From assembly GCA_022865485.1 (NCBI GenBank), contig JALHSZ010000020.1, positions 1-62,237 of the forward strand: a stretch of DNA of 62,237 bases, in the 5' to 3' direction. The notes under the pieces are model-generated. The model was not told the origin of the DNA. It did no database searches and saw only the letters and a program-made list of their open reading frames with translations. Positions 1 to 62,237 of this stretch are shown in pieces. The position numbers and the translations under genes are program-made. Numbering within the stretch: position 1 is the stretch's first letter; every line of letters starts with the position of its first letter. This DNA comes from Dehalococcoidales bacterium. GTDB taxonomy: Bacteria; Chloroflexota; Dehalococcoidia; Dehalococcoidales; BS750m-G39.

Positions 1-1
1 A

Positions 2-37
2 GTGCAGAAGGTGCAACGCCAGCCGTTGACTTTGTAG
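2..37 (+). CDS. C-terminal tail of an upstream gene (partial)
   Basis: The window opens inside an open frame that reads VQKVQRQPLTL and stops at the TAG at 35-37. The stop lies just before the Shine-Dalgarno site of the aminotransferase, as expected for the preceding gene of one operon. Eleven residues are too few to identify the protein. Related genomes often place an Lrp/AsnC-type regulator before this aminotransferase, but nothing here proves that. Confidence 0.35.
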   Translation: MQKVQRQPLTL

Positions 38-54
38 TTGGAGGAGGTCTTCTC

Positions 55-1251
55 ATGTCGGCAAGGCCTGCCAGACGGCCCAAGCGTGGCCGCGGCAGCA
101 TCTCGCGCCGGGTCGATGGGCTCTCGCCCTCGGGTATCAGGAGGTTTTTCGACCTGCTGTCCACCATGGAGGACGTCATATCGCTGGGGGTCGGCGAGCC
201 CGATTTCGCCACGCCCTGGCATATCCGCGAGGCGGCGATATATTCGCTGGAGAAGGGCTATACCATGTACACCTCGAACCTGGGTATACCCGAACTGCGG
301 CAGGAGCTTTCGCGACACCTGAAAAAGAGCCACGGGCTGGACTACGACCCCGACAGCGAGCTGCTGATTACGGTGGGCGTCAGCGAGGGCCTGGACCTCG
401 CCTGCCGTGCCATCCTCGACCCGGAGGACGAGGTCATCATGCCCGACCCCTGCTACGTTTCCTATAATTCCTGCGTAGTGCTGGCGGGGGGCAAGCCGAT
501 TATGGTGCCCACCAGCGAGAAGAATAATTTCGAGATAAGCGCCGCCGACATCGAGGCGCAGATTAACGATAAGACCAAAGCCATCATGCTCGGCTATCCG
601 GCCAATCCCACCGGAGCCGTCATGCCCCGGGACAAGCTGGAGCCAATCGCCGAAGTCGCCCGCCGCCATAACCTGCTCATAATATCCGACGAGATTTACG
701 GGCGGCTGGTCTACGGCGTGGAGCATACCTGCATCGCCACCCTGCCCCACATGAAGGAGAGCACCATCCTGCTGGGCGGCTTTTCCAAAGCCTACGCCAT
801 GACCGGCTGGCGCCTCGGCTATGTCGCCGCCAGTAAAGAGGTCATCGCCGCCATGTTCAAGATTCACCAGTACACCATAATGTGCGCGTCCACTATGGCG
901 CAGGTCGCCGCCATCGAGGCGCTCAAATCGGGCGAGAACGACGTCAGCGCCATGGTCGAGGACTACAACCGCCGAAGGTTATTTATGGTCAAGGGGCTGC
1001 GTAAAATCGGGCTGCCATGCTTCGAGCCTAAAGGCGCCTTTTACGCTTTTCCATCAATAAAGAGCACGGGGCTAACCTCGGAGGAGTTCGCCGAAAAGCT
1101 GCTCATGGAGGAAAAGGTCGCCGTCGTGCCCGGGGACGCCTTCGGGCAGTGCGGGCAGGGCTATGTCCGCTGCTGCTACGCCACCTCGCTAGCCGATATC
1201 GAGGAGGCGCTGGCACGTATGGGGCGGTTTGTGGAGAAGCACAAGAAGTAG
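55..1251 (+). CDS. Class I/II pyridoxal-phosphate aminotransferase
   Basis: This is a fold-type I aminotransferase of the aspartate aminotransferase superfamily, 398 residues, the usual length. It moves an amino group between an amino acid and a 2-oxo acid in the cytoplasm. Visible landmarks are N184 in NPTG, D212 and Y215 in SDEIYG, the probable Schiff-base lysine K245 in GGFSKAYAMTGWR, and the carboxylate-binding R372 near the end. The ATG follows a GAGGAGGT site at 41-48. A strong terminator follows the stop. The exact substrate cannot be read from sequence; aspartate, aromatic or branched-chain amino acids are all possible. Confidence 0.9.
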   Translation: MSARPARRPKRGRGSISRRVDGLSPSGIRRFFDLLSTMEDVISLGVGEPDFATPWHIREAAIYSLEKGYTMYTSNLGIPELRQELSRHLKKSHGLDYDPDSELLITVGVSEGLDLACRAILDPEDEVIMPDPCYVSYNSCVVLAGGKPIMVPTSEKNNFEISAADIEAQINDKTKAIMLGYPANPTGAVMPRDKLEPIAEVARRHNLLIISDEIYGRLVYGVEHTCIATLPHMKESTILLGGFSKAYAMTGWRLGYVAASKEVIAAMFKIHQYTIMCASTMAQVAAIEALKSGENDVSAMVEDYNRRRLFMVKGLRKIGLPCFEPKGAFYAFPSIKSTGLTSEEFAEKLLMEEKVAVVPGDAFGQCGQGYVRCCYATSLADIEEALARMGRFVEKHKK

Positions 1252-1273
1252 GCTATAAAGTTGGGGAAATCCG

Positions 1274-1298
1274 AGAGGGGCGAAAGCCCCTCTTTTTT
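1274..1298 (+). terminator. Intrinsic terminator after the aminotransferase
   Basis: GAGGGGC (1275-1281) pairs with GCCCCTC (1286-1292) around a GAAA loop and is followed by six T. It lies 23 bases after the aminotransferase stop. The same GAGGGGC/GCCCCTC stem recurs at 6631, 26901, 54033 and 62010. Confidence 0.9.
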
Positions 1299-1725
1299 AT
1301 ATTAGATTTAATAGTCCAACTAAGATAAAGAAGCAACTAAATACAATTGCTGTTATAATTTTAGGTTTTTTACCCATAGTGGAAAGTGCTATATTATCTC
1401 CAATGCCGGCACCTATGAAAAAGGCGCCTGCTACTATATATATAACTCCCCACCATATCAACTCATTAGTGACAAGGCGAACTCCTGATGTAATCATAGC
1501 CAGACTCAATGCAGCAAAAGTAACTTCAAAATTAGCAGCCTCTTTAAGTTTCTTCCACCGTGGGTGGGATAAGCGGCTTCCAAACCACAATATGATGCAT
1601 GATCCTATAAGGGCTGCTATCAATATTACGAGTAATATTCTTAAAACCACATTATATAGCGGCCAAAAACTAGATAGAATAATGGCAACGCCTATCCGTT
1701 TTGCTATCTCAGATTTAAGGTTCAT
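1297..1725 (-). CDS. Small polytopic membrane protein, AT-rich orphan
   Basis: A 142-residue protein with four clear hydrophobic segments and short charged loops; no family was recognised. The frame is open back to a GTG at 1752 (151 residues). A near-perfect promoter (TTGACT, 17 bases, TATACT) spans 1732-1760 on this strand, so transcription should begin close to 1725. That favours the ATG at 1725 and a leaderless mRNA, since no Shine-Dalgarno site precedes either start. The gene is much richer in A+T than its neighbours, which suggests acquisition by transfer. The overlapping plus-strand frame at 1379-1756 is less likely because only the minus frame gives ordered membrane helices. Confidence 0.6.
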   Translation of the reverse strand: MNLKSEIAKRIGVAIILSSFWPLYNVVLRILLVILIAALIGSCIILWFGSRLSHPRWKKLKEAANFEVTFAALSLAMITSGVRLVTNELIWWGVIYIVAGAFFIGAGIGDNIALSTMGKKPKIITAIVFSCFFILVGLLNLI

Positions 1726-1731
1726 ACTCAA

Positions 1732-1760
1732 AGTATATTCAAGCCGATACACTTAGTCAA
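1732..1760 (-). promoter_or_regulatory. Sigma-70-type promoter for the small membrane protein
   Basis: TTGACT at 1760-1755, a 17-base spacer and TATACT at 1737-1732, read on the minus strand. The expected start point falls at or next to the ATG at 1725, so the transcript would carry almost no leader. Confidence 0.7.
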
Positions 1761-1785
1761 TACACTTTACCAACGAGAAAAAGAA

Positions 1786-1810
1786 GGGCTTTTTAAGCCC
1801 CTCTTTTTTT
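1786..1810 (+). terminator. Terminator-like hairpin in a divergent gap
   Basis: GGGCTT (1786-1791) pairs with AAGCCC (1795-1800) around TTT, followed by CTC and seven T. It sits between the divergently read genes at 1725 and 1865, where no plus-strand gene needs it. It may insulate the downstream gene or be a leftover of an insertion. Confidence 0.55.
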
Positions 1811-1816
1811 ATGGTC

Positions 1817-1844
1817 TTGACTCCACCTCTTTTAGTTGTATAAT
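1817..1844 (+). promoter_or_regulatory. Sigma-70-type promoter for the 1865 gene
   Basis: TTGACT (1817-1822), a 16-base spacer and a perfect TATAAT (1839-1844). The expected start near 1851 leaves a short leader that begins at the GAGGAG ribosome site. Confidence 0.75.
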
Positions 1845-1864
1845 CCGCATTGAGGAGTAATACT

Positions 1865-2398
1865 TTGAAAGTCAAAGGATGGTATTGGCTTTTCGGGGTA
1901 TTCTTAGCCATTCTGATATTCTTAGTAGTTTTTGCATATTGTAAAGGCTATGACTGGCCCATTCTATTTACGCCAATTGCCTTGGTTCTCGCAGGTGCCA
2001 TCGCCTATCAGCAACTTGAACATGCTCGCCATGCCCGATGTGCAGGATTGCTTTTAGATATAATGAAACAGTGGAATAGCAAAGAGATGGCGGAGAGCAG
2101 GCAACTACTATGGGAAATGAAAAATCCCAAAGATGAAATTCTAAAACTTTACAAAGCAAAAGATGAGAATTTTATTAAGGTTTTAAAGGTAGCTGAGTTT
2201 GGCGAATCCTTAGGTGTGCTAGTATTATGTGGATATATAGAAACAAAAGACGTATGGTTAGTGTTTGAATATGACTGGAAGGAACGGTATCAATATTTTA
2301 GTGGTTTGCTAGAAGAACTTAAAAAGAAAAACCCTTCCGATACTACCTTTTGCAATCTTAAATTTTTGTATGAGGAATTAGACAAAATCAGTCGCTAA
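1865..2398 (+). CDS. Membrane-anchored protein of unknown function (DUF4760-like)
   Basis: A 177-residue protein with two N-terminal hydrophobic segments (about residues 5-25 and 30-50) followed by a charged, mostly helical cytoplasmic part rich in E, K and W. The layout resembles DUF4760 proteins, but this is a weak resemblance and no function is claimed. The TTG at 1865 is preferred because GAGGAG at 1852-1857 lies seven bases upstream; the frame is open from a TTG at 1850, which would sit on top of that site. AT-rich, alone, and flanked by its own promoter, so it looks like a recently acquired single-gene unit. Confidence 0.6.
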   Translation: MKVKGWYWLFGVFLAILIFLVVFAYCKGYDWPILFTPIALVLAGAIAYQQLEHARHARCAGLLLDIMKQWNSKEMAESRQLLWEMKNPKDEILKLYKAKDENFIKVLKVAEFGESLGVLVLCGYIETKDVWLVFEYDWKERYQYFSGLLEELKKKNPSDTTFCNLKFLYEELDKISR

Positions 2399-2546
2399 AT
2401 TAGGGGAATCTTTTTCATCATCTTAATCCTCTACGTAATTATACCATTGTCTTTAGGATTTCTGTCAAGTTACTTGTTGTTAGGGGATAGTTCCCATACA
2501 TTATTAAGAATACGCTAGATGGGGACACCAGAGCGGGTTTTGTTAT

Positions 2547-2593
2547 CTCTTACCCCAGCCCCACCCTCTTTTTGACCTCAGCCAGGACTTTTT
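2547..2593 (-). repeat. Duplicated 3' end of trpS
   Basis: These 47 bases match 3181-3227, the end of trpS, at all but about four positions. Read on the minus strand they encode KVLAEVKKRVGLG and a stop, the same tail as TrpS (TAA here, TAG in trpS). The two copies are direct repeats 634 bases apart with the hicBA pair between them, as expected for an insertion into the end of trpS that restored the gene. Confidence 0.85.
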
Positions 2594-2636
2594 TAAAAGT
2601 GGTATAATAGGATTAACTAACCCAAAGGGGGTGAAA

Positions 2637-2927
2637 ATGGCAGGCGTTGAGGCTAAAATTCCAGTCTTGTTTTTTGAAGAGGGCAAGAAGGTGATTGCTT
2701 ATTCACCCGCCCTCGACCTTTCCAGTTGCGGTGACAGCGAGGAGCAAGCTCGCCAGAGATTCGCGGAAGCGGCTATGATTTTTCTCAATGAGATTACAGA
2801 GATGGGGACTTTAAGCGAGGTGCTGGAAGAATACGGATGGCATAAAGCCCCCGACAAAGATAGATGGTTTCCGCCAGTTTATAAGGGGAGTACAGAGGAG
2901 GCGGTAAGAATTCCCGTAGGGGGTTAA
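2637..2927 (+). CDS. hicB: HicB-family antitoxin
   Basis: A 96-residue protein with the small alpha/beta fold of HicB: a strand pair around IPVLFF and VIAYSPALDL, the conserved SSCGDSEEQARQR turn and helix, and a C-terminal helix. HicB normally binds and blocks the HicA RNase and represses its own promoter. The ATG at 2637 follows AAAGGGGG; a GTG at 2631 would lie inside that site. TATAAT at 2603-2608 is a good -10 box, with no convincing -35. The stop at 2925 is directly followed in the same frame by hicA, so the pair reads antitoxin first. No DNA-binding domain is evident. Confidence 0.75.
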   Translation: MAGVEAKIPVLFFEEGKKVIAYSPALDLSSCGDSEEQARQRFAEAAMIFLNEITEMGTLSEVLEEYGWHKAPDKDRWFPPVYKGSTEEAVRIPVGG

Positions 2928-2930
2928 ACC

Positions 2931-3161
2931 CTGGCTCGCCTAGTTCCTATCCACTGGCAAAGATTTGAAAGTGTCCTGCTAAAAGCCGGCTGCCGTTTTG
3001 ACAGGCAAGAAGGCGACCACCGCATCTACAAACGTGACGACCTAAAACACCCACTAGTTATCCCCATGGAAAGCGATTTGCCCGTATTCATTATCCGCAA
3101 CAACCTGAGAATTCTTGGCGTTAGCCGGAGCGAATACTTTAAGCTACTGGAGGGGCGTTAG
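2931..3161 (+). CDS. hicA: HicA-family mRNA interferase toxin, apparent CTG start
   Basis: A 76-residue HicA/YcfA-type double-stranded-RNA-binding toxin that would cleave mRNA. It begins LARLVPIHWQRFESVLLKAG and contains the GDHRIYKR segment with the probable catalytic histidine and VFIIRNNLR near the end, ending in EYFKLLEGR. There is no ATG, GTG or TTG before the conserved start. The codon that matches the family N-terminus is CTG at 2931, and AGGGGG at 2918-2923 is placed to serve it. The frame runs straight on from the hicB stop (TAA, ACC, CTG). A low-efficiency start would suit a toxin. The downstream neighbour is the trpS stop, 22 bases away, convergent. Confidence 0.75.
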   Translation: MARLVPIHWQRFESVLLKAGCRFDRQEGDHRIYKRDDLKHPLVIPMESDLPVFIIRNNLRILGVSRSEYFKLLEGR

Positions 3162-3183
3162 GAGAGGCGGATTTCAGAGTCTC

Positions 3184-4167
3184 CTACCCCAGCCCCACCC
3201 TCTTTTTGACCTCAGCCAGAACCTTTTCCGCCATCGGGCGGGCGCGGTCAGCGCCGTCGGCGAGGATGGAGTCGATGCGGGTGGGGTCGGCGGTCAGCTC
3301 TTTATAGCGCTCCTGGAGGGGGCGCAAGCCTTCGACGACCACCTCGGCTAAAGCCTTCTTGAAATCGCTGTAGCCCTTGCCCTCGAACTGCGCCTCTATA
3401 TCCTTCTGGCTTTGCCCGGTGAAGAGGTGGTAGATAGTGAGCAGGTTAAAGATGCCGGGGCGGGAGGCGTCGAAGCGTATCTCGCGGAGGGAATCCGTGG
3501 TCGCCCGCATTATCTTGGCGTGGATGTCATCGGGGGGGTCGAGGAGATTAATGGCGTGGCCCGAGGCGGTCTCGCTCTTGCTCATCTTCTTGGTGGGGTC
3601 GTCCAGCCCCATGATGCGGGCGCCGACATCGGGTATAAGCGGCTGCGGCAGGACGAAGGTCTCGCCGTAGATACTATTGAAGCGCTGCGCCGTATCCCGG
3701 GCCAGCTCCACGTGCTGTTTCTGGTCTTCCCCCACCGGCACGACATCGGTATTGTAGAGCAGGATATCAGCCGCCATCAGGGCAGGATAATCGAAAAGCC
3801 CCACGCTCACCTGCTCTCTGTGTTTGGCCGATTTCTCCTTGAACTGGGTCATGCGCTGCATCCAGCCCATGGGGATAAAGCAGTTGAGAATCCAGGCCAG
3901 CTCGCTGTGGGCACTGATGTGGGACTGTACGAAAAGGATAGAGCGTTTCGGGTCGATGCCGGCCGCCAGGAGAATGCCGGTGACCTCGCGGGTCCGGGAT
4001 TTCAGGACCTCGGGGTCCTGCTGGACGGTAATGGCGTGGAGGTCAACGATGCAGAAGACATTGTCGTAGTTCTCCTGACTGGCTACCCAGTACTTGATGG
4101 CCCCCAGGTAGTTGCCTATCATGAGGGAACCCGTCGGCTGAATGCCGGAAAAAACGCGCTTTTTCAT
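3184..4167 (-). CDS. trpS: Tryptophanyl-tRNA synthetase
   Basis: A class I aminoacyl-tRNA synthetase that charges tRNA-Trp with tryptophan; 327 residues, the normal bacterial length. The N-terminus carries the HIGH-region variant PTGSLMIGNYLGA (about residues 11-23), and the KMSKS loop is exact at 195-198 (KKMSKSE). The mid-part GEDQKQHVELARD is typical of the family. The ATG at 4167 follows GAGGAG. It is a single gene divergent from the gamma-carbonic-anhydrase-like gene. Its last 47 bases also occur at 2547-2593, beyond hicBA. Confidence 0.96.
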   Translation of the reverse strand: MKKRVFSGIQPTGSLMIGNYLGAIKYWVASQENYDNVFCIVDLHAITVQQDPEVLKSRTREVTGILLAAGIDPKRSILFVQSHISAHSELAWILNCFIPMGWMQRMTQFKEKSAKHREQVSVGLFDYPALMAADILLYNTDVVPVGEDQKQHVELARDTAQRFNSIYGETFVLPQPLIPDVGARIMGLDDPTKKMSKSETASGHAINLLDPPDDIHAKIMRATTDSLREIRFDASRPGIFNLLTIYHLFTGQSQKDIEAQFEGKGYSDFKKALAEVVVEGLRPLQERYKELTADPTRIDSILADGADRARPMAEKVLAEVKKRVGLG

Positions 4168-4223
4168 CTAGTGCTCCTCAAGGGCAAAGTTTAGCACAAA
4201 GGGGAAGGGGAGGACAAGGAGAT

Positions 4224-4251
4224 TTGACTGACACAGCAGTGGGCTTATAAT
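4224..4251 (+). promoter_or_regulatory. Sigma-70-type promoter for the gamma-CA-like gene
   Basis: TTGACT (4224-4229), a 16-base spacer and TATAAT (4246-4251), 29 bases before the ATG at 4280, with AAGGAG in between. Confidence 0.7.
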
Positions 4252-4279
4252 AATAGGGAAATTATTAAGGAGATAGAAA

Positions 4280-4813
4280 ATGATTAGAAGCCTGGGGGAC
4301 AAGAAGCCCAAGATTGCCGAGTCTGCCTTCGTCAGCGAGGCGGCTTACGTTATCGGCGAGGTGGAAATCGGGGAGAACTCCAGCGTCTGGCCGGGGGCGG
4401 TGATTAGAGCCGACTTCGGCAGCATAAAAATCGGCCAGAATACGGCTATCGAGGATAACTGCGTCATTCACTCGGGGACGCCGTCCAAAGATTCCTACCG
4501 CGAAGAGGTGGTCATCGGGGATAACGTTCACATCGGGCACGGGGCGGTGGTCAACTGCCGCCGAATCGGCAACAGCGTGCTCATCGGGATGAACGCCACC
4601 ATCCTGCACGATAGCGAAATCGGGGATTTTTGCATAATCGGGGCGGGGTGCCTGGTCAGCCAGGGGATGAAAGTGCCGGACAGGTCCCTGGTGGTCGGCG
4701 TTCCGGGGAAAATCAAAGGCAGGGCCACGGACGAGCAGCTCTGGTGGGTGGAGGAGGGGCCCAAAATCTACGTCGAGATGGCCAAAAAGTATAAGGAGCT
4801 GGGGCTGGAGTAG
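4280..4813 (+). CDS. Gamma-carbonic-anhydrase-like hexapeptide-repeat protein
   Basis: A 177-residue left-handed beta-helix protein of the gamma-carbonic anhydrase/YrdA/PaaY group, built of repeated hexapeptides such as VIGEVEIGENSSVWPGAVI. These form trimers with zinc held by three histidines between subunits. H64 (NCVIHSG) and H87 (HIGHG) match two ligands, but the third position, normally H five residues after H87, is N92 (HGAVVNCRR). Carbonic anhydrase activity is therefore uncertain; H84 is an extra histidine nearby. The ATG follows AAGGAG. The stop lies four bases from the argS stop (convergent). Confidence 0.85.
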   Translation: MIRSLGDKKPKIAESAFVSEAAYVIGEVEIGENSSVWPGAVIRADFGSIKIGQNTAIEDNCVIHSGTPSKDSYREEVVIGDNVHIGHGAVVNCRRIGNSVLIGMNATILHDSEIGDFCIIGAGCLVSQGMKVPDRSLVVGVPGKIKGRATDEQLWWVEEGPKIYVEMAKKYKELGLE

Positions 4814-4817
4814 GGGT

Positions 4818-6476
4818 TTACATCCTGTCGGGGGCGTTCATGCCCATAAGGTTCAGGGTCCGCGCCAGCACCGTCTTGGCGGCCTCGACCAGCTTGAGGC
4901 GGGCTTTGGTCATCTTTTCGTCTTCGGTGACCACGCGGCATTGCATATAAAAGCTGTGGAAGACGGTAGCCAGGTCCTGGGCGTAGTAGGCGAGGTGGTG
5001 GGGTTCCAGGGTGAAGGCGACGACCTCGAGAATTTCGGGCAGGAGCAGCATCTTGCGGATTAATGTCAGCTCGGGTTCGGTGGTGAGCAAGGAAACGTCG
5101 CCGTCGGCACAATCGATGCCCTTTTCTTCAGCTAAACGTAATATGCTGGCGATGCGGGCGTGGGCATACTGCACATAGTAAACGGGGTTATCGGCGGACT
5201 GCTTCTTGGCCAACTCTAAATCAAAGTCCATCTGGCTGTCGGCGGTGCGGGAGACGAAGAAGAAGCGGCAGGCGTCGGCGCCGACCTCGTCAATGACCTC
5301 GCGCAGAGTAATAATGTCGCCGCTGCGCTTGGAAATCTTGACCAGCTCTTTGCCGCGGCGCAGGGTGACCATCTGGGAGATAATGACCTTAAGGCGCTCG
5401 GGGGCGATGCCCAGAGCCGCCACCACCGCTTTCATGCGGGAGATATGCCCCTGGTGGTCGGCGCCCCAGATGTTGATGACTTTATCGAACCCGCGCTCGA
5501 TGAACTTGTTATAGTGATAGGCAATATCGGTGGCGAAATAGGTGGGCGAGCCGTCGCTGCGCACCACCACGTTGTCCTTATCTTCACCTAAAGCGGTGGA
5601 GACGAACCAGGTGGCGTTCGCCTTCTCGGCGATATAGCCGCCCTTCTGCAGCAGCGACATCACCTTTTTATACTGGCCGTTATCGTAGAGGCTCTGCTCG
5701 CTGAACCAGACGTCGAAGCTCACCCGCAGCAACTCCAGGTCGCCCCTGATTTGCGCCATTATCCTGTCCAGGCCGAGCTTGCCCAGCTTGGCTATCGCCT
5801 CTTCGGGGGGGAGGGAAAGAAAACGCTCTTTTTGCTCGGCGATAATCTCCTTCGCCAGGTCGACCATATACTGGCCTAAATAGCCGTCGGCGGGCATCTC
5901 GGCATCGGCGCCCAAGCACTGCTGGTAGCGGGCGTAGAGGGAACGATAGAAGGCAGCCATCTGGCTGCCGGCGTCGTTGACGTAGTATTCCTTTTCCACA
6001 TCGTAGCCAGCCGCCGCCAGGACATTAGCCAGGGTGCTGCCCAGAATCGCCCCCCGCCCGTGCCCGACGTGGAGGGGACCGGTGGGGTTGACGCTGACGA
6101 ACTCCACCTGGACGCGGCTGCCCTTGCCCAGGTCGATGTTGCCGTAGGATTCGCCCGCCGTCAGGATGGCGTCCACCTGCCCGGTCAGCCAGTCGTTATT
6201 AAGGGTGAAGTTGATGAATCCGGGCGGTGCCACGGTGATGCTTTCGATTTCGGGGGTGGGAGTGATAAAGCCGGCCATGTCCCGGGCGATGGTCAGCGGG
6301 TTGACACCGATGGTGCGAGCCAGTTTCAGGGGGAAGCTGGAAGCGTAGTCGCCGTGTTCGGGGTTCTGGGGGTGTTCGATAGTGATTTCGGGTAGCGCCA
6401 CCGAGGGCAGTTTGCCCGACTTCTGCGCCTCGTTCGCCGCCCGGGTGAGCAGCTCGATTATCCTTCGTCTAATCAT
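4818..6476 (-). CDS. argS: Arginyl-tRNA synthetase
   Basis: A class I synthetase that charges tRNA-Arg, 552 residues. The N-terminal Add-1 domain (about 1-110) recognises the tRNA D-loop. The HIGH motif is HVGH at 136-139 in [14 protein letters not shown]. The catalytic core and the helical anticodon-binding DALR domain follow, ending [12 protein letters not shown], the usual C-terminus. KMSKS is replaced by a KISKRSG-type loop, common in ArgRS. A TATAAT at 6524-6519 on this strand gives a leader of about 40 bases without a clear Shine-Dalgarno site. The first composite repeat lies upstream. Confidence 0.96.
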
Positions 6477-6564
6477 TAATCAATTTGAGAATTTTAAGAT
6501 TTCCTATCAAGGAGTCTTATTATAGCACAAAGCGGGGGGAAAGAGGATTTTCGAGATTTTTTTT

Positions 6565-6841
6565 ACCTCTCCCCCTTAGTCCCCCTCTCCTCACGAGGGG
6601 TCAAAGGAGAGGGGGAGTTATTTTATTAAAAAGAGGGGCAAAAGCCCCTCTTAAACTCCCCTTTAAAAAAGGGGAAAACTGGATTCCCGCCGGAGTTTAC
6701 CCCGTACACAGATACGGGGCGGGAATGACAAAGTGGAACGCGGGAATGACAGTAGAGACAGGGGTGAGGAGAGAAGTATACAGAGGTGACACCCTGCAGA
6801 GCAGGGGTGGGGTCGGGTAGGAAGAAAAACCTGGGGGTGGA
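6565..6841. repeat. Composite intergenic repeat, copy A
   Basis: This copy fills most of the 376-base gap between argS and recG. It has three parts. First comes an 11-bp inverted repeat (CCCCCTCTCCT at 6581-6591, AGGAGAGGGGG at 6605-6615). Second is the AAGAGGGGC/GCCCCTCTT hairpin (6631-6652). Third is a stretch at 6761-6840 containing GAGAAGTATACAGAGGTGAC and ending in GAAGAAAAACCTGGGGGTGG. Between the hairpin and the third part, CGGGAATGACA occurs twice. Copies B (26831) and C (54001) share these parts. No believable gene is present; the open frame at 6485-6820 lies in the repeat. Confidence 0.85.
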
Positions 6842-6852
6842 AAACAAAAGAG

Positions 6853-9324
6853 CTAAGCCAGCTCAACTTCCCCGCCACCCTGCCACACCCTAGATAGCTC
6901 TCTAGCCAGGGGAGCATTGGCGGGCTTTTTGAGACCGGGGTCTTGCTCGAAGATTTTGATTGCCTCGGCGCGGGCAAGTTCTAAGAGGGCGACGTCGGAG
7001 AGCTTAGCCATGCGCAGGTCGGGCAGCCCGCTCTGGCGGGTGCCGAAAAATTCACCAGGGCCGCGCAGCCTTAAATCTTCCTCAGCCAGCTGAAAGCCGT
7101 CCTGGACCTTTTCGATAATGTCTAAGCGCTCTCTGCCTATCTCCGACGGGTTCTCCGCCAGGAGCATGCAGTAGCTCTGCGCGCTGCCCCGCCCCACCCG
7201 GCCGCGGAACTGGTGCAGTTGCGATAAGCCGAAGCGGTCGGCGCTTTCCACGAGCATGACGGCGGCGTTGGGGACATCTATGCCCACCTCGACCACGGGC
7301 GTCGAAACCAGCACCTGCAGTTCCCCGGAGCGGAACTGGTGCATTACTTTGTCTTTTTCCACCGCCGACATCCGCCCGTGAATCAAGCCCAGTTTGAGGT
7401 CGGGGAAAACCTCACCGGAGAGGCGCTCGTATTCCGCCACCGCCGCCTTAGCCTGGATGACCTCGGATTCCTCAACCAGGGGGCAGATGATAAACGCCTG
7501 CCTGCCTTCGCTGACCTGGCGGCGCAGGAAGGCGTAGGCGCTATCGCGCTGCTCCGGCTTGAGCCACTTGGTCTTGACCGCCTGCCGGCCCGGGGGGAGC
7601 TCGTCGATGACGGAGAGGTCGAGGTCGCCATACAAAGTTAGGGCTAAAGTTCGGGGGATGGGGGTGGCCGTCATCACCAGGACGTGGGGGTTAAAGCCCT
7701 TCTGGCGGAGCGCCGAGCGCTGGGCGACGCCGAAACGGTGCTGCTCGTCGACCACGACCAGGCTAAGATTCTTAAAGCCAACCTCTTTCTGGATGAGGGC
7801 GTGGGTGCCGATAATGATATCTATTTCGCCGGCGGCGATTTGCTGCTGTATTGCCTGCTTCCGTGCCTGTTTCAGGTCGCCAATAAGCAGCGCCACGGTA
7901 AGCGGGTGGTCCAGGATTCCGGAGTAAGTGCGCCGGTTTTCTTCTTCGGCTATCTGCTGGCCGGCTCGGGACAGGAGCTGACCGACATTAGTGAAGTGCT
8001 GCTCGGCCAGTATCTCGGTGGGGGCCATGAAGGCGCCCTGACAGCCGTTGGCGGCGGCAACGAGCAAAGCCGCCGTCGCCACCACCGTCTTGCCGCTGCC
8101 CACCTCGCCCTGAAGCAGGCGGGACATCGGTATCGCTCTCTCTAAATCGGCTAAGAGTTCCTTGAGCACCTTTTGCTGGGCGGCGGTCAGCTCGAAGGGC
8201 AAGGATTTCAGGAAAGCGCCAAGGGAGGCGGGGTGGGGGCTGAGGGGATTGCCCGGCTGGCTCTCCTGCCACTCGTGTTTTTTAGCCAGCACCCCCAGCT
8301 GCAGGATAAAGAGTTCGTCGAAGGCGAGGCGGTGGCGGGCGTTGTTTTTAGCCGTCTCGTCCTCGGGGTAGTGCGCCTGGACGATTGCCCGGGGCAGTTC
8401 CAGCAGCTTGCAACGTTCTCTCAGTTCCGGGGGCAGGAAGTCTTCGACCTGCCCCGACCAGCCGTCGACCACCCCTTTCATCAGCTTTCTCACCTGGCGG
8501 GGCTTTAGCCCCTGGGTTAGAGGATAGAGAGGCACCAGGCGCCCGGTATGGACTAATTCCCTGTCTTCCAGCAGTTCCCATTCCGGGGACTCGAAGACAT
8601 GCCGCCCGCCGAAGAGGCGCACCCGGCCGCTGATGACTACCTGAGCGTTGGTGGGCAGGCTCTTGGCGACATAGGGGTTGTTGAACCAGACCACCCTGAC
8701 GTTGCCCGTCTCGTCGCCGACGATGGCCTCGGTGCTGCGCCTGCCCCCCAGCCTGGTTTCCTGAGCCTGCCAGACGTTAGCCATAATGGTCTGCTCCTCG
8801 CCCTCGCTAAGCTCAGAGATGTATTTGCGCTGGCTGTAGTCGAGGTGGCGGTGGGGGAAGAAGTAGAGCAGGTCGCGGATGGTCTTGACCCCCAGGCGCT
8901 CGAACTTAGCCGCCATCGCCGCGCTCACCCCCTTGAGGACGGTGATGGATGCCTCCAGCGAGCCGCCGACTATTTTCTGAGCCTTTGCTGAAGAAGTACG
9001 CTTTCGGGGGGCGGGGGGACTAACGCTCGGGGGAGGCATAATCTCAACCTTTTCGGCGGGCATCCCGCCGAGTTCGGAGAGAAAGCTGATTATTTCTTCT
9101 ATCCAGCGCTGGCGGTGGGGCTGGGTCATCGCGGAGTATTTGGAGTCGTCGAGGCGCAGGCGGCGGAATTGGGCCAGGAGGTGGGGGGTGGTTACCGATT
9201 CTATTGCCTGTCCCGACCAGCGGTGCAGAAACCTGTCCAGACCGCCGATGACGGCCGAATCGGTGTAACCCTTTTCCCGCTCTAACTCCAGAATCTTGCG
9301 CAGAGACTCGATATTCAGCGCCAA
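6853..9324 (-). CDS. recG: ATP-dependent DNA helicase RecG
   Basis: A monomeric superfamily 2 helicase that remodels stalled forks and Holliday junctions. After a long N-terminal extension comes the wedge/OB domain, then the helicase core with Walker A GEVGSGKT, box DEQHRFGV and motif VI QFRGRVGRG, then the C-terminal TRG region. About 823 residues, longer than the E. coli protein because of the N-terminal helical segment, as in other Chloroflexota. The TTG at 9324 is chosen because GGGGGAGAG lies just upstream; a TTG at 9345 would start inside that site. It is the last gene of the fakA-degV-recG run. Confidence 0.95.
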   Translation of the reverse strand: MALNIESLRKILELEREKGYTDSAVIGGLDRFLHRWSGQAIESVTTPHLLAQFRRLRLDDSKYSAMTQPHRQRWIEEIISFLSELGGMPAEKVEIMPPPSVSPPAPRKRTSSAKAQKIVGGSLEASITVLKGVSAAMAAKFERLGVKTIRDLLYFFPHRHLDYSQRKYISELSEGEEQTIMANVWQAQETRLGGRRSTEAIVGDETGNVRVVWFNNPYVAKSLPTNAQVVISGRVRLFGGRHVFESPEWELLEDRELVHTGRLVPLYPLTQGLKPRQVRKLMKGVVDGWSGQVEDFLPPELRERCKLLELPRAIVQAHYPEDETAKNNARHRLAFDELFILQLGVLAKKHEWQESQPGNPLSPHPASLGAFLKSLPFELTAAQQKVLKELLADLERAIPMSRLLQGEVGSGKTVVATAALLVAAANGCQGAFMAPTEILAEQHFTNVGQLLSRAGQQIAEEENRRTYSGILDHPLTVALLIGDLKQARKQAIQQQIAAGEIDIIIGTHALIQKEVGFKNLSLVVVDEQHRFGVAQRSALRQKGFNPHVLVMTATPIPRTLALTLYGDLDLSVIDELPPGRQAVKTKWLKPEQRDSAYAFLRRQVSEGRQAFIICPLVEESEVIQAKAAVAEYERLSGEVFPDLKLGLIHGRMSAVEKDKVMHQFRSGELQVLVSTPVVEVGIDVPNAAVMLVESADRFGLSQLHQFRGRVGRGSAQSYCMLLAENPSEIGRERLDIIEKVQDGFQLAEEDLRLRGPGEFFGTRQSGLPDLRMAKLSDVALLELARAEAIKIFEQDPGLKKPANAPLARELSRVWQGGGEVELA

Positions 9325-9350
9325 AGTTCTCTCCCCCCGATACAAAAGCG

Positions 9351-10190
9351 CTACCTGTCGCCCAGGATGGCTACCGCCAGAACGTGGGGGCCGACATGCG
9401 CCCCGACCGCCGGCGTGACCTTGAAGCGGAAGATGCGCTCGGCGGGAAACTTAGCGTTGAGCCGCTCCACCAGCGCGTCGGCTTCGTCCGGCGTAGTGCC
9501 ATCCCCTATGGCCAGTTCTTCAATACGGGAGAAGCTGTTAACAAAGTTACAGAGGTTTTCTATCGCCTTGGAACGGGAGTGCTCCCGACCCACGGGATAA
9601 ATCTCCCCGTCCTTGAGGCCGAGAATGGGGTTTATCTTGAGCATCGAGCCCAGCAGAGCCTGAGCCTTGCCGATGCGCCCGCCCCGCTCCAGGTATTTCA
9701 GGGTATCGAAAGCCATGCGCAGGTCTGCGCGGGGGATGTTGCGGCGGGCAACCTCTAGCACCTCGTCGAGGCTGGCGCCAGCTTTAGCCTCCCGAGCCGC
9801 CGTGATGACTATCAGCCCCTCGGACATAAGCGCCCAACTGGAGTCGATTATCTCTACGCGGGGTTTCTTTTTCGCCAAGCCTATAGCCTGCCGGGCGACT
9901 TCGCCGACGGCGCTGAGCTTGTGGGAGATGGTGATGACGGCGACTTCATCGGCTTCTTCCGCCAGCTTTTCGTAGGCGTCGACAAAGGACTGCGGAGTGG
10001 GCACCGAGGTGGTGGGGTGGGTCTTGTCGGTGGTTAATCTTTCGTAAAACTGCTCGGTGGTGAGGTCAACGCCGTCGCGGTAGACCTCTTCGCCGAAGCG
10101 AATCAGCGAGGGAATTATGGTAATCCCCAGTTCCTCGACCACAGCGGGAGGAATGCTCGCCGAGCTATCGGTGATAATCTTGACCGTCAT
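9351..10190 (-). CDS. DegV family fatty-acid-binding protein, copy 1 (FakB-like)
   Basis: DegV/FakB proteins bind a fatty acid and present it to the kinase FakA, which phosphorylates the carboxyl group. This 279-residue copy has all family landmarks: the N-terminal ITDSSASIP, the ligand-pocket segment PTTSVPTPQSF, ERGGRIGKAQ in the middle and VGAHVGPHV near the end. Its ATG overlaps the stop of nothing downstream; instead its own start overlaps the preceding DegV stop by four bases (10187-10190), indicating translational coupling. Fourth and last of the array in reading order, 26 bases before the recG start. Confidence 0.93.
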   Translation of the reverse strand: MTVKIITDSSASIPPAVVEELGITIIPSLIRFGEEVYRDGVDLTTEQFYERLTTDKTHPTTSVPTPQSFVDAYEKLAEEADEVAVITISHKLSAVGEVARQAIGLAKKKPRVEIIDSSWALMSEGLIVITAAREAKAGASLDEVLEVARRNIPRADLRMAFDTLKYLERGGRIGKAQALLGSMLKINPILGLKDGEIYPVGREHSRSKAIENLCNFVNSFSRIEELAIGDGTTPDEADALVERLNAKFPAERIFRFKVTPAVGAHVGPHVLAVAILGDR

Positions 10191-11035
10191 GACTTATCCT
10201 TATCTCCCATCACCGCCACCAGGAGGAGGCCGGGACCGGTATGTGTGCCAATGGCCGGGGTCATCCGGGAGCGGTAGATGCGCTCTGTGGGGAAGATGGC
10301 GCCCAGCCTCTCCCGAAGCGCCTCAGCCTCTTCGGGGCAGGCGGTGTCTTCCACCGCCATCTCCTCAATACGGGCATAGCTAGCGGCAAATTTATAGAGG
10401 TGGTTTATTGCCCTGGTGCGGGAACGGGTCTGGCCCGCGGGTTTGACCAGCCCGTCTTTGAGGGCGATAATGGGGTTTATCCTGAGCATCGAGCCCAGGA
10501 AAGCCTGCGCCCGCCCTATACGCCCACCCCTTCTTAAGTATTCCAGGGTATCGAAGGCAGCCCGAAAGTCAACGCGGGGGATGGTCTGGCGGGCGACCTC
10601 TATCACTTCATCGAGCTTAGCCCCTTCTTTAGCCGCCCGAGCCGCCTTCATGACGATGAAGCCCTCGGTCATGGTCGCCGTCTCGGAATCGAGCAGCTCG
10701 ACACGGCATTTTCGCTTCATCATCGCTATGCTCTGGCGCGCCACCTCGTAGGTGGCGCTGAGTCGGGCGGAGACGAGGATGACCAGGATTTCATCGGTCT
10801 TTTCGGATAGTTTATCGTAGACTTGAATGAAGTCGGCCGGCGCGGGCACCGAGGTGTTGGGGAAGACCTTGCTCGTTTTGAGCTTCTCGTAGAACTGGTC
10901 GGGGGTGATATCGATGCCGTCGTGGTAGACCTCGTCGCCGAAGCGGACGCTTAAAGGCACCACCGAGATGCCCAGCTCCTTAACCAGCTTGGTAGAGAGG
11001 TCAGCTACGCTATCGGTGATAATGCCGACTGCCAC
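10187..11035 (-). CDS. DegV family fatty-acid-binding protein, copy 2 (FakB-like)
   Basis: A 282-residue DegV paralogue, third in reading order. It has ITDSVADLS, the pocket segment PNTSVPAPADF, RRGGRIGRAQ and IGTHTGPGL, where the other copies have AHVGP. The differences in the pocket segment and near the C-terminal histidine are in the places expected to affect ligand choice. It starts with GTG one base after the previous stop and ends in a four-base overlap with copy 1. Confidence 0.93.
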   Translation of the reverse strand: MAVGIITDSVADLSTKLVKELGISVVPLSVRFGDEVYHDGIDITPDQFYEKLKTSKVFPNTSVPAPADFIQVYDKLSEKTDEILVILVSARLSATYEVARQSIAMMKRKCRVELLDSETATMTEGFIVMKAARAAKEGAKLDEVIEVARQTIPRVDFRAAFDTLEYLRRGGRIGRAQAFLGSMLRINPIIALKDGLVKPAGQTRSRTRAINHLYKFAASYARIEEMAVEDTACPEEAEALRERLGAIFPTERIYRSRMTPAIGTHTGPGLLLVAVMGDKDKS

Positions 11036-11036
11036 C

Positions 11037-11879
11037 CTAGCCTACCTCCCCGAGCACCGCCACATTCAGGACACGGGGACCGACATGGGCCCCGATTACC
11101 GGGCTTACCTTGGAGCGGTAGATATCCTCCTTGGGGAATTTAGTTCTGAGCCGCCCAACTAGCATCTCGGCTTCATCGGGGGTAGTGGCGTGTTCCACTG
11201 CCATCTCGTCAATGTGGGAATAGCCGGCGGCAAAGTCATACAGGTAGTCTATCGCCTTTGCCCGGGAGCGTTCCCGGGACGCGGGATAGACCTCGCCATC
11301 CTTTATGGTGAGGATGGGGTTTACCTTGAGCAGCGAGCCGAAGAAAGCCTGCGCCTTGCCGATGCGCCCGCCCCGCCTCAGGTACTCTAAAGTATCGAAG
11401 GCGATGCGCATATCCAGGCGGGGAATATTCTTTCTGGTCAGAGCTATCACCTCATCAAGGCCAGCCCCGCTATTAGCCGCCTTGGCGGCAGAAATAGCTA
11501 ACAAGCCCAGTGCCATAAGCGCCCACTGCGAATCAACCACCTCCACCCGGCACTTCCGCTTCATCTGGTCTACAGTCTGCAGCGCCACCTCATAGGTAGC
11601 ACTGAGCTTATGGGAGATAGTGATGACCAGGATTTGGTCTGTTTCCCCAGCCAGGTAGTCATAGGCTTGAGTAAAGGTTGCCGGTGATGGCCCCGAGGTG
11701 GTGGGGATGACCTTGCTGGCGACTATCATGGGGTAGAACTGGTCGGTGGTCAGGTCGATGCCGTCACGGTAGGAGTCGGCGCCGAAGTGAACATAAAGGG
11801 GCACTACCGTAATCCCCAGCCCTTTAGCCACCTCGACGGGCAGGTCGGAGGTGCTGTCGGTGACAATCTTGACCGTCAA
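11037..11879 (-). CDS. DegV family fatty-acid-binding protein, copy 3 (FakB-like)
   Basis: A 280-residue DegV paralogue, second in reading order. It carries VTDSTSDLP, the pocket segment PTTSGPSPATF, RRGGRIGKAQ and IGAHVGPRV. It begins two bases after the stop of copy 4 and ends one base before copy 2, so all four copies are packed as one translational unit. Confidence 0.93.
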   Translation of the reverse strand: MTVKIVTDSTSDLPVEVAKGLGITVVPLYVHFGADSYRDGIDLTTDQFYPMIVASKVIPTTSGPSPATFTQAYDYLAGETDQILVITISHKLSATYEVALQTVDQMKRKCRVEVVDSQWALMALGLLAISAAKAANSGAGLDEVIALTRKNIPRLDMRIAFDTLEYLRRGGRIGKAQAFFGSLLKVNPILTIKDGEVYPASRERSRAKAIDYLYDFAAGYSHIDEMAVEHATTPDEAEMLVGRLRTKFPKEDIYRSKVSPVIGAHVGPRVLNVAVLGEVG

Positions 11880-11881
11880 CG

Positions 11882-12724
11882 CTACCCCCTGTCCCCGAGC
11901 ACGGCTACCCCCAGCACCCGGGGGCCGACATGCGCCCCGATTACCGGGCTTACCCTAGAGAGATAGATACGCGTTTTGGGGAATTTAGCCTTCAGCCGCC
12001 TAATTAACGCCTCGGCCTCATCAGGAGTTGTGGCATGCTCAACCCCCATCTCTTCAACATGGGAAAAGCCGGTGGCGAACTCGTAGAGATGGTCTATGGC
12101 TCTAGCCCGGGAGTGTTCCCGGACAAAGGGGAAAGCCTCGCCGTCCTTTATGCCCAGGATAGGGCTTACCTTGAGCATCGTTCCCAGAAAAGCCTGTGCC
12201 TTGCCGATGCGCCCACCCCTCCTCAGATACTCCAGGGTGTCAAAAGCCATGCGGACATCGGCGCGGGGAATATTCTCACTAACCAACTCCAGCACCTTAT
12301 CCAGCCCAGTCCCATCCCGGGCAGCTTTAGCCGCCGCGATAACTATCAAACCCTGCGCCAGAATTGCCGATAGGGAATCAATCACCTCCACCCGGCACCG
12401 GCGCTTCATCCGCTCCTTAGCCAGGACGGCGGTTTCATAGCTGGCGCTGAGCTTGTGGGAATTGGTAATGACGGCAATCTGGTCGGTTTCTTCGGCCACC
12501 TTGTCATAGGTATCGGCGAACCTGCCCAAAGGGGGCACAATGGTAGTGGGAAAGATTTTGCTGGCCTCCAGTTTATCGTAGAACTGGTCGGTGGTCAGGT
12601 CAACGCCATCGCGGTAATTTATGGTACCGAAGATGACGTTTATCGGGATGACCGTAATCCCCAGCTCTTCAGCGACCCCGGAGGGTATGTCACCCAGACT
12701 ATCGGTGACGATTTTAACTGTCAT
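11882..12724 (-). CDS. DegV family fatty-acid-binding protein, copy 4 (FakB-like, divergent pocket)
   Basis: A 280-residue DegV paralogue, directly after fakA. RRGGRIGKAQ and IGAHVGPRV are kept, but the pocket segment reads PTTIVPPLGRF, so the TS-x-P serine of the other copies is isoleucine and the following SP/TP/AP pair is changed. Its ligand may differ, or binding may be altered. The ATG at 12724 follows GAGGGT; the frame is open to 12751 but that part overlaps the end of fakA. Ten bases separate it from fakA. Confidence 0.92.
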   Translation of the reverse strand: MTVKIVTDSLGDIPSGVAEELGITVIPINVIFGTINYRDGVDLTTDQFYDKLEASKIFPTTIVPPLGRFADTYDKVAEETDQIAVITNSHKLSASYETAVLAKERMKRRCRVEVIDSLSAILAQGLIVIAAAKAARDGTGLDKVLELVSENIPRADVRMAFDTLEYLRRGGRIGKAQAFLGTMLKVSPILGIKDGEAFPFVREHSRARAIDHLYEFATGFSHVEEMGVEHATTPDEAEALIRRLKAKFPKTRIYLSRVSPVIGAHVGPRVLGVAVLGDRG

Positions 12725-12734
12725 AGCTGACCCT

Positions 12735-14369
12735 CTACTCCACGGAGACAATATAGTTATAGTAAGGCTGACCGCCTTGAACTACCTCAACCTGAATCTG
12801 GGGGTGCTGCTTACCGAGGGTGCCGCCGACCTCTTCCGCCTCAGCCGAAGTGGTGTCGTCCCCGTAATAGATGGTTATTACCTCAGCCGTGTCCAGCTTC
12901 ACCCGCCCCAGCACGTCCTGAACTACGGCGGCAGGACTGTCGCCCACCGCCACCAGGTCGCCATTGAGAAAGCCGATTGCCTGATGCTTTTTAATGTCCA
13001 GCCCGCCCAGACGCGTCGAGCGCACCGCCCGTGTGACCTCGATGGACTTTACCGCCGCTCTCGCCTTGTTCATGTTCTGGGCGTTGGTTTCCATATCGGC
13101 CTCGTAGTCGAAAGCCAGCAGCGCCGCCACGCCCTGGGGGATGGTGGTGGTGGGAACGACTTCGATGGTTTTTTCGGTCAGGGACTGCACCTGGCTGGCG
13201 GTGAGCACGATATTTTTATTGTTGGGCAGGATAATGACCTTTTCCGAAGTCACCGCCTCGACAGCCTGGAGCAGGTCTTTGGTGCTGGGGTTCATCGTCT
13301 GCCCGCCGGGAACGACAAAGGTCGCCCCCAGGCTGGTGAAAACGTTAGCCAAGCCCTCGCCGACCACTACCGCCACAATCGCCACCGCGACGGCGGGCAT
13401 TCTCTCTTTTTGCATCTCGATGAAGTCATGGTACTGCTCGTCCATATTGCGGATATTTATCTGGTGCAGGGTGCCGAGGGGGACGACATAGCTCATGATG
13501 TCGCCAGGGTCGAGGGTATGAATGTGAACCCTGACCGCGGAGTTATCGCCAACGACGATTACCGATTGACCGCGCTTTTCCAGCCGCTTGCGGAGCTTGT
13601 CGGGGTCGAGCTCCTCGCCCTTGATGACAAAGTTGGTGCAATAGCCGTAGGGGACTTCTTCCACGCCCACCATCTGGGGGGATTTGGCGGTGAGGGGGAC
13701 GCTGCTAGCCACCATCCAGGGTCGGCGTAATTTAAGCTGTTCCATCTCGCCTTTGAGGTAGTGGAGGACGCCTTCCAGTATGGTGTAAAGGCCCTGCCCG
13801 CCCGCATCCACCACGCCCGCTTCCATCAGTACGGGGAGGAGGGTGGGGGTCTTAGCCACCGATTCCTTGGCGGCGTTGGCCGTGGCTTCGATGACCGAGA
13901 CCACGTCATCGCTGACGGTGGCGGCGTGCGCCTGGGCGGCTTCCGCCGCCTCTCGAATCACGGTAAGGATGGTGCCTTCCACGGGGTTGCTTAAGCCCGC
14001 GTAAGCCACCGACGACGCCTTGGCTAAAGCGTCCGCCAGTTCCTTGCCGGTAACGGCGTCTTTGCCGTCCAGAGCCTGGGATAAGCCGCTGAAAATCTGG
14101 GACAGGATGACGCCGCTGTTGCCCCGCGCCCCCACCAGCGCCCCTTTAGCCATAGCCTTGGCTACTCTGGAGGCGCTGTGGTCGTCAGCCATCTGGGATT
14201 CCTCCACGGTGGAGCGCATGGTGAGCAGCATGTTGGTGCCGGTATCGCCGTCGGGCACCGGGAAAACGTTGAGGGCATCGATATCGGCGGAGCTTTTTTC
14301 CAGCCAGCTAGTAGCGGCGGCGAACATTTCCCGCAAGTCCTGACCGTTGATAGACTTGGTTGGCGCCAT
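12735..14369 (-). CDS. fakA: Fatty acid kinase catalytic subunit (DhaL/YloV family)
   Basis: A 544-residue FakA/YloV protein. The N-terminal DhaL (DAK2) domain binds ATP and Mg; NVFPVPDGDTGTNM (residues 34-47) holds the metal-binding aspartates and GARGNSGVILSQ (about 79-90) is the second signature. A middle domain follows, then a DegV-like C-terminal domain. It phosphorylates fatty acids carried by FakB/DegV so they can enter phospholipid synthesis. It heads a minus-strand run of four DegV genes and recG and is divergent from rpmB, which mirrors the Bacillus order rpmB, yloU, yloV, recG. Confidence 0.92.
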   Translation of the reverse strand: MAPTKSINGQDLREMFAAATSWLEKSSADIDALNVFPVPDGDTGTNMLLTMRSTVEESQMADDHSASRVAKAMAKGALVGARGNSGVILSQIFSGLSQALDGKDAVTGKELADALAKASSVAYAGLSNPVEGTILTVIREAAEAAQAHAATVSDDVVSVIEATANAAKESVAKTPTLLPVLMEAGVVDAGGQGLYTILEGVLHYLKGEMEQLKLRRPWMVASSVPLTAKSPQMVGVEEVPYGYCTNFVIKGEELDPDKLRKRLEKRGQSVIVVGDNSAVRVHIHTLDPGDIMSYVVPLGTLHQINIRNMDEQYHDFIEMQKERMPAVAVAIVAVVVGEGLANVFTSLGATFVVPGGQTMNPSTKDLLQAVEAVTSEKVIILPNNKNIVLTASQVQSLTEKTIEVVPTTTIPQGVAALLAFDYEADMETNAQNMNKARAAVKSIEVTRAVRSTRLGGLDIKKHQAIGFLNGDLVAVGDSPAAVVQDVLGRVKLDTAEVITIYYGDDTTSAEAEEVGGTLGKQHPQIQVEVVQGGQPYYNYIVSVE

Positions 14370-14477
14370 ATCTTATCCGTCCTTGCCAGAATCGTCCGGC
14401 TATGCTACTATATTGTATTACTATTTACGAGCGAAATTCTACCCTAAATTCGGGCAATAGTCAAAGGAGTAAAGACC

Positions 14478-14669
14478 TTGAAGTGTGATTTATGCGGCAA
14501 AACACCGATGTTCGGCCATAATATAAGCCACTCCAAACGCCACACCAACCGGAGCTGGATACCTAATATTCACCCCGTCACCATCACCATAGACGGCAAG
14601 ACGAAACGGATGAACCTCTGCACCCGATGCCTGCGCACCCAGCACAAGACGGCTAAGACACAGACCTAA
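14478..14669 (+). CDS. rpmB: 50S ribosomal protein L28
   Basis: A 63-residue L28 of the zinc-binding type: CDLC at residues 3-6 and CTRC at about 48-51 would hold the metal. SKRHTNRSWIPN is the typical rRNA-contact core. The start is TTG with AAAGGAGT at 14463-14470 at good spacing. Divergent from fakA, as in Firmicutes and other Chloroflexota. The last 17 bases overlap the 3' end of rpe on the other strand. Confidence 0.96.
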   Translation: MKCDLCGKTPMFGHNISHSKRHTNRSWIPNIHPVTITIDGKTKRMNLCTRCLRTQHKTAKTQT

Positions 14670-15318
14670 GCTCATCCAGAGCCTCTTTTACCGTTTGCCC
14701 CGAAGCGAAGACAGCCGCCCCCGCCACCAGAACCCTTGCCCCCGCCTTAACGACTTTTGGCGCAACTTGAGCGTTGATGCCCCCATCCACCTCCAGCTCG
14801 GCAGTCAAGCCTTTTTTATCCAGCTCGGCGCGCAGTTTAGCTATTTTATCCAGCGTCGCTTCGATGAAGGGCTGGCCGCCGTAGCCGGGATTGACCGTCA
14901 TCACCAGGACTAAATCTAACGAGGGCAGGATTGCGCTTATGGCGGTGAGGGGGGTTTCGGGGTTGAGCGACACCCCCGCCTTTACCCCCAGGCTTTTGAT
15001 TACCGAGATGAGCTGCCGGACATTGGGGCAGGCTTCGATGTGGACGGTGATGATGTCGGCGCCGGCCTCGGCGAACTGGTTAATCTGCCTTTCGGGGGCT
15101 TCGATCATAAGGTGGACATCCAGGGGTAAATCGGTCCATTTGCGAATAGCCGCCACCACCGGCGCGCCGATGGTTATGGGAGGGACGAAATGCCCGTCCA
15201 TGACATCGACGTGGATATAGTCGGCGCCGGCTTTGGTGGCTGCGGCGACCTGCTCGCCGAGACGGGCGAAGTCGGCGGAGAGGATGGAGGGGGCCAGCTT
15301 CACCTTTGGGCTAGCCAC
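14653..15318 (-). CDS. rpe: Ribulose-phosphate 3-epimerase
   Basis: A 221-residue TIM-barrel enzyme that interconverts ribulose 5-phosphate and xylulose 5-phosphate in the pentose phosphate pathway. Signatures are LAPSILSADFARLG, HVDVMDGHFVPP with the metal ligands, VHLMIEAPE, MTVNPGYGGQ and EVDGGIN. The GTG start lies inside the end of argH (eight-base overlap), so it is the last gene of the arginine operon. The 3' end overlaps rpmB. Confidence 0.96.
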   Translation of the reverse strand: MASPKVKLAPSILSADFARLGEQVAAATKAGADYIHVDVMDGHFVPPITIGAPVVAAIRKWTDLPLDVHLMIEAPERQINQFAEAGADIITVHIEACPNVRQLISVIKSLGVKAGVSLNPETPLTAISAILPSLDLVLVMTVNPGYGGQPFIEATLDKIAKLRAELDKKGLTAELEVDGGINAQVAPKVVKAGARVLVAGAAVFASGQTVKEALDELRSVS

Positions 15319-16690
15319 TCTTGGCTCCGAGCGATTTCTTGGCGGCAGCTAAAGCCTTAGCCACCCGTTTGGGGGCGGTGCCGCCGATAACGTCGCGGGC
15401 GGCGAGTGATGATTCTATCGTTATAGAAAAGACGTCGTCTTGGAACAGGGGGGAGAACTTTTTGTATTCGGCCAGGGTGAGCCCGGAGAGGGGTTTATTC
15501 TTTTCTATAGCGTAGCTCACCAGCTTGGCTACCGCCTCGTGGGCGGCGCGGAAAGGCTTGCCCTTTTTGACCAGATAATCGGCCAGGTCGGTGGCCAGAA
15601 TATAGCCACTGTCAAGGGCTCGACGGGCGTTTTCGGCATTTACTTTAACGGTCTTGAGCATGCCGGTGAAGACCTCAAGGGTGGAGAGCAGCGTTTCCAC
15701 ACTGTCGAAGAGGGCTTCTTTATCTTCCTGCAGGTCGCGGTTATAGGCGAGGGGCAGGGCTTTCATCGTGGTCAGCTGCGCCATGAGGTTGCCGTAGACC
15801 CGACCCGTCTTGCCCCGCGCCAGCTCGGCGACATCGGGGTTCTTCTTCTGGGGCATGATGCTGGAGCCGGTGGCGTAAGCATCGTCGAGCTCGATGAAAT
15901 TAAACTCGGCGGAGGACCAGAGGACAAGCTCCTCGGCTAATCTCGAGAGATGCATCATGCAGAAGCTCGCCGCCGCCTGGTATTCCAGGACGAAGTCCCT
16001 ATCCGAGACGGCATCCAGGCTGTTACGGCTTATGGCATCGAAGCCGAGCTCTTTGGCGACAAACTCACGGTCGATATCGTAGGCGACGCCAGCCAGTGCG
16101 CCGCTGCCCAGGGGCATGACATCGGTGCGCTTAAAGCAATCGCTAAAGCGCTCGCTATCGCGGCTTAGCATCTCGAAATAGGCTAAAAGATGGTGCGCCA
16201 GCAGGACGGGCTGCGCCGTCTGGAGGTGGGTATAGCCGGGGATGACGACCGCTTCGTTGGCTTCGGCCAGGGTGATAATTACCCGCTGCAGCTCTTCGAG
16301 CTGAGCCAGCGTGGTGGTGATGGCGTCGCGGCTAAAGAGGCGCAGGTCGAGAGCCACCTGGTCGTTGCGGGAACGGGCAGTATGGAGCTTGCCCCCCACC
16401 TCCCCAATCATTTCGATGAGGCGGGCTTCGATATTCATGTGGATGTCTTCCAGCTCCGACCGGAAGGTAAACTCGCCCTGCTCTATCTCGCGCTGAATCG
16501 CCGTCAATCCGTTGACGATAGTTTCGGCGTCTTTATCGGGGATGATGCCCTGCTTGGCCAGCATGCGGGCGTGGGCGATACTGCCGGCGATGTCATAGGG
16601 ATAGAGACGCCAGTCGAAGGGAACGGAGGTGGTGTAGGCGTTTACCAGTTTATCCGCCTTTTTCTTAAAGCGACCTCTTATATGGCTCAT
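15311..16690 (-). CDS. argH: Argininosuccinate lyase
   Basis: A 459-residue member of the fumarase/aspartase superfamily that splits argininosuccinate into arginine and fumarate. TARSRNDQ at 104-111, PGYTHLQTAQP at about 151 and the signature loop GSSIMPQKKNPD at 275-286, with the catalytic serine, are all present. It overlaps argG by four bases (ATGA) and rpe by eight. Confidence 0.97.
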   Translation of the reverse strand: MSHIRGRFKKKADKLVNAYTTSVPFDWRLYPYDIAGSIAHARMLAKQGIIPDKDAETIVNGLTAIQREIEQGEFTFRSELEDIHMNIEARLIEMIGEVGGKLHTARSRNDQVALDLRLFSRDAITTTLAQLEELQRVIITLAEANEAVVIPGYTHLQTAQPVLLAHHLLAYFEMLSRDSERFSDCFKRTDVMPLGSGALAGVAYDIDREFVAKELGFDAISRNSLDAVSDRDFVLEYQAAASFCMMHLSRLAEELVLWSSAEFNFIELDDAYATGSSIMPQKKNPDVAELARGKTGRVYGNLMAQLTTMKALPLAYNRDLQEDKEALFDSVETLLSTLEVFTGMLKTVKVNAENARRALDSGYILATDLADYLVKKGKPFRAAHEAVAKLVSYAIEKNKPLSGLTLAEYKKFSPLFQDDVFSITIESSLAARDVIGGTAPKRVAKALAAAKKSLGAKSG

Positions 16691-17901
16691 ATCAGCCTTC
16701 CTTTTGTTTTTTTGCCCTGCACCCGCGCCTGTATACGGGCGGGCAGCCCCCAGAGTTGAATGAAGCCGGCGGCGGCGCTCTGGTCGAAAATATCTCCCTT
16801 ATCGTAGGTAGCCAGCTCGTGGCGGTAGAGGGAATAGGGGGACTTTCGCCCCACCACCGTGGAGCTTCCCTTGAACAGCTTGAGCCTGACCGTGCCGGTA
16901 ACATAGCGCTGGGAGGACTCTATGTAAGCCGTCAGGTCTTCCCGGAACGAGGTGAACCAGAGGCCGTTATAGACCAGGTCGGCGTATTCGGCGGAGACCA
17001 GCTGCTTGAAGCGCAGCTGCTCCTTGGATAAGCAAAGCGACTCCAGGGCGCGGTGCGCCTGAATCAGGAGGAGGGCGGCGGGGGCTTCGTAGACCTCGCG
17101 CGACTTGATGCCGACGACTCTATCTTCGATATGGTCGATTTTTCCGATACCGTGCTTGCCGGCCAGGTCGCTGGCCTGCTGGACGAGGAGAATTCCATCC
17201 ATTTTGCGCCCGTTGACGGCCACGGGTATGCCCTTATTAAACTCGATTTCGACGTATTCGGCTTTGTCGGGGGTTTTTGTCACCGGTTTTACCCAGATGA
17301 AGGCGTCTTCGGGGGGCTCGGCCCAGGGGTCTTCCATGACGCCGCACTCGATGCTGCGACCCCAGAGGTTCTGGTCTATGGAGTAGGGGCTTTCCGCCGT
17401 AACGGGGAGGGGGATGCCGTGACGCTTGGCGTAATCGATGGTTTCGTCGCGGGTCATCTCCCAGTCGCGGGCGGGGGCTAGAATCTTAAGCTCGGGAGCC
17501 AGCCCCGCCACGCTGACATCGAAGCGCACCTGGTCGTTGCCCTTGCCCGTGCTGCCGTGGGCGACGGATTTCGCCCCTTCCTTGAGGGCGGCCTCCACCA
17601 GCAGCTTAGCCATCAGCGGACGGGCTAAAGCCGTGGCCAGGGGGTATCGCCCCTGGTACATCGCGTTCGCCTTGAGGGCGGGGAAGACGAAGTCGTTGAT
17701 GAACGCCTTTTTGGCGTCGGCGACCACCGCCTTGACCGCGCCCAGTTTCAACGCCTTTTCCCGGATGGCGGGGAAATCGGGCTCGTTGCCGACATCGACG
17801 CTGAAGGCGATAACGTCCAGGTTGTATTTTTCCTGCAGCCACTTGATGGCTACCGAGGTATCCACGCCGCCGCTATAAGCGAGCACTACTTTATCAGCCA
17901 C
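16687..17901 (-). CDS. argG: Argininosuccinate synthase
   Basis: A 404-residue ATP-dependent ligase joining citrulline and aspartate. The N-terminal PP-loop reads AYSGGVDTS (residues 8-16), HGSTGKGNDQVRF is the second substrate-binding segment, and ENLWG-type text appears as QNLWGRSIE. The start is GTG with GGAGGTGAG upstream. It is followed by argH in a four-base overlap and preceded by the hydrolase at 17918. Confidence 0.97.
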   Translation of the reverse strand: MADKVVLAYSGGVDTSVAIKWLQEKYNLDVIAFSVDVGNEPDFPAIREKALKLGAVKAVVADAKKAFINDFVFPALKANAMYQGRYPLATALARPLMAKLLVEAALKEGAKSVAHGSTGKGNDQVRFDVSVAGLAPELKILAPARDWEMTRDETIDYAKRHGIPLPVTAESPYSIDQNLWGRSIECGVMEDPWAEPPEDAFIWVKPVTKTPDKAEYVEIEFNKGIPVAVNGRKMDGILLVQQASDLAGKHGIGKIDHIEDRVVGIKSREVYEAPAALLLIQAHRALESLCLSKEQLRFKQLVSAEYADLVYNGLWFTSFREDLTAYIESSQRYVTGTVRLKLFKGSSTVVGRKSPYSLYRHELATYDKGDIFDQSAAAGFIQLWGLPARIQARVQGKKTKGRLI

Positions 17902-17917
17902 ACCTCACCTCCGTTAA

Positions 17918-18832
17918 CTAATAGGCTATTTCTTCCGGGGCAAAGTTCTCCCTCAAGAATTCGGTGATTTGAGAACGGACCACGGGATATTGCCACCAGT
18001 AGTCGTGCCCCGGGGCGACCACGATGTGGGGTCCGGTGCCGTAGTCCGCCGTAGGCTTGAGCACGCCGAACCACTTTTCATAGCAGCCAAGGATGAAATC
18101 GAAACCGTTGCCATAGCTGAGGGTATCGACGGAGACACCGTTGCCCATCATTATCAGCGACCTTTCCTTCGTAATCGTTTCGTGCCAGAAGGGGGGGCCG
18201 GCCTGGATGCTATAGACGCGGGGGTTATCGCCCATTATGACCATGGCGCTGTCGATGATGACCGCCCCCGTGCTCTCCCCTGCCAGGATAACCCTGATGT
18301 CGGGGAGGTGGTCGGTAAGAAACTCGGTGCGGGCGGCTAAGACCTCCGCCTTGGAGCGGTAGCCGATTAAACTCTCCCAGAACTCGTCCAGGCGCCCCTT
18401 AAAGTCGGGCGTCGCCCGCAGGTAGTCCAGGCTCACCGAGGTGTAGTTCCAGGTCGCCAGCTCGGCGTCGATGCCCTCGAAGATGCCCCACCAGCCCGGT
18501 GATTCCTCGAGCAGGTTCCAGCCCCAGCCACCGGAGTTGAAGACGAGAACGAAGTCGTGGTCCTTAGCCTCGGCGTAAGACGCCAGCAGCTGAGCGGCAA
18601 AGTCCCGGCACTTGGCTTCGTCGTCGCCGAAGATTTCGGCGGCGACCTCGCTGGCGTCGTCAATGACCGATGGCGGCACCTCCGCAACGTCATAAGCCAG
18701 CAGGGGCTGACCCCCGGTGCCGATTTCGGAGGTGACTCCCATTTCGATATAGGAGGCAACCATCACTGCCATAACGACCACCAGCGCCACGAACAGGGCT
18801 AGGGTTATCCCCAGCCAATAAATCTTGCGCAA
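17918..18832 (-). CDS. Membrane-anchored alpha/beta-hydrolase-like protein
   Basis: A 304-residue protein with one N-terminal membrane segment (about 8-28) and a large outside domain. GESTG at 185-189 looks like a nucleophile elbow with S187. D236 and H276 (in APGHDYWW) are candidates for the rest of a catalytic triad, in the right order for an alpha/beta hydrolase. No substrate can be named. It sits inside the arginine operon, between argD (16 bases upstream) and argG (16 bases downstream), on the same strand; no arginine-related role is obvious, so this may be a passenger. Confidence 0.65.
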   Translation of the reverse strand: MRKIYWLGITLALFVALVVVMAVMVASYIEMGVTSEIGTGGQPLLAYDVAEVPPSVIDDASEVAAEIFGDDEAKCRDFAAQLLASYAEAKDHDFVLVFNSGGWGWNLLEESPGWWGIFEGIDAELATWNYTSVSLDYLRATPDFKGRLDEFWESLIGYRSKAEVLAARTEFLTDHLPDIRVILAGESTGAVIIDSAMVIMGDNPRVYSIQAGPPFWHETITKERSLIMMGNGVSVDTLSYGNGFDFILGCYEKWFGVLKPTADYGTGPHIVVAPGHDYWWQYPVVRSQITEFLRENFAPEEIAY

Positions 18833-18848
18833 CTTAAAACCTTAATTT

Positions 18849-20051
18849 TTATCCTTTAGCTACACCGGACAGGGCGCCGTCCAGAATGCCCAGCGCCTCA
18901 TCGACCTCCCCGTTGCCGATGATGAGGGGAGGCATAAAGCGGATGGCGTTGGGTTTGAGCTGGTTGACCAGTAAGCCTTTTTTAAGGCAGTCCATCACCA
19001 GCGACGGGGCGATATCACTCTTGAACTCCGCCGCCACCAGCAGCCCCCGACCCCGCACCTCGGTGATGAAGGGGAATTTCGCTTTCAGTTTTGCCAAGCC
19101 CTGAATGAGATAGCTGCCCACCGTCTTTACCCTGCCAGGGATATCGTTATCGATAACGAATTTCAGGGTGGCGTAGCCCGCGGCGCAAGCCAGGGGGTTG
19201 CCGCCGAAGGTGGAGCCGTGCTCACCGGGGGCGAACACCGACGCCTTATCCTTGGCTAGAATAGCCCCGATAGCCACGCCGCTGCCCAGGCCCTTAGCCA
19301 GGGTCATTATATCAGGTTCGACACCATATTGCTCATAGGCAAAGAGGCTGCCCGTCCGGCCGATGCCGGTCTGAATCTCGTCCAGGATGAGCAGGATGCC
19401 CTTCTGGTCGCACCAGGCGCGCACCTCAGACAGGTAGCCGTCATCGGGCAGGTTGACCCCGCCCTCGCCCTGTATGGGTTCTATCATGACGGCGCAGGTG
19501 TGCCCGGTGGTCGCCGACTTGATGGCGCCGATGCTGTTATATTTCACGTTGACGAAACCGGCGGGGAGGGGGGAAAAGGGCTTCTGGAATTGTTCCTGCC
19601 CGGTAGCCGCCACCATAGCCAGGGTGCGGCCGTGAAAGGAGCCCAGCGCGGTGATAATCTCGTAGGCGCCGTCCAGTTTGAGCTGACCGTAGCGGCGGGC
19701 GAGCTTGATTGCCGCTTCATTAGCCTCGGCGCCGCTGTTGCCGAAGAAGACCTTGTCCAGGCAGCTGTTTTCGACCAGGAGTTGAGCCAGGCGGAGCTGG
19801 GGGACGGTATAGAACTGGTTGGAGGCATGGATGAGCAGCTGAGCCTGCTCGGTGATTGCCTTAACTACGATGGGGTGGCAGTGCCCCAGGCTGTTGACCG
19901 CCCAGCCGCCGACGAAGTCGAGGTATTCGCGTCCTTCTTCATCCCAGACGCGCGCGCCCTTGCCCCTGACGATGGTCAGGGGCAGGCGTTCGGTAACGTG
20001 CATGATGTATCGGCTTTCCAGCGTCGGCCAGTCGGTCATCTTGGTCTCCAT
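18849..20051 (-). CDS. argD: Acetylornithine aminotransferase
   Basis: A 400-residue class III aminotransferase using pyridoxal phosphate. It makes N-acetylornithine from N-acetylglutamate semialdehyde. FFGNSGAEANEAAIKLAR (about 102-119), LDEIQTGIGRTG with the cofactor aspartate, and the Schiff-base K253 in LAKGLGSG are clear. It lies six bases after argB in the same operon. A role in lysine synthesis as well is possible. Confidence 0.95.
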   Translation of the reverse strand: METKMTDWPTLESRYIMHVTERLPLTIVRGKGARVWDEEGREYLDFVGGWAVNSLGHCHPIVVKAITEQAQLLIHASNQFYTVPQLRLAQLLVENSCLDKVFFGNSGAEANEAAIKLARRYGQLKLDGAYEIITALGSFHGRTLAMVAATGQEQFQKPFSPLPAGFVNVKYNSIGAIKSATTGHTCAVMIEPIQGEGGVNLPDDGYLSEVRAWCDQKGILLILDEIQTGIGRTGSLFAYEQYGVEPDIMTLAKGLGSGVAIGAILAKDKASVFAPGEHGSTFGGNPLACAAGYATLKFVIDNDIPGRVKTVGSYLIQGLAKLKAKFPFITEVRGRGLLVAAEFKSDIAPSLVMDCLKKGLLVNQLKPNAIRFMPPLIIGNGEVDEALGILDGALSGVAKG

Positions 20052-20057
20052 AATATA

Positions 20058-20843
20058 CTACTTTTTTATAGTTGTGCCGGTGCCCTTACCCTGAATCTCG
20101 TTGAGCAGGGCGTGGGGCTGCCTGCCGTCTATTATGATACACGCCGAAGAAGCGCCCGACAAGGCTTTGAGGCAGGCTTTGACCTTGGGAATCATGCCCC
20201 CCGAAGCCGTGCCCGCCGCCATCAGCGCCTCGGCTTCGGCAGCGGAGAGGCGGGGCAATAGATTGCCCTGCTGGTCGCAGATACCGACGACATCGGTGAG
20301 GAAGATAAGCTTTTCGGCACCGATAGCGGCGGCAATCTCGCCAGCGACGGTATCGGCGTTGATGTTAAGCACCCTGGGGGCTTTGGGCGGCTTTTCGCCC
20401 GTATTGAGGCTGACCGGAGCCACCACCGGGACATAGCCCGCTTTGAGCAATGCCTGGAGGGGGGCGGGGTTTACCTTCACCACCTCGCCGATATAGCCCA
20501 GCTTTTTATGCTTAATCTTGCCCTGGATGAAAGCCCCGTCCACGCCACTGATGCCCACCGCCAGCCCGCCCAGGGCGTCGATATCAGCCACGATTTCCTT
20601 GTTGACCACGCCCGCCAGCACCGAGACTACCACCTCAAGGGTGGCTTCGTCGGTGACGCGCTCGCCGTCGATAAACTCGGTGGCGATGCCGCGCTGCTCC
20701 AGCCATTTAGTTATCATCTTGCCGCCGCCGTGGACGACGACCACCGACCAGCCCTGCTGCCGGAGGGAGACGATGTCTTCCAGAGTGGTATCGTGGTTGC
20801 CCAGGGTGGCGCCGCCGAGCTTGACTACAATAACCTTGCCCAT
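20058..20843 (-). CDS. argB: Acetylglutamate kinase
   Basis: A 261-residue amino-acid kinase that phosphorylates N-acetylglutamate. KLGGATL near the start and VVVHGGGKMITKWL (about 35-48) are the ATP and substrate sites; ININADTVAGEIA-type text appears as NINADTVAGEIAAA, and GGMIPKVKACLKAL is the C-terminal signature. No long N-terminal helix is present, so strong arginine feedback inhibition is less likely. Between argJ and argD. Confidence 0.95.
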   Translation of the reverse strand: MGKVIVVKLGGATLGNHDTTLEDIVSLRQQGWSVVVVHGGGKMITKWLEQRGIATEFIDGERVTDEATLEVVVSVLAGVVNKEIVADIDALGGLAVGISGVDGAFIQGKIKHKKLGYIGEVVKVNPAPLQALLKAGYVPVVAPVSLNTGEKPPKAPRVLNINADTVAGEIAAAIGAEKLIFLTDVVGICDQQGNLLPRLSAAEAEALMAAGTASGGMIPKVKACLKALSGASSACIIIDGRQPHALLNEIQGKGTGTTIKK

Positions 20844-20856
20844 TATTAGCCCTTTT

Positions 20857-22056
20857 TTATGTCATATAATGACTATTAATAGTTACATATTCCGGGGACA
20901 GGTCGCAACCCCAGGCGGTGGCTTGCCCGGAGCCGAGGTTGAGGTTGACGCTCAAGGGCACTTCCTTGCCCTTGAGCAGCTTGATGACCGCCGACTTATC
21001 GAAGGGGAGGGGTTTGCCCGCTTTGACCACCACTATTTTGCCGATAGCAAGGTCGAACTTCGATTCTTTTACCTCGACTCCGCTCCGCCCTACCGCCGCC
21101 ATAACGCGCCCCCAGTTGGGGTCGGCGCCGTAAACCGCCGCCTTGACCAGGGAAGAGCCGACCACCGCCCTCGCCGCCGCCCTCGCCTCAAGCTGGCTGG
21201 CGGCACCGGTTACCGTCATTTCGATGAGGCGGGTGGCCCCTTCGCCGTCGCCGGCGAGGCGCTTAGCCAGATAAATACAGAGCTGTTCCAGCGCCCGCTC
21301 GAAGGGGGCGGGGGAAACTTTACCCGCCAGCCCGTTAGCCATCACCAGCACCATATCGTTGGGGCTGGTATCGCCGTCCACGGAAATCATATTGAACGAG
21401 GCGTCCACCGCCTTTTTTAACGCTTTCTGAAGAAATCCTTTCTCGACGGCGGCGTCGGTGGTGATAAAGCCGAGCAGGGTCGCCAGGTCGGGGTGAATCA
21501 TCCCCGAGCCCTTGGCGGCGCCGCCGATGGTGAACTCAACATTTCCGTCTTTGACCCTGACCGCCGCTTCCTTGGGGAAGGTGTCGGTGGTCATGATTGC
21601 CTTTGCCAGCTGGTTGCCGCCGTCGCGAGCCAGAATGATGCGGTCAACGCTGGCCCTTATCTTTTCCATGGGCAGGGGCACGCCGATAACACCGGTGCTC
21701 GCCACCAGGACGTCTTCGGGGGCTACGCCGATGCCCTCGCCGACCAACCCCGCCAGCTCGGCGGCGTCAATAAGCCCCTGCTCGCCGACATAGGCGTTGG
21801 CGCAGCCGCTGTTGACCACCACCGCGCCGAATTTTTCCCGCTCTTTTAATCTCTGCTGGGAGAGGAGGACGGGGGCGGCTTTGAGCTTGTTGGCGGTAAA
21901 GACCGCCGCCGCCAGGCAGGGCGCCTCGGAAAAAAGAACAGCCAGGTCCGGTTTATCGTCGGCTCTCTTGTTTATTCCCGCGCTGGTGGCGCCAGCGAAA
22001 AAACCTTCGGGCGATGTAACCGTGCCCCGGGGAAGGAATTCAATCTCGGCGGCCAT
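20857..22056 (-). CDS. argJ: Bifunctional glutamate N-acetyltransferase/amino-acid acetyltransferase
   Basis: ArgJ transfers acetyl from acetylornithine to glutamate, closing the cyclic arginine pathway. It is made as a precursor that cuts itself before a threonine; here the site is PDLATLLGF with T193 as the nucleophile, after KGSGMIHPD. About 399 residues from the ATG at 22056. The frame is open to 22092, but a promoter (TTGCCT, 17 bases, TATAGT at 22069-22064) places the transcription start at the ATG, so this mRNA is probably leaderless. First gene of the operon argJ, argB, argD, hydrolase, argG, argH, rpe. Confidence 0.95.
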   Translation of the reverse strand: MAAEIEFLPRGTVTSPEGFFAGATSAGINKRADDKPDLAVLFSEAPCLAAAVFTANKLKAAPVLLSQQRLKEREKFGAVVVNSGCANAYVGEQGLIDAAELAGLVGEGIGVAPEDVLVASTGVIGVPLPMEKIRASVDRIILARDGGNQLAKAIMTTDTFPKEAAVRVKDGNVEFTIGGAAKGSGMIHPDLATLLGFITTDAAVEKGFLQKALKKAVDASFNMISVDGDTSPNDMVLVMANGLAGKVSPAPFERALEQLCIYLAKRLAGDGEGATRLIEMTVTGAASQLEARAAARAVVGSSLVKAAVYGADPNWGRVMAAVGRSGVEVKESKFDLAIGKIVVVKAGKPLPFDKSAVIKLLKGKEVPLSVNLNLGSGQATAWGCDLSPEYVTINSHYMT

Positions 22057-22063
22057 TATCCAA

Positions 22064-22092
22064 ACTATACCACACTCCCTATGGGCAGGCAA
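22064..22092 (-). promoter_or_regulatory. Promoter of the arginine operon
   Basis: TTGCCT (22092-22087), 17 bases and TATAGT (22069-22064) on the minus strand. The expected start is 22057-22056, the A of the argJ ATG. No ARG-box-like palindrome was recognised in this short gap. Confidence 0.6.
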
Positions 22093-22138
22093 TGTAGTAT
22101 AATGTAAAAACAGCTACAAAAATCAGGGGGAGAAAGCC

Positions 22139-22702
22139 ATGGAAGCCAAGACGCTCTATTTCGAGAAAGCGGGAATTGAGAATACCGAAACAACGCTCAA
22201 AATCGCCAAAAAGCGGGCGGAGGAGTTGGGCATAAAGACCGTAGTCATCGCCTCGACCGTGGGCGATACCGCGGTAAAGGCTATGGATGTTTTTAAGGGG
22301 TGTAAGGTTATCGTGGTGACGCACGTTGCCGGCATGCGCCAGCCCGACACCCAGGAGTTCGACGAGGAGAACCGCAAGATAGTCGAGTCCAAGGGGGGCA
22401 CTATCCTCACCACCACCCACGCCCTGGGGGGCTTGAGCCGCGCCATGCGCAGCCGGTACAACACCTTTGTCCTGGGGGAGGTAATCGCCGACGCCCTGCG
22501 CATCTTCGGGCAGGGAATCAAGGTGGTCTGCGAGATAACCGCCATGGCCGCCGACGGGGGGCTGGTGCGCACTGACGAGGATATTATCGCTGTCGCCGGC
22601 AGCGGGCGGGGCGCCGACACCGCCGTGGTGCTCAGGCCGGCCAACACCCACGACTTCTTCGACCTCAAGGTTAGAGAGATTCTGTGTAAGCCGAGGTTGT
22701 AA
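22139..22702 (+). CDS. Stand-alone pyruvate kinase C-terminal-like domain protein
   Basis: A 187-residue protein resembling the alpha/beta domain that follows the barrel in pyruvate kinase, without the catalytic barrel. It begins with a pair of helices and shows VIASTVGDTAVKA, VVTHVAGMRQPD and ITTHALGGLSRA-type turns that would make a phosphate-binding site. Such free-standing domains are widespread in anaerobes and archaea and have no settled role; a ligand-sensing job is plausible. The ATG follows GGGGGAG; TATAAT at 22098-22103 is a probable -10. Divergent from argJ. Confidence 0.8.
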   Translation: MEAKTLYFEKAGIENTETTLKIAKKRAEELGIKTVVIASTVGDTAVKAMDVFKGCKVIVVTHVAGMRQPDTQEFDEENRKIVESKGGTILTTTHALGGLSRAMRSRYNTFVLGEVIADALRIFGQGIKVVCEITAMAADGGLVRTDEDIIAVAGSGRGADTAVVLRPANTHDFFDLKVREILCKPRL

Positions 22703-22737
22703 TAAGGAAAAACCATTATTATCGGGATGGATGATAA

Positions 22738-23550
22738 ATGCCGAGACCATTAAAAATCTTAAAAGGTATTATTAAGGAAGACCCCTCTGTTACTAGCGAT
22801 AAAATCAGCAATTTGCTTGGCGAAACCACAGCAATATCTGATGAGGCTCTTACGCATTTAGCAACATGTCTCAGTTTTTTACTCGAGAAAGACCGCGCAA
22901 GCAAAGCTGACCAGAGCATCGTTGATCTCGGAGTTCGCTTTTGGAATGACACCATAGCAGCTAATATACTCATACGCCAGGGGCTTATCCTCAATGCTAT
23001 GATGATGGAGAGAGATGCTATAGAAACTAGAGTTGTAGCAGAATACTTACATGAATATCCAGGAGACGCTGAAGCTTGGCAGAAAGCTGAGTCTTACAAA
23101 GAAAGACGTCGCTTTGGTATAAATGAACTGAAAGATAAGGTGGAAGAGGGTGAAGCCTTGAAAGACATCTGGGATTGGTTATCAAGTTATATTCACCCTA
23201 ATGATAAAGCGAGGCCTGTCTATTCAAAGAGCAGGCCATTTTTCGGACATAATCTATATCTAGGTGGTTTCTATGAACCAATGCCCACAGCTACTTTCTT
23301 CTTGATGCAGTTAGCCATTTGTATCAACTTCTTAGATACTATTTATAACTGGTATAAAGATGATTTGCTATTTCCTGAGGGACTGCCTAAAAAAATAGAG
23401 GTGCTAGAAGAAGCATACCACAAACAAAAGGGTAAACTTGAAGGACGTGCAGATTCAGAGCACCAAAAAATGAAGGGCAAAATAGAAAAAACGAGATTAT
23501 CTAAAGAAGAAATCGTCAAGATGTTCCAGTCCCTTGATACACTGCCTTAG
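22738..23550 (+). CDS. AT-rich orphan protein, all-alpha, possibly HEPN-related
   Basis: A 270-residue soluble, mostly helical protein without signal or membrane signature; no firm family. The middle part (MMMERDAIETRVVAEYLHEY) contains R-X6-H and a second segment LSSYIHPN, which recall DUF5677-like and HEPN-type proteins, but the match is loose. The C-terminal 60 residues are a charged helix rich in K and E. Base composition is far more AT-rich than the genes on either side, which suggests transfer. Only a weak ribosome site (GGATGGATGA) precedes the ATG. Confidence 0.55.
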   Translation: MPRPLKILKGIIKEDPSVTSDKISNLLGETTAISDEALTHLATCLSFLLEKDRASKADQSIVDLGVRFWNDTIAANILIRQGLILNAMMMERDAIETRVVAEYLHEYPGDAEAWQKAESYKERRRFGINELKDKVEEGEALKDIWDWLSSYIHPNDKARPVYSKSRPFFGHNLYLGGFYEPMPTATFFLMQLAICINFLDTIYNWYKDDLLFPEGLPKKIEVLEEAYHKQKGKLEGRADSEHQKMKGKIEKTRLSKEEIVKMFQSLDTLP

Positions 23551-23592
23551 ATAGCTGCCAACTCAAAATATCCCCTCTCTCCCCTTAATCCC

Positions 23593-24198
23593 CTAAAAAG
23601 TGTGCGTCCCGTAGGCGATGGGGGGCGACATAAACTCGGGCGGGTACTCGAACTTCTTAGCCGCCAGCTTCACCATCTGCCGCCCCAGGTCGCGAGCCGC
23701 CTGCTTGCCCTTCTCCAGCTTGTTGACATCGCCCTTAGCCCCGCCGTAAGCGGCGACATAGTTAGCCGGCAGCATGCGGCGGGTGACAATATAGAAATAC
23801 CAGTCCTTTAGAGCATCGACGAGACCGAGGCTGCCGCCGACGACGATAACTCCACCCACCTTATTTGCCAGGTTCCTTTTGGGGTGGCTGAGGGCAAAGG
23901 TACGGTCCATTACCGTCTTCGCCTGAGCAGTCATGGCGTAGAAATATATCGGCGTGCCGAAGATGATGCCGTCGGCGGCTAAGAGCTTTTCGTACAGCTC
24001 CTGCATATCGTCCTTGATGTGGCACTGGCCCTCCTTCATGCAGCTCCAGCAGCCGTCGCAGGGTTGTATGTTCTTGCCCGATACGCTGTAGAGCTCGACC
24101 TCGGCGCCGTCGGCTTTTGCCCCCTGGAGCGCCTCGCCCAGCATAATCTCGGTGTTGCCCTGTTTTCGGGGACTACAGGAAACAGCTAAAATCTTCAT
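23593..24198 (-). CDS. Flavodoxin-fold NAD(P)H-dependent FMN oxidoreductase / iron-sulfur flavoprotein-like
   Basis: A 201-residue flavodoxin-fold protein. SCSPRKQGNTEIML at the start binds the FMN phosphate; GTPIYFYAMTAQAKTVMDR is the second FMN loop. CDGCWSCMKEGQC at about 48-60 is the compact cysteine motif of the iron-sulfur flavoprotein group, suggesting a 4Fe-4S cluster beside FMN. These proteins move electrons in strict anaerobes. It is a single gene 24 bases after mutS. Confidence 0.85.
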   Translation of the reverse strand: MKILAVSCSPRKQGNTEIMLGEALQGAKADGAEVELYSVSGKNIQPCDGCWSCMKEGQCHIKDDMQELYEKLLAADGIIFGTPIYFYAMTAQAKTVMDRTFALSHPKRNLANKVGGVIVVGGSLGLVDALKDWYFYIVTRRMLPANYVAAYGGAKGDVNKLEKGKQAARDLGRQMVKLAAKKFEYPPEFMSPPIAYGTHTF

Positions 24199-24222
24199 CT
24201 CTTTTTTCCTTTCTTTATTTCA

Positions 24223-26778
24223 CTACCCCTCTTTCGCCTTCTTTTGCAGCTCGTAGAGCTTGTTCAGGGCTTCCAGGGGGGTTAGCGAGTTAATGTCCAG
24301 CTTTTCTAATTCATCGAAGAGGGGCGACTTCTGCCCCAGGAGAGGCAGTTGCTGGGGGACGGCTTTACGGCGGCGCTTGGTTGAAGCCTGCTTGCTGCCG
24401 TCTTCGAGCTCGGTCAGGACCTCCTGGGCGCGGTGCACCACCGACCGGGGCAGGCCGGCTAATTTTGCCACGTGGATGCCGTAGCTCTTGTCGACGCCGC
24501 CAGGGACAATCTTGTATAAAAAGATGACTTCGCCTTTATCCTCGGCGACGGCGATATTGAAGTTCTTAACGCGGGGCAGGAAGTTAGCCAGCTCCACCAG
24601 CTCGTGGTAGTGGGTGGCGAAGAGCGTCTTGGCGCCCAGCTTGGGGTAGGAGTGAATATATTCGGCGACGGCGCGGGCGATGGAGAGCCCGTCGTAGGTG
24701 CTGGTGCCGCGCCCGATTTCGTCGAGGATGATGAGGGAGCGGGGGGTGGCGTTATTCAGGATATTGGCCGTCTCCACCATCTCCACCATGAAGGTGGACT
24801 GGCCCGCGGGCAGGTCTTCGCGGGCGCCGATGCGGGTGAATATTCGGTCGACCAGCCCGATGGTGGCGGCGGTGGCGGGGACGAAGCTGCCGATTTGAGC
24901 CAGCAGCACGATTAAGGCGACCTGACGGAGATAGGTCGACTTGCCCGACATATTGGGGCCGGTGAGAACGATAAGCTGGGCGTCGTCGTTAGATAGAATA
25001 GTATCATTGGGGACGAAGCTGCCCTCGGCCAAAGTCCTTTCCACAACGGGGTGGCGGCCTCCGGAGATGTCTATGGTGCTATCGGTAGTGAGGGCGGGGC
25101 GGGCATAGCTGTAGCGGACGGCTACCTCAGCCAGGGCAGAAAAAGCATCTATAGCGGCCAGGGCGCTTGCCGAAGCCGCGATGCGTTCGCCTTCCGCTCC
25201 CACCTGCCGGCAGAGCTGGCGGAAGAGCTGCCCCTCCAGCTCTGAAATCCTGTCTTGGGCGTTCAGGATTAAAGATTCGTATTCCTTAAGTTCGGGGGTG
25301 AAGAAGCGCTCGCCGCCGACCAGCGTCTGCTTGCGGATATAGTCTTCGGGGACCTGGGACAGGTTGGGCTTGGAGACCTCGATATAGTAGCCGAAGACCC
25401 TGTTGAAGCCGACTTTGAGCGACTTGATGCCCGTCCTTTCGCGCTCTTTTCGCTCCAGGTCGGCTAAATATTGCCTGGCGTTTTTGGAAGATAGACGGAG
25501 GTTATCCAGTTCTTCGGAGAAGCCCTGCCTGATGACCCCACCCTCGTCGAGAACGCCCGGGGATTCGACTATTGCCTGAGAAATTAGTTTCACCACCTCG
25601 GGGCAGGGTTTGAGCTCGCCTTTTAGCCAGCCGATGGGCGCCAGCGCCTTTTGCAATTCGGGGACGACCTCAAGGCTGCGGCGGAGGGCAATAAGCTCGC
25701 GGGGGAGGGCGATACCGCTTTTTATGCGGTTAATCAGGCGCTCGATATCGGCGACCTCGCCCAATAAAGATACAACCCGGCGGCGCGCCAGGGTGTTTTC
25801 GGCAAACCAGGCGATGGCGTCCTGCCTTTTATTCAACTCTTTTATGTCGAGCAGGGGCTGCCCCAGCCAGCGCCGCAAAAGCCTGCCCCCCATCGCCGTC
25901 CGGGTGAGGTCGATGACGGAGAGGAGCGAGCCGCTGACCGTACCGGAGCGGCTGCTGGAGAAAAGCTCCAGGTTGCGCTGGGTCTGGACGTCCAGCGCCA
26001 TAAAAGCATCGGTGGAATAGGTGGCAAGATGAGTCAGCTGCCCCAGAACCCCTTTTTGAGTTTCATGAATATAGTGGATGATGGCGCCCGCGGCGCTGAC
26101 CGCCAGGGGCAGTTGAGCGCAGCCGTAGCCGTCCAGGGTGGCCGCGCCGAAGTGCTCCAGGATGGTCTGGCGGGCGACCTCAGTCTCGAACCAGTAGTCT
26201 TCGAGGCGGGTGAGCGAAGCCTTTAAGGCCAAATCGGGCAGTTCGGCGCTCTCGGCGGTAATTACTTCCGAGGGCTTGAGCCGTTCCAGTTCGGGGATAA
26301 GGCGGTGGGGGGGAAGCTGGGCGGTGGCGAACTCGCTGGTGGTGATATCGACGTAAGCCAGCCCCACCCCCTCCTCTCCCCAGACCAGGCTGACCAGGTA
26401 GTTGTTGCTCTTGCTATCCAGCAGGCTGGGCTCGACCACCGTGCCCGGGGTCACCAGGCGGACGACCTCGCGCTGGACTAAACCTTTTGTTTCACCGGGC
26501 TTGGTCCGCTGCTCGCAGATGGCGACCTTGTAGCCGCGGCTGATGAGCCGCGCCAGGTAGTTGTCTAAAGCGTGATAGGGGATGCCCGCCATGGGCACGC
26601 GATGACCCTTGCCCATACCTCTGGAGGTCAGGACGATTTCCAGCTCGCGGGAAGCCAGCCTGGCATCCTCGTCAAAGGTCTCGTAGAAATCGCCCAGGCG
26701 GAAGAAAACAATCGCCTTGGGGTATTGCTTCTTGATTTCGAGGTACTGGCGGCGGATGGGGGTTGAGCCCTCTTTCAT
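24223..26778 (-). CDS. mutS: DNA mismatch repair protein MutS
   Basis: An 851-residue MutS that recognises mispaired bases. The N-terminal mismatch-reading motif is FYETF within FFRLGDFYETF; the connector, lever and clamp regions follow, then the ABC-type ATPase with Walker A GPNMSGKST (K613) and the IILDEIGRGTSTYDGLS Walker B/signature region. The helix-turn-helix at the end includes SYGIHVAKLAGLP. A TAGAAT ending ten bases before the ATG, with no Shine-Dalgarno site, suggests a very short leader. mutL is not adjacent. Confidence 0.97.
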   Translation of the reverse strand: MKEGSTPIRRQYLEIKKQYPKAIVFFRLGDFYETFDEDARLASRELEIVLTSRGMGKGHRVPMAGIPYHALDNYLARLISRGYKVAICEQRTKPGETKGLVQREVVRLVTPGTVVEPSLLDSKSNNYLVSLVWGEEGVGLAYVDITTSEFATAQLPPHRLIPELERLKPSEVITAESAELPDLALKASLTRLEDYWFETEVARQTILEHFGAATLDGYGCAQLPLAVSAAGAIIHYIHETQKGVLGQLTHLATYSTDAFMALDVQTQRNLELFSSSRSGTVSGSLLSVIDLTRTAMGGRLLRRWLGQPLLDIKELNKRQDAIAWFAENTLARRRVVSLLGEVADIERLINRIKSGIALPRELIALRRSLEVVPELQKALAPIGWLKGELKPCPEVVKLISQAIVESPGVLDEGGVIRQGFSEELDNLRLSSKNARQYLADLERKERERTGIKSLKVGFNRVFGYYIEVSKPNLSQVPEDYIRKQTLVGGERFFTPELKEYESLILNAQDRISELEGQLFRQLCRQVGAEGERIAASASALAAIDAFSALAEVAVRYSYARPALTTDSTIDISGGRHPVVERTLAEGSFVPNDTILSNDDAQLIVLTGPNMSGKSTYLRQVALIVLLAQIGSFVPATAATIGLVDRIFTRIGAREDLPAGQSTFMVEMVETANILNNATPRSLIILDEIGRGTSTYDGLSIARAVAEYIHSYPKLGAKTLFATHYHELVELANFLPRVKNFNIAVAEDKGEVIFLYKIVPGGVDKSYGIHVAKLAGLPRSVVHRAQEVLTELEDGSKQASTKRRRKAVPQQLPLLGQKSPLFDELEKLDINSLTPLEALNKLYELQKKAKEG

Positions 26779-26830
26779 TTCAAGGTTATTCTACTAGAAT
26801 TTGGGGCTAAAGGGAATGGGGCATCTTATC

Positions 26831-27160
26831 TACCTCACCCCCTTAGTCCCCCTCTCCTTAACGAGGGGTCAAAGGAGAGGGGGAACTTTTTATTTCAAAA
26901 GAGGGGCTGACGCCCCTCTTAAACTCCCCATTAATGAGGGGTGGGGAGAAAAAACAGGAGATTGAGGGCACCAGCCCCCGAGGGTGGGACGAAAGACTAC
27001 AGGGTGCAGGGGAAAAGAAGCGGGAGATTGCTTCGTCGTCCTTCCTCCGAAGGACTTCCTCGCAATGACAGAATGGGGGTGGGGAGAGAAGTCTATAGAG
27101 GTGACACCTCTGTAGGGTGGGTATTGGGTGGGAAGAAAGACCTGGGGGTGGGGGGGGTAA
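26831..27160. repeat. Composite intergenic repeat, copy B
   Basis: This copy fills the 409-base gap between mutS and the CvpA-like gene. It has the same 11-bp inverted repeat (26848-26858 and 26873-26883) and the same AAGAGGGGC/GCCCCTCTT hairpin (26899-26920). The third part (27076-27151) includes GAGAAGTCTATAGAGGTGAC and GGGTGGGTATTGGGTGGGAA. Between them lies AGATTGCTTCGTCGTCCTTC and CTCGCAATGACA, which differs from the middle of copy A. No believable gene is present. Confidence 0.85.
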
Positions 27161-27187
27161 ATGTCTCTATCCCCCCACTATAATTCT

Positions 27188-27667
27188 CTACCTGAAAACC
27201 GACGGCAGCATATACTGAATAAAGCCCAGCCAGGAATCCAGCCAGTTTATGACGGCGGAACCGCTGACCGCCCGTTGCAGCCAGTCGAAAATCGGGTAGG
27301 CGTTAAGCACCACGGCGAAAAGCACCATGCCGATAGCGGTGTTGAGGAAACCGAGGGCGGCGCCAATCATGCGGAAAAGGGGACCCTCTTTCCATGACTT
27401 CTCAAAGTGTTTCCTCGGCACCAGAAAGATGAAGTAGAGGGCAACCATGATAATGCCCATGGTGATGAGGAAACCGAGAAAGTTTTCCCAGTTCTCCCCG
27501 GGAATAAAGGAGAACAGGCTCGCCAACCAGTGGTAGCAGAGGCCGGTCAGGGGTATGGCGATTAGCAGGGAGATAATGGAGACCGCCTGCTTGAGCGCTC
27601 CATCCTTGAAGCCGTTGATAAGGCTGAAGAAGAGTAAGAGGGCGGCGATGATGCTAACTATTACCAT
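27188..27667 (-). CDS. CvpA-family membrane protein
   Basis: A 159-residue protein with four hydrophobic segments and the pattern GFKDGALKQAVSII near the start followed by FxG-type loops and GFLNTAIGMV later, as in the CvpA/colicin V production family. These small inner-membrane proteins have no settled biochemical role; links to stress tolerance and secretion are known in other bacteria. It lies ten bases after the MBL hydrolase stop and is probably cotranscribed with it. Confidence 0.75.
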   Translation of the reverse strand: MVIVSIIAALLLFFSLINGFKDGALKQAVSIISLLIAIPLTGLCYHWLASLFSFIPGENWENFLGFLITMGIIMVALYFIFLVPRKHFEKSWKEGPLFRMIGAALGFLNTAIGMVLFAVVLNAYPIFDWLQRAVSGSAVINWLDSWLGFIQYMLPSVFR

Positions 27668-27677
27668 GTTGACCTCC

Positions 27678-28571
27678 TTATATCAATCCCTTTTTGCGGA
27701 AGTAGTGGATATAGCCGCTGACATTGCTCATCAGCTCGTATTCGTCGAGGGGGGCGTCGAAATGCTCGGTGAGGTAGTCGCCGACACTTTTGATGATTGC
27801 CTCGTCGCTCCTGCCCGCCTTTAAGTCACGCAGGATTAAATCGCCGACCAGTTTCGTGTTCGTCACCGCCGTGTCAATCAGTTTTTCGGGCTCCCGGGCG
27901 GCAGTGCCGTGAGAGTAGAAGAGGAGCTTGGGCTTGAGCGCCTTTAATTTTTTCATGTCGTCTAAGTAAAGCTCCAGGTCGAAGCTGGGCGGCGCCACGG
28001 CGGGGAGGGGGGGATAGCCCGGACTGTAGATGAGCCCGAGGGACTCGCCGCAGAAAAGCCCCCTGGTCTTGGTGTCGAAGATGGCGATGTGGTGGGCGGC
28101 ATGGCCGGGGGTATGGATAATAAGCAGCTCGCGGCCGCCCAGTTTAAGCTTATCGCCGTCCCGAACCAGCTTGAGCCGCGATTCGGGCACCGGCAGAATG
28201 GGGCCGTAGGTTGCCTCGAAGTCATCGCCGAAAGCCATCCTGGTGCTCTTAATCAGCCGCGACGGCTCGACCATGTGCTTCGCCCCCTGGCGGTTAAGCA
28301 CCATCCGGGTATGGGGGAAGGCTTCAGCCAGTTTGCCTAAGCCCCCGGCGTGGTCGAGGTGGATGTGGGTGGGGATGATGTATTCGGGGCGGGATAGCTC
28401 CAACTCTGCGGCGGCTTTTTGAATATCGGGGACGAGCACGGCGGGACCCGGCTCGATTATGGCGCCGTCGCCGTCCTTGAGGAAGTAAACGGCGAAGACG
28501 GCGTTGATACCGGGAATTTTGCCTTCCAGGCGGTAGGTCGCGTCGGCGATGAGTTCAAATTGAATGGCTAT
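27678..28571 (-). CDS. MBL-fold metallo-hydrolase with apparent ATA/ATT start
   Basis: A metallo-beta-lactamase-fold hydrolase of about 297 residues. The metal motif is THIHLDHAGG; further ligands are in HTPGHAAHH and near SHG. The first canonical start, GTG at 28439, would remove the first two strands of the fold. Clear coding continues upstream in frame (IQFELIADATYRLEGK, then INAVFAVYFLKDG) to an ATA codon at 28571 and an ATT at 28565. A GAGGTG site lies five bases before the ATA, and no ATG, GTG or TTG occurs between. Either a rare start codon is used or an ATG has been lost. The substrate is unknown. Confidence 0.75.
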   Translation of the reverse strand: MAIQFELIADATYRLEGKIPGINAVFAVYFLKDGDGAIIEPGPAVLVPDIQKAAAELELSRPEYIIPTHIHLDHAGGLGKLAEAFPHTRMVLNRQGAKHMVEPSRLIKSTRMAFGDDFEATYGPILPVPESRLKLVRDGDKLKLGGRELLIIHTPGHAAHHIAIFDTKTRGLFCGESLGLIYSPGYPPLPAVAPPSFDLELYLDDMKKLKALKPKLLFYSHGTAAREPEKLIDTAVTNTKLVGDLILRDLKAGRSDEAIIKSVGDYLTEHFDAPLDEYELMSNVSGYIHYFRKKGLI

Positions 28572-28641
28572 TTTTTCACCTCACAGAATCAGGGTTAATT
28601 TTACTAGAAATCGAGCCCGAAGGGAAATTGGTGGGGAGTAA

Positions 28642-28670
28642 TTGACAGCATCAGGGCTTTAGCTTATCAT
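28642..28670 (+). promoter_or_regulatory. Promoter of the two-gene ABC exporter
   Basis: A perfect TTGACA (28642-28647), 17 bases and TATCAT (28665-28670). A 9-bp inverted repeat overlaps it (see the following entry). Confidence 0.75.
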
Positions 28671-28679
28671 AAGCCCTGA
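28651..28679. promoter_or_regulatory. Candidate operator dyad over the ABC exporter promoter
   Basis: TCAGGGCTT (28651-28659) and AAGCCCTGA (28671-28679) form a perfect 9-bp inverted repeat with an 11-base centre that includes the -10 box. The position suits a dimeric repressor. No regulator gene is adjacent. A hairpin in RNA is the other reading, but no T-run follows. Confidence 0.55.
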
Positions 28680-28702
28680 CCAAGTCCCCGAAAGGTTTGT
28701 TT

Positions 28703-29626
28703 ATGAATTCGGCGATTGTATGCGAGCATGTTACCAAAAGATACAGCAGCCTGACGGCGGTCAACGATGTCTCCTTCAGCGTTAAGGAGGGGGAGATTTT
28801 CGGGCTGGTGGGGCCCAACGGCGCGGGCAAGACGACGCTCATCGAGATGATCGAGGGACTGCGCACGCCCGACGGCGGCTCGATTAGAGCGCTGGGGCTC
28901 GACCCAAACAAGCAGGGCGGCGAGCTGAGAGAGAAGATAGGGGTGCTGCTGCAGGCGACCTCAATTCAGCCCGACATCAAGGTCAAAGAGGCGCTGAAGC
29001 TCTTCGCCAGCTTCTATGAGCACACCGTGGGCGATACCGCGGAGCTATTGCATACACTTTCCCTGGAGGATAAGGCGAACAGCCGTTTCAGGAAGCTATC
29101 GGGGGGTTTAAAGCAGCGCACCGCCATCGCCCTGGCGCTGGTCAACGACCCAGTAATCCTCTTCCTCGACGAGCTGACCACGGGCCTCGACCCGCAGGCG
29201 AGAAGGAACATGTGGGACTTCGTGGACAAGGTAAGGAAAGAGGGCAAGACCGTCTTCCTCACCACGCACTATATGGAAGAAGCCGAGAAGCTCTGCGACC
29301 GGGTGGCTATCATCGACTACGGGAAGATTATCGCCCTGGACACGCCCCGAGGGCTCATCGAGCAGCTGGGCGCCGAGTCCAAGGTAATCTTCAAGATAGA
29401 GGACAGCGACATGGACGCCGCCAAATTCGAGTCCATAAAGTCGGTGAGCCGGGCGGAAAAGAGCCCCGACGGCTTTACTCTTTACACCAGGGACGAGAAC
29501 GCCGCCCTGCAGGGGCTGGTGAGGCTGGCCGATAAGCAGGGCTTCCGCCTGACCAGCATCCGCACCGAAAGCCCCAACCTGGACGACGTCTTCCTCACCC
29601 TGACGGGAAGGGAGATAAGGGAATGA
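28703..29626 (+). CDS. ABC-2 exporter ATP-binding protein
   Basis: A 307-residue ATPase of the DrrA/CcmA type. Walker A is GPNGAGKTT (about residues 38-46), the signature is LSGGLKQRT, Walker B is VILFLDELTTGLDP and the H-loop is TTHYMEEA. A C-terminal extension of about 70 residues is typical of drug or lipid exporters of this class. The ATG at 28703 is preferred over TTG at 28697 because GAAAGG lies at 28690-28695. It overlaps the permease by four bases. Confidence 0.92.
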   Translation: MNSAIVCEHVTKRYSSLTAVNDVSFSVKEGEIFGLVGPNGAGKTTLIEMIEGLRTPDGGSIRALGLDPNKQGGELREKIGVLLQATSIQPDIKVKEALKLFASFYEHTVGDTAELLHTLSLEDKANSRFRKLSGGLKQRTAIALALVNDPVILFLDELTTGLDPQARRNMWDFVDKVRKEGKTVFLTTHYMEEAEKLCDRVAIIDYGKIIALDTPRGLIEQLGAESKVIFKIEDSDMDAAKFESIKSVSRAEKSPDGFTLYTRDENAALQGLVRLADKQGFRLTSIRTESPNLDDVFLTLTGREIRE

Positions 29627-30366
29627 GGGGCCTCTGGCAGTTTACCCTGGCCGAGCTCAGGCTCAACCTGAGAAACCCGACGGCTCTCTTCTGGTCAATC
29701 GCCTTCCCCACGCTGTGGATGAGCCTCTTCGGGGCGCTCTTCAGCGAGCCCATGCCCGGCTTCGGCTACGAGGGTCTTAACTACGCCAACTTCCTCCTGC
29801 CCGCGGGCATCAGCATCGTCATTTTAGCCTCGGCTTTTATCGGCATGCCCATCGCCCTGACCACCTACCGCGAGACGGGCGTGCTCAAACGGCTGCGGGT
29901 AACCCCCCTCAAAATCTCGACGCTGGCGCTCGGCTTCACCATCAGCCAGTTCCTCTTTATCGCCTTAGTGATAGTCGTCCTCTTCGTCGTGGGCAAGATA
30001 TTCTTCGACGTCCAGGTCCTCGGCTCCTGGCTAGCCTTACTCGGCATGATTATCTTCGGCATGGTCACCTTTCTCTCACTGGGCAGCGCCATCGGCAGCG
30101 TCGTCGGCTCCTGGCGCGCCGACGCCGTCATCACCCAGATTATCTTCATCCCCATGATGTTCCTCTCCGACATGTTCATGCCCATATCCATCTTCCCCGA
30201 ATGGCTCCAGCCCATATGCCACGCCCTCCCCCTCACCCCCCTCAACGTGATTTTGCGGGATATCGTTTACGGAGTGCCCATCGATAACCTCTGGCAGCTG
30301 GGCATACTGGGGGGGTGGCTGGTGGCGGGGGCGGTTGTCACCATCGTGTTTTTCCGCTGGGAATAA
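29623..30366 (+). CDS. ABC-2 type permease
   Basis: A 247-residue membrane protein with about six hydrophobic segments and the ABC-2 signature region around MFLSDMFMPISIFPEWLQP. It pairs with the preceding ATPase, to which it is coupled by an ATGA overlap. One ATPase and one permease suggest a homodimeric exporter; the cargo is unknown. Confidence 0.9.
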   Translation: MRGLWQFTLAELRLNLRNPTALFWSIAFPTLWMSLFGALFSEPMPGFGYEGLNYANFLLPAGISIVILASAFIGMPIALTTYRETGVLKRLRVTPLKISTLALGFTISQFLFIALVIVVLFVVGKIFFDVQVLGSWLALLGMIIFGMVTFLSLGSAIGSVVGSWRADAVITQIIFIPMMFLSDMFMPISIFPEWLQPICHALPLTPLNVILRDIVYGVPIDNLWQLGILGGWLVAGAVVTIVFFRWE

Positions 30367-30421
30367 AGGAACCACCCTGCCCTATTTTCCCCCCACCAAG
30401 AATTTCTAAATCCTAATATCT

Positions 30422-30442
30422 AAATCCTAAATTTTAGGATTT
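30422..30442. repeat. Perfect AT-rich inverted repeat
   Basis: AAATCCTAA and TTAGGATTT face each other around ATT. Related CTAAATCCTAA and GGATTTCG units flank it. It lies between the ABC permease and the AT-rich gene at 30579 and resembles a small mobile or REP-like remnant. Confidence 0.6.
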
Positions 30443-30462
30443 CGGATTTCGTGCTTCGAATT

Positions 30463-30484
30463 TCTCCCGTGTGGGAGATTTTTT
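30463..30484 (+). terminator. Intrinsic terminator after the ABC exporter
   Basis: TCTCCC (30463-30468) pairs with GGGAGA (30473-30478) around GTGT and is followed by six T. It ends the ABC exporter transcript about 100 bases after the stop. Confidence 0.75.
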
Positions 30485-30578
30485 GTTTTGGGGGTAAACC
30501 AAAAAGATGGGCAAAGGGGTATAATGATTACAAGTAGCTATAAATAGATGCCTTTAAATTAGTGAGGAGGTGAGCAAG

Positions 30579-31430
30579 ATGAAAGTTACTGCTAAATTCA
30601 TATTCCAACTACCCTTCGCCCTCAAAATGAAAGAGGTGCGAAGTATCATGCCTAAACCTATCAAAAGAGAGGGCGAAGAGATAATCATATACCCGCCAGT
30701 GCATACAAAACATGATATGACCGAAAAACCATTCTGGCAACTTAAAACCCCGAAACCCCGTAAAACTCAACTTGATAAGCTAAACTGCTTCGTCATTGAT
30801 ATAAGGAGAGATTTCCAGAATTTCAAACAGGCAGAAGAAGCCTCAGGAGAACTGTTACTAAAAGCCAGAGAAATCTTATATCAACTTCTAAACCTGTGTA
30901 GAAAAAGAGAAATACTACACATAGGTAATATAAACGTAGAAAAATTGGGATACAGGCGAAGGTTTTTCGATGCAAATGGAAACATACTTACAGCCACAGG
31001 ACAGACTAATCTAACACTTCCGACACCACCATTCGCAAGTAGCAAGTGGGCCGATATTTGCCAAGACCTAGCCTCTGGCAACTTACCTGAAATTTATGAG
31101 ATTCTCATTTTAGATGCGAAAAATGTGGTGTCTAGCGAGCCACGCCGCGCTGTCTTAGATGCCTCAACAGCAAGTGAAGTGTTCATCAAACGCTTCTGCA
31201 AATCTAAGAGCAGACGTGAGTCAGCAATAAAATCGTTGTGGGAAAATAAGCCAGAACTCCTCAAAGAGCTTGACTACCTAAGAAGAACTAATATTTCTGT
31301 TAAACACGAGGGTAAGTGTCAATACAGAAATTGTGAAGGTGAGCTTAAACAAGTTGACTCACAGCAGGCTTGCGAATTCATCAAAGCAGTTGAAGATGCT
31401 ATGCAATATACAAAATCACTTACCTGCTAG
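30579..31430 (+). CDS. AT-rich orphan protein with HEPN-like C-terminal part
   Basis: A 283-residue soluble protein, AT-rich against its surroundings and not recognised as a whole. The C-terminal third has helical segments around LRRTNISVKHEG, an R-X6-H arrangement, followed by a final helix (FIKAVEDAMQY). This layout is like HEPN domains, which are often RNases in defence or toxin systems. The ATG at 30579 follows GAGGAGGT with seven bases spacing; a GTG at 30570 overlaps the site. TATAAT at 30520-30525 is a probable -10. Its own promoter and odd composition suggest transfer. Confidence 0.55.
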   Translation: MKVTAKFIFQLPFALKMKEVRSIMPKPIKREGEEIIIYPPVHTKHDMTEKPFWQLKTPKPRKTQLDKLNCFVIDIRRDFQNFKQAEEASGELLLKAREILYQLLNLCRKREILHIGNINVEKLGYRRRFFDANGNILTATGQTNLTLPTPPFASSKWADICQDLASGNLPEIYEILILDAKNVVSSEPRRAVLDASTASEVFIKRFCKSKSRRESAIKSLWENKPELLKELDYLRRTNISVKHEGKCQYRNCEGELKQVDSQQACEFIKAVEDAMQYTKSLTC

Positions 31431-31458
31431 GTGATTCACTGGATAGATTAGGAACCCC

Positions 31459-32865
31459 TCATCCCCCCAAAAATTTATTAATGTCCGCCGCGGCAACCTT
31501 GCCCGCGCCCATAGCCGAAATCACTGTCGCCGCGCCGGTAACGATGTCGCCGCCGGCCCAGACTTTATCCTTCACCGTCTTGCCCGTCGCCTCGTCAGCC
31601 ACAACGGTGCCGTGTTTGGTCGTCTTCAAGCCCTCGGTAGTCGAGGCGATGAGGGGGTTGGGGCGGGTGCCTAAAGCCACTATGACCTCGTCAACGTCAA
31701 TGACGAACTCGCTGCCCTCCTTAACCACGGGACGGCGCCGTCCGCTGTCGTCGGGCTCGCCCAATTCCATCTCGTAGCACTCCATGCCCACCACCCAGTT
31801 CTGCTCGTTGCCCAGAAACTTTTTGGGGTTGGTCAGCAGCCTGAACTCAATGCCCTCCTCCTGGGCATTCTCCACCTCTTCGCGTCGGGCAGGCAGCTCC
31901 ACCTCGGAACGGCGGTAGACGATATAGACCTTATCGGCGCCGAGCCTGAGGGCGCAGCGGGCGGAGTCCATAGCCACGTTGCCGCCGCCGATGACCGCCA
32001 CCCGCTTGCCTATCTTGACCGGTGTGTCGTAGTCGGGGAAGAGATAGGCCTTCATCAGGTTGACGCGGGTGAGGAATTCGTTAGCCGAATAGATACCGTT
32101 GAGGTTCTCACCTTCGATGTTCATAAACATGGGCAGCCCGGCGCCCGTGCCCAGGAAAACGGCCTGATAGCCGTCAGCCAGCAGTTCGTCTATAGTCGCC
32201 AGCTTGCCCACCACCGAGTCCAGCTCAATCTTCACCCCCAGCGAAGCCACATAGTCAACCTCGGCCTGGACGATTGCCTTGGGCAGCCTGAACTCGGGGA
32301 TGCCGTACATCAAAACGCCGCCAGCGACATGCAGCGCCTCGAAAATGGTGACGCTATAGCCCAGCTTGGACAGGTCAGCCGCCGCCGTTAAGCCCGCGGG
32401 GCCGGAGCCGACCACGGCTATTTTCTTGCCGGGGGGTTTGCCAGTGGGATTAGAAGATTTGGGGGACTTTGCCGCCCCCATATTAGCCCGCTCCCAGTCG
32501 GCGACAAAGCGCTCCAGGCGGCCGATAGCGATGGGGGCTTCTTTCTTGGCCAGGGAGCAGGTGGCTTCGCACTGGGACTCCTGAGGGCAGACCCGCCCGC
32601 AGATGCCGGGCAGGGCGTTCTTGCTCTTGAGGACACGCACCGCTTCGGGCATATCGCCTTCGCGGATAGCCCGGATAAAGTCGGGGATATCGACGCCCAC
32701 CGGGCAACCCTCGACGCAGTTGCGCTTGGGGCACTGGATACAGCGGCCGGCTTCTTCCTTTGCCTGCACTAAACTATAGCCCAGCGCCACCTCGTTAAAG
32801 TTCTTGGCCCGTTTTTTGGGGGCCTGGCGGGGCATCGCCACCCGGTTGAGATTCAGCTTTGCCAT
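31459..32865 (-). CDS. nfnB: NfnB: large subunit of NADH-dependent ferredoxin:NADP oxidoreductase (GltA-like)
   Basis: A 468-residue flavoprotein of the glutamate synthase small-subunit family. Four cysteines C42, C45, C50, C54 start a bacterial-ferredoxin-like iron-sulfur domain, with more cysteines at CGRVCPQESQCEATC. Two dinucleotide folds follow: VVGSGPAGLTAAADL for FAD and VIGGGNVAMDSAR for NADPH. With NfnA it bifurcates electrons between NADPH, NADH and ferredoxin. No glutamate synthase large subunit is nearby, which supports NfnB over GltD. It lies 11 bases after nfnA. Confidence 0.88.
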   Translation of the reverse strand: MAKLNLNRVAMPRQAPKKRAKNFNEVALGYSLVQAKEEAGRCIQCPKRNCVEGCPVGVDIPDFIRAIREGDMPEAVRVLKSKNALPGICGRVCPQESQCEATCSLAKKEAPIAIGRLERFVADWERANMGAAKSPKSSNPTGKPPGKKIAVVGSGPAGLTAAADLSKLGYSVTIFEALHVAGGVLMYGIPEFRLPKAIVQAEVDYVASLGVKIELDSVVGKLATIDELLADGYQAVFLGTGAGLPMFMNIEGENLNGIYSANEFLTRVNLMKAYLFPDYDTPVKIGKRVAVIGGGNVAMDSARCALRLGADKVYIVYRRSEVELPARREEVENAQEEGIEFRLLTNPKKFLGNEQNWVVGMECYEMELGEPDDSGRRRPVVKEGSEFVIDVDEVIVALGTRPNPLIASTTEGLKTTKHGTVVADEATGKTVKDKVWAGGDIVTGAATVISAMGAGKVAAADINKFLGG

Positions 32866-32876
32866 TTATTCACTCC

Positions 32877-33710
32877 TTAAGCAGAGTGACTTTTCTGCCA
32901 CTCCTCGTAAGCGCACTTCTCTTCGCCCAGGTAGATACGCTGGCGGGCGGCCAGGAGGTCCCAGTCAACTTTATGCCCGTCGAAATCGGGGCCGTCGACG
33001 CAGGCGAACTTGGTCTCGCCGCCGACGGCTACCCGGCAGCAGCCGCACATTCCCGTGCCGTCGACCATGATGGGGTTGAGGCTGACGATGGTCTTGACCC
33101 CGAAGGGCAACGTGGTCAGGGAGCAGAACTTCATCATGACCACGGGGCCGATGGCGACGACGCGGTCAATCTTTTCGCCGTTTTCCAACAGCTCTTTGAG
33201 CGGCACGGTGACGACACCCTTGCGGCCGTAGGAGCCGTCGTCGGTGGTAACGATGAGCTTATCGCTGGTGGACTTCAGGACGTCCTCCCAGAAGAGCAGC
33301 TCTTTAGTCCGCGCCCCCAGGATGGAGATAACCTTGTTGCCCGCCTTTTTAAGCTCGCGGGCGATCGGGGCGACGGGTGCCGCCCCCACCCCACCGGCGA
33401 CACAGACAACGGTGCCGAACTTTTCGATTTCGGCGGGCAGGCCCAGGGGGCCGACGAAGTCGGCGATGGCATCGCCTTCTTTGAGTAAAGCCAGGCGGGC
33501 GGTGGTGGCGCCCACCTCCATAAAGACGATGGTAACCGTGCCTTCTTTTTCGTTCCAGTCGGCGACGGTGAGGGGAATGCGCTCGCCCTTTTCGTCAATC
33601 CTGACCACGACGAACTGCCCCGCCCGAGCCTTTTTGGCTACGGCGGGGGCTGCCATCCGGAAAAGGTGAATCTGGGGCACCAGGTCTTTTTTAGCTAAAA
33701 TCTTATACAA
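32877..33710 (-). CDS. nfnA: NfnA: small FAD/2Fe-2S subunit of the Nfn complex
   Basis: A 277-residue ferredoxin-NAD reductase-type protein. The FAD barrel occupies the first 100 residues, CVAGGVGAAPVAPIA is the NAD-binding start, and GMCGCCRV plus a later cysteine (KFACVDGPDFDG) would hold the 2Fe-2S cluster. It binds NAD(H) and passes electrons to NfnB. The start is TTG with GAGGTGAG seven bases upstream. The leader carries a terminator-like hairpin at 33735-33770. Confidence 0.88.
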   Translation of the reverse strand: MYKILAKKDLVPQIHLFRMAAPAVAKKARAGQFVVVRIDEKGERIPLTVADWNEKEGTVTIVFMEVGATTARLALLKEGDAIADFVGPLGLPAEIEKFGTVVCVAGGVGAAPVAPIARELKKAGNKVISILGARTKELLFWEDVLKSTSDKLIVTTDDGSYGRKGVVTVPLKELLENGEKIDRVVAIGPVVMMKFCSLTTLPFGVKTIVSLNPIMVDGTGMCGCCRVAVGGETKFACVDGPDFDGHKVDWDLLAARQRIYLGEEKCAYEEWQKSHSA

Positions 33711-33734
33711 AGCGGCTCACCTCATTAAGATACT

Positions 33735-33770
33735 AAAAAGGCTGCCCCTGAAGAGTTTTCAGAGGTAGCC
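33735..33770 (-). terminator. Terminator hairpin in the nfnA leader
   Basis: Read on the minus strand, GGCTACCTCTGAA pairs with TTCAGGGGCAGCC (one mismatch, one G-U) around a five-base loop and is followed by five T. It ends only 25 bases before the nfnA start. No minus-strand gene lies upstream, so it should act on the nfn leader itself (attenuation) or end a short RNA of about 70 bases. Confidence 0.65.
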
Positions 33771-33808
33771 CTATCGATAGTTATTCATAAAGCTCAATCC
33801 ATAAAGAG

Positions 33809-33837
33809 AGGATAGCGGCAAATCTCAAAAAATTCAA
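33809..33837 (-). promoter_or_regulatory. Candidate nfnAB promoter
   Basis: TTGAAT (33837-33832), 17 bases and TATCCT (33814-33809) on the minus strand. It would give a leader of about 90 bases containing the hairpin at 33735-33770. Confidence 0.45.
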
Positions 33838-33995
33838 GCCGTTTTGAGCCTGAAACCCGTTGCCTAATTACCATTTAAGGTATATTATTATAAGCACCGC
33901 ATTTGCCCTGGAGAAAGGGGTGGTTATTTTTGCCAATTCAAGCCACGATTTCAAAGCCCGAACGTCATTAAAAGTAATCTGCCGAGGTGTTAACG

Positions 33996-34289
33996 ATGGT
34001 CGCCGAGCTTATTCACATTGGATTCGGAAATATACTGGCTATGAACAGGGTCATTTCCATAGCTTCGCCAAACTCCGCACCCACCAAACGAACTATCCAA
34101 CAGGCTAAAAGTAAGGGGCTGCTGATTGATATGACCAGCGGCCGAAGGACCAAAGCCGTTATCTTTGCCGATAGCGGGCACATTATTCTGGGCGCCCTCG
34201 CCCCGGAAACCATTGCTGGCCGGCTGCAAGCCAGCCGAGGAGGCCCATTGCTGAAGCCAGAGCCAAGCGATGAAAAAGACGAAGCCTAG
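33996..34289 (+). CDS. remA: RemA/DUF370 family regulator
   Basis: A 97-residue member of the DUF370/RemA family. [31 protein letters not shown] and [20 protein letters not shown] follow the family closely. In Bacillus RemA is a DNA-binding regulator of matrix genes that forms ring-like oligomers. The ATG follows GAGGTG at 33984-33989. It overlaps gmk by 20 bases, the same remA-gmk pair as in Firmicutes. The C-terminal 20 residues are a non-conserved tail inside the overlap. Confidence 0.9.
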
Positions 34290-34905
34290 AATTGAAGCCC
34301 CCTTCAACCCCACCCCCAAACCACTGCTTATCGTCCTCTCCGGTCCCTCCGGAGCGGGCAAGGACGCCGTCTTGAACCGAATGAAAGCATCGGGCTACCC
34401 CGCCAGGTTTATCACCACCGCCACCACCCGCCCCCGGCGCGCCGACGAAGAAGATAATGTCGCCTATAAATTCGTCTCCGAGAAAGATTTCCAGAAGATG
34501 GTGACCAAAAAAGAGCTGCTGGAATACGCCAATGTCTACGGGAACTGGTACGGCGTGCCCAGAGAACCGGTCAAGAAAGCCCTGGAGGCAGGAATAGATA
34601 CCATCGTGAAGGTCGACGTTCAGGGGGCGGCTACGCTTAAAAAAATCCTGCCCGAGGCGGTTTTTATCTTTCTTACCTCCCCGTCAACGGAGGAGCTTGA
34701 GACCAGGCTGAGGGAGCGCCAGACGGAATCCGAGTTCGACTGCGACCTGCGCCTGAAGACCGCCGCAGAGGAGATAAAGCAGCTGCACCTCTTCGACTAT
34801 ATCGTGCTCAACGAGCGGAATGAAATCGAGCGGGCGGCATCAGCCATCGAAGCCATTATCACCGCCGAAAAGTGCCGCCGCACTCCCCGTGAAATCAGCC
34901 TGTAA
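34270..34905 (+). CDS. gmk: Guanylate kinase
   Basis: A 211-residue kinase converting GMP to GDP. The P-loop is SGPSGAGKD at about 24-32; [12 protein letters not shown] is the GMP-binding start and [13 protein letters not shown] the lid side. It has a 15-residue N-terminal extension before the first strand. Translationally coupled to remA. Confidence 0.95.
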
Positions 34906-34927
34906 CCGGACAGAACATCAGCTTGAA

Positions 34928-35932
34928 CTAAGAAAACAGGCTAATAAGGAAATAAATCAGGCCAGAGATAACACCAGCTGCTGGGATAGTAAAAAGCCAG
35001 GCCCAAACAATGCGGAGGGTCACGTTCCAGCGTACGGCAGAAAGCCGATTAGCCGAACCTACACCCGATATCGCCCCAGTGATAACATGAGTAGTACTCA
35101 CCGGAATACCCATATGCGTGGATAAGAAAATACTGGAAGCAGCCGCCGTCTCAGCGCAGAAGCCATCAATCGGCCTTAATTTTGTAATCCTTTGCCCCAT
35201 TGTCTTGACAATCCGCCAACCGCCGCTGAGTGTGCCCAGAGCAATAGCGCCGTGCGCACTTAGAACCACCCACAAAGGCACCTGGAAACTCGAGATTAAA
35301 CCGCCGGCAAAAAGAAGGCTGGTTATGATACCCATAGTTTTCTGAGCATCGTTACCACCGTGACCCAAACTAAAAGCCGCGGCTGAAAAAAGCTGTAGAA
35401 TCCGCGACCACCTATCAACGGCAGCCGGTCTTTGCTTTAATAAATATATAATCCATGTGGTAATAATCTTTAAAAAATAACCTAAAACTAAGCCAATCGC
35501 CGGCGCTAAGACAATAAAAATCAGTGTTTTGTACCAGCCGCTGGCGATAATCACCCCAAAGCCGCCGTTTACTATAGCAGCTCCAGCGTACCCGCCGATT
35601 AGAGCGTGAGAGGAACTACTGGGCAGTCCAAAATACCAGGTAATCAGGTTCCAACAAATAGCGCCAATAAGTCCGGCAAGAATTACCGTTGGCGTTATTG
35701 TTTCAATGTTAATCATTCCATTGCCGATTGTTGTCGCCACGCCGGTACCAAATATAAGAAAGGCTATAAAATTAAAAAAGGCGGCCCAGATGACAGCTAG
35801 TCTCGGCGATAGAACCCTGGTCGAAACGACGGTGGCGATAGAATTGGCGGCATCGTGCATTCCGTTGGTGAAATCAAAAGCCAGAGCGATGATGATGATG
35901 ACAATTAAAAATAGTAAGCTTAAAGAGAGCAT
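34928..35932 (-). CDS. pit: PiT-family inorganic phosphate transporter
   Basis: A 334-residue membrane protein with about ten hydrophobic segments and the two inverted PiT signatures: FTNGMHDAANSIAT near the start and GGNDAQKTMG in the middle. It imports phosphate with a cation, driven by the ion gradient. It lies 70 bases after the DUF47 gene, the usual pairing. Confidence 0.92.
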   Translation of the reverse strand: MLSLSLLFLIVIIIIALAFDFTNGMHDAANSIATVVSTRVLSPRLAVIWAAFFNFIAFLIFGTGVATTIGNGMINIETITPTVILAGLIGAICWNLITWYFGLPSSSSHALIGGYAGAAIVNGGFGVIIASGWYKTLIFIVLAPAIGLVLGYFLKIITTWIIYLLKQRPAAVDRWSRILQLFSAAAFSLGHGGNDAQKTMGIITSLLFAGGLISSFQVPLWVVLSAHGAIALGTLSGGWRIVKTMGQRITKLRPIDGFCAETAAASSIFLSTHMGIPVSTTHVITGAISGVGSANRLSAVRWNVTLRIVWAWLFTIPAAGVISGLIYFLISLFS

Positions 35933-36002
35933 ATAAGCTCCCGAGAAGGGTGGAGGATTTCAGTGCTTAACATAGCCAAGCAAATATCAACGGGAACTAA
36001 GA

Positions 36003-36629
36003 TTAACCATGTTTGAGAGCTACCCCTTCTAGGACATCAGCCACGTCCTCGCACCGGTCGGTGGCGCTCTCCATATGCTCATAAATCTCGCGCCACTTAA
36101 TGACACGAGCCGTGTCTGTGGAATCACTAAAAAGCTCAGCCATCGCCGAGCGGTATACTCTGTCGGCCACATTCTCCAGCCGGTTAATCTCGACGCAGCG
36201 CTTGAGGACCTGGCTCAAGACAAGGCGCTTGCGTAGCTGGGGCATTACCCTCTCCACCTCCTCCGCCGCCTGCACGATAATATCGGCCAGCTCCTTGGCC
36301 CTCGGTCCGGGGCGATCCACCTTATAAAGAAGCATAGCATCGCTGGCAGCGTGAATAAAATCAGTGATATCATCCAGGGAGTGGGCCAGCTGGACTATAT
36401 CCTCCCGGTCGAAAGGAGTGACGAAGGTGCGGTTCAACCGTGCCATAATCTCGTGGGTAATGGTGTCCCCCTGGTGTTCGAGTTCGGTTATTTCGTTTAC
36501 CTTCTGCTCAACATTTTCCCAGTTATCAACCATCTCCTTAAGCTTGTGAGCCGCTTCTACCATATTGCGGGAGCTCTCCTCAAAAAGGGGGAAGAAGACC
36601 TGCTCACGGGGAATAAAAGAAAACCTCAC
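36003..36629 (-). CDS. DUF47/PhoU-like phosphate transport regulator
   Basis: A 208-residue, all-helical PhoU-like protein. Metal-binding-type motifs ELEHQGDTITHE and SLDDITDFI are visible. These proteins accompany PiT transporters and are thought to control their activity. The start is GTG with AAGGAGAG upstream, and a consensus promoter lies at 36655-36683. Confidence 0.88.
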   Translation of the reverse strand: MRFSFIPREQVFFPLFEESSRNMVEAAHKLKEMVDNWENVEQKVNEITELEHQGDTITHEIMARLNRTFVTPFDREDIVQLAHSLDDITDFIHAASDAMLLYKVDRPGPRAKELADIIVQAAEEVERVMPQLRKRLVLSQVLKRCVEINRLENVADRVYRSAMAELFSDSTDTARVIKWREIYEHMESATDRCEDVADVLEGVALKHG

Positions 36630-36654
36630 GTTCTAACTCTCCTTTGCCATCGTG

Positions 36655-36683
36655 AGTTTAGTTGAGAGATGGCTAATTGTCAA
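36655..36683 (-). promoter_or_regulatory. Promoter of the DUF47-pit operon
   Basis: TTGACA (36683-36678), 17 bases and TAAACT (36660-36655) on the minus strand. It mirrors the plus-strand promoter at 36697-36725, with 13 bases between the two -35 boxes. Confidence 0.75.
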
Positions 36684-36696
36684 GCAATAGAAGTTA

Positions 36697-36725
36697 TTGA
36701 CAGCCAGCGCTTAGAGGCATAAACT
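36697..36725 (+). promoter_or_regulatory. Promoter of the APC permease operon
   Basis: TTGACA (36697-36702), 17 bases and TAAACT (36720-36725). Both boxes and the spacing are the same as in the opposing promoter. Confidence 0.75.
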
Positions 36726-36784
36726 TACCAAATTGTAGGCTATAAAATCGCGGGCTTTAGTGGTAAAATCGGGTAAACCAAAAT

Positions 36785-38305
36785 ATGCAAGATAGCTACC
36801 GACCCAAACCCGGCGACAGGATTTTCCGTCCCCGGCGGATTAAGCTGCCCCACCTAAGACGAGTACTGGGAGTTCCCGCCCTGTTCAGCGCCGGCTATGG
36901 AGATGTGGGTTCCTCCATCTACTACGGTCTGGGCGTTGTTGCCCTGTTCGCCCTGGGCGCTACCCCCATAGTGCTGATGATAGCCGGTATTATTTACATC
37001 TTCAATGCCCTTACCTATGCTGAGGGTTCAGCCATGATACCTGAAGCTGGCGGTTCAGCCAGCTTTGCCCGCCACGGCTTTAACGACATGGCGGGGTTTA
37101 TTTCTGGCTGGGCATTAATGCTGAGCTATATTGTTACCATGGCTATCTCCGCCTATACCATTCCGCCATACTTAAGCTATTTTTGGCCGATACTGAACGA
37201 GCCGGTAATCGGCACGATGGTCTCCATGGGAATCATTGCCTTCCTGATGCTCATAAACGTTCTGGGGGTAAGAGACTCGTCAAGAGTGAATATATTCTTC
37301 ATCAGTATCGACATAGCTACCCAGATTACACTGGTGGTTCTGGGAATCGTGCTAATAGTGGCGGTAAACCCGGGAGTCTTATTTCACAATATGTTCGGGG
37401 CGGGCAACTGGCCGTCCACGCAGAACCTGATTTTCGGCATTGCCATTGCCGCCCTGTGTTTTACCGGCGTGGAGACCGTATCTCAACTGGCCGAAGAGAC
37501 GCGAGCGCCAGCCAAAAAGATACCCCAGGCATACGTTCTGATGATAGTCGCCGTTATGGTTTTATTCGCCGGCATTTCTATAGTCGCTCTGTCCGCCATG
37601 ACTCCTCAAGTGCTGGGCGACCCGGTCAACGGCTGGGCCAGAGACCCGATAGCCGGTATTGCCGCCAACCTGCCTTCGGATATCCTGCAGGATATCTTCG
37701 CCCCATTAGTTGCCGTACTGGCGGCCAGCATCCTGCTCACTGCCACCAATGCCGGGCTGATGGGAATCTCCCGTCTTTCCTATAACCTGTCTTCACACCA
37801 CCAGCTGCCAGCGGCTTTAAGCCGGGTACACCACCGTTTCCGGACTCCCTATATCGCCATTATCCTGTTCTGCCTGATATCCCTGCTGGTGTTAACGCCA
37901 GGCTTTTTCTCGGCTAACTTTTTTGCCGATTTAGGCGCTTTGTATGTCTTCGGCTCCCTGCTCTGCTTTGCCCTGGCCCATGCTTCTATTCTGGCTCTGC
38001 GGATGAGAAAACCCGACCTGGAACGCCCCTTCAAGCTCCGCTGGAATATCAAGACTAAGGGGAAAGAACTACCCATGACGGCTATCCTCGGCTTAATTGC
38101 CACCTCGGTAATATGGATAATAGTAATAATTACCCAGCCCTATAGCCGCGGGGTGGGATTCGGCTGGTTGGCGGTGGGGTTAATTATCTACTGCATCTAC
38201 CGCTGGAAATCGCGTTTGCCGTTAACCCACCTACCCAAAAAGCCTGGGGAAAAGGGTATTGTAGATTCTACAACAGAAGACTATAATACCAAACATCCAC
38301 TATGA
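36785..38305 (+). CDS. APC-superfamily permease
   Basis: A 506-residue secondary transporter with about twelve membrane segments. The first helix contains the broken GYGDVGSSIYYGLG stretch typical of APC proteins, and EAGGSASFARHGFND fits the second. The family moves amino acids or, in the KUP/KimA branch, potassium. The following UspA-like and two RCK genes favour a regulated cation importer, but the sequence alone does not decide between ion and amino acid. It has no strong ribosome site; GGTAAAC is the best candidate. Confidence 0.88.
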   Translation: MQDSYRPKPGDRIFRPRRIKLPHLRRVLGVPALFSAGYGDVGSSIYYGLGVVALFALGATPIVLMIAGIIYIFNALTYAEGSAMIPEAGGSASFARHGFNDMAGFISGWALMLSYIVTMAISAYTIPPYLSYFWPILNEPVIGTMVSMGIIAFLMLINVLGVRDSSRVNIFFISIDIATQITLVVLGIVLIVAVNPGVLFHNMFGAGNWPSTQNLIFGIAIAALCFTGVETVSQLAEETRAPAKKIPQAYVLMIVAVMVLFAGISIVALSAMTPQVLGDPVNGWARDPIAGIAANLPSDILQDIFAPLVAVLAASILLTATNAGLMGISRLSYNLSSHHQLPAALSRVHHRFRTPYIAIILFCLISLLVLTPGFFSANFFADLGALYVFGSLLCFALAHASILALRMRKPDLERPFKLRWNIKTKGKELPMTAILGLIATSVIWIIVIITQPYSRGVGFGWLAVGLIIYCIYRWKSRLPLTHLPKKPGEKGIVDSTTEDYNTKHPL

Positions 38306-38321
38306 ACGGGAATAGAAGGCA

Positions 38322-38750
38322 ATGGAGTTTCATAAAATTCTGGTGCCGGTAACTGGCAGCACGGCTGATGACGAGGCAATAAGGTTAGCCTGCAGGCTGA
38401 CCAAGAAGAAGAATAAGGGCAAAATCTGGGTAATATACGTGGTCACGGTGAAGCGCTCTCTGCCACTGGATGCTGAGATTGAACCTGAAGTCAAAAAGGC
38501 TGAAGACGTCCTGAACCGTATCTCCAACGTGGCTGAGAACGAAGACTATGAGGTAGAGACCGACCTCCTTCAAGCCCGTGAAGCCGGCCCCACTATCGTC
38601 GATGAAGCCGTAGAGCGGGAGGCCGACTTAATCCTGATGGGTGTTATCTATAAGAGACGTTTCGGGCAGTTCAGCCTGGGCAGCGTGGTGCCCTACGTGC
38701 TGCAGAACTCGCCCTGCGAGGTTATACTGTACCACCAATATACTCCGTAG
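38322..38750 (+). CDS. Universal stress protein (UspA family)
   Basis: A 142-residue single UspA domain: strand KILVPVTGS at the start, the long helix DEAIRLACRL, and the nucleotide-loop region GVIYKRRFGQFSLGSVV, close to the G-2X-G-9X-GS pattern of ATP-binding members though the first part is changed. It lies 16 bases after the permease and 15 before the first RCK gene, so it probably regulates the transporter. Confidence 0.88.
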   Translation: MEFHKILVPVTGSTADDEAIRLACRLTKKKNKGKIWVIYVVTVKRSLPLDAEIEPEVKKAEDVLNRISNVAENEDYEVETDLLQAREAGPTIVDEAVEREADLILMGVIYKRRFGQFSLGSVVPYVLQNSPCEVILYHQYTP

Positions 38751-38765
38751 TTTGGGTTTAAGGTT

Positions 38766-39194
38766 ATGAAAGTAGTAATCATGGGCTGCGGCCGGGTGGG
38801 GGGGAAGCTGGCGGGGCTTCTGGATATCGAGGGGCACAACGTTACCATCCTGGACATCGATGAATACAGCTTCCGCCGACTGCCGCCCGAGTTCGGGGGC
38901 ACCGCCCTGGTGGGCAACGGCACCGACGAGGACGCGCTCAAAAAGGCGGGCATCGAGAAAGCCGACGCTTTTATCGCCCTTACCCAGGGGGATAATCGCA
39001 ACATAATGGCCTGCCAGATTGCCAAGCACATCTTTAACGTGCCCCGGGTTCTCTGCCGCACCTACGACCCGCTGCGACAGGAGCTTTTCGGCTCGCTGGG
39101 CATTGAGACCTTCAGCCCGACCACCATATTCGCCCAGATGCTAAAGGAGCGGCTGCTCAAGGCAAAACCAACAGGAGAGAAGAAGGCTAAGTAA
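38766..39194 (+). CDS. TrkA-N (RCK) domain protein, short
   Basis: A 142-residue protein made of one Rossmann RCK domain: GCGRVGGKLAGLL, then ILDID at the end of the second strand, the NAD-binding layout. The C-terminal RCK-C domain is missing. Such proteins gate potassium channels or transporters in response to nucleotides. Its stop overlaps the next start by one base. Confidence 0.9.
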   Translation: MKVVIMGCGRVGGKLAGLLDIEGHNVTILDIDEYSFRRLPPEFGGTALVGNGTDEDALKKAGIEKADAFIALTQGDNRNIMACQIAKHIFNVPRVLCRTYDPLRQELFGSLGIETFSPTTIFAQMLKERLLKAKPTGEKKAK

Positions 39195-39856
39195 TGTATA
39201 TTATTGTTGTCGGCGGGGGCCAGGTGGGCTATTACCTGGCCAAGGCGCTGATGGACGAGGGGCATGAGCTGCTGGTGCTGGAAAAGGACGCCGCCAGGAC
39301 CGCCTTTATCTGTAACGACCTGGGCAGTGTTTGCGTCCGCGGCGACGGCTGCGAGATGACCACCCTGGCCGAAGCGGGGGCGGGGCGAGCCGACATGTTC
39401 ATCGCCGTTACCGGAGAAGACGAGGATAACCTGGTTTCCTGCCAGGCTGCCAAGCATAAATTCAATGTGCCCCGTACCGTAGCCCGCATCAATAACCCCA
39501 AGAACGAGACTATCTTCAAGAAAATGGGCATCGACGTCACCATCAGCAGCACCAATATCATCATGGAGAGCATAGAGGAAGAGATGCCCACCCACCCCTT
39601 AACGCACCTGTTGGACATCCAGGAGCAGGGGCTGGAGATTGTGGAGATAAAAATCCCGCCCCACTCCCCTGCCATAGGTAAGACGGTGAAGGAGCTTTCG
39701 CTGCCGGCGGGGAATACATTATCGCTGATTATTCGCAGCCAGCAGAAGCCTTTCGTCCCCGACAAAGACACCATCCTCGAGGCTGAAGACCAAATAATAG
39801 CCATCACCACCCCCGAGTCAGAAGAAGCGCTGGGGACTACCCTCAGAGGCTCCTGA
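39194..39856 (+). CDS. TrkA (RCK-N and RCK-C) protein
   Basis: A 220-residue protein with a full RCK-N domain (GGGQVGYYLAKALMDEGH at the start, acidic residue at the second strand) and an RCK-C domain from about residue 135. It may pair with the shorter TrkA-N protein. No TrkH or KtrB pore is present in the window, so the APC permease is the likely partner. Confidence 0.92.
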   Translation: MYIIVVGGGQVGYYLAKALMDEGHELLVLEKDAARTAFICNDLGSVCVRGDGCEMTTLAEAGAGRADMFIAVTGEDEDNLVSCQAAKHKFNVPRTVARINNPKNETIFKKMGIDVTISSTNIIMESIEEEMPTHPLTHLLDIQEQGLEIVEIKIPPHSPAIGKTVKELSLPAGNTLSLIIRSQQKPFVPDKDTILEAEDQIIAITTPESEEALGTTLRGS

Positions 39857-39881
39857 GCGCTGAAAGCTAACGGCTTCCCAG

Positions 39882-40223
39882 CTAGCGAGGCTGTGGTTGC
39901 TTAAATGCCTTGGTCGCCAGGGTCTCGATTAAGAATCCCCAGATGACCGGTATGACAAAGAGCTGCCAAGGGTCAGGATATATGTCAACGCCGATGATGG
40001 CCAAGAACACCCCGAAGAGGGCTCCCCAGAATGCTCCATGAGCCGCCCAGTGCATTTTGAGCGAACTCGCCCCGATGGTGAACCCCAGGACGGTGTGGTG
40101 TAACAGAAAGGCAACTCCAATAGGCCAGAAGTCAACTTCGGCAGTATATCGGGACAAAAACATGCAGATGACGCCAAATACTGCTCCCAGGATGGTGGTG
40201 GTAATCAGACGAGATGCTTTCAT
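39882..40223 (-). CDS. Small membrane protein of unknown function
   Basis: A 113-residue protein with four hydrophobic segments containing G-rich faces. No family was recognised. The ATG follows GGAGGTGAAG, and TAGACA/TATAAT form a promoter at 40249-40278 on this strand. Convergent with the TrkA genes and divergent from comEA. Confidence 0.7.
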   Translation of the reverse strand: MKASRLITTTILGAVFGVICMFLSRYTAEVDFWPIGVAFLLHHTVLGFTIGASSLKMHWAAHGAFWGALFGVFLAIIGVDIYPDPWQLFVIPVIWGFLIETLATKAFKQPQPR

Positions 40224-40248
40224 TCTTCACCTCCGTAATATTGGCGCT

Positions 40249-40278
40249 ATTATATTCCAGCCCGCTGCCCGCTGTCTA
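40249..40278 (-). promoter_or_regulatory. Promoter of the small membrane protein gene
   Basis: TAGACA (40278-40273), 18 bases and TATAAT (40254-40249) on the minus strand. Confidence 0.6.
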
Positions 40279-40373
40279 CCCCCACCAAATTCACCGCGAT
40301 AAACGAGAACAATGTATTCATTGCCCGGTGTTTATTTGCTATACTAGGTGAAGCTAACACCAGGAGGATTCCC

Positions 40374-40742
40374 GTGACCGCAGGCAAGCTCGACCGATTC
40401 TGGGCGCTGATTACCCTGCTGCTGATAGCCGTTATCGTTATCGGGGGCATTATTGTCTGGCAGAACTACCGCCCCAACCACCCCATAGAGATTTCCCTGT
40501 CACCGACTCCAGAATCAACCGGGGAGGTTTGCCAAGGAGAGCCACAGAAGATAGATATTAACCGCGCCGAAGCCTGGCTGCTGGAGGCATTGCCCGGCAT
40601 CGGCCCGAGCAAGGCGCAGGCTATCATCGCTTACCGCCAGCAGAACGGGGGCTTTAGCGACATCGCCGAAATAACCGAGGTTGAAGGCATCGGGCAAACC
40701 ATCTACAACGATATCCGGGAGCTGATTACCGTAGGCGATTAA
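40374..40742 (+). CDS. comEA: ComEA-like DNA-binding competence protein
   Basis: A 122-residue protein with one N-terminal membrane segment (about 9-29), a short linker and a double helix-hairpin-helix domain: KIDINRAEAWLLEALPGIG followed by ITEVEGIGQTIYNDI. In competent bacteria ComEA binds incoming double-stranded DNA outside the membrane. The SLBB domain of Bacillus ComEA is absent. The start is GTG with AGGAGG six bases upstream. It is followed 17 bases later by comEC. Confidence 0.9.
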   Translation: MTAGKLDRFWALITLLLIAVIVIGGIIVWQNYRPNHPIEISLSPTPESTGEVCQGEPQKIDINRAEAWLLEALPGIGPSKAQAIIAYRQQNGGFSDIAEITEVEGIGQTIYNDIRELITVGD

Positions 40743-40759
40743 CACTTTAAGGAAGGCCG

Positions 40760-43201
40760 TTGGCACTTATAAGCTTCAGCGGTGCCTGGGTGGCTGGTAT
40801 CTTTCTGGGGTCGAGGCTGGCTCTGCCCTTTGCCCTCATCTTTATCGGGCTGGCCCCCCTCCCCCTGCTTTTTTTCTTTCCCCAAAGACGCAGGTTGATA
40901 ATAATAGCCGCCGTCTGCCTTATCGCCTTTTTCGGGGGGGCCCTGTGCTACCAGGCGAGTTTGCCCCCCGACGACGAGAGCCACATCAAGTTCTATAACG
41001 GCCGGGAGGTTGAAATCGAGGGGATGGTGAGCGCCGACCCCGAGGTCAGGGATAGTTCCACCCACATACAGCTGTCGGTCAGCGCCATAGACCCTGAAAA
41101 TGAAGGGTGGCGGGAGGTGGGGGGAGATGTCCTCTTGTTCGTTCCCCGCTACCCAGAATACGAATACGGCGATGTTTTGCGGGTAACGGGGGAGCTGGAG
41201 GCGCCGACCCAGCTCGGCGACTTCGACTATCAGGGCTACCTGGAGCACCAGGGAATCTACGCCACCATGCTCTTCTACAGCTCGGAGGATGGCGATATAG
41301 AGGTTTTAGCCAAGGGCCAGGGGGTTAAGCCGCTGGAATGGATTTACTCGTTGAGAAAGAGCATGTCGGAGAGCATCGCCGAGGTTATGCCCGAGCCGCA
41401 GGCAGCGCTCACCCAGGGTATTGTCCTGGGCATCAGGTATAACATTCCAGCCGAGGTCAAAGCCGATTTTACTCAATCCGGCACTACTCACGTACTAGCC
41501 ATATCGGGGGTCAACCTCAGCATCATAGCTGGTATATTACTCAGCATCGGCATATGGTTCTTCGGCAAAAGACGCTATATCTACATCTGGCTGGCACTAG
41601 GCATAATCTGGCTCTACACCCTGCTCACCGGCATGAATCCTCCGGTAGTCCGCGGGGCAATTATGGCCAGCGTGTTTCTCGCCGCCGAGCTTCTGGGCCG
41701 ACAGCGCACCGCCATCACCTCGCTCGCTTTCGCCGCCGCAGTCATGGCCGGCATCGACCCGCCCATCCTTTTCGACGCCTCCTTCCAGTTGAGCGTTTTA
41801 GCCATGGCCGGACTGATTTTTATCACCCCTCCCCTACGCGGGCTGGGCCAGCGGCTGGTCGGCGCCACCCTGGGGGAGAAGGGACTAGCCGTCTCTTTAG
41901 CCAATATTATTACCGATAGCTTCAGTGTGACCTTAGCCGCCACCATCGCCGTCTGGCCGCTGATTGCCCACTATTTCGGCGTCGTCTCCCTGGTGGGACC
42001 TCTGGCAACTTTCTTAGCCCTGCTGGCACTGCCAGCGATTATTATCAGCGGGGCGGCGGCGGGGCTTATTGGGCTTGCCTTCGTGCCCCTCGCCCAGGGC
42101 ATAGGCTGGATTGCCTGGCTCTTCACTTCATATATGCTCTTGATAGTAAAAGGTTCCGCCGCCCTTCCCCTATCTTCCCTTAAGGTCGGCCCGGTTAGCC
42201 CCGCCCTTATCGCCGTCTATTATTTAGTCCTGGTCGCTATTATCTGGCTCGTCAGTAGATGGGGGGAGAGGTCTAAAAACTGGCTGGGGTCGGGGGTGAA
42301 GAGGTCATCGGAGCTTATTTCCCATCTGCCCTGGAGATGGGTTATACCGCCGCTGGTAATTCTGGCGGTGCTGGCGTCGGCGGCGGCAATCACCATGCCT
42401 GACGACGAGCTTCATGTCAGCTTTCTCAATATCGGGCAGGGCGACGCCATACTGATTCAGCGGGGCAGCCAACAGGTGCTCATCGACGGGGGGGCCAGCC
42501 CCCAGACGTTGACTGGAGAACTGAGCGACAGGATGCCCTTCTGGGACCGGACGATAGAGCTGGTGGTGCTGACCCATCCCGACGACGACCACATCAGCGG
42601 GCTGGTGGAGGTCCTGGAGCGATACCGGGTGGAGCAGGTGCTCTATCCCGATTTAGAGGTTTTAGATGACTTCGAAGACCCGTTGTCTTTATATCAGAGA
42701 TGGGAAGAGCTAATCGAGGAAAAGGGTATCGCCTGCACCGCAGCTCGGGCCGGCGAGGCGATTGACCTGGGGGACGGGGTAACGATGACCGTGCTCAACC
42801 CGCCGGCGACATTGCTGGAGGGCACGGACTCCGATGTAAATAATAACAGCGCCGTCCTGCGCTTGGATACGGGGCGGGTAAGCTTTTTGTTCACCAGCGA
42901 TATAATGTGGGAAGCCGAATTCGGGCTTATCGCCCGTGGAGCCGAGCTTTCCAGCACCGTGCTCAAGGTCGCCCACCACGGCTCGTATACCTCCACCACC
43001 GCCGATTTCCTGGCGGCGGTAAGCCCGCAGCTGGCGGTTATCTCGGTGGGGGAGGATAACCCCTATGGCCACCCCAGCGACGAGGTCATGGACAGGTTGG
43101 AGGCAAATCCGGACATCGAGAATATCTTCCGCACCGATGAGCAGGGGACGATAGAATTCATCACCGACGGGGAGAGGCTGTGGGTGGTGGTGGGCGAATA
43201 A
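40760..43201 (+). CDS. comEC: ComEC/Rec2 DNA uptake channel
   Basis: An 813-residue competence protein. Two or three N-terminal membrane segments precede a DUF4131 domain with an OB-like outside part, then the multi-helix competence domain (HVLAISGVNLSII and later segments), then a C-terminal MBL domain (NIGQGDAILIQ, THPDDDHISGLVE) that may act as the nuclease. It carries one DNA strand across the membrane. Full length with no break. The start is TTG with AAGGAAGG upstream. Confidence 0.94.
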   Translation: MALISFSGAWVAGIFLGSRLALPFALIFIGLAPLPLLFFFPQRRRLIIIAAVCLIAFFGGALCYQASLPPDDESHIKFYNGREVEIEGMVSADPEVRDSSTHIQLSVSAIDPENEGWREVGGDVLLFVPRYPEYEYGDVLRVTGELEAPTQLGDFDYQGYLEHQGIYATMLFYSSEDGDIEVLAKGQGVKPLEWIYSLRKSMSESIAEVMPEPQAALTQGIVLGIRYNIPAEVKADFTQSGTTHVLAISGVNLSIIAGILLSIGIWFFGKRRYIYIWLALGIIWLYTLLTGMNPPVVRGAIMASVFLAAELLGRQRTAITSLAFAAAVMAGIDPPILFDASFQLSVLAMAGLIFITPPLRGLGQRLVGATLGEKGLAVSLANIITDSFSVTLAATIAVWPLIAHYFGVVSLVGPLATFLALLALPAIIISGAAAGLIGLAFVPLAQGIGWIAWLFTSYMLLIVKGSAALPLSSLKVGPVSPALIAVYYLVLVAIIWLVSRWGERSKNWLGSGVKRSSELISHLPWRWVIPPLVILAVLASAAAITMPDDELHVSFLNIGQGDAILIQRGSQQVLIDGGASPQTLTGELSDRMPFWDRTIELVVLTHPDDDHISGLVEVLERYRVEQVLYPDLEVLDDFEDPLSLYQRWEELIEEKGIACTAARAGEAIDLGDGVTMTVLNPPATLLEGTDSDVNNNSAVLRLDTGRVSFLFTSDIMWEAEFGLIARGAELSSTVLKVAHHGSYTSTTADFLAAVSPQLAVISVGEDNPYGHPSDEVMDRLEANPDIENIFRTDEQGTIEFITDGERLWVVVGE

Positions 43202-43218
43202 TCCTGAAGCCGGCAAAA

Positions 43219-43247
43219 TTGCGGTTGTTTACAATCCGTGCTAGAAT
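43219..43247 (+). promoter_or_regulatory. Promoter of the repeat-rich surface protein
   Basis: TTGCGG (43219-43224), 17 bases and TAGAAT (43242-43247), 47 bases before the ATG at 43294. Confidence 0.5.
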
Positions 43248-43293
43248 ACGCCCCGTATCACCTAGGGTTTTAAGTTAAAAGGAGGTGCTAAAG

Positions 43294-44940
43294 ATGAAGC
43301 GCAAACGCATTTTTATCCCCCTGGTTATCAGCCTGGTTTTGGTCTTAAGCCTGCTTTCGTTGGGGGCGGATGGGTGTCCGACTTCCAACAAATACAACCT
43401 GACGACCAACGTCAGCCCGACAGAAGGCGGTTCCGTTTTGCCTTCGGGGGGCAGCTACGACCCCGGGGTGAATGTAACGATAACCGCCACCGCCAACAGC
43501 GGCTACGTCTTTGATTACTGGAGCGGCAGCGCCAGCGGCACCAGTCCCACCACCACCGTAGTCATGGACGCACACAAGAGCGTTACCGCCAACTTTACGC
43601 CGCAAGCCCAAACCTATACCCTGACGACAAGCGTCAGCCCGAGCGGGGCTGGCTCCGTCTCGCCTTCCGGGGGCGAATATGACGCTGGGTCTTCGGTATC
43701 GCTTTCCGCCACCGCCAACAGCGGCTACGCCTTTGATTACTGGAGCGGCAGCGCCTCCGGCACCAGCCCCTCCACCACCATTGTCATGGACTCGGATAAG
43801 AGCGTCATCGCCAACTTTGTCGCTACAGGGCCCGCGTTGCCGTTTGCCGACGACTTCAGCCAAGACACAGGCGACTGGGATATCTATTCCGACTCCAGCG
43901 GCCAGGTTTTCTATGAGGGCGGCTGGCTTCACCTGCTTAATTACGCCACGGCTGCTTCTGATACCTATACTCTGGTTTATCGGTACTTAGATGATTTCAT
44001 TTTGGAAGTGGAGACAAAGCTCGTTGACGGCACCGACGATAACTGGCAGACGGTGCTCTGCCGCGTTCAAGATGAAGATAACTACTATGCCTTTGGCGTT
44101 AGCGCCGATGGTTACTACGATATAGTTGGGTTTTTTGAGGGGGAAATGATAGTTCTTGCGTCACTTACCTATTCAGGCTATATCAACCAGGGCGTGGGCG
44201 CCGTCAACCTCATCCATATCGAGTGCGTCGGCAGCAGCCTGACCTTAGCGGTTAACGGATATGTATTGGAGCAGGTTACGGATAATTCCGTCAGCGGCGG
44301 TTATATCGGTTTGGAAGCGCAAGCGCTCTCGGGTACATTTACCGAGATTGCCTTCGATAACCTGATAGTTGTCGAGCCCTCCGCGGGGCCCACGGTGCTC
44401 TTTTTCGATGACTTCAGCCAGGATACGGGCGACTGGGATATTTATTCCGACTCCAGCGGTCAGGTTTTCTACGAGAGCGGCTGGCTTCACCTGATTCATT
44501 ACACCGATGCCTCCCTTGACACCTATACTCTGGCTTATCAGTACTTAGATGATTTCATTTTGGAGGTGGAGACCAAGCTCGTTGACGGCACCGACAATAA
44601 CTGGCAGACGGTGCTCTGCCGCGTTCAAGATGAAGATAACTACTATGCCTTTGGCGTTAGCGCCGATGGTTACTACAACCTAGCCAAGTTCATTGATGGA
44701 GAGCCGACATATCTTGTGTACGCTACCTACTCAGACTATATCAACCAGGGGTGGGATGTGGTCAACACTGTATACATCGAGTGTATCGGCAGCAGCCTGA
44801 CCTTAGCGGTTAACGGATATGTATTGGATACGGTTACCGATTACAGCTTTTATGGTGGTTATATTGGCTTTATAGCCAATTCGCTCGACGGCAGCTTCAC
44901 CGAGATTGCCTTCGATAACCTGATAGTTGTCGAGCCGTAA
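43294..44940 (+). CDS. Exported repeat protein: two InlB-type B repeats and two LamG-like domains
   Basis: A 548-residue exported protein. A basic start and hydrophobic stretch end in GADGC, so it is a secretory or lipoprotein signal, though the lipobox is imperfect. Two copies of a divergent InlB B-repeat follow (each with GYxFDYWSGSASGTSP), then two copies of a domain of about 180 residues that starts DDFSQDTGDWDIYSDSSGQ and resembles concanavalin/DUF1080-type sugar-binding folds. A surface binding or adhesion role is likely. The ATG at 43294 follows AGGAGGT; GTG at 43285 lies in that site. Confidence 0.75.
   Translation: MKRKRIFIPLVISLVLVLSLLSLGADGCPTSNKYNLTTNVSPTEGGSVLPSGGSYDPGVNVTITATANSGYVFDYWSGSASGTSPTTTVVMDAHKSVTANFTPQAQTYTLTTSVSPSGAGSVSPSGGEYDAGSSVSLSATANSGYAFDYWSGSASGTSPSTTIVMDSDKSVIANFVATGPALPFADDFSQDTGDWDIYSDSSGQVFYEGGWLHLLNYATAASDTYTLVYRYLDDFILEVETKLVDGTDDNWQTVLCRVQDEDNYYAFGVSADGYYDIVGFFEGEMIVLASLTYSGYINQGVGAVNLIHIECVGSSLTLAVNGYVLEQVTDNSVSGGYIGLEAQALSGTFTEIAFDNLIVVEPSAGPTVLFFDDFSQDTGDWDIYSDSSGQVFYESGWLHLIHYTDASLDTYTLAYQYLDDFILEVETKLVDGTDNNWQTVLCRVQDEDNYYAFGVSADGYYNLAKFIDGEPTYLVYATYSDYINQGWDVVNTVYIECIGSSLTLAVNGYVLDTVTDYSFYGGYIGFIANSLDGSFTEIAFDNLIVVEP
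43840..44937 (+). repeat. Tandem duplicated domain in the surface protein gene
   Basis: The two C-terminal domains are encoded by direct repeats offset by about 558 bases. Long stretches (for example around 44040-44120 and 44595-44680) are almost identical at the DNA level, third codon positions included, while other parts differ. This points to a recent duplication or to gene conversion. Confidence 0.85.
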
Positions 44941-44968
44941 AGAGCCGCGGGACTAAATGGAATAAAGG

Positions 44969-45005
44969 GCGGCTGGCGGATTAAAACTCCGCCAGCCGCT
45001 TTTTT
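44969..45005 (+). terminator. Intrinsic terminator after the surface protein
   Basis: GCGGCTGGCGG (44969-44979) pairs perfectly with CCGCCAGCCGC (44989-44999), followed by six T. One of the strongest terminators in the window. Confidence 0.95.
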
Positions 45006-45092
45006 GTTGCCCTCAACTAACAATCCCTAACCTTTTTCTCCGAACTGCGTTATAGTATAGTAGAATACGGATAACAAACAGGAGGCTCTATT

Positions 45093-45944
45093 ATGAAAAA
45101 GCTGATAATCGGGCTGGCGCTGGTGGTATTGCTGCTGGTGCCCGCCGCCTGCGCCGAGGAGGCACAGGAGGGGGGAGGCTCATACTCGGACTCAGGCTAT
45201 CCGGCTCCGACAGAAGGGGGCGGGGTGGATAAGGCGAATGGTAGCGGTGAGGATTACTCGACGGTAGTCGACGAGGAGCGGATGATAGTCCGCAACGGCG
45301 ATATGTCGCTGGTGGTGGAGGATATAAACCAGGCCATCGAAGATATAACCCAGATGTCGTTAGCCTTCGGCGGCTACGTGGTATCGTCTTACATTCAGGG
45401 GGAGGAAGAGGAGATGAGGGGGTGGATTTCTTTCCGCGTGCCCGACGATAAGTTCGAGACGGCGCTAACGCAACTGCGCGACATGGCGGTGAGGGTGGAA
45501 TCGGAGCAAACATCCAGCCAGGATGTGACCGAGGAGTATATCGACCTCCAGGCGAGGCTGGGGAACGCCGAAGCCACCGAGCAGCAATACCTGGCGCTGC
45601 TGGACAAAGCCGTGGACGTGGAAGATATACTCAATATTTATAACTACCTTTCGCAGGTACGCTCCGAGATAGAGCAGCTCAAGGGGCAGATACAATACCT
45701 GGAGAAGACCACCTCGACGAGCCTGATTTCGGTATCCCTGGAGCCTGAGACCACGGATAAGCCGCTGGTCCACGCCGGCTGGAGCGCGCTGGAAGTGCTG
45801 AAGGCCGCTGCCCGAGGGATTGTTGCCTTCGGACAGGTGCTGGGCACCATAGCTATCTGGCTGCTCATCTTCATCCCCGTCTGGGGAACCATACTGGGGA
45901 TTATCCTCTGGCGGCTTCACAAAAAGAAGAAAGCCAGGAAATAA
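45093..45944 (+). CDS. DUF4349 lipoprotein
   Basis: A 283-residue protein with a lipoprotein signal (VPAAC, C20), a low-complexity G/S/E linker, a DUF4349 domain with a central coiled coil (about 150-215, rich in E, Q and L), and a C-terminal membrane helix (about 250-272) with a basic tail KKKKARK. Lipid and helix would anchor both ends. The role of DUF4349 is unknown. The ATG follows AGGAGG; TATAGT at 45051 is a probable -10. Confidence 0.85.
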   Translation: MKKLIIGLALVVLLLVPAACAEEAQEGGGSYSDSGYPAPTEGGGVDKANGSGEDYSTVVDEERMIVRNGDMSLVVEDINQAIEDITQMSLAFGGYVVSSYIQGEEEEMRGWISFRVPDDKFETALTQLRDMAVRVESEQTSSQDVTEEYIDLQARLGNAEATEQQYLALLDKAVDVEDILNIYNYLSQVRSEIEQLKGQIQYLEKTTSTSLISVSLEPETTDKPLVHAGWSALEVLKAAARGIVAFGQVLGTIAIWLLIFIPVWGTILGIILWRLHKKKKARK

Positions 45945-45964
45945 CATAAGATACCGGGGAGGGC

Positions 45965-46246
45965 TTAACCGGTTGAAAGCCGCCGGGTAAGCTCTTCCCG
46001 GCTCAGGCCGGCAATAGAGATGAGCTTGTTCCTCGAGCTATGACCCTTGAGGATAGTCAAATCGCCTTTGCTCAAACCCAGTTTCTGGGCGAGAAAGGCG
46101 ATTAACTCTTTGTTAGCCTTGCCCTTAACGGGAGGGGCTGCCACCTTTACCCGCAAGACACCCTCCGAGAAGCCAGCCAGCTCATTTCTGGCGGCATTGG
46201 GGTGCACGCGCAGCCAAAGCTCAACTCCTCTTTCCGAAAGAGACAT
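45965..46246 (-). CDS. DUF167 (YggU-like) protein
   Basis: A 93-residue basic alpha/beta protein with the family core HPNAARNELAG, VKVAAPPVKGKANKELI and GHSSRNKLISI. The DUF167 fold has unknown function and often accompanies small membrane genes. It lies 42 bases after the small gene at 46289 on the same strand. Confidence 0.9.
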   Translation of the reverse strand: MSLSERGVELWLRVHPNAARNELAGFSEGVLRVKVAAPPVKGKANKELIAFLAQKLGLSKGDLTILKGHSSRNKLISIAGLSREELTRRLSTG

Positions 46247-46288
46247 AACAGTCGTCTATTGGGTTAACCGGTTAGGATGCCTGGCTTA

Positions 46289-46462
46289 TTATTCGCGCTT
46301 GCCAGCAGACATGGCGATGGTGGCCAGGAATAGAACGCCTGCGAGAATCAGCCAGAACGTTGCGGTCATCGCCGCCATCAGCGGGTCAAAGACCTCGGCA
46401 GCGGTGAGGATGCCCATCACGCCACACAGCGCAGCCAGGATATTAATAAAACCGCCTAGCAT
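46289..46462 (-). CDS. 57-residue two-helix membrane protein
   Basis: A short frame that begins MLGGFINILAALCGVMGI and ends MSAGKRE. It has two hydrophobic segments (about 3-20 and 33-51). The ATG follows AAAGGAGGCT at good spacing, which makes it a convincing small gene. No family was recognised. It is probably cotranscribed with the DUF167 gene. Confidence 0.75.
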   Translation of the reverse strand: MLGGFINILAALCGVMGILTAAEVFDPLMAAMTATFWLILAGVLFLATIAMSAGKRE

Positions 46463-46570
46463 TCGAGCCTCCTTTCCCTAAGCCCAAAAGGGCTCATTGA
46501 ATAACCCTTCGTGATTGCTATATAATAAAATGCCAATTAGTCCAAGTCAATAGATTAGGGGTAGAATTTT

Positions 46571-47233
46571 ATGAAGTTAACCAAAAACTTATATTTCTTC
46601 GCCGAGAAGGGAATGATGGACTGCAACAGCTATGTCATCAAGGACAGGACGAGCCTGCTCATCGACCCGGGGCTGACGCAGTTCCTACCAGCGCTGATAG
46701 AGGAGATGCAGCGGGACGGCATCGACCCCAAGGATATAAAGCTTATCGCCAACACCCACCTCCACGGCGACCACTGCTGGGCCAACGACGCCTTCAAGAA
46801 GCTATCGGGGGCGGAAATCCTGATGCACCCGGTGCAGAAGCAATTCGGGCAGGCCGCCGCCGTCCAGACGTCGCAGTTCTTCGGCGTTTCCGCCGTCGAG
46901 TTCAGCGAGGACAGGCTGATGGATAAGGAGCGGCTCAATCTGGGGGAGACGGAAATCGAGCTTATCCCCTCCCCGGGTCATTCGCCCGACAGCGTCTGCT
47001 ATTATTGCCCGAATGATAAAGTCCTCATCTGCGGGGATGTTATCTTCAGCCAGAACACGGGGCGGGTCGACCTGCCCGGGGGCAGCGCCGCCCAGCTCAA
47101 GGCATCCATCGAGAGGCTGTCGCAGCTGGACGTAGAATACCTGCTGCCCGGCCACATGGACATCGTCGTCGGCAGGGAGAACGTTAAGAAAAATTTTGAG
47201 TTCATCAAGAAATATGTGCTCGGCCATCTCTAA
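46571..47233 (+). CDS. MBL-fold metallo-hydrolase
   Basis: A 220-residue metallo-beta-lactamase-fold hydrolase of the glyoxalase II-like branch. THLHGDH is the main metal motif, with further ligands in PSPGHSPD, CGDVIF and PGHMD. Full length and soluble. It lies 11 bases before the radical SAM gene. The substrate is unknown. Confidence 0.88.
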   Translation: MKLTKNLYFFAEKGMMDCNSYVIKDRTSLLIDPGLTQFLPALIEEMQRDGIDPKDIKLIANTHLHGDHCWANDAFKKLSGAEILMHPVQKQFGQAAAVQTSQFFGVSAVEFSEDRLMDKERLNLGETEIELIPSPGHSPDSVCYYCPNDKVLICGDVIFSQNTGRVDLPGGSAAQLKASIERLSQLDVEYLLPGHMDIVVGRENVKKNFEFIKKYVLGHL

Positions 47234-47244
47234 AGGGGGCGCCA

Positions 47245-48381
47245 GTGACCATAGACTCTCTTGAGCTGGGACCGATAAGGCCGCCGAGCGAGGCTTCTTC
47301 CCTGCTGCTGCGGGTGACCCGAAACTGCTCTTGGAACCGCTGTAAGTTCTGCCATATCTACAAGGGGAAGCGGTTCGAGCTAAGGCCGGTGGCGGATATC
47401 AAGCAGGACATCCTGGCCGTTAAGGCGATACAGGACAAGCTGAAAGAAGCCGCCCTGAAAGCGGGCTACGGGGGTGAGATAGAAGCCGCCGCCGCTGCCA
47501 TCTTGAACAACCCTTTGAGCGAGACCCACTTTAACGTCGCCCTCTGGCTCTACCACGGGGGCACCAGCGCCTTCCTCCAGGACGCCAACACCCTAATTAT
47601 GCCGACACCCGACCTGGTCGAGGTCATAAAGTTCCTCAAAGAAACCCTGCCCAGCATCACCCGCATCACCAGCTACGGGCGTTCCAAGACCGCCGCCAAG
47701 AAGAAGCTGACCGAGCTGAAGGCGCTGCACGAGGCGGGGCTCGACCGACTGCACATCGGGCTGGAATCGGGCTACGACCCCCTGCTGGCATACATGGACA
47801 AGGGGGTTACCGCCGCCGACCACATCGCGGGGGGCAAGAAGATAGTCGCCTCGGGCATCTCGCTTTCCGAGTACGTGCTGCTGGGGATGGGGGGCAAAAA
47901 GATGTGGCGGGAGCACGCCACCGAGACGGCCCGGGTGTTAAACGAGATAAACGCCGACTTTATCCGGGTGAGGACGCTGACCATCAAGGAGGGCATGCCC
48001 TTATACGGCGAGGTCAAGAGCGGCCAATTCATCCGGGCTAGCGACGAGGAGATTGTCGCCGAGGAGAAGCGGCTCATCGAGAACCTTGATTGCCGTTCTA
48101 ATTTTGTCAGCGACCACATCACCAACCTGCTCCAGGAAATCGAGGGCAGGCTGCCCGACGACAAGGAGCAGATGCTGGCGGTGATAGACAGATTCCAGTC
48201 CCTATCCGCCGAGGAGAGGCAGAACTTCCGGCTGGGGAGAAGGATAGGCATATACGCCGCTCTGGACGACCTCAACGATGCCAGCAAACACGGGCTGGTG
48301 GCGCAAGCCGTAGCCAAGGTGGCCAAGAACGGGAAGGTGGACGAGGAGATAATATACTCCTTTATGGAGCGGTTTATATAA
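47245..48381 (+). CDS. Radical SAM protein
   Basis: A 378-residue radical SAM enzyme. The cluster motif is NCSWNRCKFC, which gives CX4CX2C rather than the common CX3CX2C; this form is shared by a known subgroup with WNRCxFC. HIGLESG and the TIM-barrel strands follow. The C-terminal third is helical and not recognised. Product unknown; the start is GTG. The preceding MBL gene may act in the same pathway. Confidence 0.85.
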   Translation: MTIDSLELGPIRPPSEASSLLLRVTRNCSWNRCKFCHIYKGKRFELRPVADIKQDILAVKAIQDKLKEAALKAGYGGEIEAAAAAILNNPLSETHFNVALWLYHGGTSAFLQDANTLIMPTPDLVEVIKFLKETLPSITRITSYGRSKTAAKKKLTELKALHEAGLDRLHIGLESGYDPLLAYMDKGVTAADHIAGGKKIVASGISLSEYVLLGMGGKKMWREHATETARVLNEINADFIRVRTLTIKEGMPLYGEVKSGQFIRASDEEIVAEEKRLIENLDCRSNFVSDHITNLLQEIEGRLPDDKEQMLAVIDRFQSLSAEERQNFRLGRRIGIYAALDDLNDASKHGLVAQAVAKVAKNGKVDEEIIYSFMERFI

Positions 48382-48459
48382 GTCTCGGGGGGTTGACGGG
48401 TGGTTTAGAATATGAGCTAATATTACAGCCCTGATGATTCGGGGCGACGGGGGGTAACT

Positions 48460-49209
48460 ATGGCTGAAGAGTTTCTGGTAGCCAAAGAGCTTCACAAGAG
48501 CTTCAACGAACACAAAGCCGTCGACGGCGTTTCTTTCACTATCCACAAGGGGGAAAACTTCGGCCTGCTGGGACCCAACGGCGCGGGCAAGACGACGACG
48601 ATACGCATGCTTTCCACCGTCCTGAAGCCCGACAGCGGCGACGTCACCGTGGCGGGCCATTCCGTAAAGCACGATTCCGATGCCGTGCGCGACATCATCG
48701 GCTTCTGTCCCCAGGAGCTAGCCCTCTACGAAGAGCTTTCCGCCCTGGATAACATGGTCTTTTTCGGGCGGATGGTGGGGCTGGACGGCAAGGAAGCCAA
48801 AGCCCAGGCGATGAAGCACCTGGAGATGATGGGGCTGGCGAATAGAGCCAAGGGGAAGATAGCCAAGTTTTCCGGGGGCATGAAGCGGCGCATCAACCTG
48901 GCGATTGCCCTGATGGGAGACCCCGAGCTTCTCTTCCTGGACGAGCCGACGGTGGGCATCGACCCCCAGTCGCGGAACAACATCTACGAGACTATCGAGG
49001 GGCTGCAGGCTAAGGGGATGACCATTCTCTACACCACACATTATATGGAGGAAGCCAACCGCCTCTGCGACCGCGTGGCTATCATCGACGGGGGGAAGAT
49101 AATCGCCCTCGACACCCCGCACAACCTCAAGAGCCAGATCGGGCCGCCGGACAAGGTAACCCTGGAGGACGTCTTCCTGAAACTGACCGGGCGCAGCCTC
49201 CGCGATTAG
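48460..49209 (+). CDS. ABC-2 exporter ATP-binding protein
   Basis: A 249-residue DrrA-type ATPase: Walker A GPNGAGKTTT, signature FSGGMKRRI, Walker B LLFLDEPTVGIDP and TTHYMEEA. It ends soon after the ATPase core (SLRD), with no long C-terminal extension. First of three genes for an exporter with two different permeases. Confidence 0.93.
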   Translation: MAEEFLVAKELHKSFNEHKAVDGVSFTIHKGENFGLLGPNGAGKTTTIRMLSTVLKPDSGDVTVAGHSVKHDSDAVRDIIGFCPQELALYEELSALDNMVFFGRMVGLDGKEAKAQAMKHLEMMGLANRAKGKIAKFSGGMKRRINLAIALMGDPELLFLDEPTVGIDPQSRNNIYETIEGLQAKGMTILYTTHYMEEANRLCDRVAIIDGGKIIALDTPHNLKSQIGPPDKVTLEDVFLKLTGRSLRD

Positions 49210-49211
49210 AT

Positions 49212-50393
49212 ATGAATAGAGCCTTTATCGTCGCCATAAGGGAAGTCCGCACCTATTTGCAGGACAAGGCCGACCTTGCCTTCAGCCTGCTTTTGCCCAT
49301 AGTCATCTTCGCCCTGATGTATTTCGCCTTCGGCGGGGAGTCCCTGTTCCACGGCACCGTCCATGTGGTGAACGAAGACGAGGGGGGCGCCTATTCTGCG
49401 GTATTTTTGGAGCAGCTCGAGGCAATCGATGTCCTCGATGTCGAGCTGCTCGCCGCCGAGGACGCCGACGCCAAGCTGGAGGACTCCGACCTGCTCATGG
49501 TCATTTATATACCCGAGGACTTCTCCGAAAATCTCGCCTCGGGAGAGCCGGCGCAGCTGCTCTTTAAGCAGCGGGGCAACGGGGGGGACGAGGGGCAGAT
49601 AGTAGCCAGCCTGGTTTACGGCGTGGCCGAGCAGATGAACCAAGAGTTCCAGGTCTACAGCGAGGTGAACAGCGCCCTGGCGGAATACGATATTCCCCGG
49701 GAGCGCATCAATATTGTCACCCAGAACTACCTCGACCAGGAGCGAGCGAGTCCCGTTATCGGGGTCAACGAGCAGACGGTAGGCTCCAGCCCCGACCCGG
49801 TCAACCTCTTCCTGCCCGGGGTGGTTACCATGTTCGTGCTCTTCGCCATAACCTTAAGCGCCCGCGCCATCGTCGAGGAGCGCCGCAAGGGGACGCTGGA
49901 AAGGCTGCTGACCACCCGCCTGAGCGTGGGGCAGCTTTTCATGGGCAAGTTCCTAGCCAATGTCTCCCGCGGCTTCGTGCAGACATTAATCTTGTTGATA
50001 CTGGCCTATATCGTCTTCCAGATTTTCACCCCGCTTACCTTTATCGAGTGCCTGGTTATCGCCCTGATTTTTGCCGCCGCCGCCAGCGCCCTGGGGATGG
50101 TTATCGCCGCCGTCGCCCGCAGCGAGGACGGGGCTACCTGGATTGCCGTCTTCTTCACCATGGTTATGGTGATGCTGGGCGGCACCTTCTTCGAAATCGG
50201 CGAGGGCTCGGCGCTCTATACCATAAGCCAGTTTTCCATCAACACCTACGCCAACAGCGCTTTTAAGACGATCATATCCGAGGGAGGCTCCCTGGCCAAT
50301 CTGGGTCTGGAGCTGGGGGTAATGGCCGGGGTGGCCGTGGTCGGGCTGGTCTTGAGCCGTATTCTCTTTAAGGTTATGCCGGGAGGCAAATAG
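49212..50393 (+). CDS. ABC-2 permease, first subunit
   Basis: A 393-residue protein of the YhgE/LmrA ABC-2 type: one N-terminal membrane helix, an outside domain of about 150 residues with an acidic stretch (LAAEDADAKLEDSD), and five C-terminal membrane helices. It starts two bases after the ATPase stop. It probably pairs with the next permease as a heterodimer. Confidence 0.9.
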   Translation: MNRAFIVAIREVRTYLQDKADLAFSLLLPIVIFALMYFAFGGESLFHGTVHVVNEDEGGAYSAVFLEQLEAIDVLDVELLAAEDADAKLEDSDLLMVIYIPEDFSENLASGEPAQLLFKQRGNGGDEGQIVASLVYGVAEQMNQEFQVYSEVNSALAEYDIPRERINIVTQNYLDQERASPVIGVNEQTVGSSPDPVNLFLPGVVTMFVLFAITLSARAIVEERRKGTLERLLTTRLSVGQLFMGKFLANVSRGFVQTLILLILAYIVFQIFTPLTFIECLVIALIFAAAASALGMVIAAVARSEDGATWIAVFFTMVMVMLGGTFFEIGEGSALYTISQFSINTYANSAFKTIISEGGSLANLGLELGVMAGVAVVGLVLSRILFKVMPGGK

Positions 50394-50399
50394 GCACTG

Positions 50400-51614
50400 A
50401 TGAAACGACTGACGCATATCTGGTTCATCGCCCTCAAGGACTTAAAGCTCTTCGCCACCGACCGCGGGGCGCTGTTCTTCTTTATATTATTCCCCTTCCT
50501 CTTTATCACCCTGTTCACCTTTATGGACATCGGCGCCACCGAGGACACCAGGCTGCAACTGCACATGGTCAGCCAGGAGGCGGAGGGGGGCTTGAGCTAC
50601 CAGATAATCGACGCCCTGGAGAGCGCGGGCGACTGGGAGATAATCGTGATGGACTACGACGAAGCCTACCAGGCCGTCGAGGATAAGGAGATAAGCGGCT
50701 TTGTCGCCTTCCCCGCCGATTTCACCGAGGGGATAATGACCGGGGCGGGCACCGAGCTCGAGGTGGTAACCGACGCCGAAGCCACCAGCCGCAGGGCGGC
50801 CCTTTACGGGTTGAGCCAGACCATCGCCTCAAGGGTCGGCGCGCAATACGTCATTGCCAACGCCACCATAGAGCTGCTCATCGAGCAGGGGATAATCGCC
50901 CCCGATGATAGCGCCGCCATCGAGCAGGTCATCCAGCCGATTCTGGCGGGGCAGGGAGGCGGGGAAGCCTTTATCGAATACAGGACGGAGAAGGTGGGCG
51001 AGGTGGAGGAGGAGAGCGCCTCTAACTGGGTCATCCCCGGCTACCTGGTGATGTTCGTCTTCTTCGGCGCCGCCGTCGGCGCCGAGACCATCGTCCGCGA
51101 GCGCCAGAACCATACCCTGGAACGGCTGCTGGCCAGCTCGGTGAGGCAGGAGGCTATTCTGGGGGGTATCTTCACCGGCACGGCGGCCAAGGGGCTGATA
51201 CAGATATTGCTCTTCTGGGTGGTCGGTATTCTAGCCTTTAACCTCGACCTGGGGCCTTCGCCAGCGGCGGGTATCATTCTTTCTATCCTGACGGTGATTA
51301 TGTCCGCCGCCTTCGCCGTTATGCTGGCGACGCTGGTCAAGACCCAGCGCAGTGCCGGCTCCATCGCCGTGCTGGCTTCGCTGGTGCTGGCGCCGCTGGG
51401 AGGCTGCTGGTGGCCGCTGTTTATCCTGCCCCAGTGGATGCAAGCCCTGGCCAAGATAACCCCGCACGGCTGGGCGACCACGGGCTTCAACAAACTGATG
51501 CTCTTCGGCGCCGACTTCGGCGCCGTGGTCCCGGAGATGCTGGCCTTAGTCGGCTTTGCCGTATTATTCAGCGCCATAGCCGTATGGCGCTTCCGCACCA
51601 GCGCTGTTGAATAG
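50400..51614 (+). CDS. ABC-2 permease, second subunit
   Basis: A 404-residue ABC-2 permease with the same layout as the preceding one: one helix, a large outside domain, then five helices. Drug, lipid or polysaccharide export is possible; the cargo is unknown. It lies seven bases after the first permease. Confidence 0.9.
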   Translation: MKRLTHIWFIALKDLKLFATDRGALFFFILFPFLFITLFTFMDIGATEDTRLQLHMVSQEAEGGLSYQIIDALESAGDWEIIVMDYDEAYQAVEDKEISGFVAFPADFTEGIMTGAGTELEVVTDAEATSRRAALYGLSQTIASRVGAQYVIANATIELLIEQGIIAPDDSAAIEQVIQPILAGQGGGEAFIEYRTEKVGEVEEESASNWVIPGYLVMFVFFGAAVGAETIVRERQNHTLERLLASSVRQEAILGGIFTGTAAKGLIQILLFWVVGILAFNLDLGPSPAAGIILSILTVIMSAAFAVMLATLVKTQRSAGSIAVLASLVLAPLGGCWWPLFILPQWMQALAKITPHGWATTGFNKLMLFGADFGAVVPEMLALVGFAVLFSAIAVWRFRTSAVE

Positions 51615-51677
51615 AGCTGTAAGCCAGCATATGGTAGACTGTAGATAACCCCACTACATCCCGAGGGGAGGTCTATT

Positions 51678-52154
51678 ATGAGCCTGGAAGAGGCAATCGG
51701 CGATTTGCTCCGCCAGAAGGGGTTGACGCTGGGGGTGGTGGAATCAGCCACGGGAGGGCTAATATCCCACCGCATCACCAACGTCCCCGGCAGCTCGGAC
51801 TACTACAAGGGTTCGGTGACCGCCTACAGCAACGATGTCAAGAGCGGGGTGGTTGGGGTGAGCGAGGATACCCTGATTCAGTACGGCGCCGTCAGCCCCC
51901 AGGTAGCCGAGGAGCTTGCCGAGGGCGGCAAGATGCTCTTAGGCGCCGATATCTGCATCGCCGACACCGGCATTGCCGGGCCAGGCGGGGCGACGGCGGG
52001 AAAAGGGGTGGGGCTTTTTTACCTGGGGCTGTCGCACGGGGAGAGAACCTACAGCCGAAAGCACCAGTTCCGGGGCAACCGCGAGCAGAACAAGCAGAGC
52101 GCCGCCGAAGCCGCCCTGGGCTGGCTGAAAGAGTACCTGGTAAGCCTGAAATAG
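51678..52154 (+). CDS. pncC: CinA C-terminal-domain protein (NMN amidohydrolase PncC-like)
   Basis: A 158-residue CinA-C protein. ESATGGLISHRITNVPGSSDYYKGS holds the active-site serine region and IADTGIAGPGGATAGKGVG the second signature. PncC deamidates nicotinamide mononucleotide to nicotinate mononucleotide in NAD recycling. Only the C-terminal domain is present; no CinA N-terminal partner is seen. The ATG follows GGGGAGGT. Confidence 0.9.
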   Translation: MSLEEAIGDLLRQKGLTLGVVESATGGLISHRITNVPGSSDYYKGSVTAYSNDVKSGVVGVSEDTLIQYGAVSPQVAEELAEGGKMLLGADICIADTGIAGPGGATAGKGVGLFYLGLSHGERTYSRKHQFRGNREQNKQSAAEAALGWLKEYLVSLK

Positions 52155-52165
52155 GATCATAAAAT

Positions 52166-52567
52166 ATGCTGCAGGAGAAAAGGGTGGTTACCTGCTTCAT
52201 GGAATCGGGGGGCGAGATATTAATCTTGCGCCGCAGCGGGGAGGTGGGCAGCTACCGGGGGAGATGGGCGGGGGTCAGCGGCTATATCGAGAGCAGCGCC
52301 GACGAGCAAGCCCTGACTGAGATAGAGGAGGAGACCGGCCTGGGGCGGGGGGAGATGGAGCTGCTAAAGAAGGGCGAGCCGCTGGCCGTTGAGGACGAGG
52401 GGCTGGGAATAAGGTGGGTGGTCCACCCCTATCTTTTCCGCATCAAGGACCGGGATAAAATCAGAATCGACTGGGAGCACAAAGAGGCGAGGTGGATAAA
52501 ACCGGAAGATATAGAGCACTACCAGACCGTGCCCAAGCTCAAGGAGGCGCTGTCGCGGGTATTATAG
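52166..52567 (+). CDS. Nudix hydrolase, eIF-2B-associated type, short Nudix box
   Basis: A 133-residue Nudix-fold protein. RGRWAGVSGYIE leads into ALTEIEEETGL. The Nudix box is two residues shorter than GX5EX7REUXEEXGU and has T in place of the R, but keeps E-x-E-E-x-G. This variant is known from archaeal Nudix proteins found with eIF-2B-like genes, and an eIF-2B-like gene lies 430 bases downstream here. The substrate is unknown; a phosphorylated ribose or nucleotide is plausible. Confidence 0.8.
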   Translation: MLQEKRVVTCFMESGGEILILRRSGEVGSYRGRWAGVSGYIESSADEQALTEIEEETGLGRGEMELLKKGEPLAVEDEGLGIRWVVHPYLFRIKDRDKIRIDWEHKEARWIKPEDIEHYQTVPKLKEALSRVL

Positions 52568-52581
52568 CCAAGGAGGTAGAG

Positions 52582-53019
52582 ATGTCGAAGTCAATAGTCA
52601 GAGCGGCCTGCGGGCTGCTCATCCTGCTCGTTGTTATCGCCGGCCTGGCGGCCTGTGGCCCAATGTCGGAGCCGGACTACGCCAGCCAGATAGCGGAGAG
52701 CGCCCTGCAGAGCCTGAGCGACGGTGATTACGCGACGCACGCGGCACTCTACACCCCCGATGCTCAGGCCACTTTCTCCGAGGCTCAATTTAATACCGGC
52801 TGCCAGGAAATAAAAGCTCTCATCGGCGACTATATCGACAAGGAATTCCAGAAGGCGGAAACCCAAGACAGCTACACTGTCGTTTACTATAACGCTAACT
52901 TCAGCGAGGAGCCGGATGGCGTCACCGTCAGCATTTATTTCGAAGAGATTGACGGGGAAATGTATATCGCCGGTTTCTGGCTCGATTCCCCCAAGTTAAC
53001 CGAGCTTAGCGGAGAGTAG
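52582..53019 (+). CDS. Lipoprotein with DUF3887-like domain
   Basis: A 145-residue exported lipoprotein: basic start, hydrophobic stretch and a clean lipobox GLAAC. The mature part has one small alpha/beta domain with SLSDGDYATHAALYTPD, like DUF3887 or NTF2-type domains. The ATG at 52582 follows AAGGAGGT; the frame runs back into the Nudix gene but without signals. Its last 24 bases overlap the eIF-2B-like gene on the other strand. Confidence 0.8.
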   Translation: MSKSIVRAACGLLILLVVIAGLAACGPMSEPDYASQIAESALQSLSDGDYATHAALYTPDAQATFSEAQFNTGCQEIKALIGDYIDKEFQKAETQDSYTVVYYNANFSEEPDGVTVSIYFEEIDGEMYIAGFWLDSPKLTELSGE

Positions 53020-53928
53020 CCGCCTTATATAAGCAGTGACCCCTCCCGGCGCCAGCAGCCCGTTTTCGGTGACTATCCCCGTCACCAGCTCCAGGGGGGT
53101 AAGGTCGAAATAGGGGTTTTTGACGCTGACCTGCGGCGGCAGTTTTACCCGACCGATAACCTCGGAGGGTTCTTTCTCCTCAAGGTCGACCTCGTCGCTC
53201 TTCATCCTGTGGTCGAACTTGAGCGTCTCGCATAATACATAGAAGGGGATGGCGGCTTTTTGCGCCGCCAGCGCCAGCAGGTAGGTCCCGACGCCGTTAA
53301 CGATAGTGCCGTCGGCGCAAACCCGGTCGGCGCCGACCATCACTTTGTTCGCCGACGAAACGTAAAGTCCCACCGCCGTGTCATCGATAAAGGTTACTTT
53401 CATTCCCCGGCGGCCCAGCTCAAGGGCAATCCTCTGGCCGGTCCCTCCCGCACCGGAACGGGTGACGATGACCTCGATACGCTTGCCCTCGGCGGGCGCC
53501 TCCCCTAAGACCGCCATCACCGTCGAGCTGTAGCTGTGGGTCATTATCTTATCGCCTTCGGCAATCAGCCCCAAGCCGCAACTGGTAATCTCGGCTATAG
53601 CCTGCAGCGAGACCCGGGCTAACTCGTCAGCCTTGCTTACCGCCAGGCCCTTGAGGTAACCCACGCCCTGGCCCGGGGAGACCAGGGAGAGGGCGACCAG
53701 GTAACGGTTGACGATGTTGAAGATGGGCGCCATCGCCGGACGTGCCTCCATCAACCCCTTCCCTACACCTTTTAGCTCCTCCAGGAAGTGTTCGGCACTA
53801 TCCGCCTGGCTGTGCTCGGCAGCGACTTTCAGCACCGCCATCGCCTGCCGGGCCAGCTGGCTGGCGCCCTGAGTCTTATCGTTCCTGATTTCGTCGGTGA
53901 GACGGTTAATCTTAGAGCTGATGTTCAC
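52996..53928 (-). CDS. eIF-2B alpha/beta/delta-like protein (ribose-1,5-bisphosphate isomerase-like)
   Basis: A 310-residue protein of the IF-2B/MtnA/ribose 1,5-bisphosphate isomerase superfamily. A helical N-terminal half precedes ILTHSYS-type text (KIMTHSYSSTV), GADRVCADGTIVNGVGT and a C-terminal Rossmann-like part. In archaea this branch includes ribose-1,5-bisphosphate isomerase in nucleoside salvage. GTG start; a promoter just upstream suggests a leaderless mRNA. Neighbouring pncC and Nudix genes also handle nucleotides, which hints at shared salvage work. Confidence 0.8.
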   Translation of the reverse strand: MNISSKINRLTDEIRNDKTQGASQLARQAMAVLKVAAEHSQADSAEHFLEELKGVGKGLMEARPAMAPIFNIVNRYLVALSLVSPGQGVGYLKGLAVSKADELARVSLQAIAEITSCGLGLIAEGDKIMTHSYSSTVMAVLGEAPAEGKRIEVIVTRSGAGGTGQRIALELGRRGMKVTFIDDTAVGLYVSSANKVMVGADRVCADGTIVNGVGTYLLALAAQKAAIPFYVLCETLKFDHRMKSDEVDLEEKEPSEVIGRVKLPPQVSVKNPYFDLTPLELVTGIVTENGLLAPGGVTAYIRRLLSAKLG

Positions 53929-53934
53929 AGCTGC

Positions 53935-53962
53935 ATTCTACCACAGTAGAGATACGGGGCAA
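53935..53962 (-). promoter_or_regulatory. Promoter of the eIF-2B-like gene
   Basis: TTGCCC (53962-53957), 16 bases and TAGAAT (53940-53935) on the minus strand. The expected start is at the GTG start codon (53928). Confidence 0.55.
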
Positions 53963-54000
53963 AGCCCTATTTGGCTATATTCCACCCCACCCCCATTTTA

Positions 54001-54172
54001 TCTATTCCCGCCCTCCACCCTTTTAAGGTAAAGAGGGGCTGCGCCCCTCTTAGACACCCCCTGCAACGACAGTGGGAAGCTCAGGGGTGAAAACCTACAG
54101 GAGGGTATAAAGGGGGTACCACCCCTGTAGGGTGGGTATTGGGTGGGAAGAAAAACCTTGGGTGGGGTGGGG
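54001..54172. repeat. Composite intergenic repeat, copy C
   Basis: This shorter copy lies in the 313-base gap before rph. It has the AAGAGGGGC/GCCCCTCTT hairpin (54031-54051) and the third part (54100-54172), including CTGTAGGGTGGGTATTGGGT shared with copy B and GAAGAAAAACCT shared with copy A. The 11-bp inverted repeat of A and B is missing. No gene is seen here. Confidence 0.8.
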
Positions 54173-54181
54173 CAAACAGGA

Positions 54182-54210
54182 TTGTTATTCTCACCCATCA
54201 ATGCTATACT
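54182..54210 (+). promoter_or_regulatory. Promoter of rph
   Basis: TTGTTA (54182-54187), 17 bases and TATACT (54205-54210), 32 bases before the rph ATG. Confidence 0.65.
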
Positions 54211-54241
54211 CTGACAAACCTCACTAGAGGAGACTTTGCTT

Positions 54242-54964
54242 ATGAAACGGGCTGACGGGCGCGCTTACAACGAACTGAGACCGGCCAAGATAACCCCCGG
54301 CTTCCAGAGCTTTGCCGAAGGCTCGGCGCTGATTGAGCTGGGCAAGACCAGGGTGCTCTGCTCGGTTAGCGTCGACGAGAAGGTGCCCCCTTTCCTGAGG
54401 GGAAATGGCACGGGCTGGATTACCGCCGAATACGGCATGCTGCCCCGCGCCACCGTCACCCGCAGCCCCCGCGAAGCCTCGCTGGGACGGGTGGCGGGGA
54501 GGAGCCAGGAAATCCAGCGCCTCATCGGGCGCTCGCTGCGGGCGATCACCGACCTTACCAACCTGGGGGAAAGAACGCTAATCGTTGACTGCGATGTGCT
54601 GCAAGCCGACGGCGGCACCAGGACGGCGGCTATCACCGGAGCTTATGTCGCCCTGCACCAGGCGCTCAAGACCCTGGCCAATATGGGGATAATAAGCTCG
54701 ATACCGCTGATAAGCGCCGTGGCCGCCACCAGCGTGGGCATCGTCCACAACCACCAAATGCTGGACCTTTGCTACGACGAAGACTGCAACGCCGCCGTTG
54801 ACTTTAACGTGGTGATGACCAGCCGGAAAGAGTTCGTCGAGCTGCAGGGCACAGCCGAGGGCAAACCCTTCTCCCGGGAGACCATTGACTCGCTGATAGC
54901 TCTAGCCGAGAAGGGCATCGACCAGCTCTTCGAGGTTCAGCAGGCTGCCCTGCAGGCAATTTAG
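54242..54964 (+). CDS. rph: Ribonuclease PH
   Basis: A 240-residue phosphorolytic 3' exoribonuclease that trims tRNA ends. R4 and the following GRAYNELRP start, RSPREASLGRVAGRSQEIQR with the phosphate/RNA site, and QADGGTRTAAITGA are typical. The ATG at 54242 follows GAGGAGA with eight bases spacing. It is not linked to the Ham1/RdgB gene that often follows it. Confidence 0.96.
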   Translation: MKRADGRAYNELRPAKITPGFQSFAEGSALIELGKTRVLCSVSVDEKVPPFLRGNGTGWITAEYGMLPRATVTRSPREASLGRVAGRSQEIQRLIGRSLRAITDLTNLGERTLIVDCDVLQADGGTRTAAITGAYVALHQALKTLANMGIISSIPLISAVAATSVGIVHNHQMLDLCYDEDCNAAVDFNVVMTSRKEFVELQGTAEGKPFSRETIDSLIALAEKGIDQLFEVQQAALQAI

Positions 54965-54969
54965 CCGCT

Positions 54970-56310
54970 TCAGGGCCTTACCTGCCCGCTGCCGAAGATA
55001 ATCCACTTGTAGCTGGTCAGCTCCCTAACGCCCAGAGGACCGCGAGCGTGGAACTTCTGGGTGCTGATGCCCACCTCCGCCCCCAGCCCGAACTGACCGC
55101 CATCGGTAAAGCGGGTGCTGGCGTTGGCGTAGACGCAGGCGGCATCCACCTCGTTGAGGAAGCGCATGGCGGCACTGTAATCCTCGGTGATAATAGCCTC
55201 ATCTGCCCCCGAACCGTAGCGCTCGATGTGCTCCAGCGCCTCGTCCAGGGAAGCGACCACCCTGACCGCCGCCACCAGGGCCAGGAACTCCTTGCCCCAG
55301 TCTTCGTCGGTGGCCGCTTTCAGCTTCAGCGCCGAATTGGATTTAAGGATAGCCATCGCCCGCTTATCGCAGTGCATCTCCACGCCGGCTTTAGCCAGCT
55401 CCGCCGCCATCAGGGGTAGATATTTGGGGGCGATATCGGCGTGGACCAGAATGGTATCCAGGGCATTGCACACTGAAGGGCGTTGCACCTTGGCATTAAA
55501 GGCAATAGCCACTGCCTTGGCTATATCGGCGCTCCTGTCCACATAGGTATGGGAAACGCTAACGCCAGCGCCAATCACGGGCATAGTGGCATTATCCCTG
55601 ACCAGCTTTATCAGGCCGGCCCCACCCCGGGGGATGATGAGGTCGATATAGTGGCGCATCTGGAGCATATCGTCGACCAGCTTGCGGTCGGTATTCTCGA
55701 TAAATTGAACGGCGCCGTCGGGGACACCGGCCCGGGTCGCCGCATCCTGGACGACCTTAGCCAGGGCGCCGTTGGAGTGGACGGCTTCCCTGCCCCCCCT
55801 CAGGATAATGGCATTGCCCGACTTGAGGCAGAGGGCGGAGATGTCTATGGTAACGTTGGGGCGGCTCTCGTAGATGGCGCCGATGACCCCCAGCGGCACC
55901 CGTTTCTTGCCCAGCAGCAAGCCGTTGGGCAGGGTGCGCATCTCGAATACCTCGCCCACCGGGTCGGGCAGCGCCGCCACCGCCAGCACATCGCTGGCTA
56001 TGGCTTGAAGGCGGCTGGTGTCGAGCATCAGCCGGTCGAGCATGGCGGCATTCATCCCCGAGGCTTGAGCCTCCTTGTAGTCGAGCTGGTTCGCCGCCAG
56101 TATTTCTTTCTGCTTGGCTAAGATATCGGCTGAAATGTTATGTAAAGCTTTGTTCTTGATTTCAGCCGAGAGATAAGCCATGCGGCGCGAAGCCGCCTTG
56201 GCCGCCTTAGCCTTTTCTTCCAGTTCCGCTTTGGCTGGTGTCATATCTACCTCACCCCCTGTATCCCCCTCTTTGGGGGACATCTTTTGCAACGGCAAGG
56301 TGTCAATCAT
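54970..56310 (-). CDS. proA: Glutamate-5-semialdehyde dehydrogenase (gamma-glutamyl phosphate reductase)
   Basis: ProA reduces glutamyl 5-phosphate with NADPH in proline synthesis. The aldehyde-dehydrogenase fold is complete; the catalytic cysteine is in QRPSVCNALDT. From the ATG at 56310 it has 446 residues, with GGAGGTG just upstream and TATAAT at 56331-56326. The first 22 residues come from a repeat-like stretch and are absent from normal ProA; an ATG at 56244 behind GAGGT gives the usual 424 residues. Both starts may work. Last gene of proB, orf, proA. Confidence 0.93.
   Translation of the reverse strand: MIDTLPLQKMSPKEGDTGGEVDMTPAKAELEEKAKAAKAASRRMAYLSAEIKNKALHNISADILAKQKEILAANQLDYKEAQASGMNAAMLDRLMLDTSRLQAIASDVLAVAALPDPVGEVFEMRTLPNGLLLGKKRVPLGVIGAIYESRPNVTIDISALCLKSGNAIILRGGREAVHSNGALAKVVQDAATRAGVPDGAVQFIENTDRKLVDDMLQMRHYIDLIIPRGGAGLIKLVRDNATMPVIGAGVSVSHTYVDRSADIAKAVAIAFNAKVQRPSVCNALDTILVHADIAPKYLPLMAAELAKAGVEMHCDKRAMAILKSNSALKLKAATDEDWGKEFLALVAAVRVVASLDEALEHIERYGSGADEAIITEDYSAAMRFLNEVDAACVYANASTRFTDGGQFGLGAEVGISTQKFHARGPLGVRELTSYKWIIFGSGQVRP
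56245..56300 (-). repeat. Repeat fragment at the proA start
   Basis: Plus-strand text CTACCTCACCCCCTGTATCC followed by CCCTCTTTGGGGG resembles the first part of repeats A and B (CTCACCCCCTTAGTCCCCCT). It falls between the two possible proA start codons, so the longer start would translate the repeat. Confidence 0.55.
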
Positions 56311-56341
56311 AACCCACCTCCCCCCATTATAACACCCAAAG

Positions 56342-56629
56342 TCACTTTCCTGGTTTGGTGAGCCGCCCGACGCCCCGAAAATAGTAGCTGTATACCGGCG
56401 GCACGGTGGGCATTACCCGATTGACCATCTTCCGGATATAACAGGTGCCCCTGCGCCCGTCCTCCAGTTCGATTATATAGCCCTCGCCGTCGATAAAGCG
56501 CCGATGTTTCTGGGGGGTAAACTCACCCCGCCAGCCCGCGGGCGATTCGACATAGAAACGATATTTAACACCGACGGCGCTCTGTTTATCTCCTTGAAAG
56601 TGGATTTTGCCCGTGCATACTTTAAACAT
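56342..56629 (-). CDS. Small protein of unknown function in the proline operon
   Basis: A 95-residue basic protein, predicted mostly beta, with no membrane segment and no recognised family. YRFYVESPAGWRGEFTP and GEGYIIELEDGRRGTCYIR suggest a small beta-barrel, perhaps OB- or SH3-like. It lies 23 bases after proB and 31 before proA on the same strand, so it is probably cotranscribed. Confidence 0.65.
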   Translation of the reverse strand: MFKVCTGKIHFQGDKQSAVGVKYRFYVESPAGWRGEFTPQKHRRFIDGEGYIIELEDGRRGTCYIRKMVNRVMPTVPPVYSYYFRGVGRLTKPGK

Positions 56630-56652
56630 ATATCTCTAAACTACTACCATTT

Positions 56653-57765
56653 CTAGACCACTACCAGGTTATTACGGTGCACCACCTCCGAGCCGTAATC
56701 GTAGCCGAGAAGGGTGGTAATCTTCTCCGAGTGGGCACCCTTGATAACGGCGATGTCCGCCGAGCTATAGTTGGTGATGCCGCAAGCCAGCCGACAGCCC
56801 TCGGCGTCGCAGATGTTGACGATGTCGCCGCGCTTGAACTCGCCTTCAACGTCTTTTATGCCCGCCGCCAGCAGGCTGCGCTTCTGGTCTTTGAGCGCCA
56901 GCACCGCCCCCGAATCCACCACCAGCTTGCCCCTGGTGGAAAGGCCGCTGAGCATCCAGCGCTGGCGGCTCTCCAGGCGGTTGGCTACGGGCAGGAAGCG
57001 GGTGCCGATAGCCTCGCCCTTGACCAGTCTTGATATAACGTCGGGCTCCCTGCCGTCGGCGATAATCACCGTTACCCCGGAAGAGGTAGCCAGCTTAGCC
57101 GCTGCCACCTTAGCCATCATACCACCCGTGCCTACCTGGCTGGGGGTATCCGCCGCCAGACGCTCGATTTCGGCGTCTATGACCTTCACCTCGGGGATAA
57201 GCTTGGCGTCGGGGTGGCGGTGGGGGTCGGCGGTATATAAGCCCCCGATATCGGTGAGAATCAGCAGCAGGTCAGCGTCGATAAGGTTAGCCACCATCGC
57301 CGAGAGGTTGTCGTTATCGCCGAAGACGGCTTCCCGAATCTCCTCAACGGCGACCACGTCGTTTTCGTTAACGATACATATTACCTTTAGCTCCAGCAGC
57401 GCCAGCAGGGTGTTGCGAGCATTGAGATAACCCGCCCTGTCGAGGAGGTCGGCCCGGGCCAGCAAAGCCTGAGCTACGGTGATGTTATATTCGGTGAAAA
57501 GCTGCTCGTAGAGGTTCATCAGGCGGTGCTGCCCTACCGAAGCCAGCACCTGCTTAAAAGGGATGTCCCTGACCCGCTTGTTTAAGCCCAGCTTACTCCT
57601 GCCCGCCGCCATCGCCCCCGAGGAGACGAGAATCACCTCCCGCTCCTGCTCGTGCAGCCTGGCCAGCTGCCCCACCAGGCGGGACATTATCTCTTTATCC
57701 AGGTTATCGCTGCCGTTGGTCAGCAGCGCCGTGCCGAACTTAGCCACTATTCGTTGGTACGCCAT
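56653..57765 (-). CDS. proB: Glutamate 5-kinase with PUA domain
   Basis: A 370-residue amino-acid kinase that makes glutamyl 5-phosphate. [15 protein letters not shown] and [15 protein letters not shown] are the N-terminal signatures; [15 protein letters not shown] and the PUA domain (about 280-360) complete the protein. Proline usually inhibits this enzyme. It starts the minus-strand proline run and is divergent from mfd. Confidence 0.96.
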
Positions 57766-57848
57766 TTTGGTCTATCCGTCCGATACGTTCAATTACAGGC
57801 AATTATAGCAAATTGCCTGCCCTTCTGTCCTGTGCTAAAATTTATCGG

Positions 57849-57874
57849 AGGGCTAGGCCGTATCGGCTAGCCCT
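57849..57874 (+). repeat. Hairpin in the mfd leader
   Basis: AGGGCTAGGCCG and CGGCTAGCCCT pair around TAT with one bulged G. No T-run follows, so it is not a standard terminator. Confidence 0.6.
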
Positions 57875-57903
57875 AAAGGCGTTTGGGCCTAAAGGCGATT
57901 GGG
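57872..57903 (+). repeat. Tandem 16-base repeat before mfd
   Basis: CCTAAAGGCGTTTGGG is followed at once by CCTAAAGGCGATTGGG, one mismatch in 16. The second copy ends at the mfd ribosome site (GGGGAAGGAA). Confidence 0.8.
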
Positions 57904-57910
57904 GAAGGAA

Positions 57911-60900
57911 ATGGATTTAATTAAATTATTGCCTCTGGCGGGGGAAATGCCCGAATACCGCCAGCTGGTGGCTGAACTTAAAGAAGGGGATGGGAAAACC
58001 AGAGCCGTGGCGCTGGAGGCAGCCAAGCCCTACCTCATCACGGCTTTATATCAATCCCTGGGGCGGCCCATGGTGGTGGTCAGCGCCCAGCCGGAGAAGT
58101 GCCAGAAAATCCACGAGCAGATAGCGGCCTGGAGCAACTCGGGCGGATTAAAGTTTCCCGAGCCCGACGCCCTGCCCTACGAGCGCATCGCTGCGGATAG
58201 TTCCACCGAGCTGGAGAGGGTGCAGGTCCTGTCGGCGCTGGCGGGTATGGATGGGGAGAAGCCTCCCTTGATTGTGGTCTCGGCGCCGGCGTTGATGGGG
58301 AAGCTGACGCCGCACCGCGATTTCGCCGCCGCCTGCCACACGCTAAAGCCGGGGATGGAGGTCGAGCCCTTTCAACTGCTGGGGCGGTGGCAGGCGATGG
58401 GCTACTGCCTGGAAAACACGGTGGAGATGCCGGGGACGATAGCCCACCGCGGCGGCATCGTCGATATTTATCCCCCCACCAGCGAGCTGCCCGCCCGAAT
58501 AGAGTTCCTGGGTAACACCATCGACAGCCTGAGGCTCTTCGACCCCGCCAGCCAGCGCTCGTCGAGCGCAATAGAATCGCTGGCTATCGGGCCGGCCACA
58601 GAATTGCTGGCGCCGCTGATGAGCACTAAAGCCGAGCTAGAAGAGATAGTCAAGGGCATCAAGCTGGCGAATTGCAGCGCCGAAGCGCGCCAGCAGTTCG
58701 AGCGGGAGCTGGACATGCTCGCCGATAAGCAGGAGCTAAGCAATCTGCAGTTTTACGCGCCGCTGTTCAACACCGACAGCCTGCTCGACTTTCTGCCTCA
58801 AGATTGCCTCTTGGTGCTCGACGAGCTGCCCGATATCGAGGCAGCGATTGATGAACTGGACGCGCAGGCCGAACAGCTGCGCGCCGAGAAGATAGAGCGG
58901 AAGGAGTTACCGATTAACTTCCCCAGACCCTATTTTAGCTGGGCGGAGCTGGAGCCGAAGCTAAAACCAAAGCCGCGCCTGAGGCTCACCGCTTGGGGCG
59001 TGGAACAGGAAGAAAACGCCCACCATTTGAGCTTTAGCCCCACCCCCGGCTACGCCGGGCAGTTGCCCGTCTTCATCAAGAAGGCCAAGCAGCTCCTGGG
59101 GCAGAAAAAGCGGCTCATCATCGTCAGCCACCAGGCCAGCCGTCTTTCCGAGCTACTGGAGCAGGCGGATATTATGGCTTCGCCCGTCGAGGAGATAAAG
59201 CAAATCCCGCCGCCCGCCTCGCTGACGCTGGTTCAGGGGCTCTTGGGGGAGGGGTGGGTAATGGATAATGAGACCTTTCTTTTAACCGACGCCGAAATCT
59301 TCGGCTTCATCAAGCATAGGCGGCTGGTGAAGAGGCGGCCCGTGCCCCACCACCAGTTCCTCATCGAGCTTGCGCCCGGAGACTACGTGGTGCACGTTGA
59401 GCACGGCATCGCCAAGTTTGCCGGGGTTACCAGGATGGCTAACGAGAACAGCCAGCGGGAATACCTAGTCTTGAAATACGCCGCCAACGACCGCCTCTAT
59501 GTCCCCACCGACCAGATAGACCGCGTCAACCGCTATGTCGGCGCTGGCGACCAGCCCCCCACCCTTTCCCGGCTGGGCACGCAGGAGTGGGCCAGGACCA
59601 AGCAAAAAGTGAAGGAATCGGTGGCGGAGGTCGCCCAGGAGTTGCTGATGCTATACGCCGCCAGAGAAGTCGTACCCGGCTTTGCCTTTGCCCGCGATAG
59701 CGTCTGGCAGCAGGAACTGGAAGCTTCCTTCCCCTACGTGGAGACGCCCGACCAGATGGAGGCCCAAGCCGAGGTAAAAGCCGATATGGAGAAAGCCAGC
59801 CCCATGGACCGGCTGGTCTGCGGGGACGTGGGCTACGGCAAGACCGAGGTCGCCATCCGCGCCGCCTTCAAGGCGGTGATGGACGGCAAGCAGGTGGCGG
59901 TGCTGGTGCCGACGACGGTGCTCGCCCAGCAGCACTTCGCCACCTTCAAAGAAAGGCTGGAAGCCTTCCCGGTGAGAATCGAGGTCTTGAGCCGCTTTAA
60001 GACGCCCAGAGAACAGCAGGCTATCGTCGAGGGATTAGCCAGCGGCGGCGTCGATATCTGCATCGGCACCCACCGCTTATTGCAGAAGGACATAAACTTC
60101 AAGAACCTGGGGCTTTTAATCATCGACGAGGAGCAGCGCTTCGGCGTCGCCCACAAGGAGCATTTAAAGAAGATGCGTCAGGAGGTTGATGTTTTAACCT
60201 TGAGCGCCACCCCCATCCCCCGCACCCTGCACATGTCGCTGGTGGGGGTTCGGGACATGAGCACCATGGAGACGCCGCCCGAGCAGCGACTGCCCATCAA
60301 GACCTATGTCGCCCGCTACGACGAGCGGCTGGTCCGGGAGGCTATCCTGAGGGAGCTGGAGCGCAACGGGCAGGTCTTCTTCGTCCATAACCGGGTGCAG
60401 AGCATCGCCTTTATCGCCAGCAAGCTCCAGGATTTAGTACCGGAAGCCAGGATTGCCGTCGCCCACGGGCAGATGCCCGAGGGAGAGCTGGAGCGGGTGA
60501 TGACCGACTTCGCCGAGGGTGAGAGCGATATCCTGGTCTGCAGCACCATCATCGAGTCGGGGCTGGATATGCCCAACGTCAACACCCTGATTGTCAACCG
60601 CGCCGACCGCTTCGGGCTGACCCAGCTTTACCAGCTGCGGGGACGGGTGGGGCGGGGGGCTAACCTCGCCCACGCCTATTTCCTCTACGACAAGGGAAAG
60701 ATGCTGACCCCCACCGCCGAGAAGCGCCTGAAGACCATCTTCGAAGCCACCGAGCTGGGGGCGGGCTTCAGCATCGCCCTCAAAGACCTGGAAATCAGGG
60801 GGGCGGGGACGCTGCTGGGGGTAAGGCAGAGCGGGCATATCAGCGCCGTCGGCTTCAGCCTCTACACGCGGCTGCTGGCGGAGGCGGTGGAGGCGCAAAG

Positions 60901-61366
60901 GGCAAAACAGGCCGGCATACCCGAAAAAGCAAAGCCCTCCCCCCTGCCACCGCCCACCATCGATTTGCCCCTCAAAGCCTTTATCCCCGAGGACTATGTC
61001 GCCGACATCGACACGCGCTTGAGCCTCTACCAAAAGCTGGCCAGGGTGGATAAGCTGGAGCAGATAGAGGCGCTGGCGCGGGAGTTCAGCGACAGGTTCG
61101 GCAAATTGCCCGCCGAGGTCAAAAACCTCCTCTACGCGCTAAAGATTAAGCTCCTGGCGGCAAGGGCGGGCATCGAGTCGGTCAGCACCGAGGACGGGGA
61201 GATTGTGCTCAGATTGTTCGGGGGCATGCAGTTCGACAGGGAGAAACTCGAGCCGTTTCTGGGAGAGGGCGTGACTCCGGGTAAGGGGCAGATAAGCCTA
61301 AACTATAAGAGGGTGGAGGGGTGGAGAGGGGTTTTGGAAGGGATGTTAAAGAGGGTGGTGATATAA
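57911..61366 (+). CDS. mfd: Transcription-repair coupling factor
   Basis: Mfd removes RNA polymerase stalled at DNA damage and recruits UvrA. In 1151 residues it has the UvrB-like N-terminal module, the polymerase-interacting CarD-like domain ([17 protein letters not shown] at about 491), the RecG-type translocase with Walker A GDVGYGKT (about 638-645) and DEEQ (739-742), QLRGRVGRG, and the C-terminal TRCF domain. The ATG at 57911 follows GGAAGGAA; the TTG at 57899 would start in the tandem repeat. Confidence 0.97.
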
Positions 61367-61401
61367 TACATATTAAGGTAGTGTTAGGAGGGAGGTGAAT
61401 A

Positions 61402-61992
61402 ATGACTTGGATTAGTCCACATTTTCAGGACATAGATTTTCCTTCAGGTATGTCGCTAGACCAGAAGATTGAGGTCTTTGCAGACCGCGTGACAGGATGG
61501 CAATTGGATATAGCGCAACAGTGTGCCGATAATATTCCCCACTCTGGTTTCGCAGCCTTACATATTTTGTGCAGCTACTTCGAAATGATAGCAAAATTCC
61601 AGGACGGATATACCAAAAATGATAAGTCTGAAACATATTTTCGTAAAGGCTTCTACTCTGTTTTCCCAAACTTAATTAATAATTACTCAAGACAAGTTTC
61701 AGATGGCTTTTTGAAGAAATTATATAAGGATGTTAGGTGTGGGCTTTACCATGCTGGTATTACAGGGCCTAACATATGGCTTTCTGGTGACTTCCCCAAC
61801 GCTATTGAGTTTGAACTAGCTAACGAGACAATCCACATCAATCCACACAAGTTAGTACCTGCCATTAAGCAGCATTTTCAGTCTTATGTTCGAGAACTTC
61901 GCGACTATCGAAACCAACAGCAACGAAATAACTTTGAAACACGATTTGGGAAGCTTGGCAAAGGAGAAAATCGCCCCGAAACCCCTAATTAA
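61402..61992 (+). CDS. AT-rich orphan, HEPN-like protein
   Basis: A 196-residue, mostly helical soluble protein, AT-rich against mfd. It contains KDVRCGLYHAG, an R-X4-H motif like the active site of HEPN ribonucleases, preceded by a helix with FAALHILCSYFEMIAKF. Similar proteins of unknown function are scattered in many bacteria. The ATG follows GGAGGGAGGTG; TATAAT at 61362-61367 overlaps the mfd stop. It has its own terminator, so it is a self-contained gene unit. RNase activity and any defence role are inferences. Confidence 0.65.
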   Translation: MTWISPHFQDIDFPSGMSLDQKIEVFADRVTGWQLDIAQQCADNIPHSGFAALHILCSYFEMIAKFQDGYTKNDKSETYFRKGFYSVFPNLINNYSRQVSDGFLKKLYKDVRCGLYHAGITGPNIWLSGDFPNAIEFELANETIHINPHKLVPAIKQHFQSYVRELRDYRNQQQRNNFETRFGKLGKGENRPETPN

Positions 61993-62007
61993 GACTGAAG
62001 GCACTCC

Positions 62008-62033
62008 AAGAGGGGCTTCGCCCCTCTTTTTTT
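62008..62033 (+). terminator. Intrinsic terminator after the HEPN-like gene
   Basis: AAGAGGGGC (62008-62016) pairs with GCCCCTCTT (62020-62028) around TTC and is followed by a T-run. The stem is the same as in the composite repeats. Confidence 0.9.
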
Positions 62034-62046
62034 ATCCCCCACCCTA

Positions 62047-62075
62047 TTTACTATCGGCAAAAAAACGGTTACAAT
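62047..62075 (+). promoter_or_regulatory. Promoter of the zinc-ribbon gene
   Basis: TTTACT (62047-62052), 17 bases and TACAAT (62070-62075). Confidence 0.6.
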
Positions 62076-62146
62076 GTGGGCGGCTAAACAGCGCACATCC
62101 ATCTTGAAGAATCGCGCACTAATAATCAAGGAGGTAAAAGACCGAC

Positions 62147-62237
62147 ATGTTCTGTTCCAAATGTGGTGAGAAAAATCCGGCTAACAGCAAGTTCTGCAGC
62201 AAGTGCGGCGAGCCCCTGAACGCAGTGGCGGCGCCGG
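62147..62237 (+). CDS. Zinc-ribbon protein (partial, runs off the window)
   Basis: Thirty residues are visible: MFCSKCGEKNPANSKFCSKC and GEPLNAVAAP. Two CxxC pairs (CSKC and CSKC) make a zinc-ribbon of the kind found at the start of many membrane or signalling proteins. The ATG has AAGGAGGT upstream at 62128-62135. The rest of the protein is outside the window. Confidence 0.8.
   Translation, partial: MFCSKCGEKNPANSKFCSKCGEPLNAVAAP

Follow-up and report, generated by a model that had tools for sequence, protein, structure and literature searches.

A FakAB fatty-acid kinase locus with a fourfold carrier expansion in a Dehalococcoidales bacterium

Known FakAB systems and the locus compared with them

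The FakAB literature that we found deals with Gram-positive bacteria, mostly Firmicutes, and the literature searched contained no treatment of the DegV/FakB proteins of Dehalococcoidia. In S. aureus several DegV-family carriers, FakB1 and FakB2, serve one kinase, FakA. FakB1 holds the fatty-acid carboxylate via Thr62, Ser95 and His270, with Ser171, and a bulkier residue at Ala158 in its acyl tunnel altered ligand packing (PMC8892158). Arg173 is required for catalysis (PMC8892158, PMC9136124). Arg205, described as completely conserved (PMC8892158), mediates docking of FakB to both FakA and the membrane; membrane binding is weakened by the substitutions R205A and R205E, FakA binding by R205E (PMC8892158, PMC9136124). 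The key residues of FakA, including a C-terminal Glu contacting FakB Arg205, have been described as well (PMC9136124). E. faecalis possesses one FakA with four FakBs, which overlap broadly in preference (PMC12594616) and whose specificity was predicted by neither sequence nor model (PMC12288450).

The window analysed here is a stretch of 62,237 nucleotides from an uncultured Dehalococcoidales bacterium (contig JALHSZ010000020.1). It contains a real and well-preserved FakAB fatty-acid kinase locus with a lineage-specific fourfold expansion of the carriers, which are expected to bind fatty acids and act with FakA. As in S. aureus, several DegV-family carriers accompany one FakA, and the catalytic residues of FakA, the carboxylate network of the carriers and Arg173 are the same. 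Unlike in S. aureus, four linked carriers lie right behind fakA, they score below the FakB1 equivalog cut-off, two of them have His at position 205, and the host belongs to a different phylum. The number of carriers per kinase equals that of E. faecalis, with overlapping roles likely (PMC12594616, PMC12288450); however, a similarity network groups the E. faecalis FakBs with distinct FakB types (PMC12288450), whereas those of the window stand in tandem and descend from one ancestral gene. The FakAB system itself is a well-known membrane-lipid system, present here in a large local version that is notable mainly for His205 in D1 and D4, where it replaces the reported principal contact residue for FakA. 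The features of the locus and its flanks are as follows.

6853..9345, minus strand: recG, conserved downstream boundary of the array (NF008168, 1012 bits, above cut-off; synteny)
9351..10190, minus strand: D4, DegV/FakB-type carrier (PF02645, 3.2e-76; conserved sites; model and PDB matches)
10187..11035, minus strand: D3, DegV/FakB-type carrier (PF02645, 3.6e-80; conserved sites; tree)
11037..11879, minus strand: D2, DegV/FakB-type carrier (PF02645, 3.2e-79; conserved sites; tree)
11882..12724, minus strand: D1, DegV/FakB-type carrier, 280 aa (PF02645, 4.6e-73; conserved sites; model and PDB matches)
12735..14369, minus strand: fakA/yloV, fatty acid kinase catalytic subunit, 544 aa (TIGR03599, 611 bits; catalytic residues)
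14478..14669, plus strand: rpmB, ribosomal protein L28, divergent from fakA (PF00830, 1.4e-22; synteny)
14653..15318, minus strand: rpe, upstream neighbour, also present in many relatives (PF00834, 2.5e-80; synteny)
15311..16690, minus strand: argH, upstream neighbour (named from sequence and synteny; matches stand at the same place in nearly all relatives of the order)

Layout of the array and identity of its products

The carriers are named in order of transcription, which runs fakA, D1, D2, D3, D4, recG. Stop-to-start gaps measure 2 nt between D1 and D2 and 1 nt between D2 and D3, and D3 and D4 share a 4-nt ATGA overlap. The listed open reading frame of D1 (11882–12751) opens with a TTG at 12751 inside fakA; the start is most likely the ATG at 12724 instead, 10 nt past the fakA stop. 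To judge from this tight spacing, fakA and the four carriers are probably carried on one transcript. The first-pass annotation had described four DegV/FakB paralogues packed tightly behind fakA, and the four complete reading frames, Pfam matches and spacing bear it out. Its motif strings, TIVPPL (D1), TSGPSP (D2), TSVPAP (D3) and TSVPTP (D4), were quoted correctly, and the GGRIG and HxGP motifs occur in all four copies. An assembly artefact was judged unlikely: mis-assembled repeats would not differ as much as these copies do, and syntenic orthologues of D3 and D4 stand in the same-genus locus L038. Neighbour-like GC content by codon position, along with conserved synteny, ruled out a foreign or phage island.

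All four carriers match the DegV family PF02645 (246–270 bits, E 5e-73 to 4e-80) and TIGR00762 (278–301 bits) above the curated cut-offs. Against the FakB1 equivalog NF038249 they reach 145–167 bits, under its curated cut-off of 350 bits, and they are not classed as FakB1. AlphaFold models of D1 and D4 have mean pLDDT values of 84.7 and 85.3, respectively, and their best PDB matches are DegV/FakB structures, many with bound fatty acids (TM 0.75–0.87). The models are least confident around residues 165–195, which include the region that moves when FakB1 docks to the membrane. For D1 and D4, structure prediction, which had been proposed as a check, returned folds like those of fatty-acid-bound FakBs and not misfolded chains. 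Family matches, conserved sites and these models together support the earlier identification of the locus as FakAB.

FakA matches the YloV family TIGR03599 over its full length in a profile search (611 bits, cut-off 396) and scores 477 bits against the S. aureus-type equivalog NF038248, below its cut-off of 975. By these profile scores it is classed as a YloV-subfamily FakA outside the narrow S. aureus-type equivalog. The nucleotide and Mg residues are all present (Asn32, Asp38, Asp40, Thr41, Asn82 and Asp185 in S. aureus numbering), as are Cys240-His282-His284 and the C-terminal Glu548.

Origin and divergence of the copies

We read the fakA neighbourhoods of most of 60 relatives and of further genomes of the phylum. 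Wherever the contig extends to rpmB, this gene is divergent from the main fakA; the rpmB/fakA pair occurs throughout the Chloroflexota, in most cases followed by degV and recG. The Bacillus neighbourhood, with fakA/yloV near recG and rpmB close by, is similar. The difference from its yloV-recG-rpmB arrangement is that degV genes lie inside the fakA–recG gap, a Chloroflexota feature among the genomes read. A hand-made tally of this gap, covering the relatives within the order and three added genomes, gave 48 neighbourhoods reaching recG, with 0, 1, 2, 3 and 4 degV genes in 5, 16, 16, 7 and 4 genomes, respectively. Four copies occur in the window and in three genomes of a single genus, g15 (G018, G054 and G100; loci L048, L049 and L110), and the largest array outside the order has three (G068). 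Four degV genes are thus the top of the normal range in this order, and the view of the array as a departure from the usual one to three copies calls for correction.

Several relatives carry a second fakA elsewhere (L100, L101, L102, L103, L104, L105, L106 and L083); in three of these (L102, L103 and L104) the second fakA has a strongly diverged degV on its upstream side instead of downstream.

Trees of the array proteins resolve three deep clades, A, B and C, and in G031, G040 and similar genomes the genes between fakA and recG follow the order A-B-C. D1–D4 all fall into clade B (support 100/99): all four carriers expanded by duplication in this lineage from one ancestral slot-B gene. The g15 arrays of G018 and G054 consist of three clade-A genes and one clade-C gene (G100 was counted but stands outside the tree), and four-gene arrays therefore arose independently at least twice. 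Arrays in at least two genera have thus expanded from different ancestors. The earlier proposal of array growth within an ancient rpmB/fakA/recG locus is supported by both the phylum-wide synteny and the clade-B tree. The suggested phylogeny likewise shows the four proteins as diverged members of one clade apart from FakB1: S. aureus FakB1 groups with B. subtilis DegV on a branch separate from every Chloroflexota gene in the tree, which was built without S. aureus FakB2.

Within clade B, D3 is orthologous to the ordinary slot-B gene, and its L038 counterpart is syntenic. D4 is shared with L038, where it is syntenic and 92% identical. The D1 group is found throughout this family, with kin in two other families, and the tree does not place the window D1 as sister to the first gene of the same-genus loci. 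No orthologue of D2 occurs in the same-genus loci read, one of which (L039) is partial. The clade-C gene of the same genome lies on a separate contig (C17), and the assembly, which is 88% complete, yielded no clade-A gene.

Pairwise identity among D1–D4 is 53–66%, so that they are not recent duplicates; near-identical copies, named earlier as the finding that would speak against the proposal, are excluded. Comparison with same-genus genes gave dN/dS of 0.13–0.23 for D1, D3 and D4, values indicating that these copies have been kept as proteins. Since mutual identity is 53–66% and dN/dS lies well below 1, the array is not a chance feature. D1 and D2 share 72–80% of amino acids over the last 120 codons and 52–65% over the first 160, which hints at possible gene conversion, but codons 161–200 are more alike in most pairs.

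Binding site, docking residue and the reason for four carriers

Alignment places equivalents of Thr62, Ser95, Arg173 and His270 in all four carriers; the Ser171 position is Gly, as in B. subtilis DegV. The first-pass annotation had taken the T-S-x-P segment for a pocket that differs between ligand classes. This reading needs revision, as the segment belongs to the carboxylate clamp and not to the site of the acyl tail, and its Thr is kept in all four copies. The key Thr is near-invariant across the order (Thr in 80 of 83 rows from relatives, Ser in the rest), the position after it is free in clade B (Ser, Ile, Ala, Gln or Leu), and variation at the two positions following Thr is usual within the family. 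Such variation is therefore no sign by itself of ligand classes. The FakB1 Ala158 position, occupied by Val (D1), Met (D2), Phe (D3) and Leu (D4), appears to be a better candidate for chain selectivity; the other tunnel position checked, Ala121, is Ala throughout.

At the residue equivalent to FakB1 Arg205, D2 and D3 keep Arg and D1 and D4 have His. His205 is present in eight of nine D1-group members of the family and in both full-length D4 rows, never in clade A and once among 22 clade-C sequences. The tree shows three changes to His, but a single clade is not rejected by an AU test that includes G003_1 (p 0.31). The change need not mean loss of function, because His may stay positively charged and an Arg two residues further on is kept. 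Nevertheless, with Arg205 replaced, D1 and D4 may not serve FakA as well as D2 and D3. The Arg205-to-His change, overlooked earlier, bears on whether the four carriers supply the kinase to the same degree.

A further substitution pattern concerns clade A (30 genes, e.g., in L058, L074 and L048), in which the His270 position is Tyr in 28 and Ser in two, and the Arg209 position is Ala in all 30. In sequence terms this is a second, clade-wide change in a putative FakB binding site.

We consider it rather likely that this FakAB locus, with one FakA and four slot-B-derived carriers likely expressed from one transcript, is kept for a division of labour. Each carrier would take a free fatty acid from the membrane, grip its carboxylate by the Thr62-Ser95-His270 network and offer the fatty acid to FakA for phosphorylation. 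The resulting acyl-phosphate would be used by PlsY-type acyltransferases in phospholipid synthesis or by PlsX for transfer to ACP. The slot-B gene between fakA and recG was duplicated in this lineage, with purifying selection keeping the copies distinct. The likeliest reason for having four would be partly overlapping acyl preferences set by the tunnel residue (Val, Met, Phe or Leu), together with altered docking of D1 and D4 to FakA or the membrane via Arg205-to-His.

A stricter specialization, with one distinct acyl class per carrier (by length, branching or unsaturation) and all four feeding FakA equally, is conceivable but doubtful. The copies do differ at the tunnel position, as S. aureus FakB1 and FakB2 differ in their ligands and the E. 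faecalis FakBs partly do (PMC8892158, PMC12594616), and analogy with E. faecalis makes separate ligand classes plausible, if weakly supported. However, the segment on which the proposal was built clamps the carboxylate and does not line the tail tunnel, the E. faecalis FakBs overlap broadly (PMC12594616), sequence and models failed to predict their specificity (PMC12288450), and the absence of Arg205 from D1 and D4 fits poorly with equal service to the kinase. We regard it as unlikely that dosage explains the array, with mostly redundant copies coming and going in a duplication-prone locus. Copy number does range from 0 to 4 among relatives, the same-genus loci read have no counterpart of D2, their first gene is not the sister of D1, and a shrunken degV remnant survives elsewhere in the genome; yet deep divergence at low dN/dS and the stability of sites within sub-groups speak against this.

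Two readings start from His205, and both seem improbable to us. D1 and D4 could be DegV lipid carriers that have ceased to act with FakA and have turned to fatty-acid transport, storage or another partner. Most of their orthologues share His205, and the S. aureus substitutions impair membrane binding (R205A, R205E) and FakA binding (R205E) (PMC8892158, PMC9136124). Against this, all four retain Arg173, which is required for the kinase reaction only, His can carry a charge, the Arg two residues on is retained, and the genes adjoin fakA. A similarly low probability attaches to D1 and D4 as a new carrier subtype with weaker or pH-dependent docking to FakA or the membrane, in which two carriers would feed the kinase and two would hold fatty acids or route them elsewhere.

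Whatever the reason for four, the order, with 0–4 carriers at the same locus, amounts to a natural experiment on the retention of several FakBs for one FakA in bacteria. The window itself supplies four natural paralogues differing at the tunnel position and the kinase-docking residue, and His205 in two of them allows a clean test of whether the carriers of one operon serve the kinase equally.

Host genome

The host assembly comprises 1.19 Mb; its nearest named relatives are the "Dehalococcoidia bacterium" metagenome-assembled genomes L038 and L039, with FakA identities of 92% and 88%, respectively. Single-family searches of this genome found seven full degV genes (four in the array and one each on C17, C29 and C36), one fakA, one plsX, seven plsY-family hits, one PF01553 (plsC-type) hit and fabF. 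With plsX, plsY and a PF01553 acyltransferase encoded, an acyl-phosphate produced by FakAB would have its usual takers; the cell probably also makes its own fatty acids. The seven plsY-family hits (PF02660; contigs C32, C44 and others) compare with a mean of 4.4 in 61 relatives, and across 61 genomes the degV and plsY counts were not significantly correlated (Spearman 0.19, p 0.14).

A short open reading frame on contig C36 (L149:2093-2313) encodes the beginning of a DegV protein joined in frame to its end, and it directly precedes an intact degV; it is apparently a degV gene with a large internal deletion. Elsewhere in the window, the genes at 1297-2398, 22738-23550, 30570-31430 and 61402-61992 have a third-position GC of 0.30–0.39, against about 0.78, and match no Pfam family above cut-off; they are probably recent arrivals.
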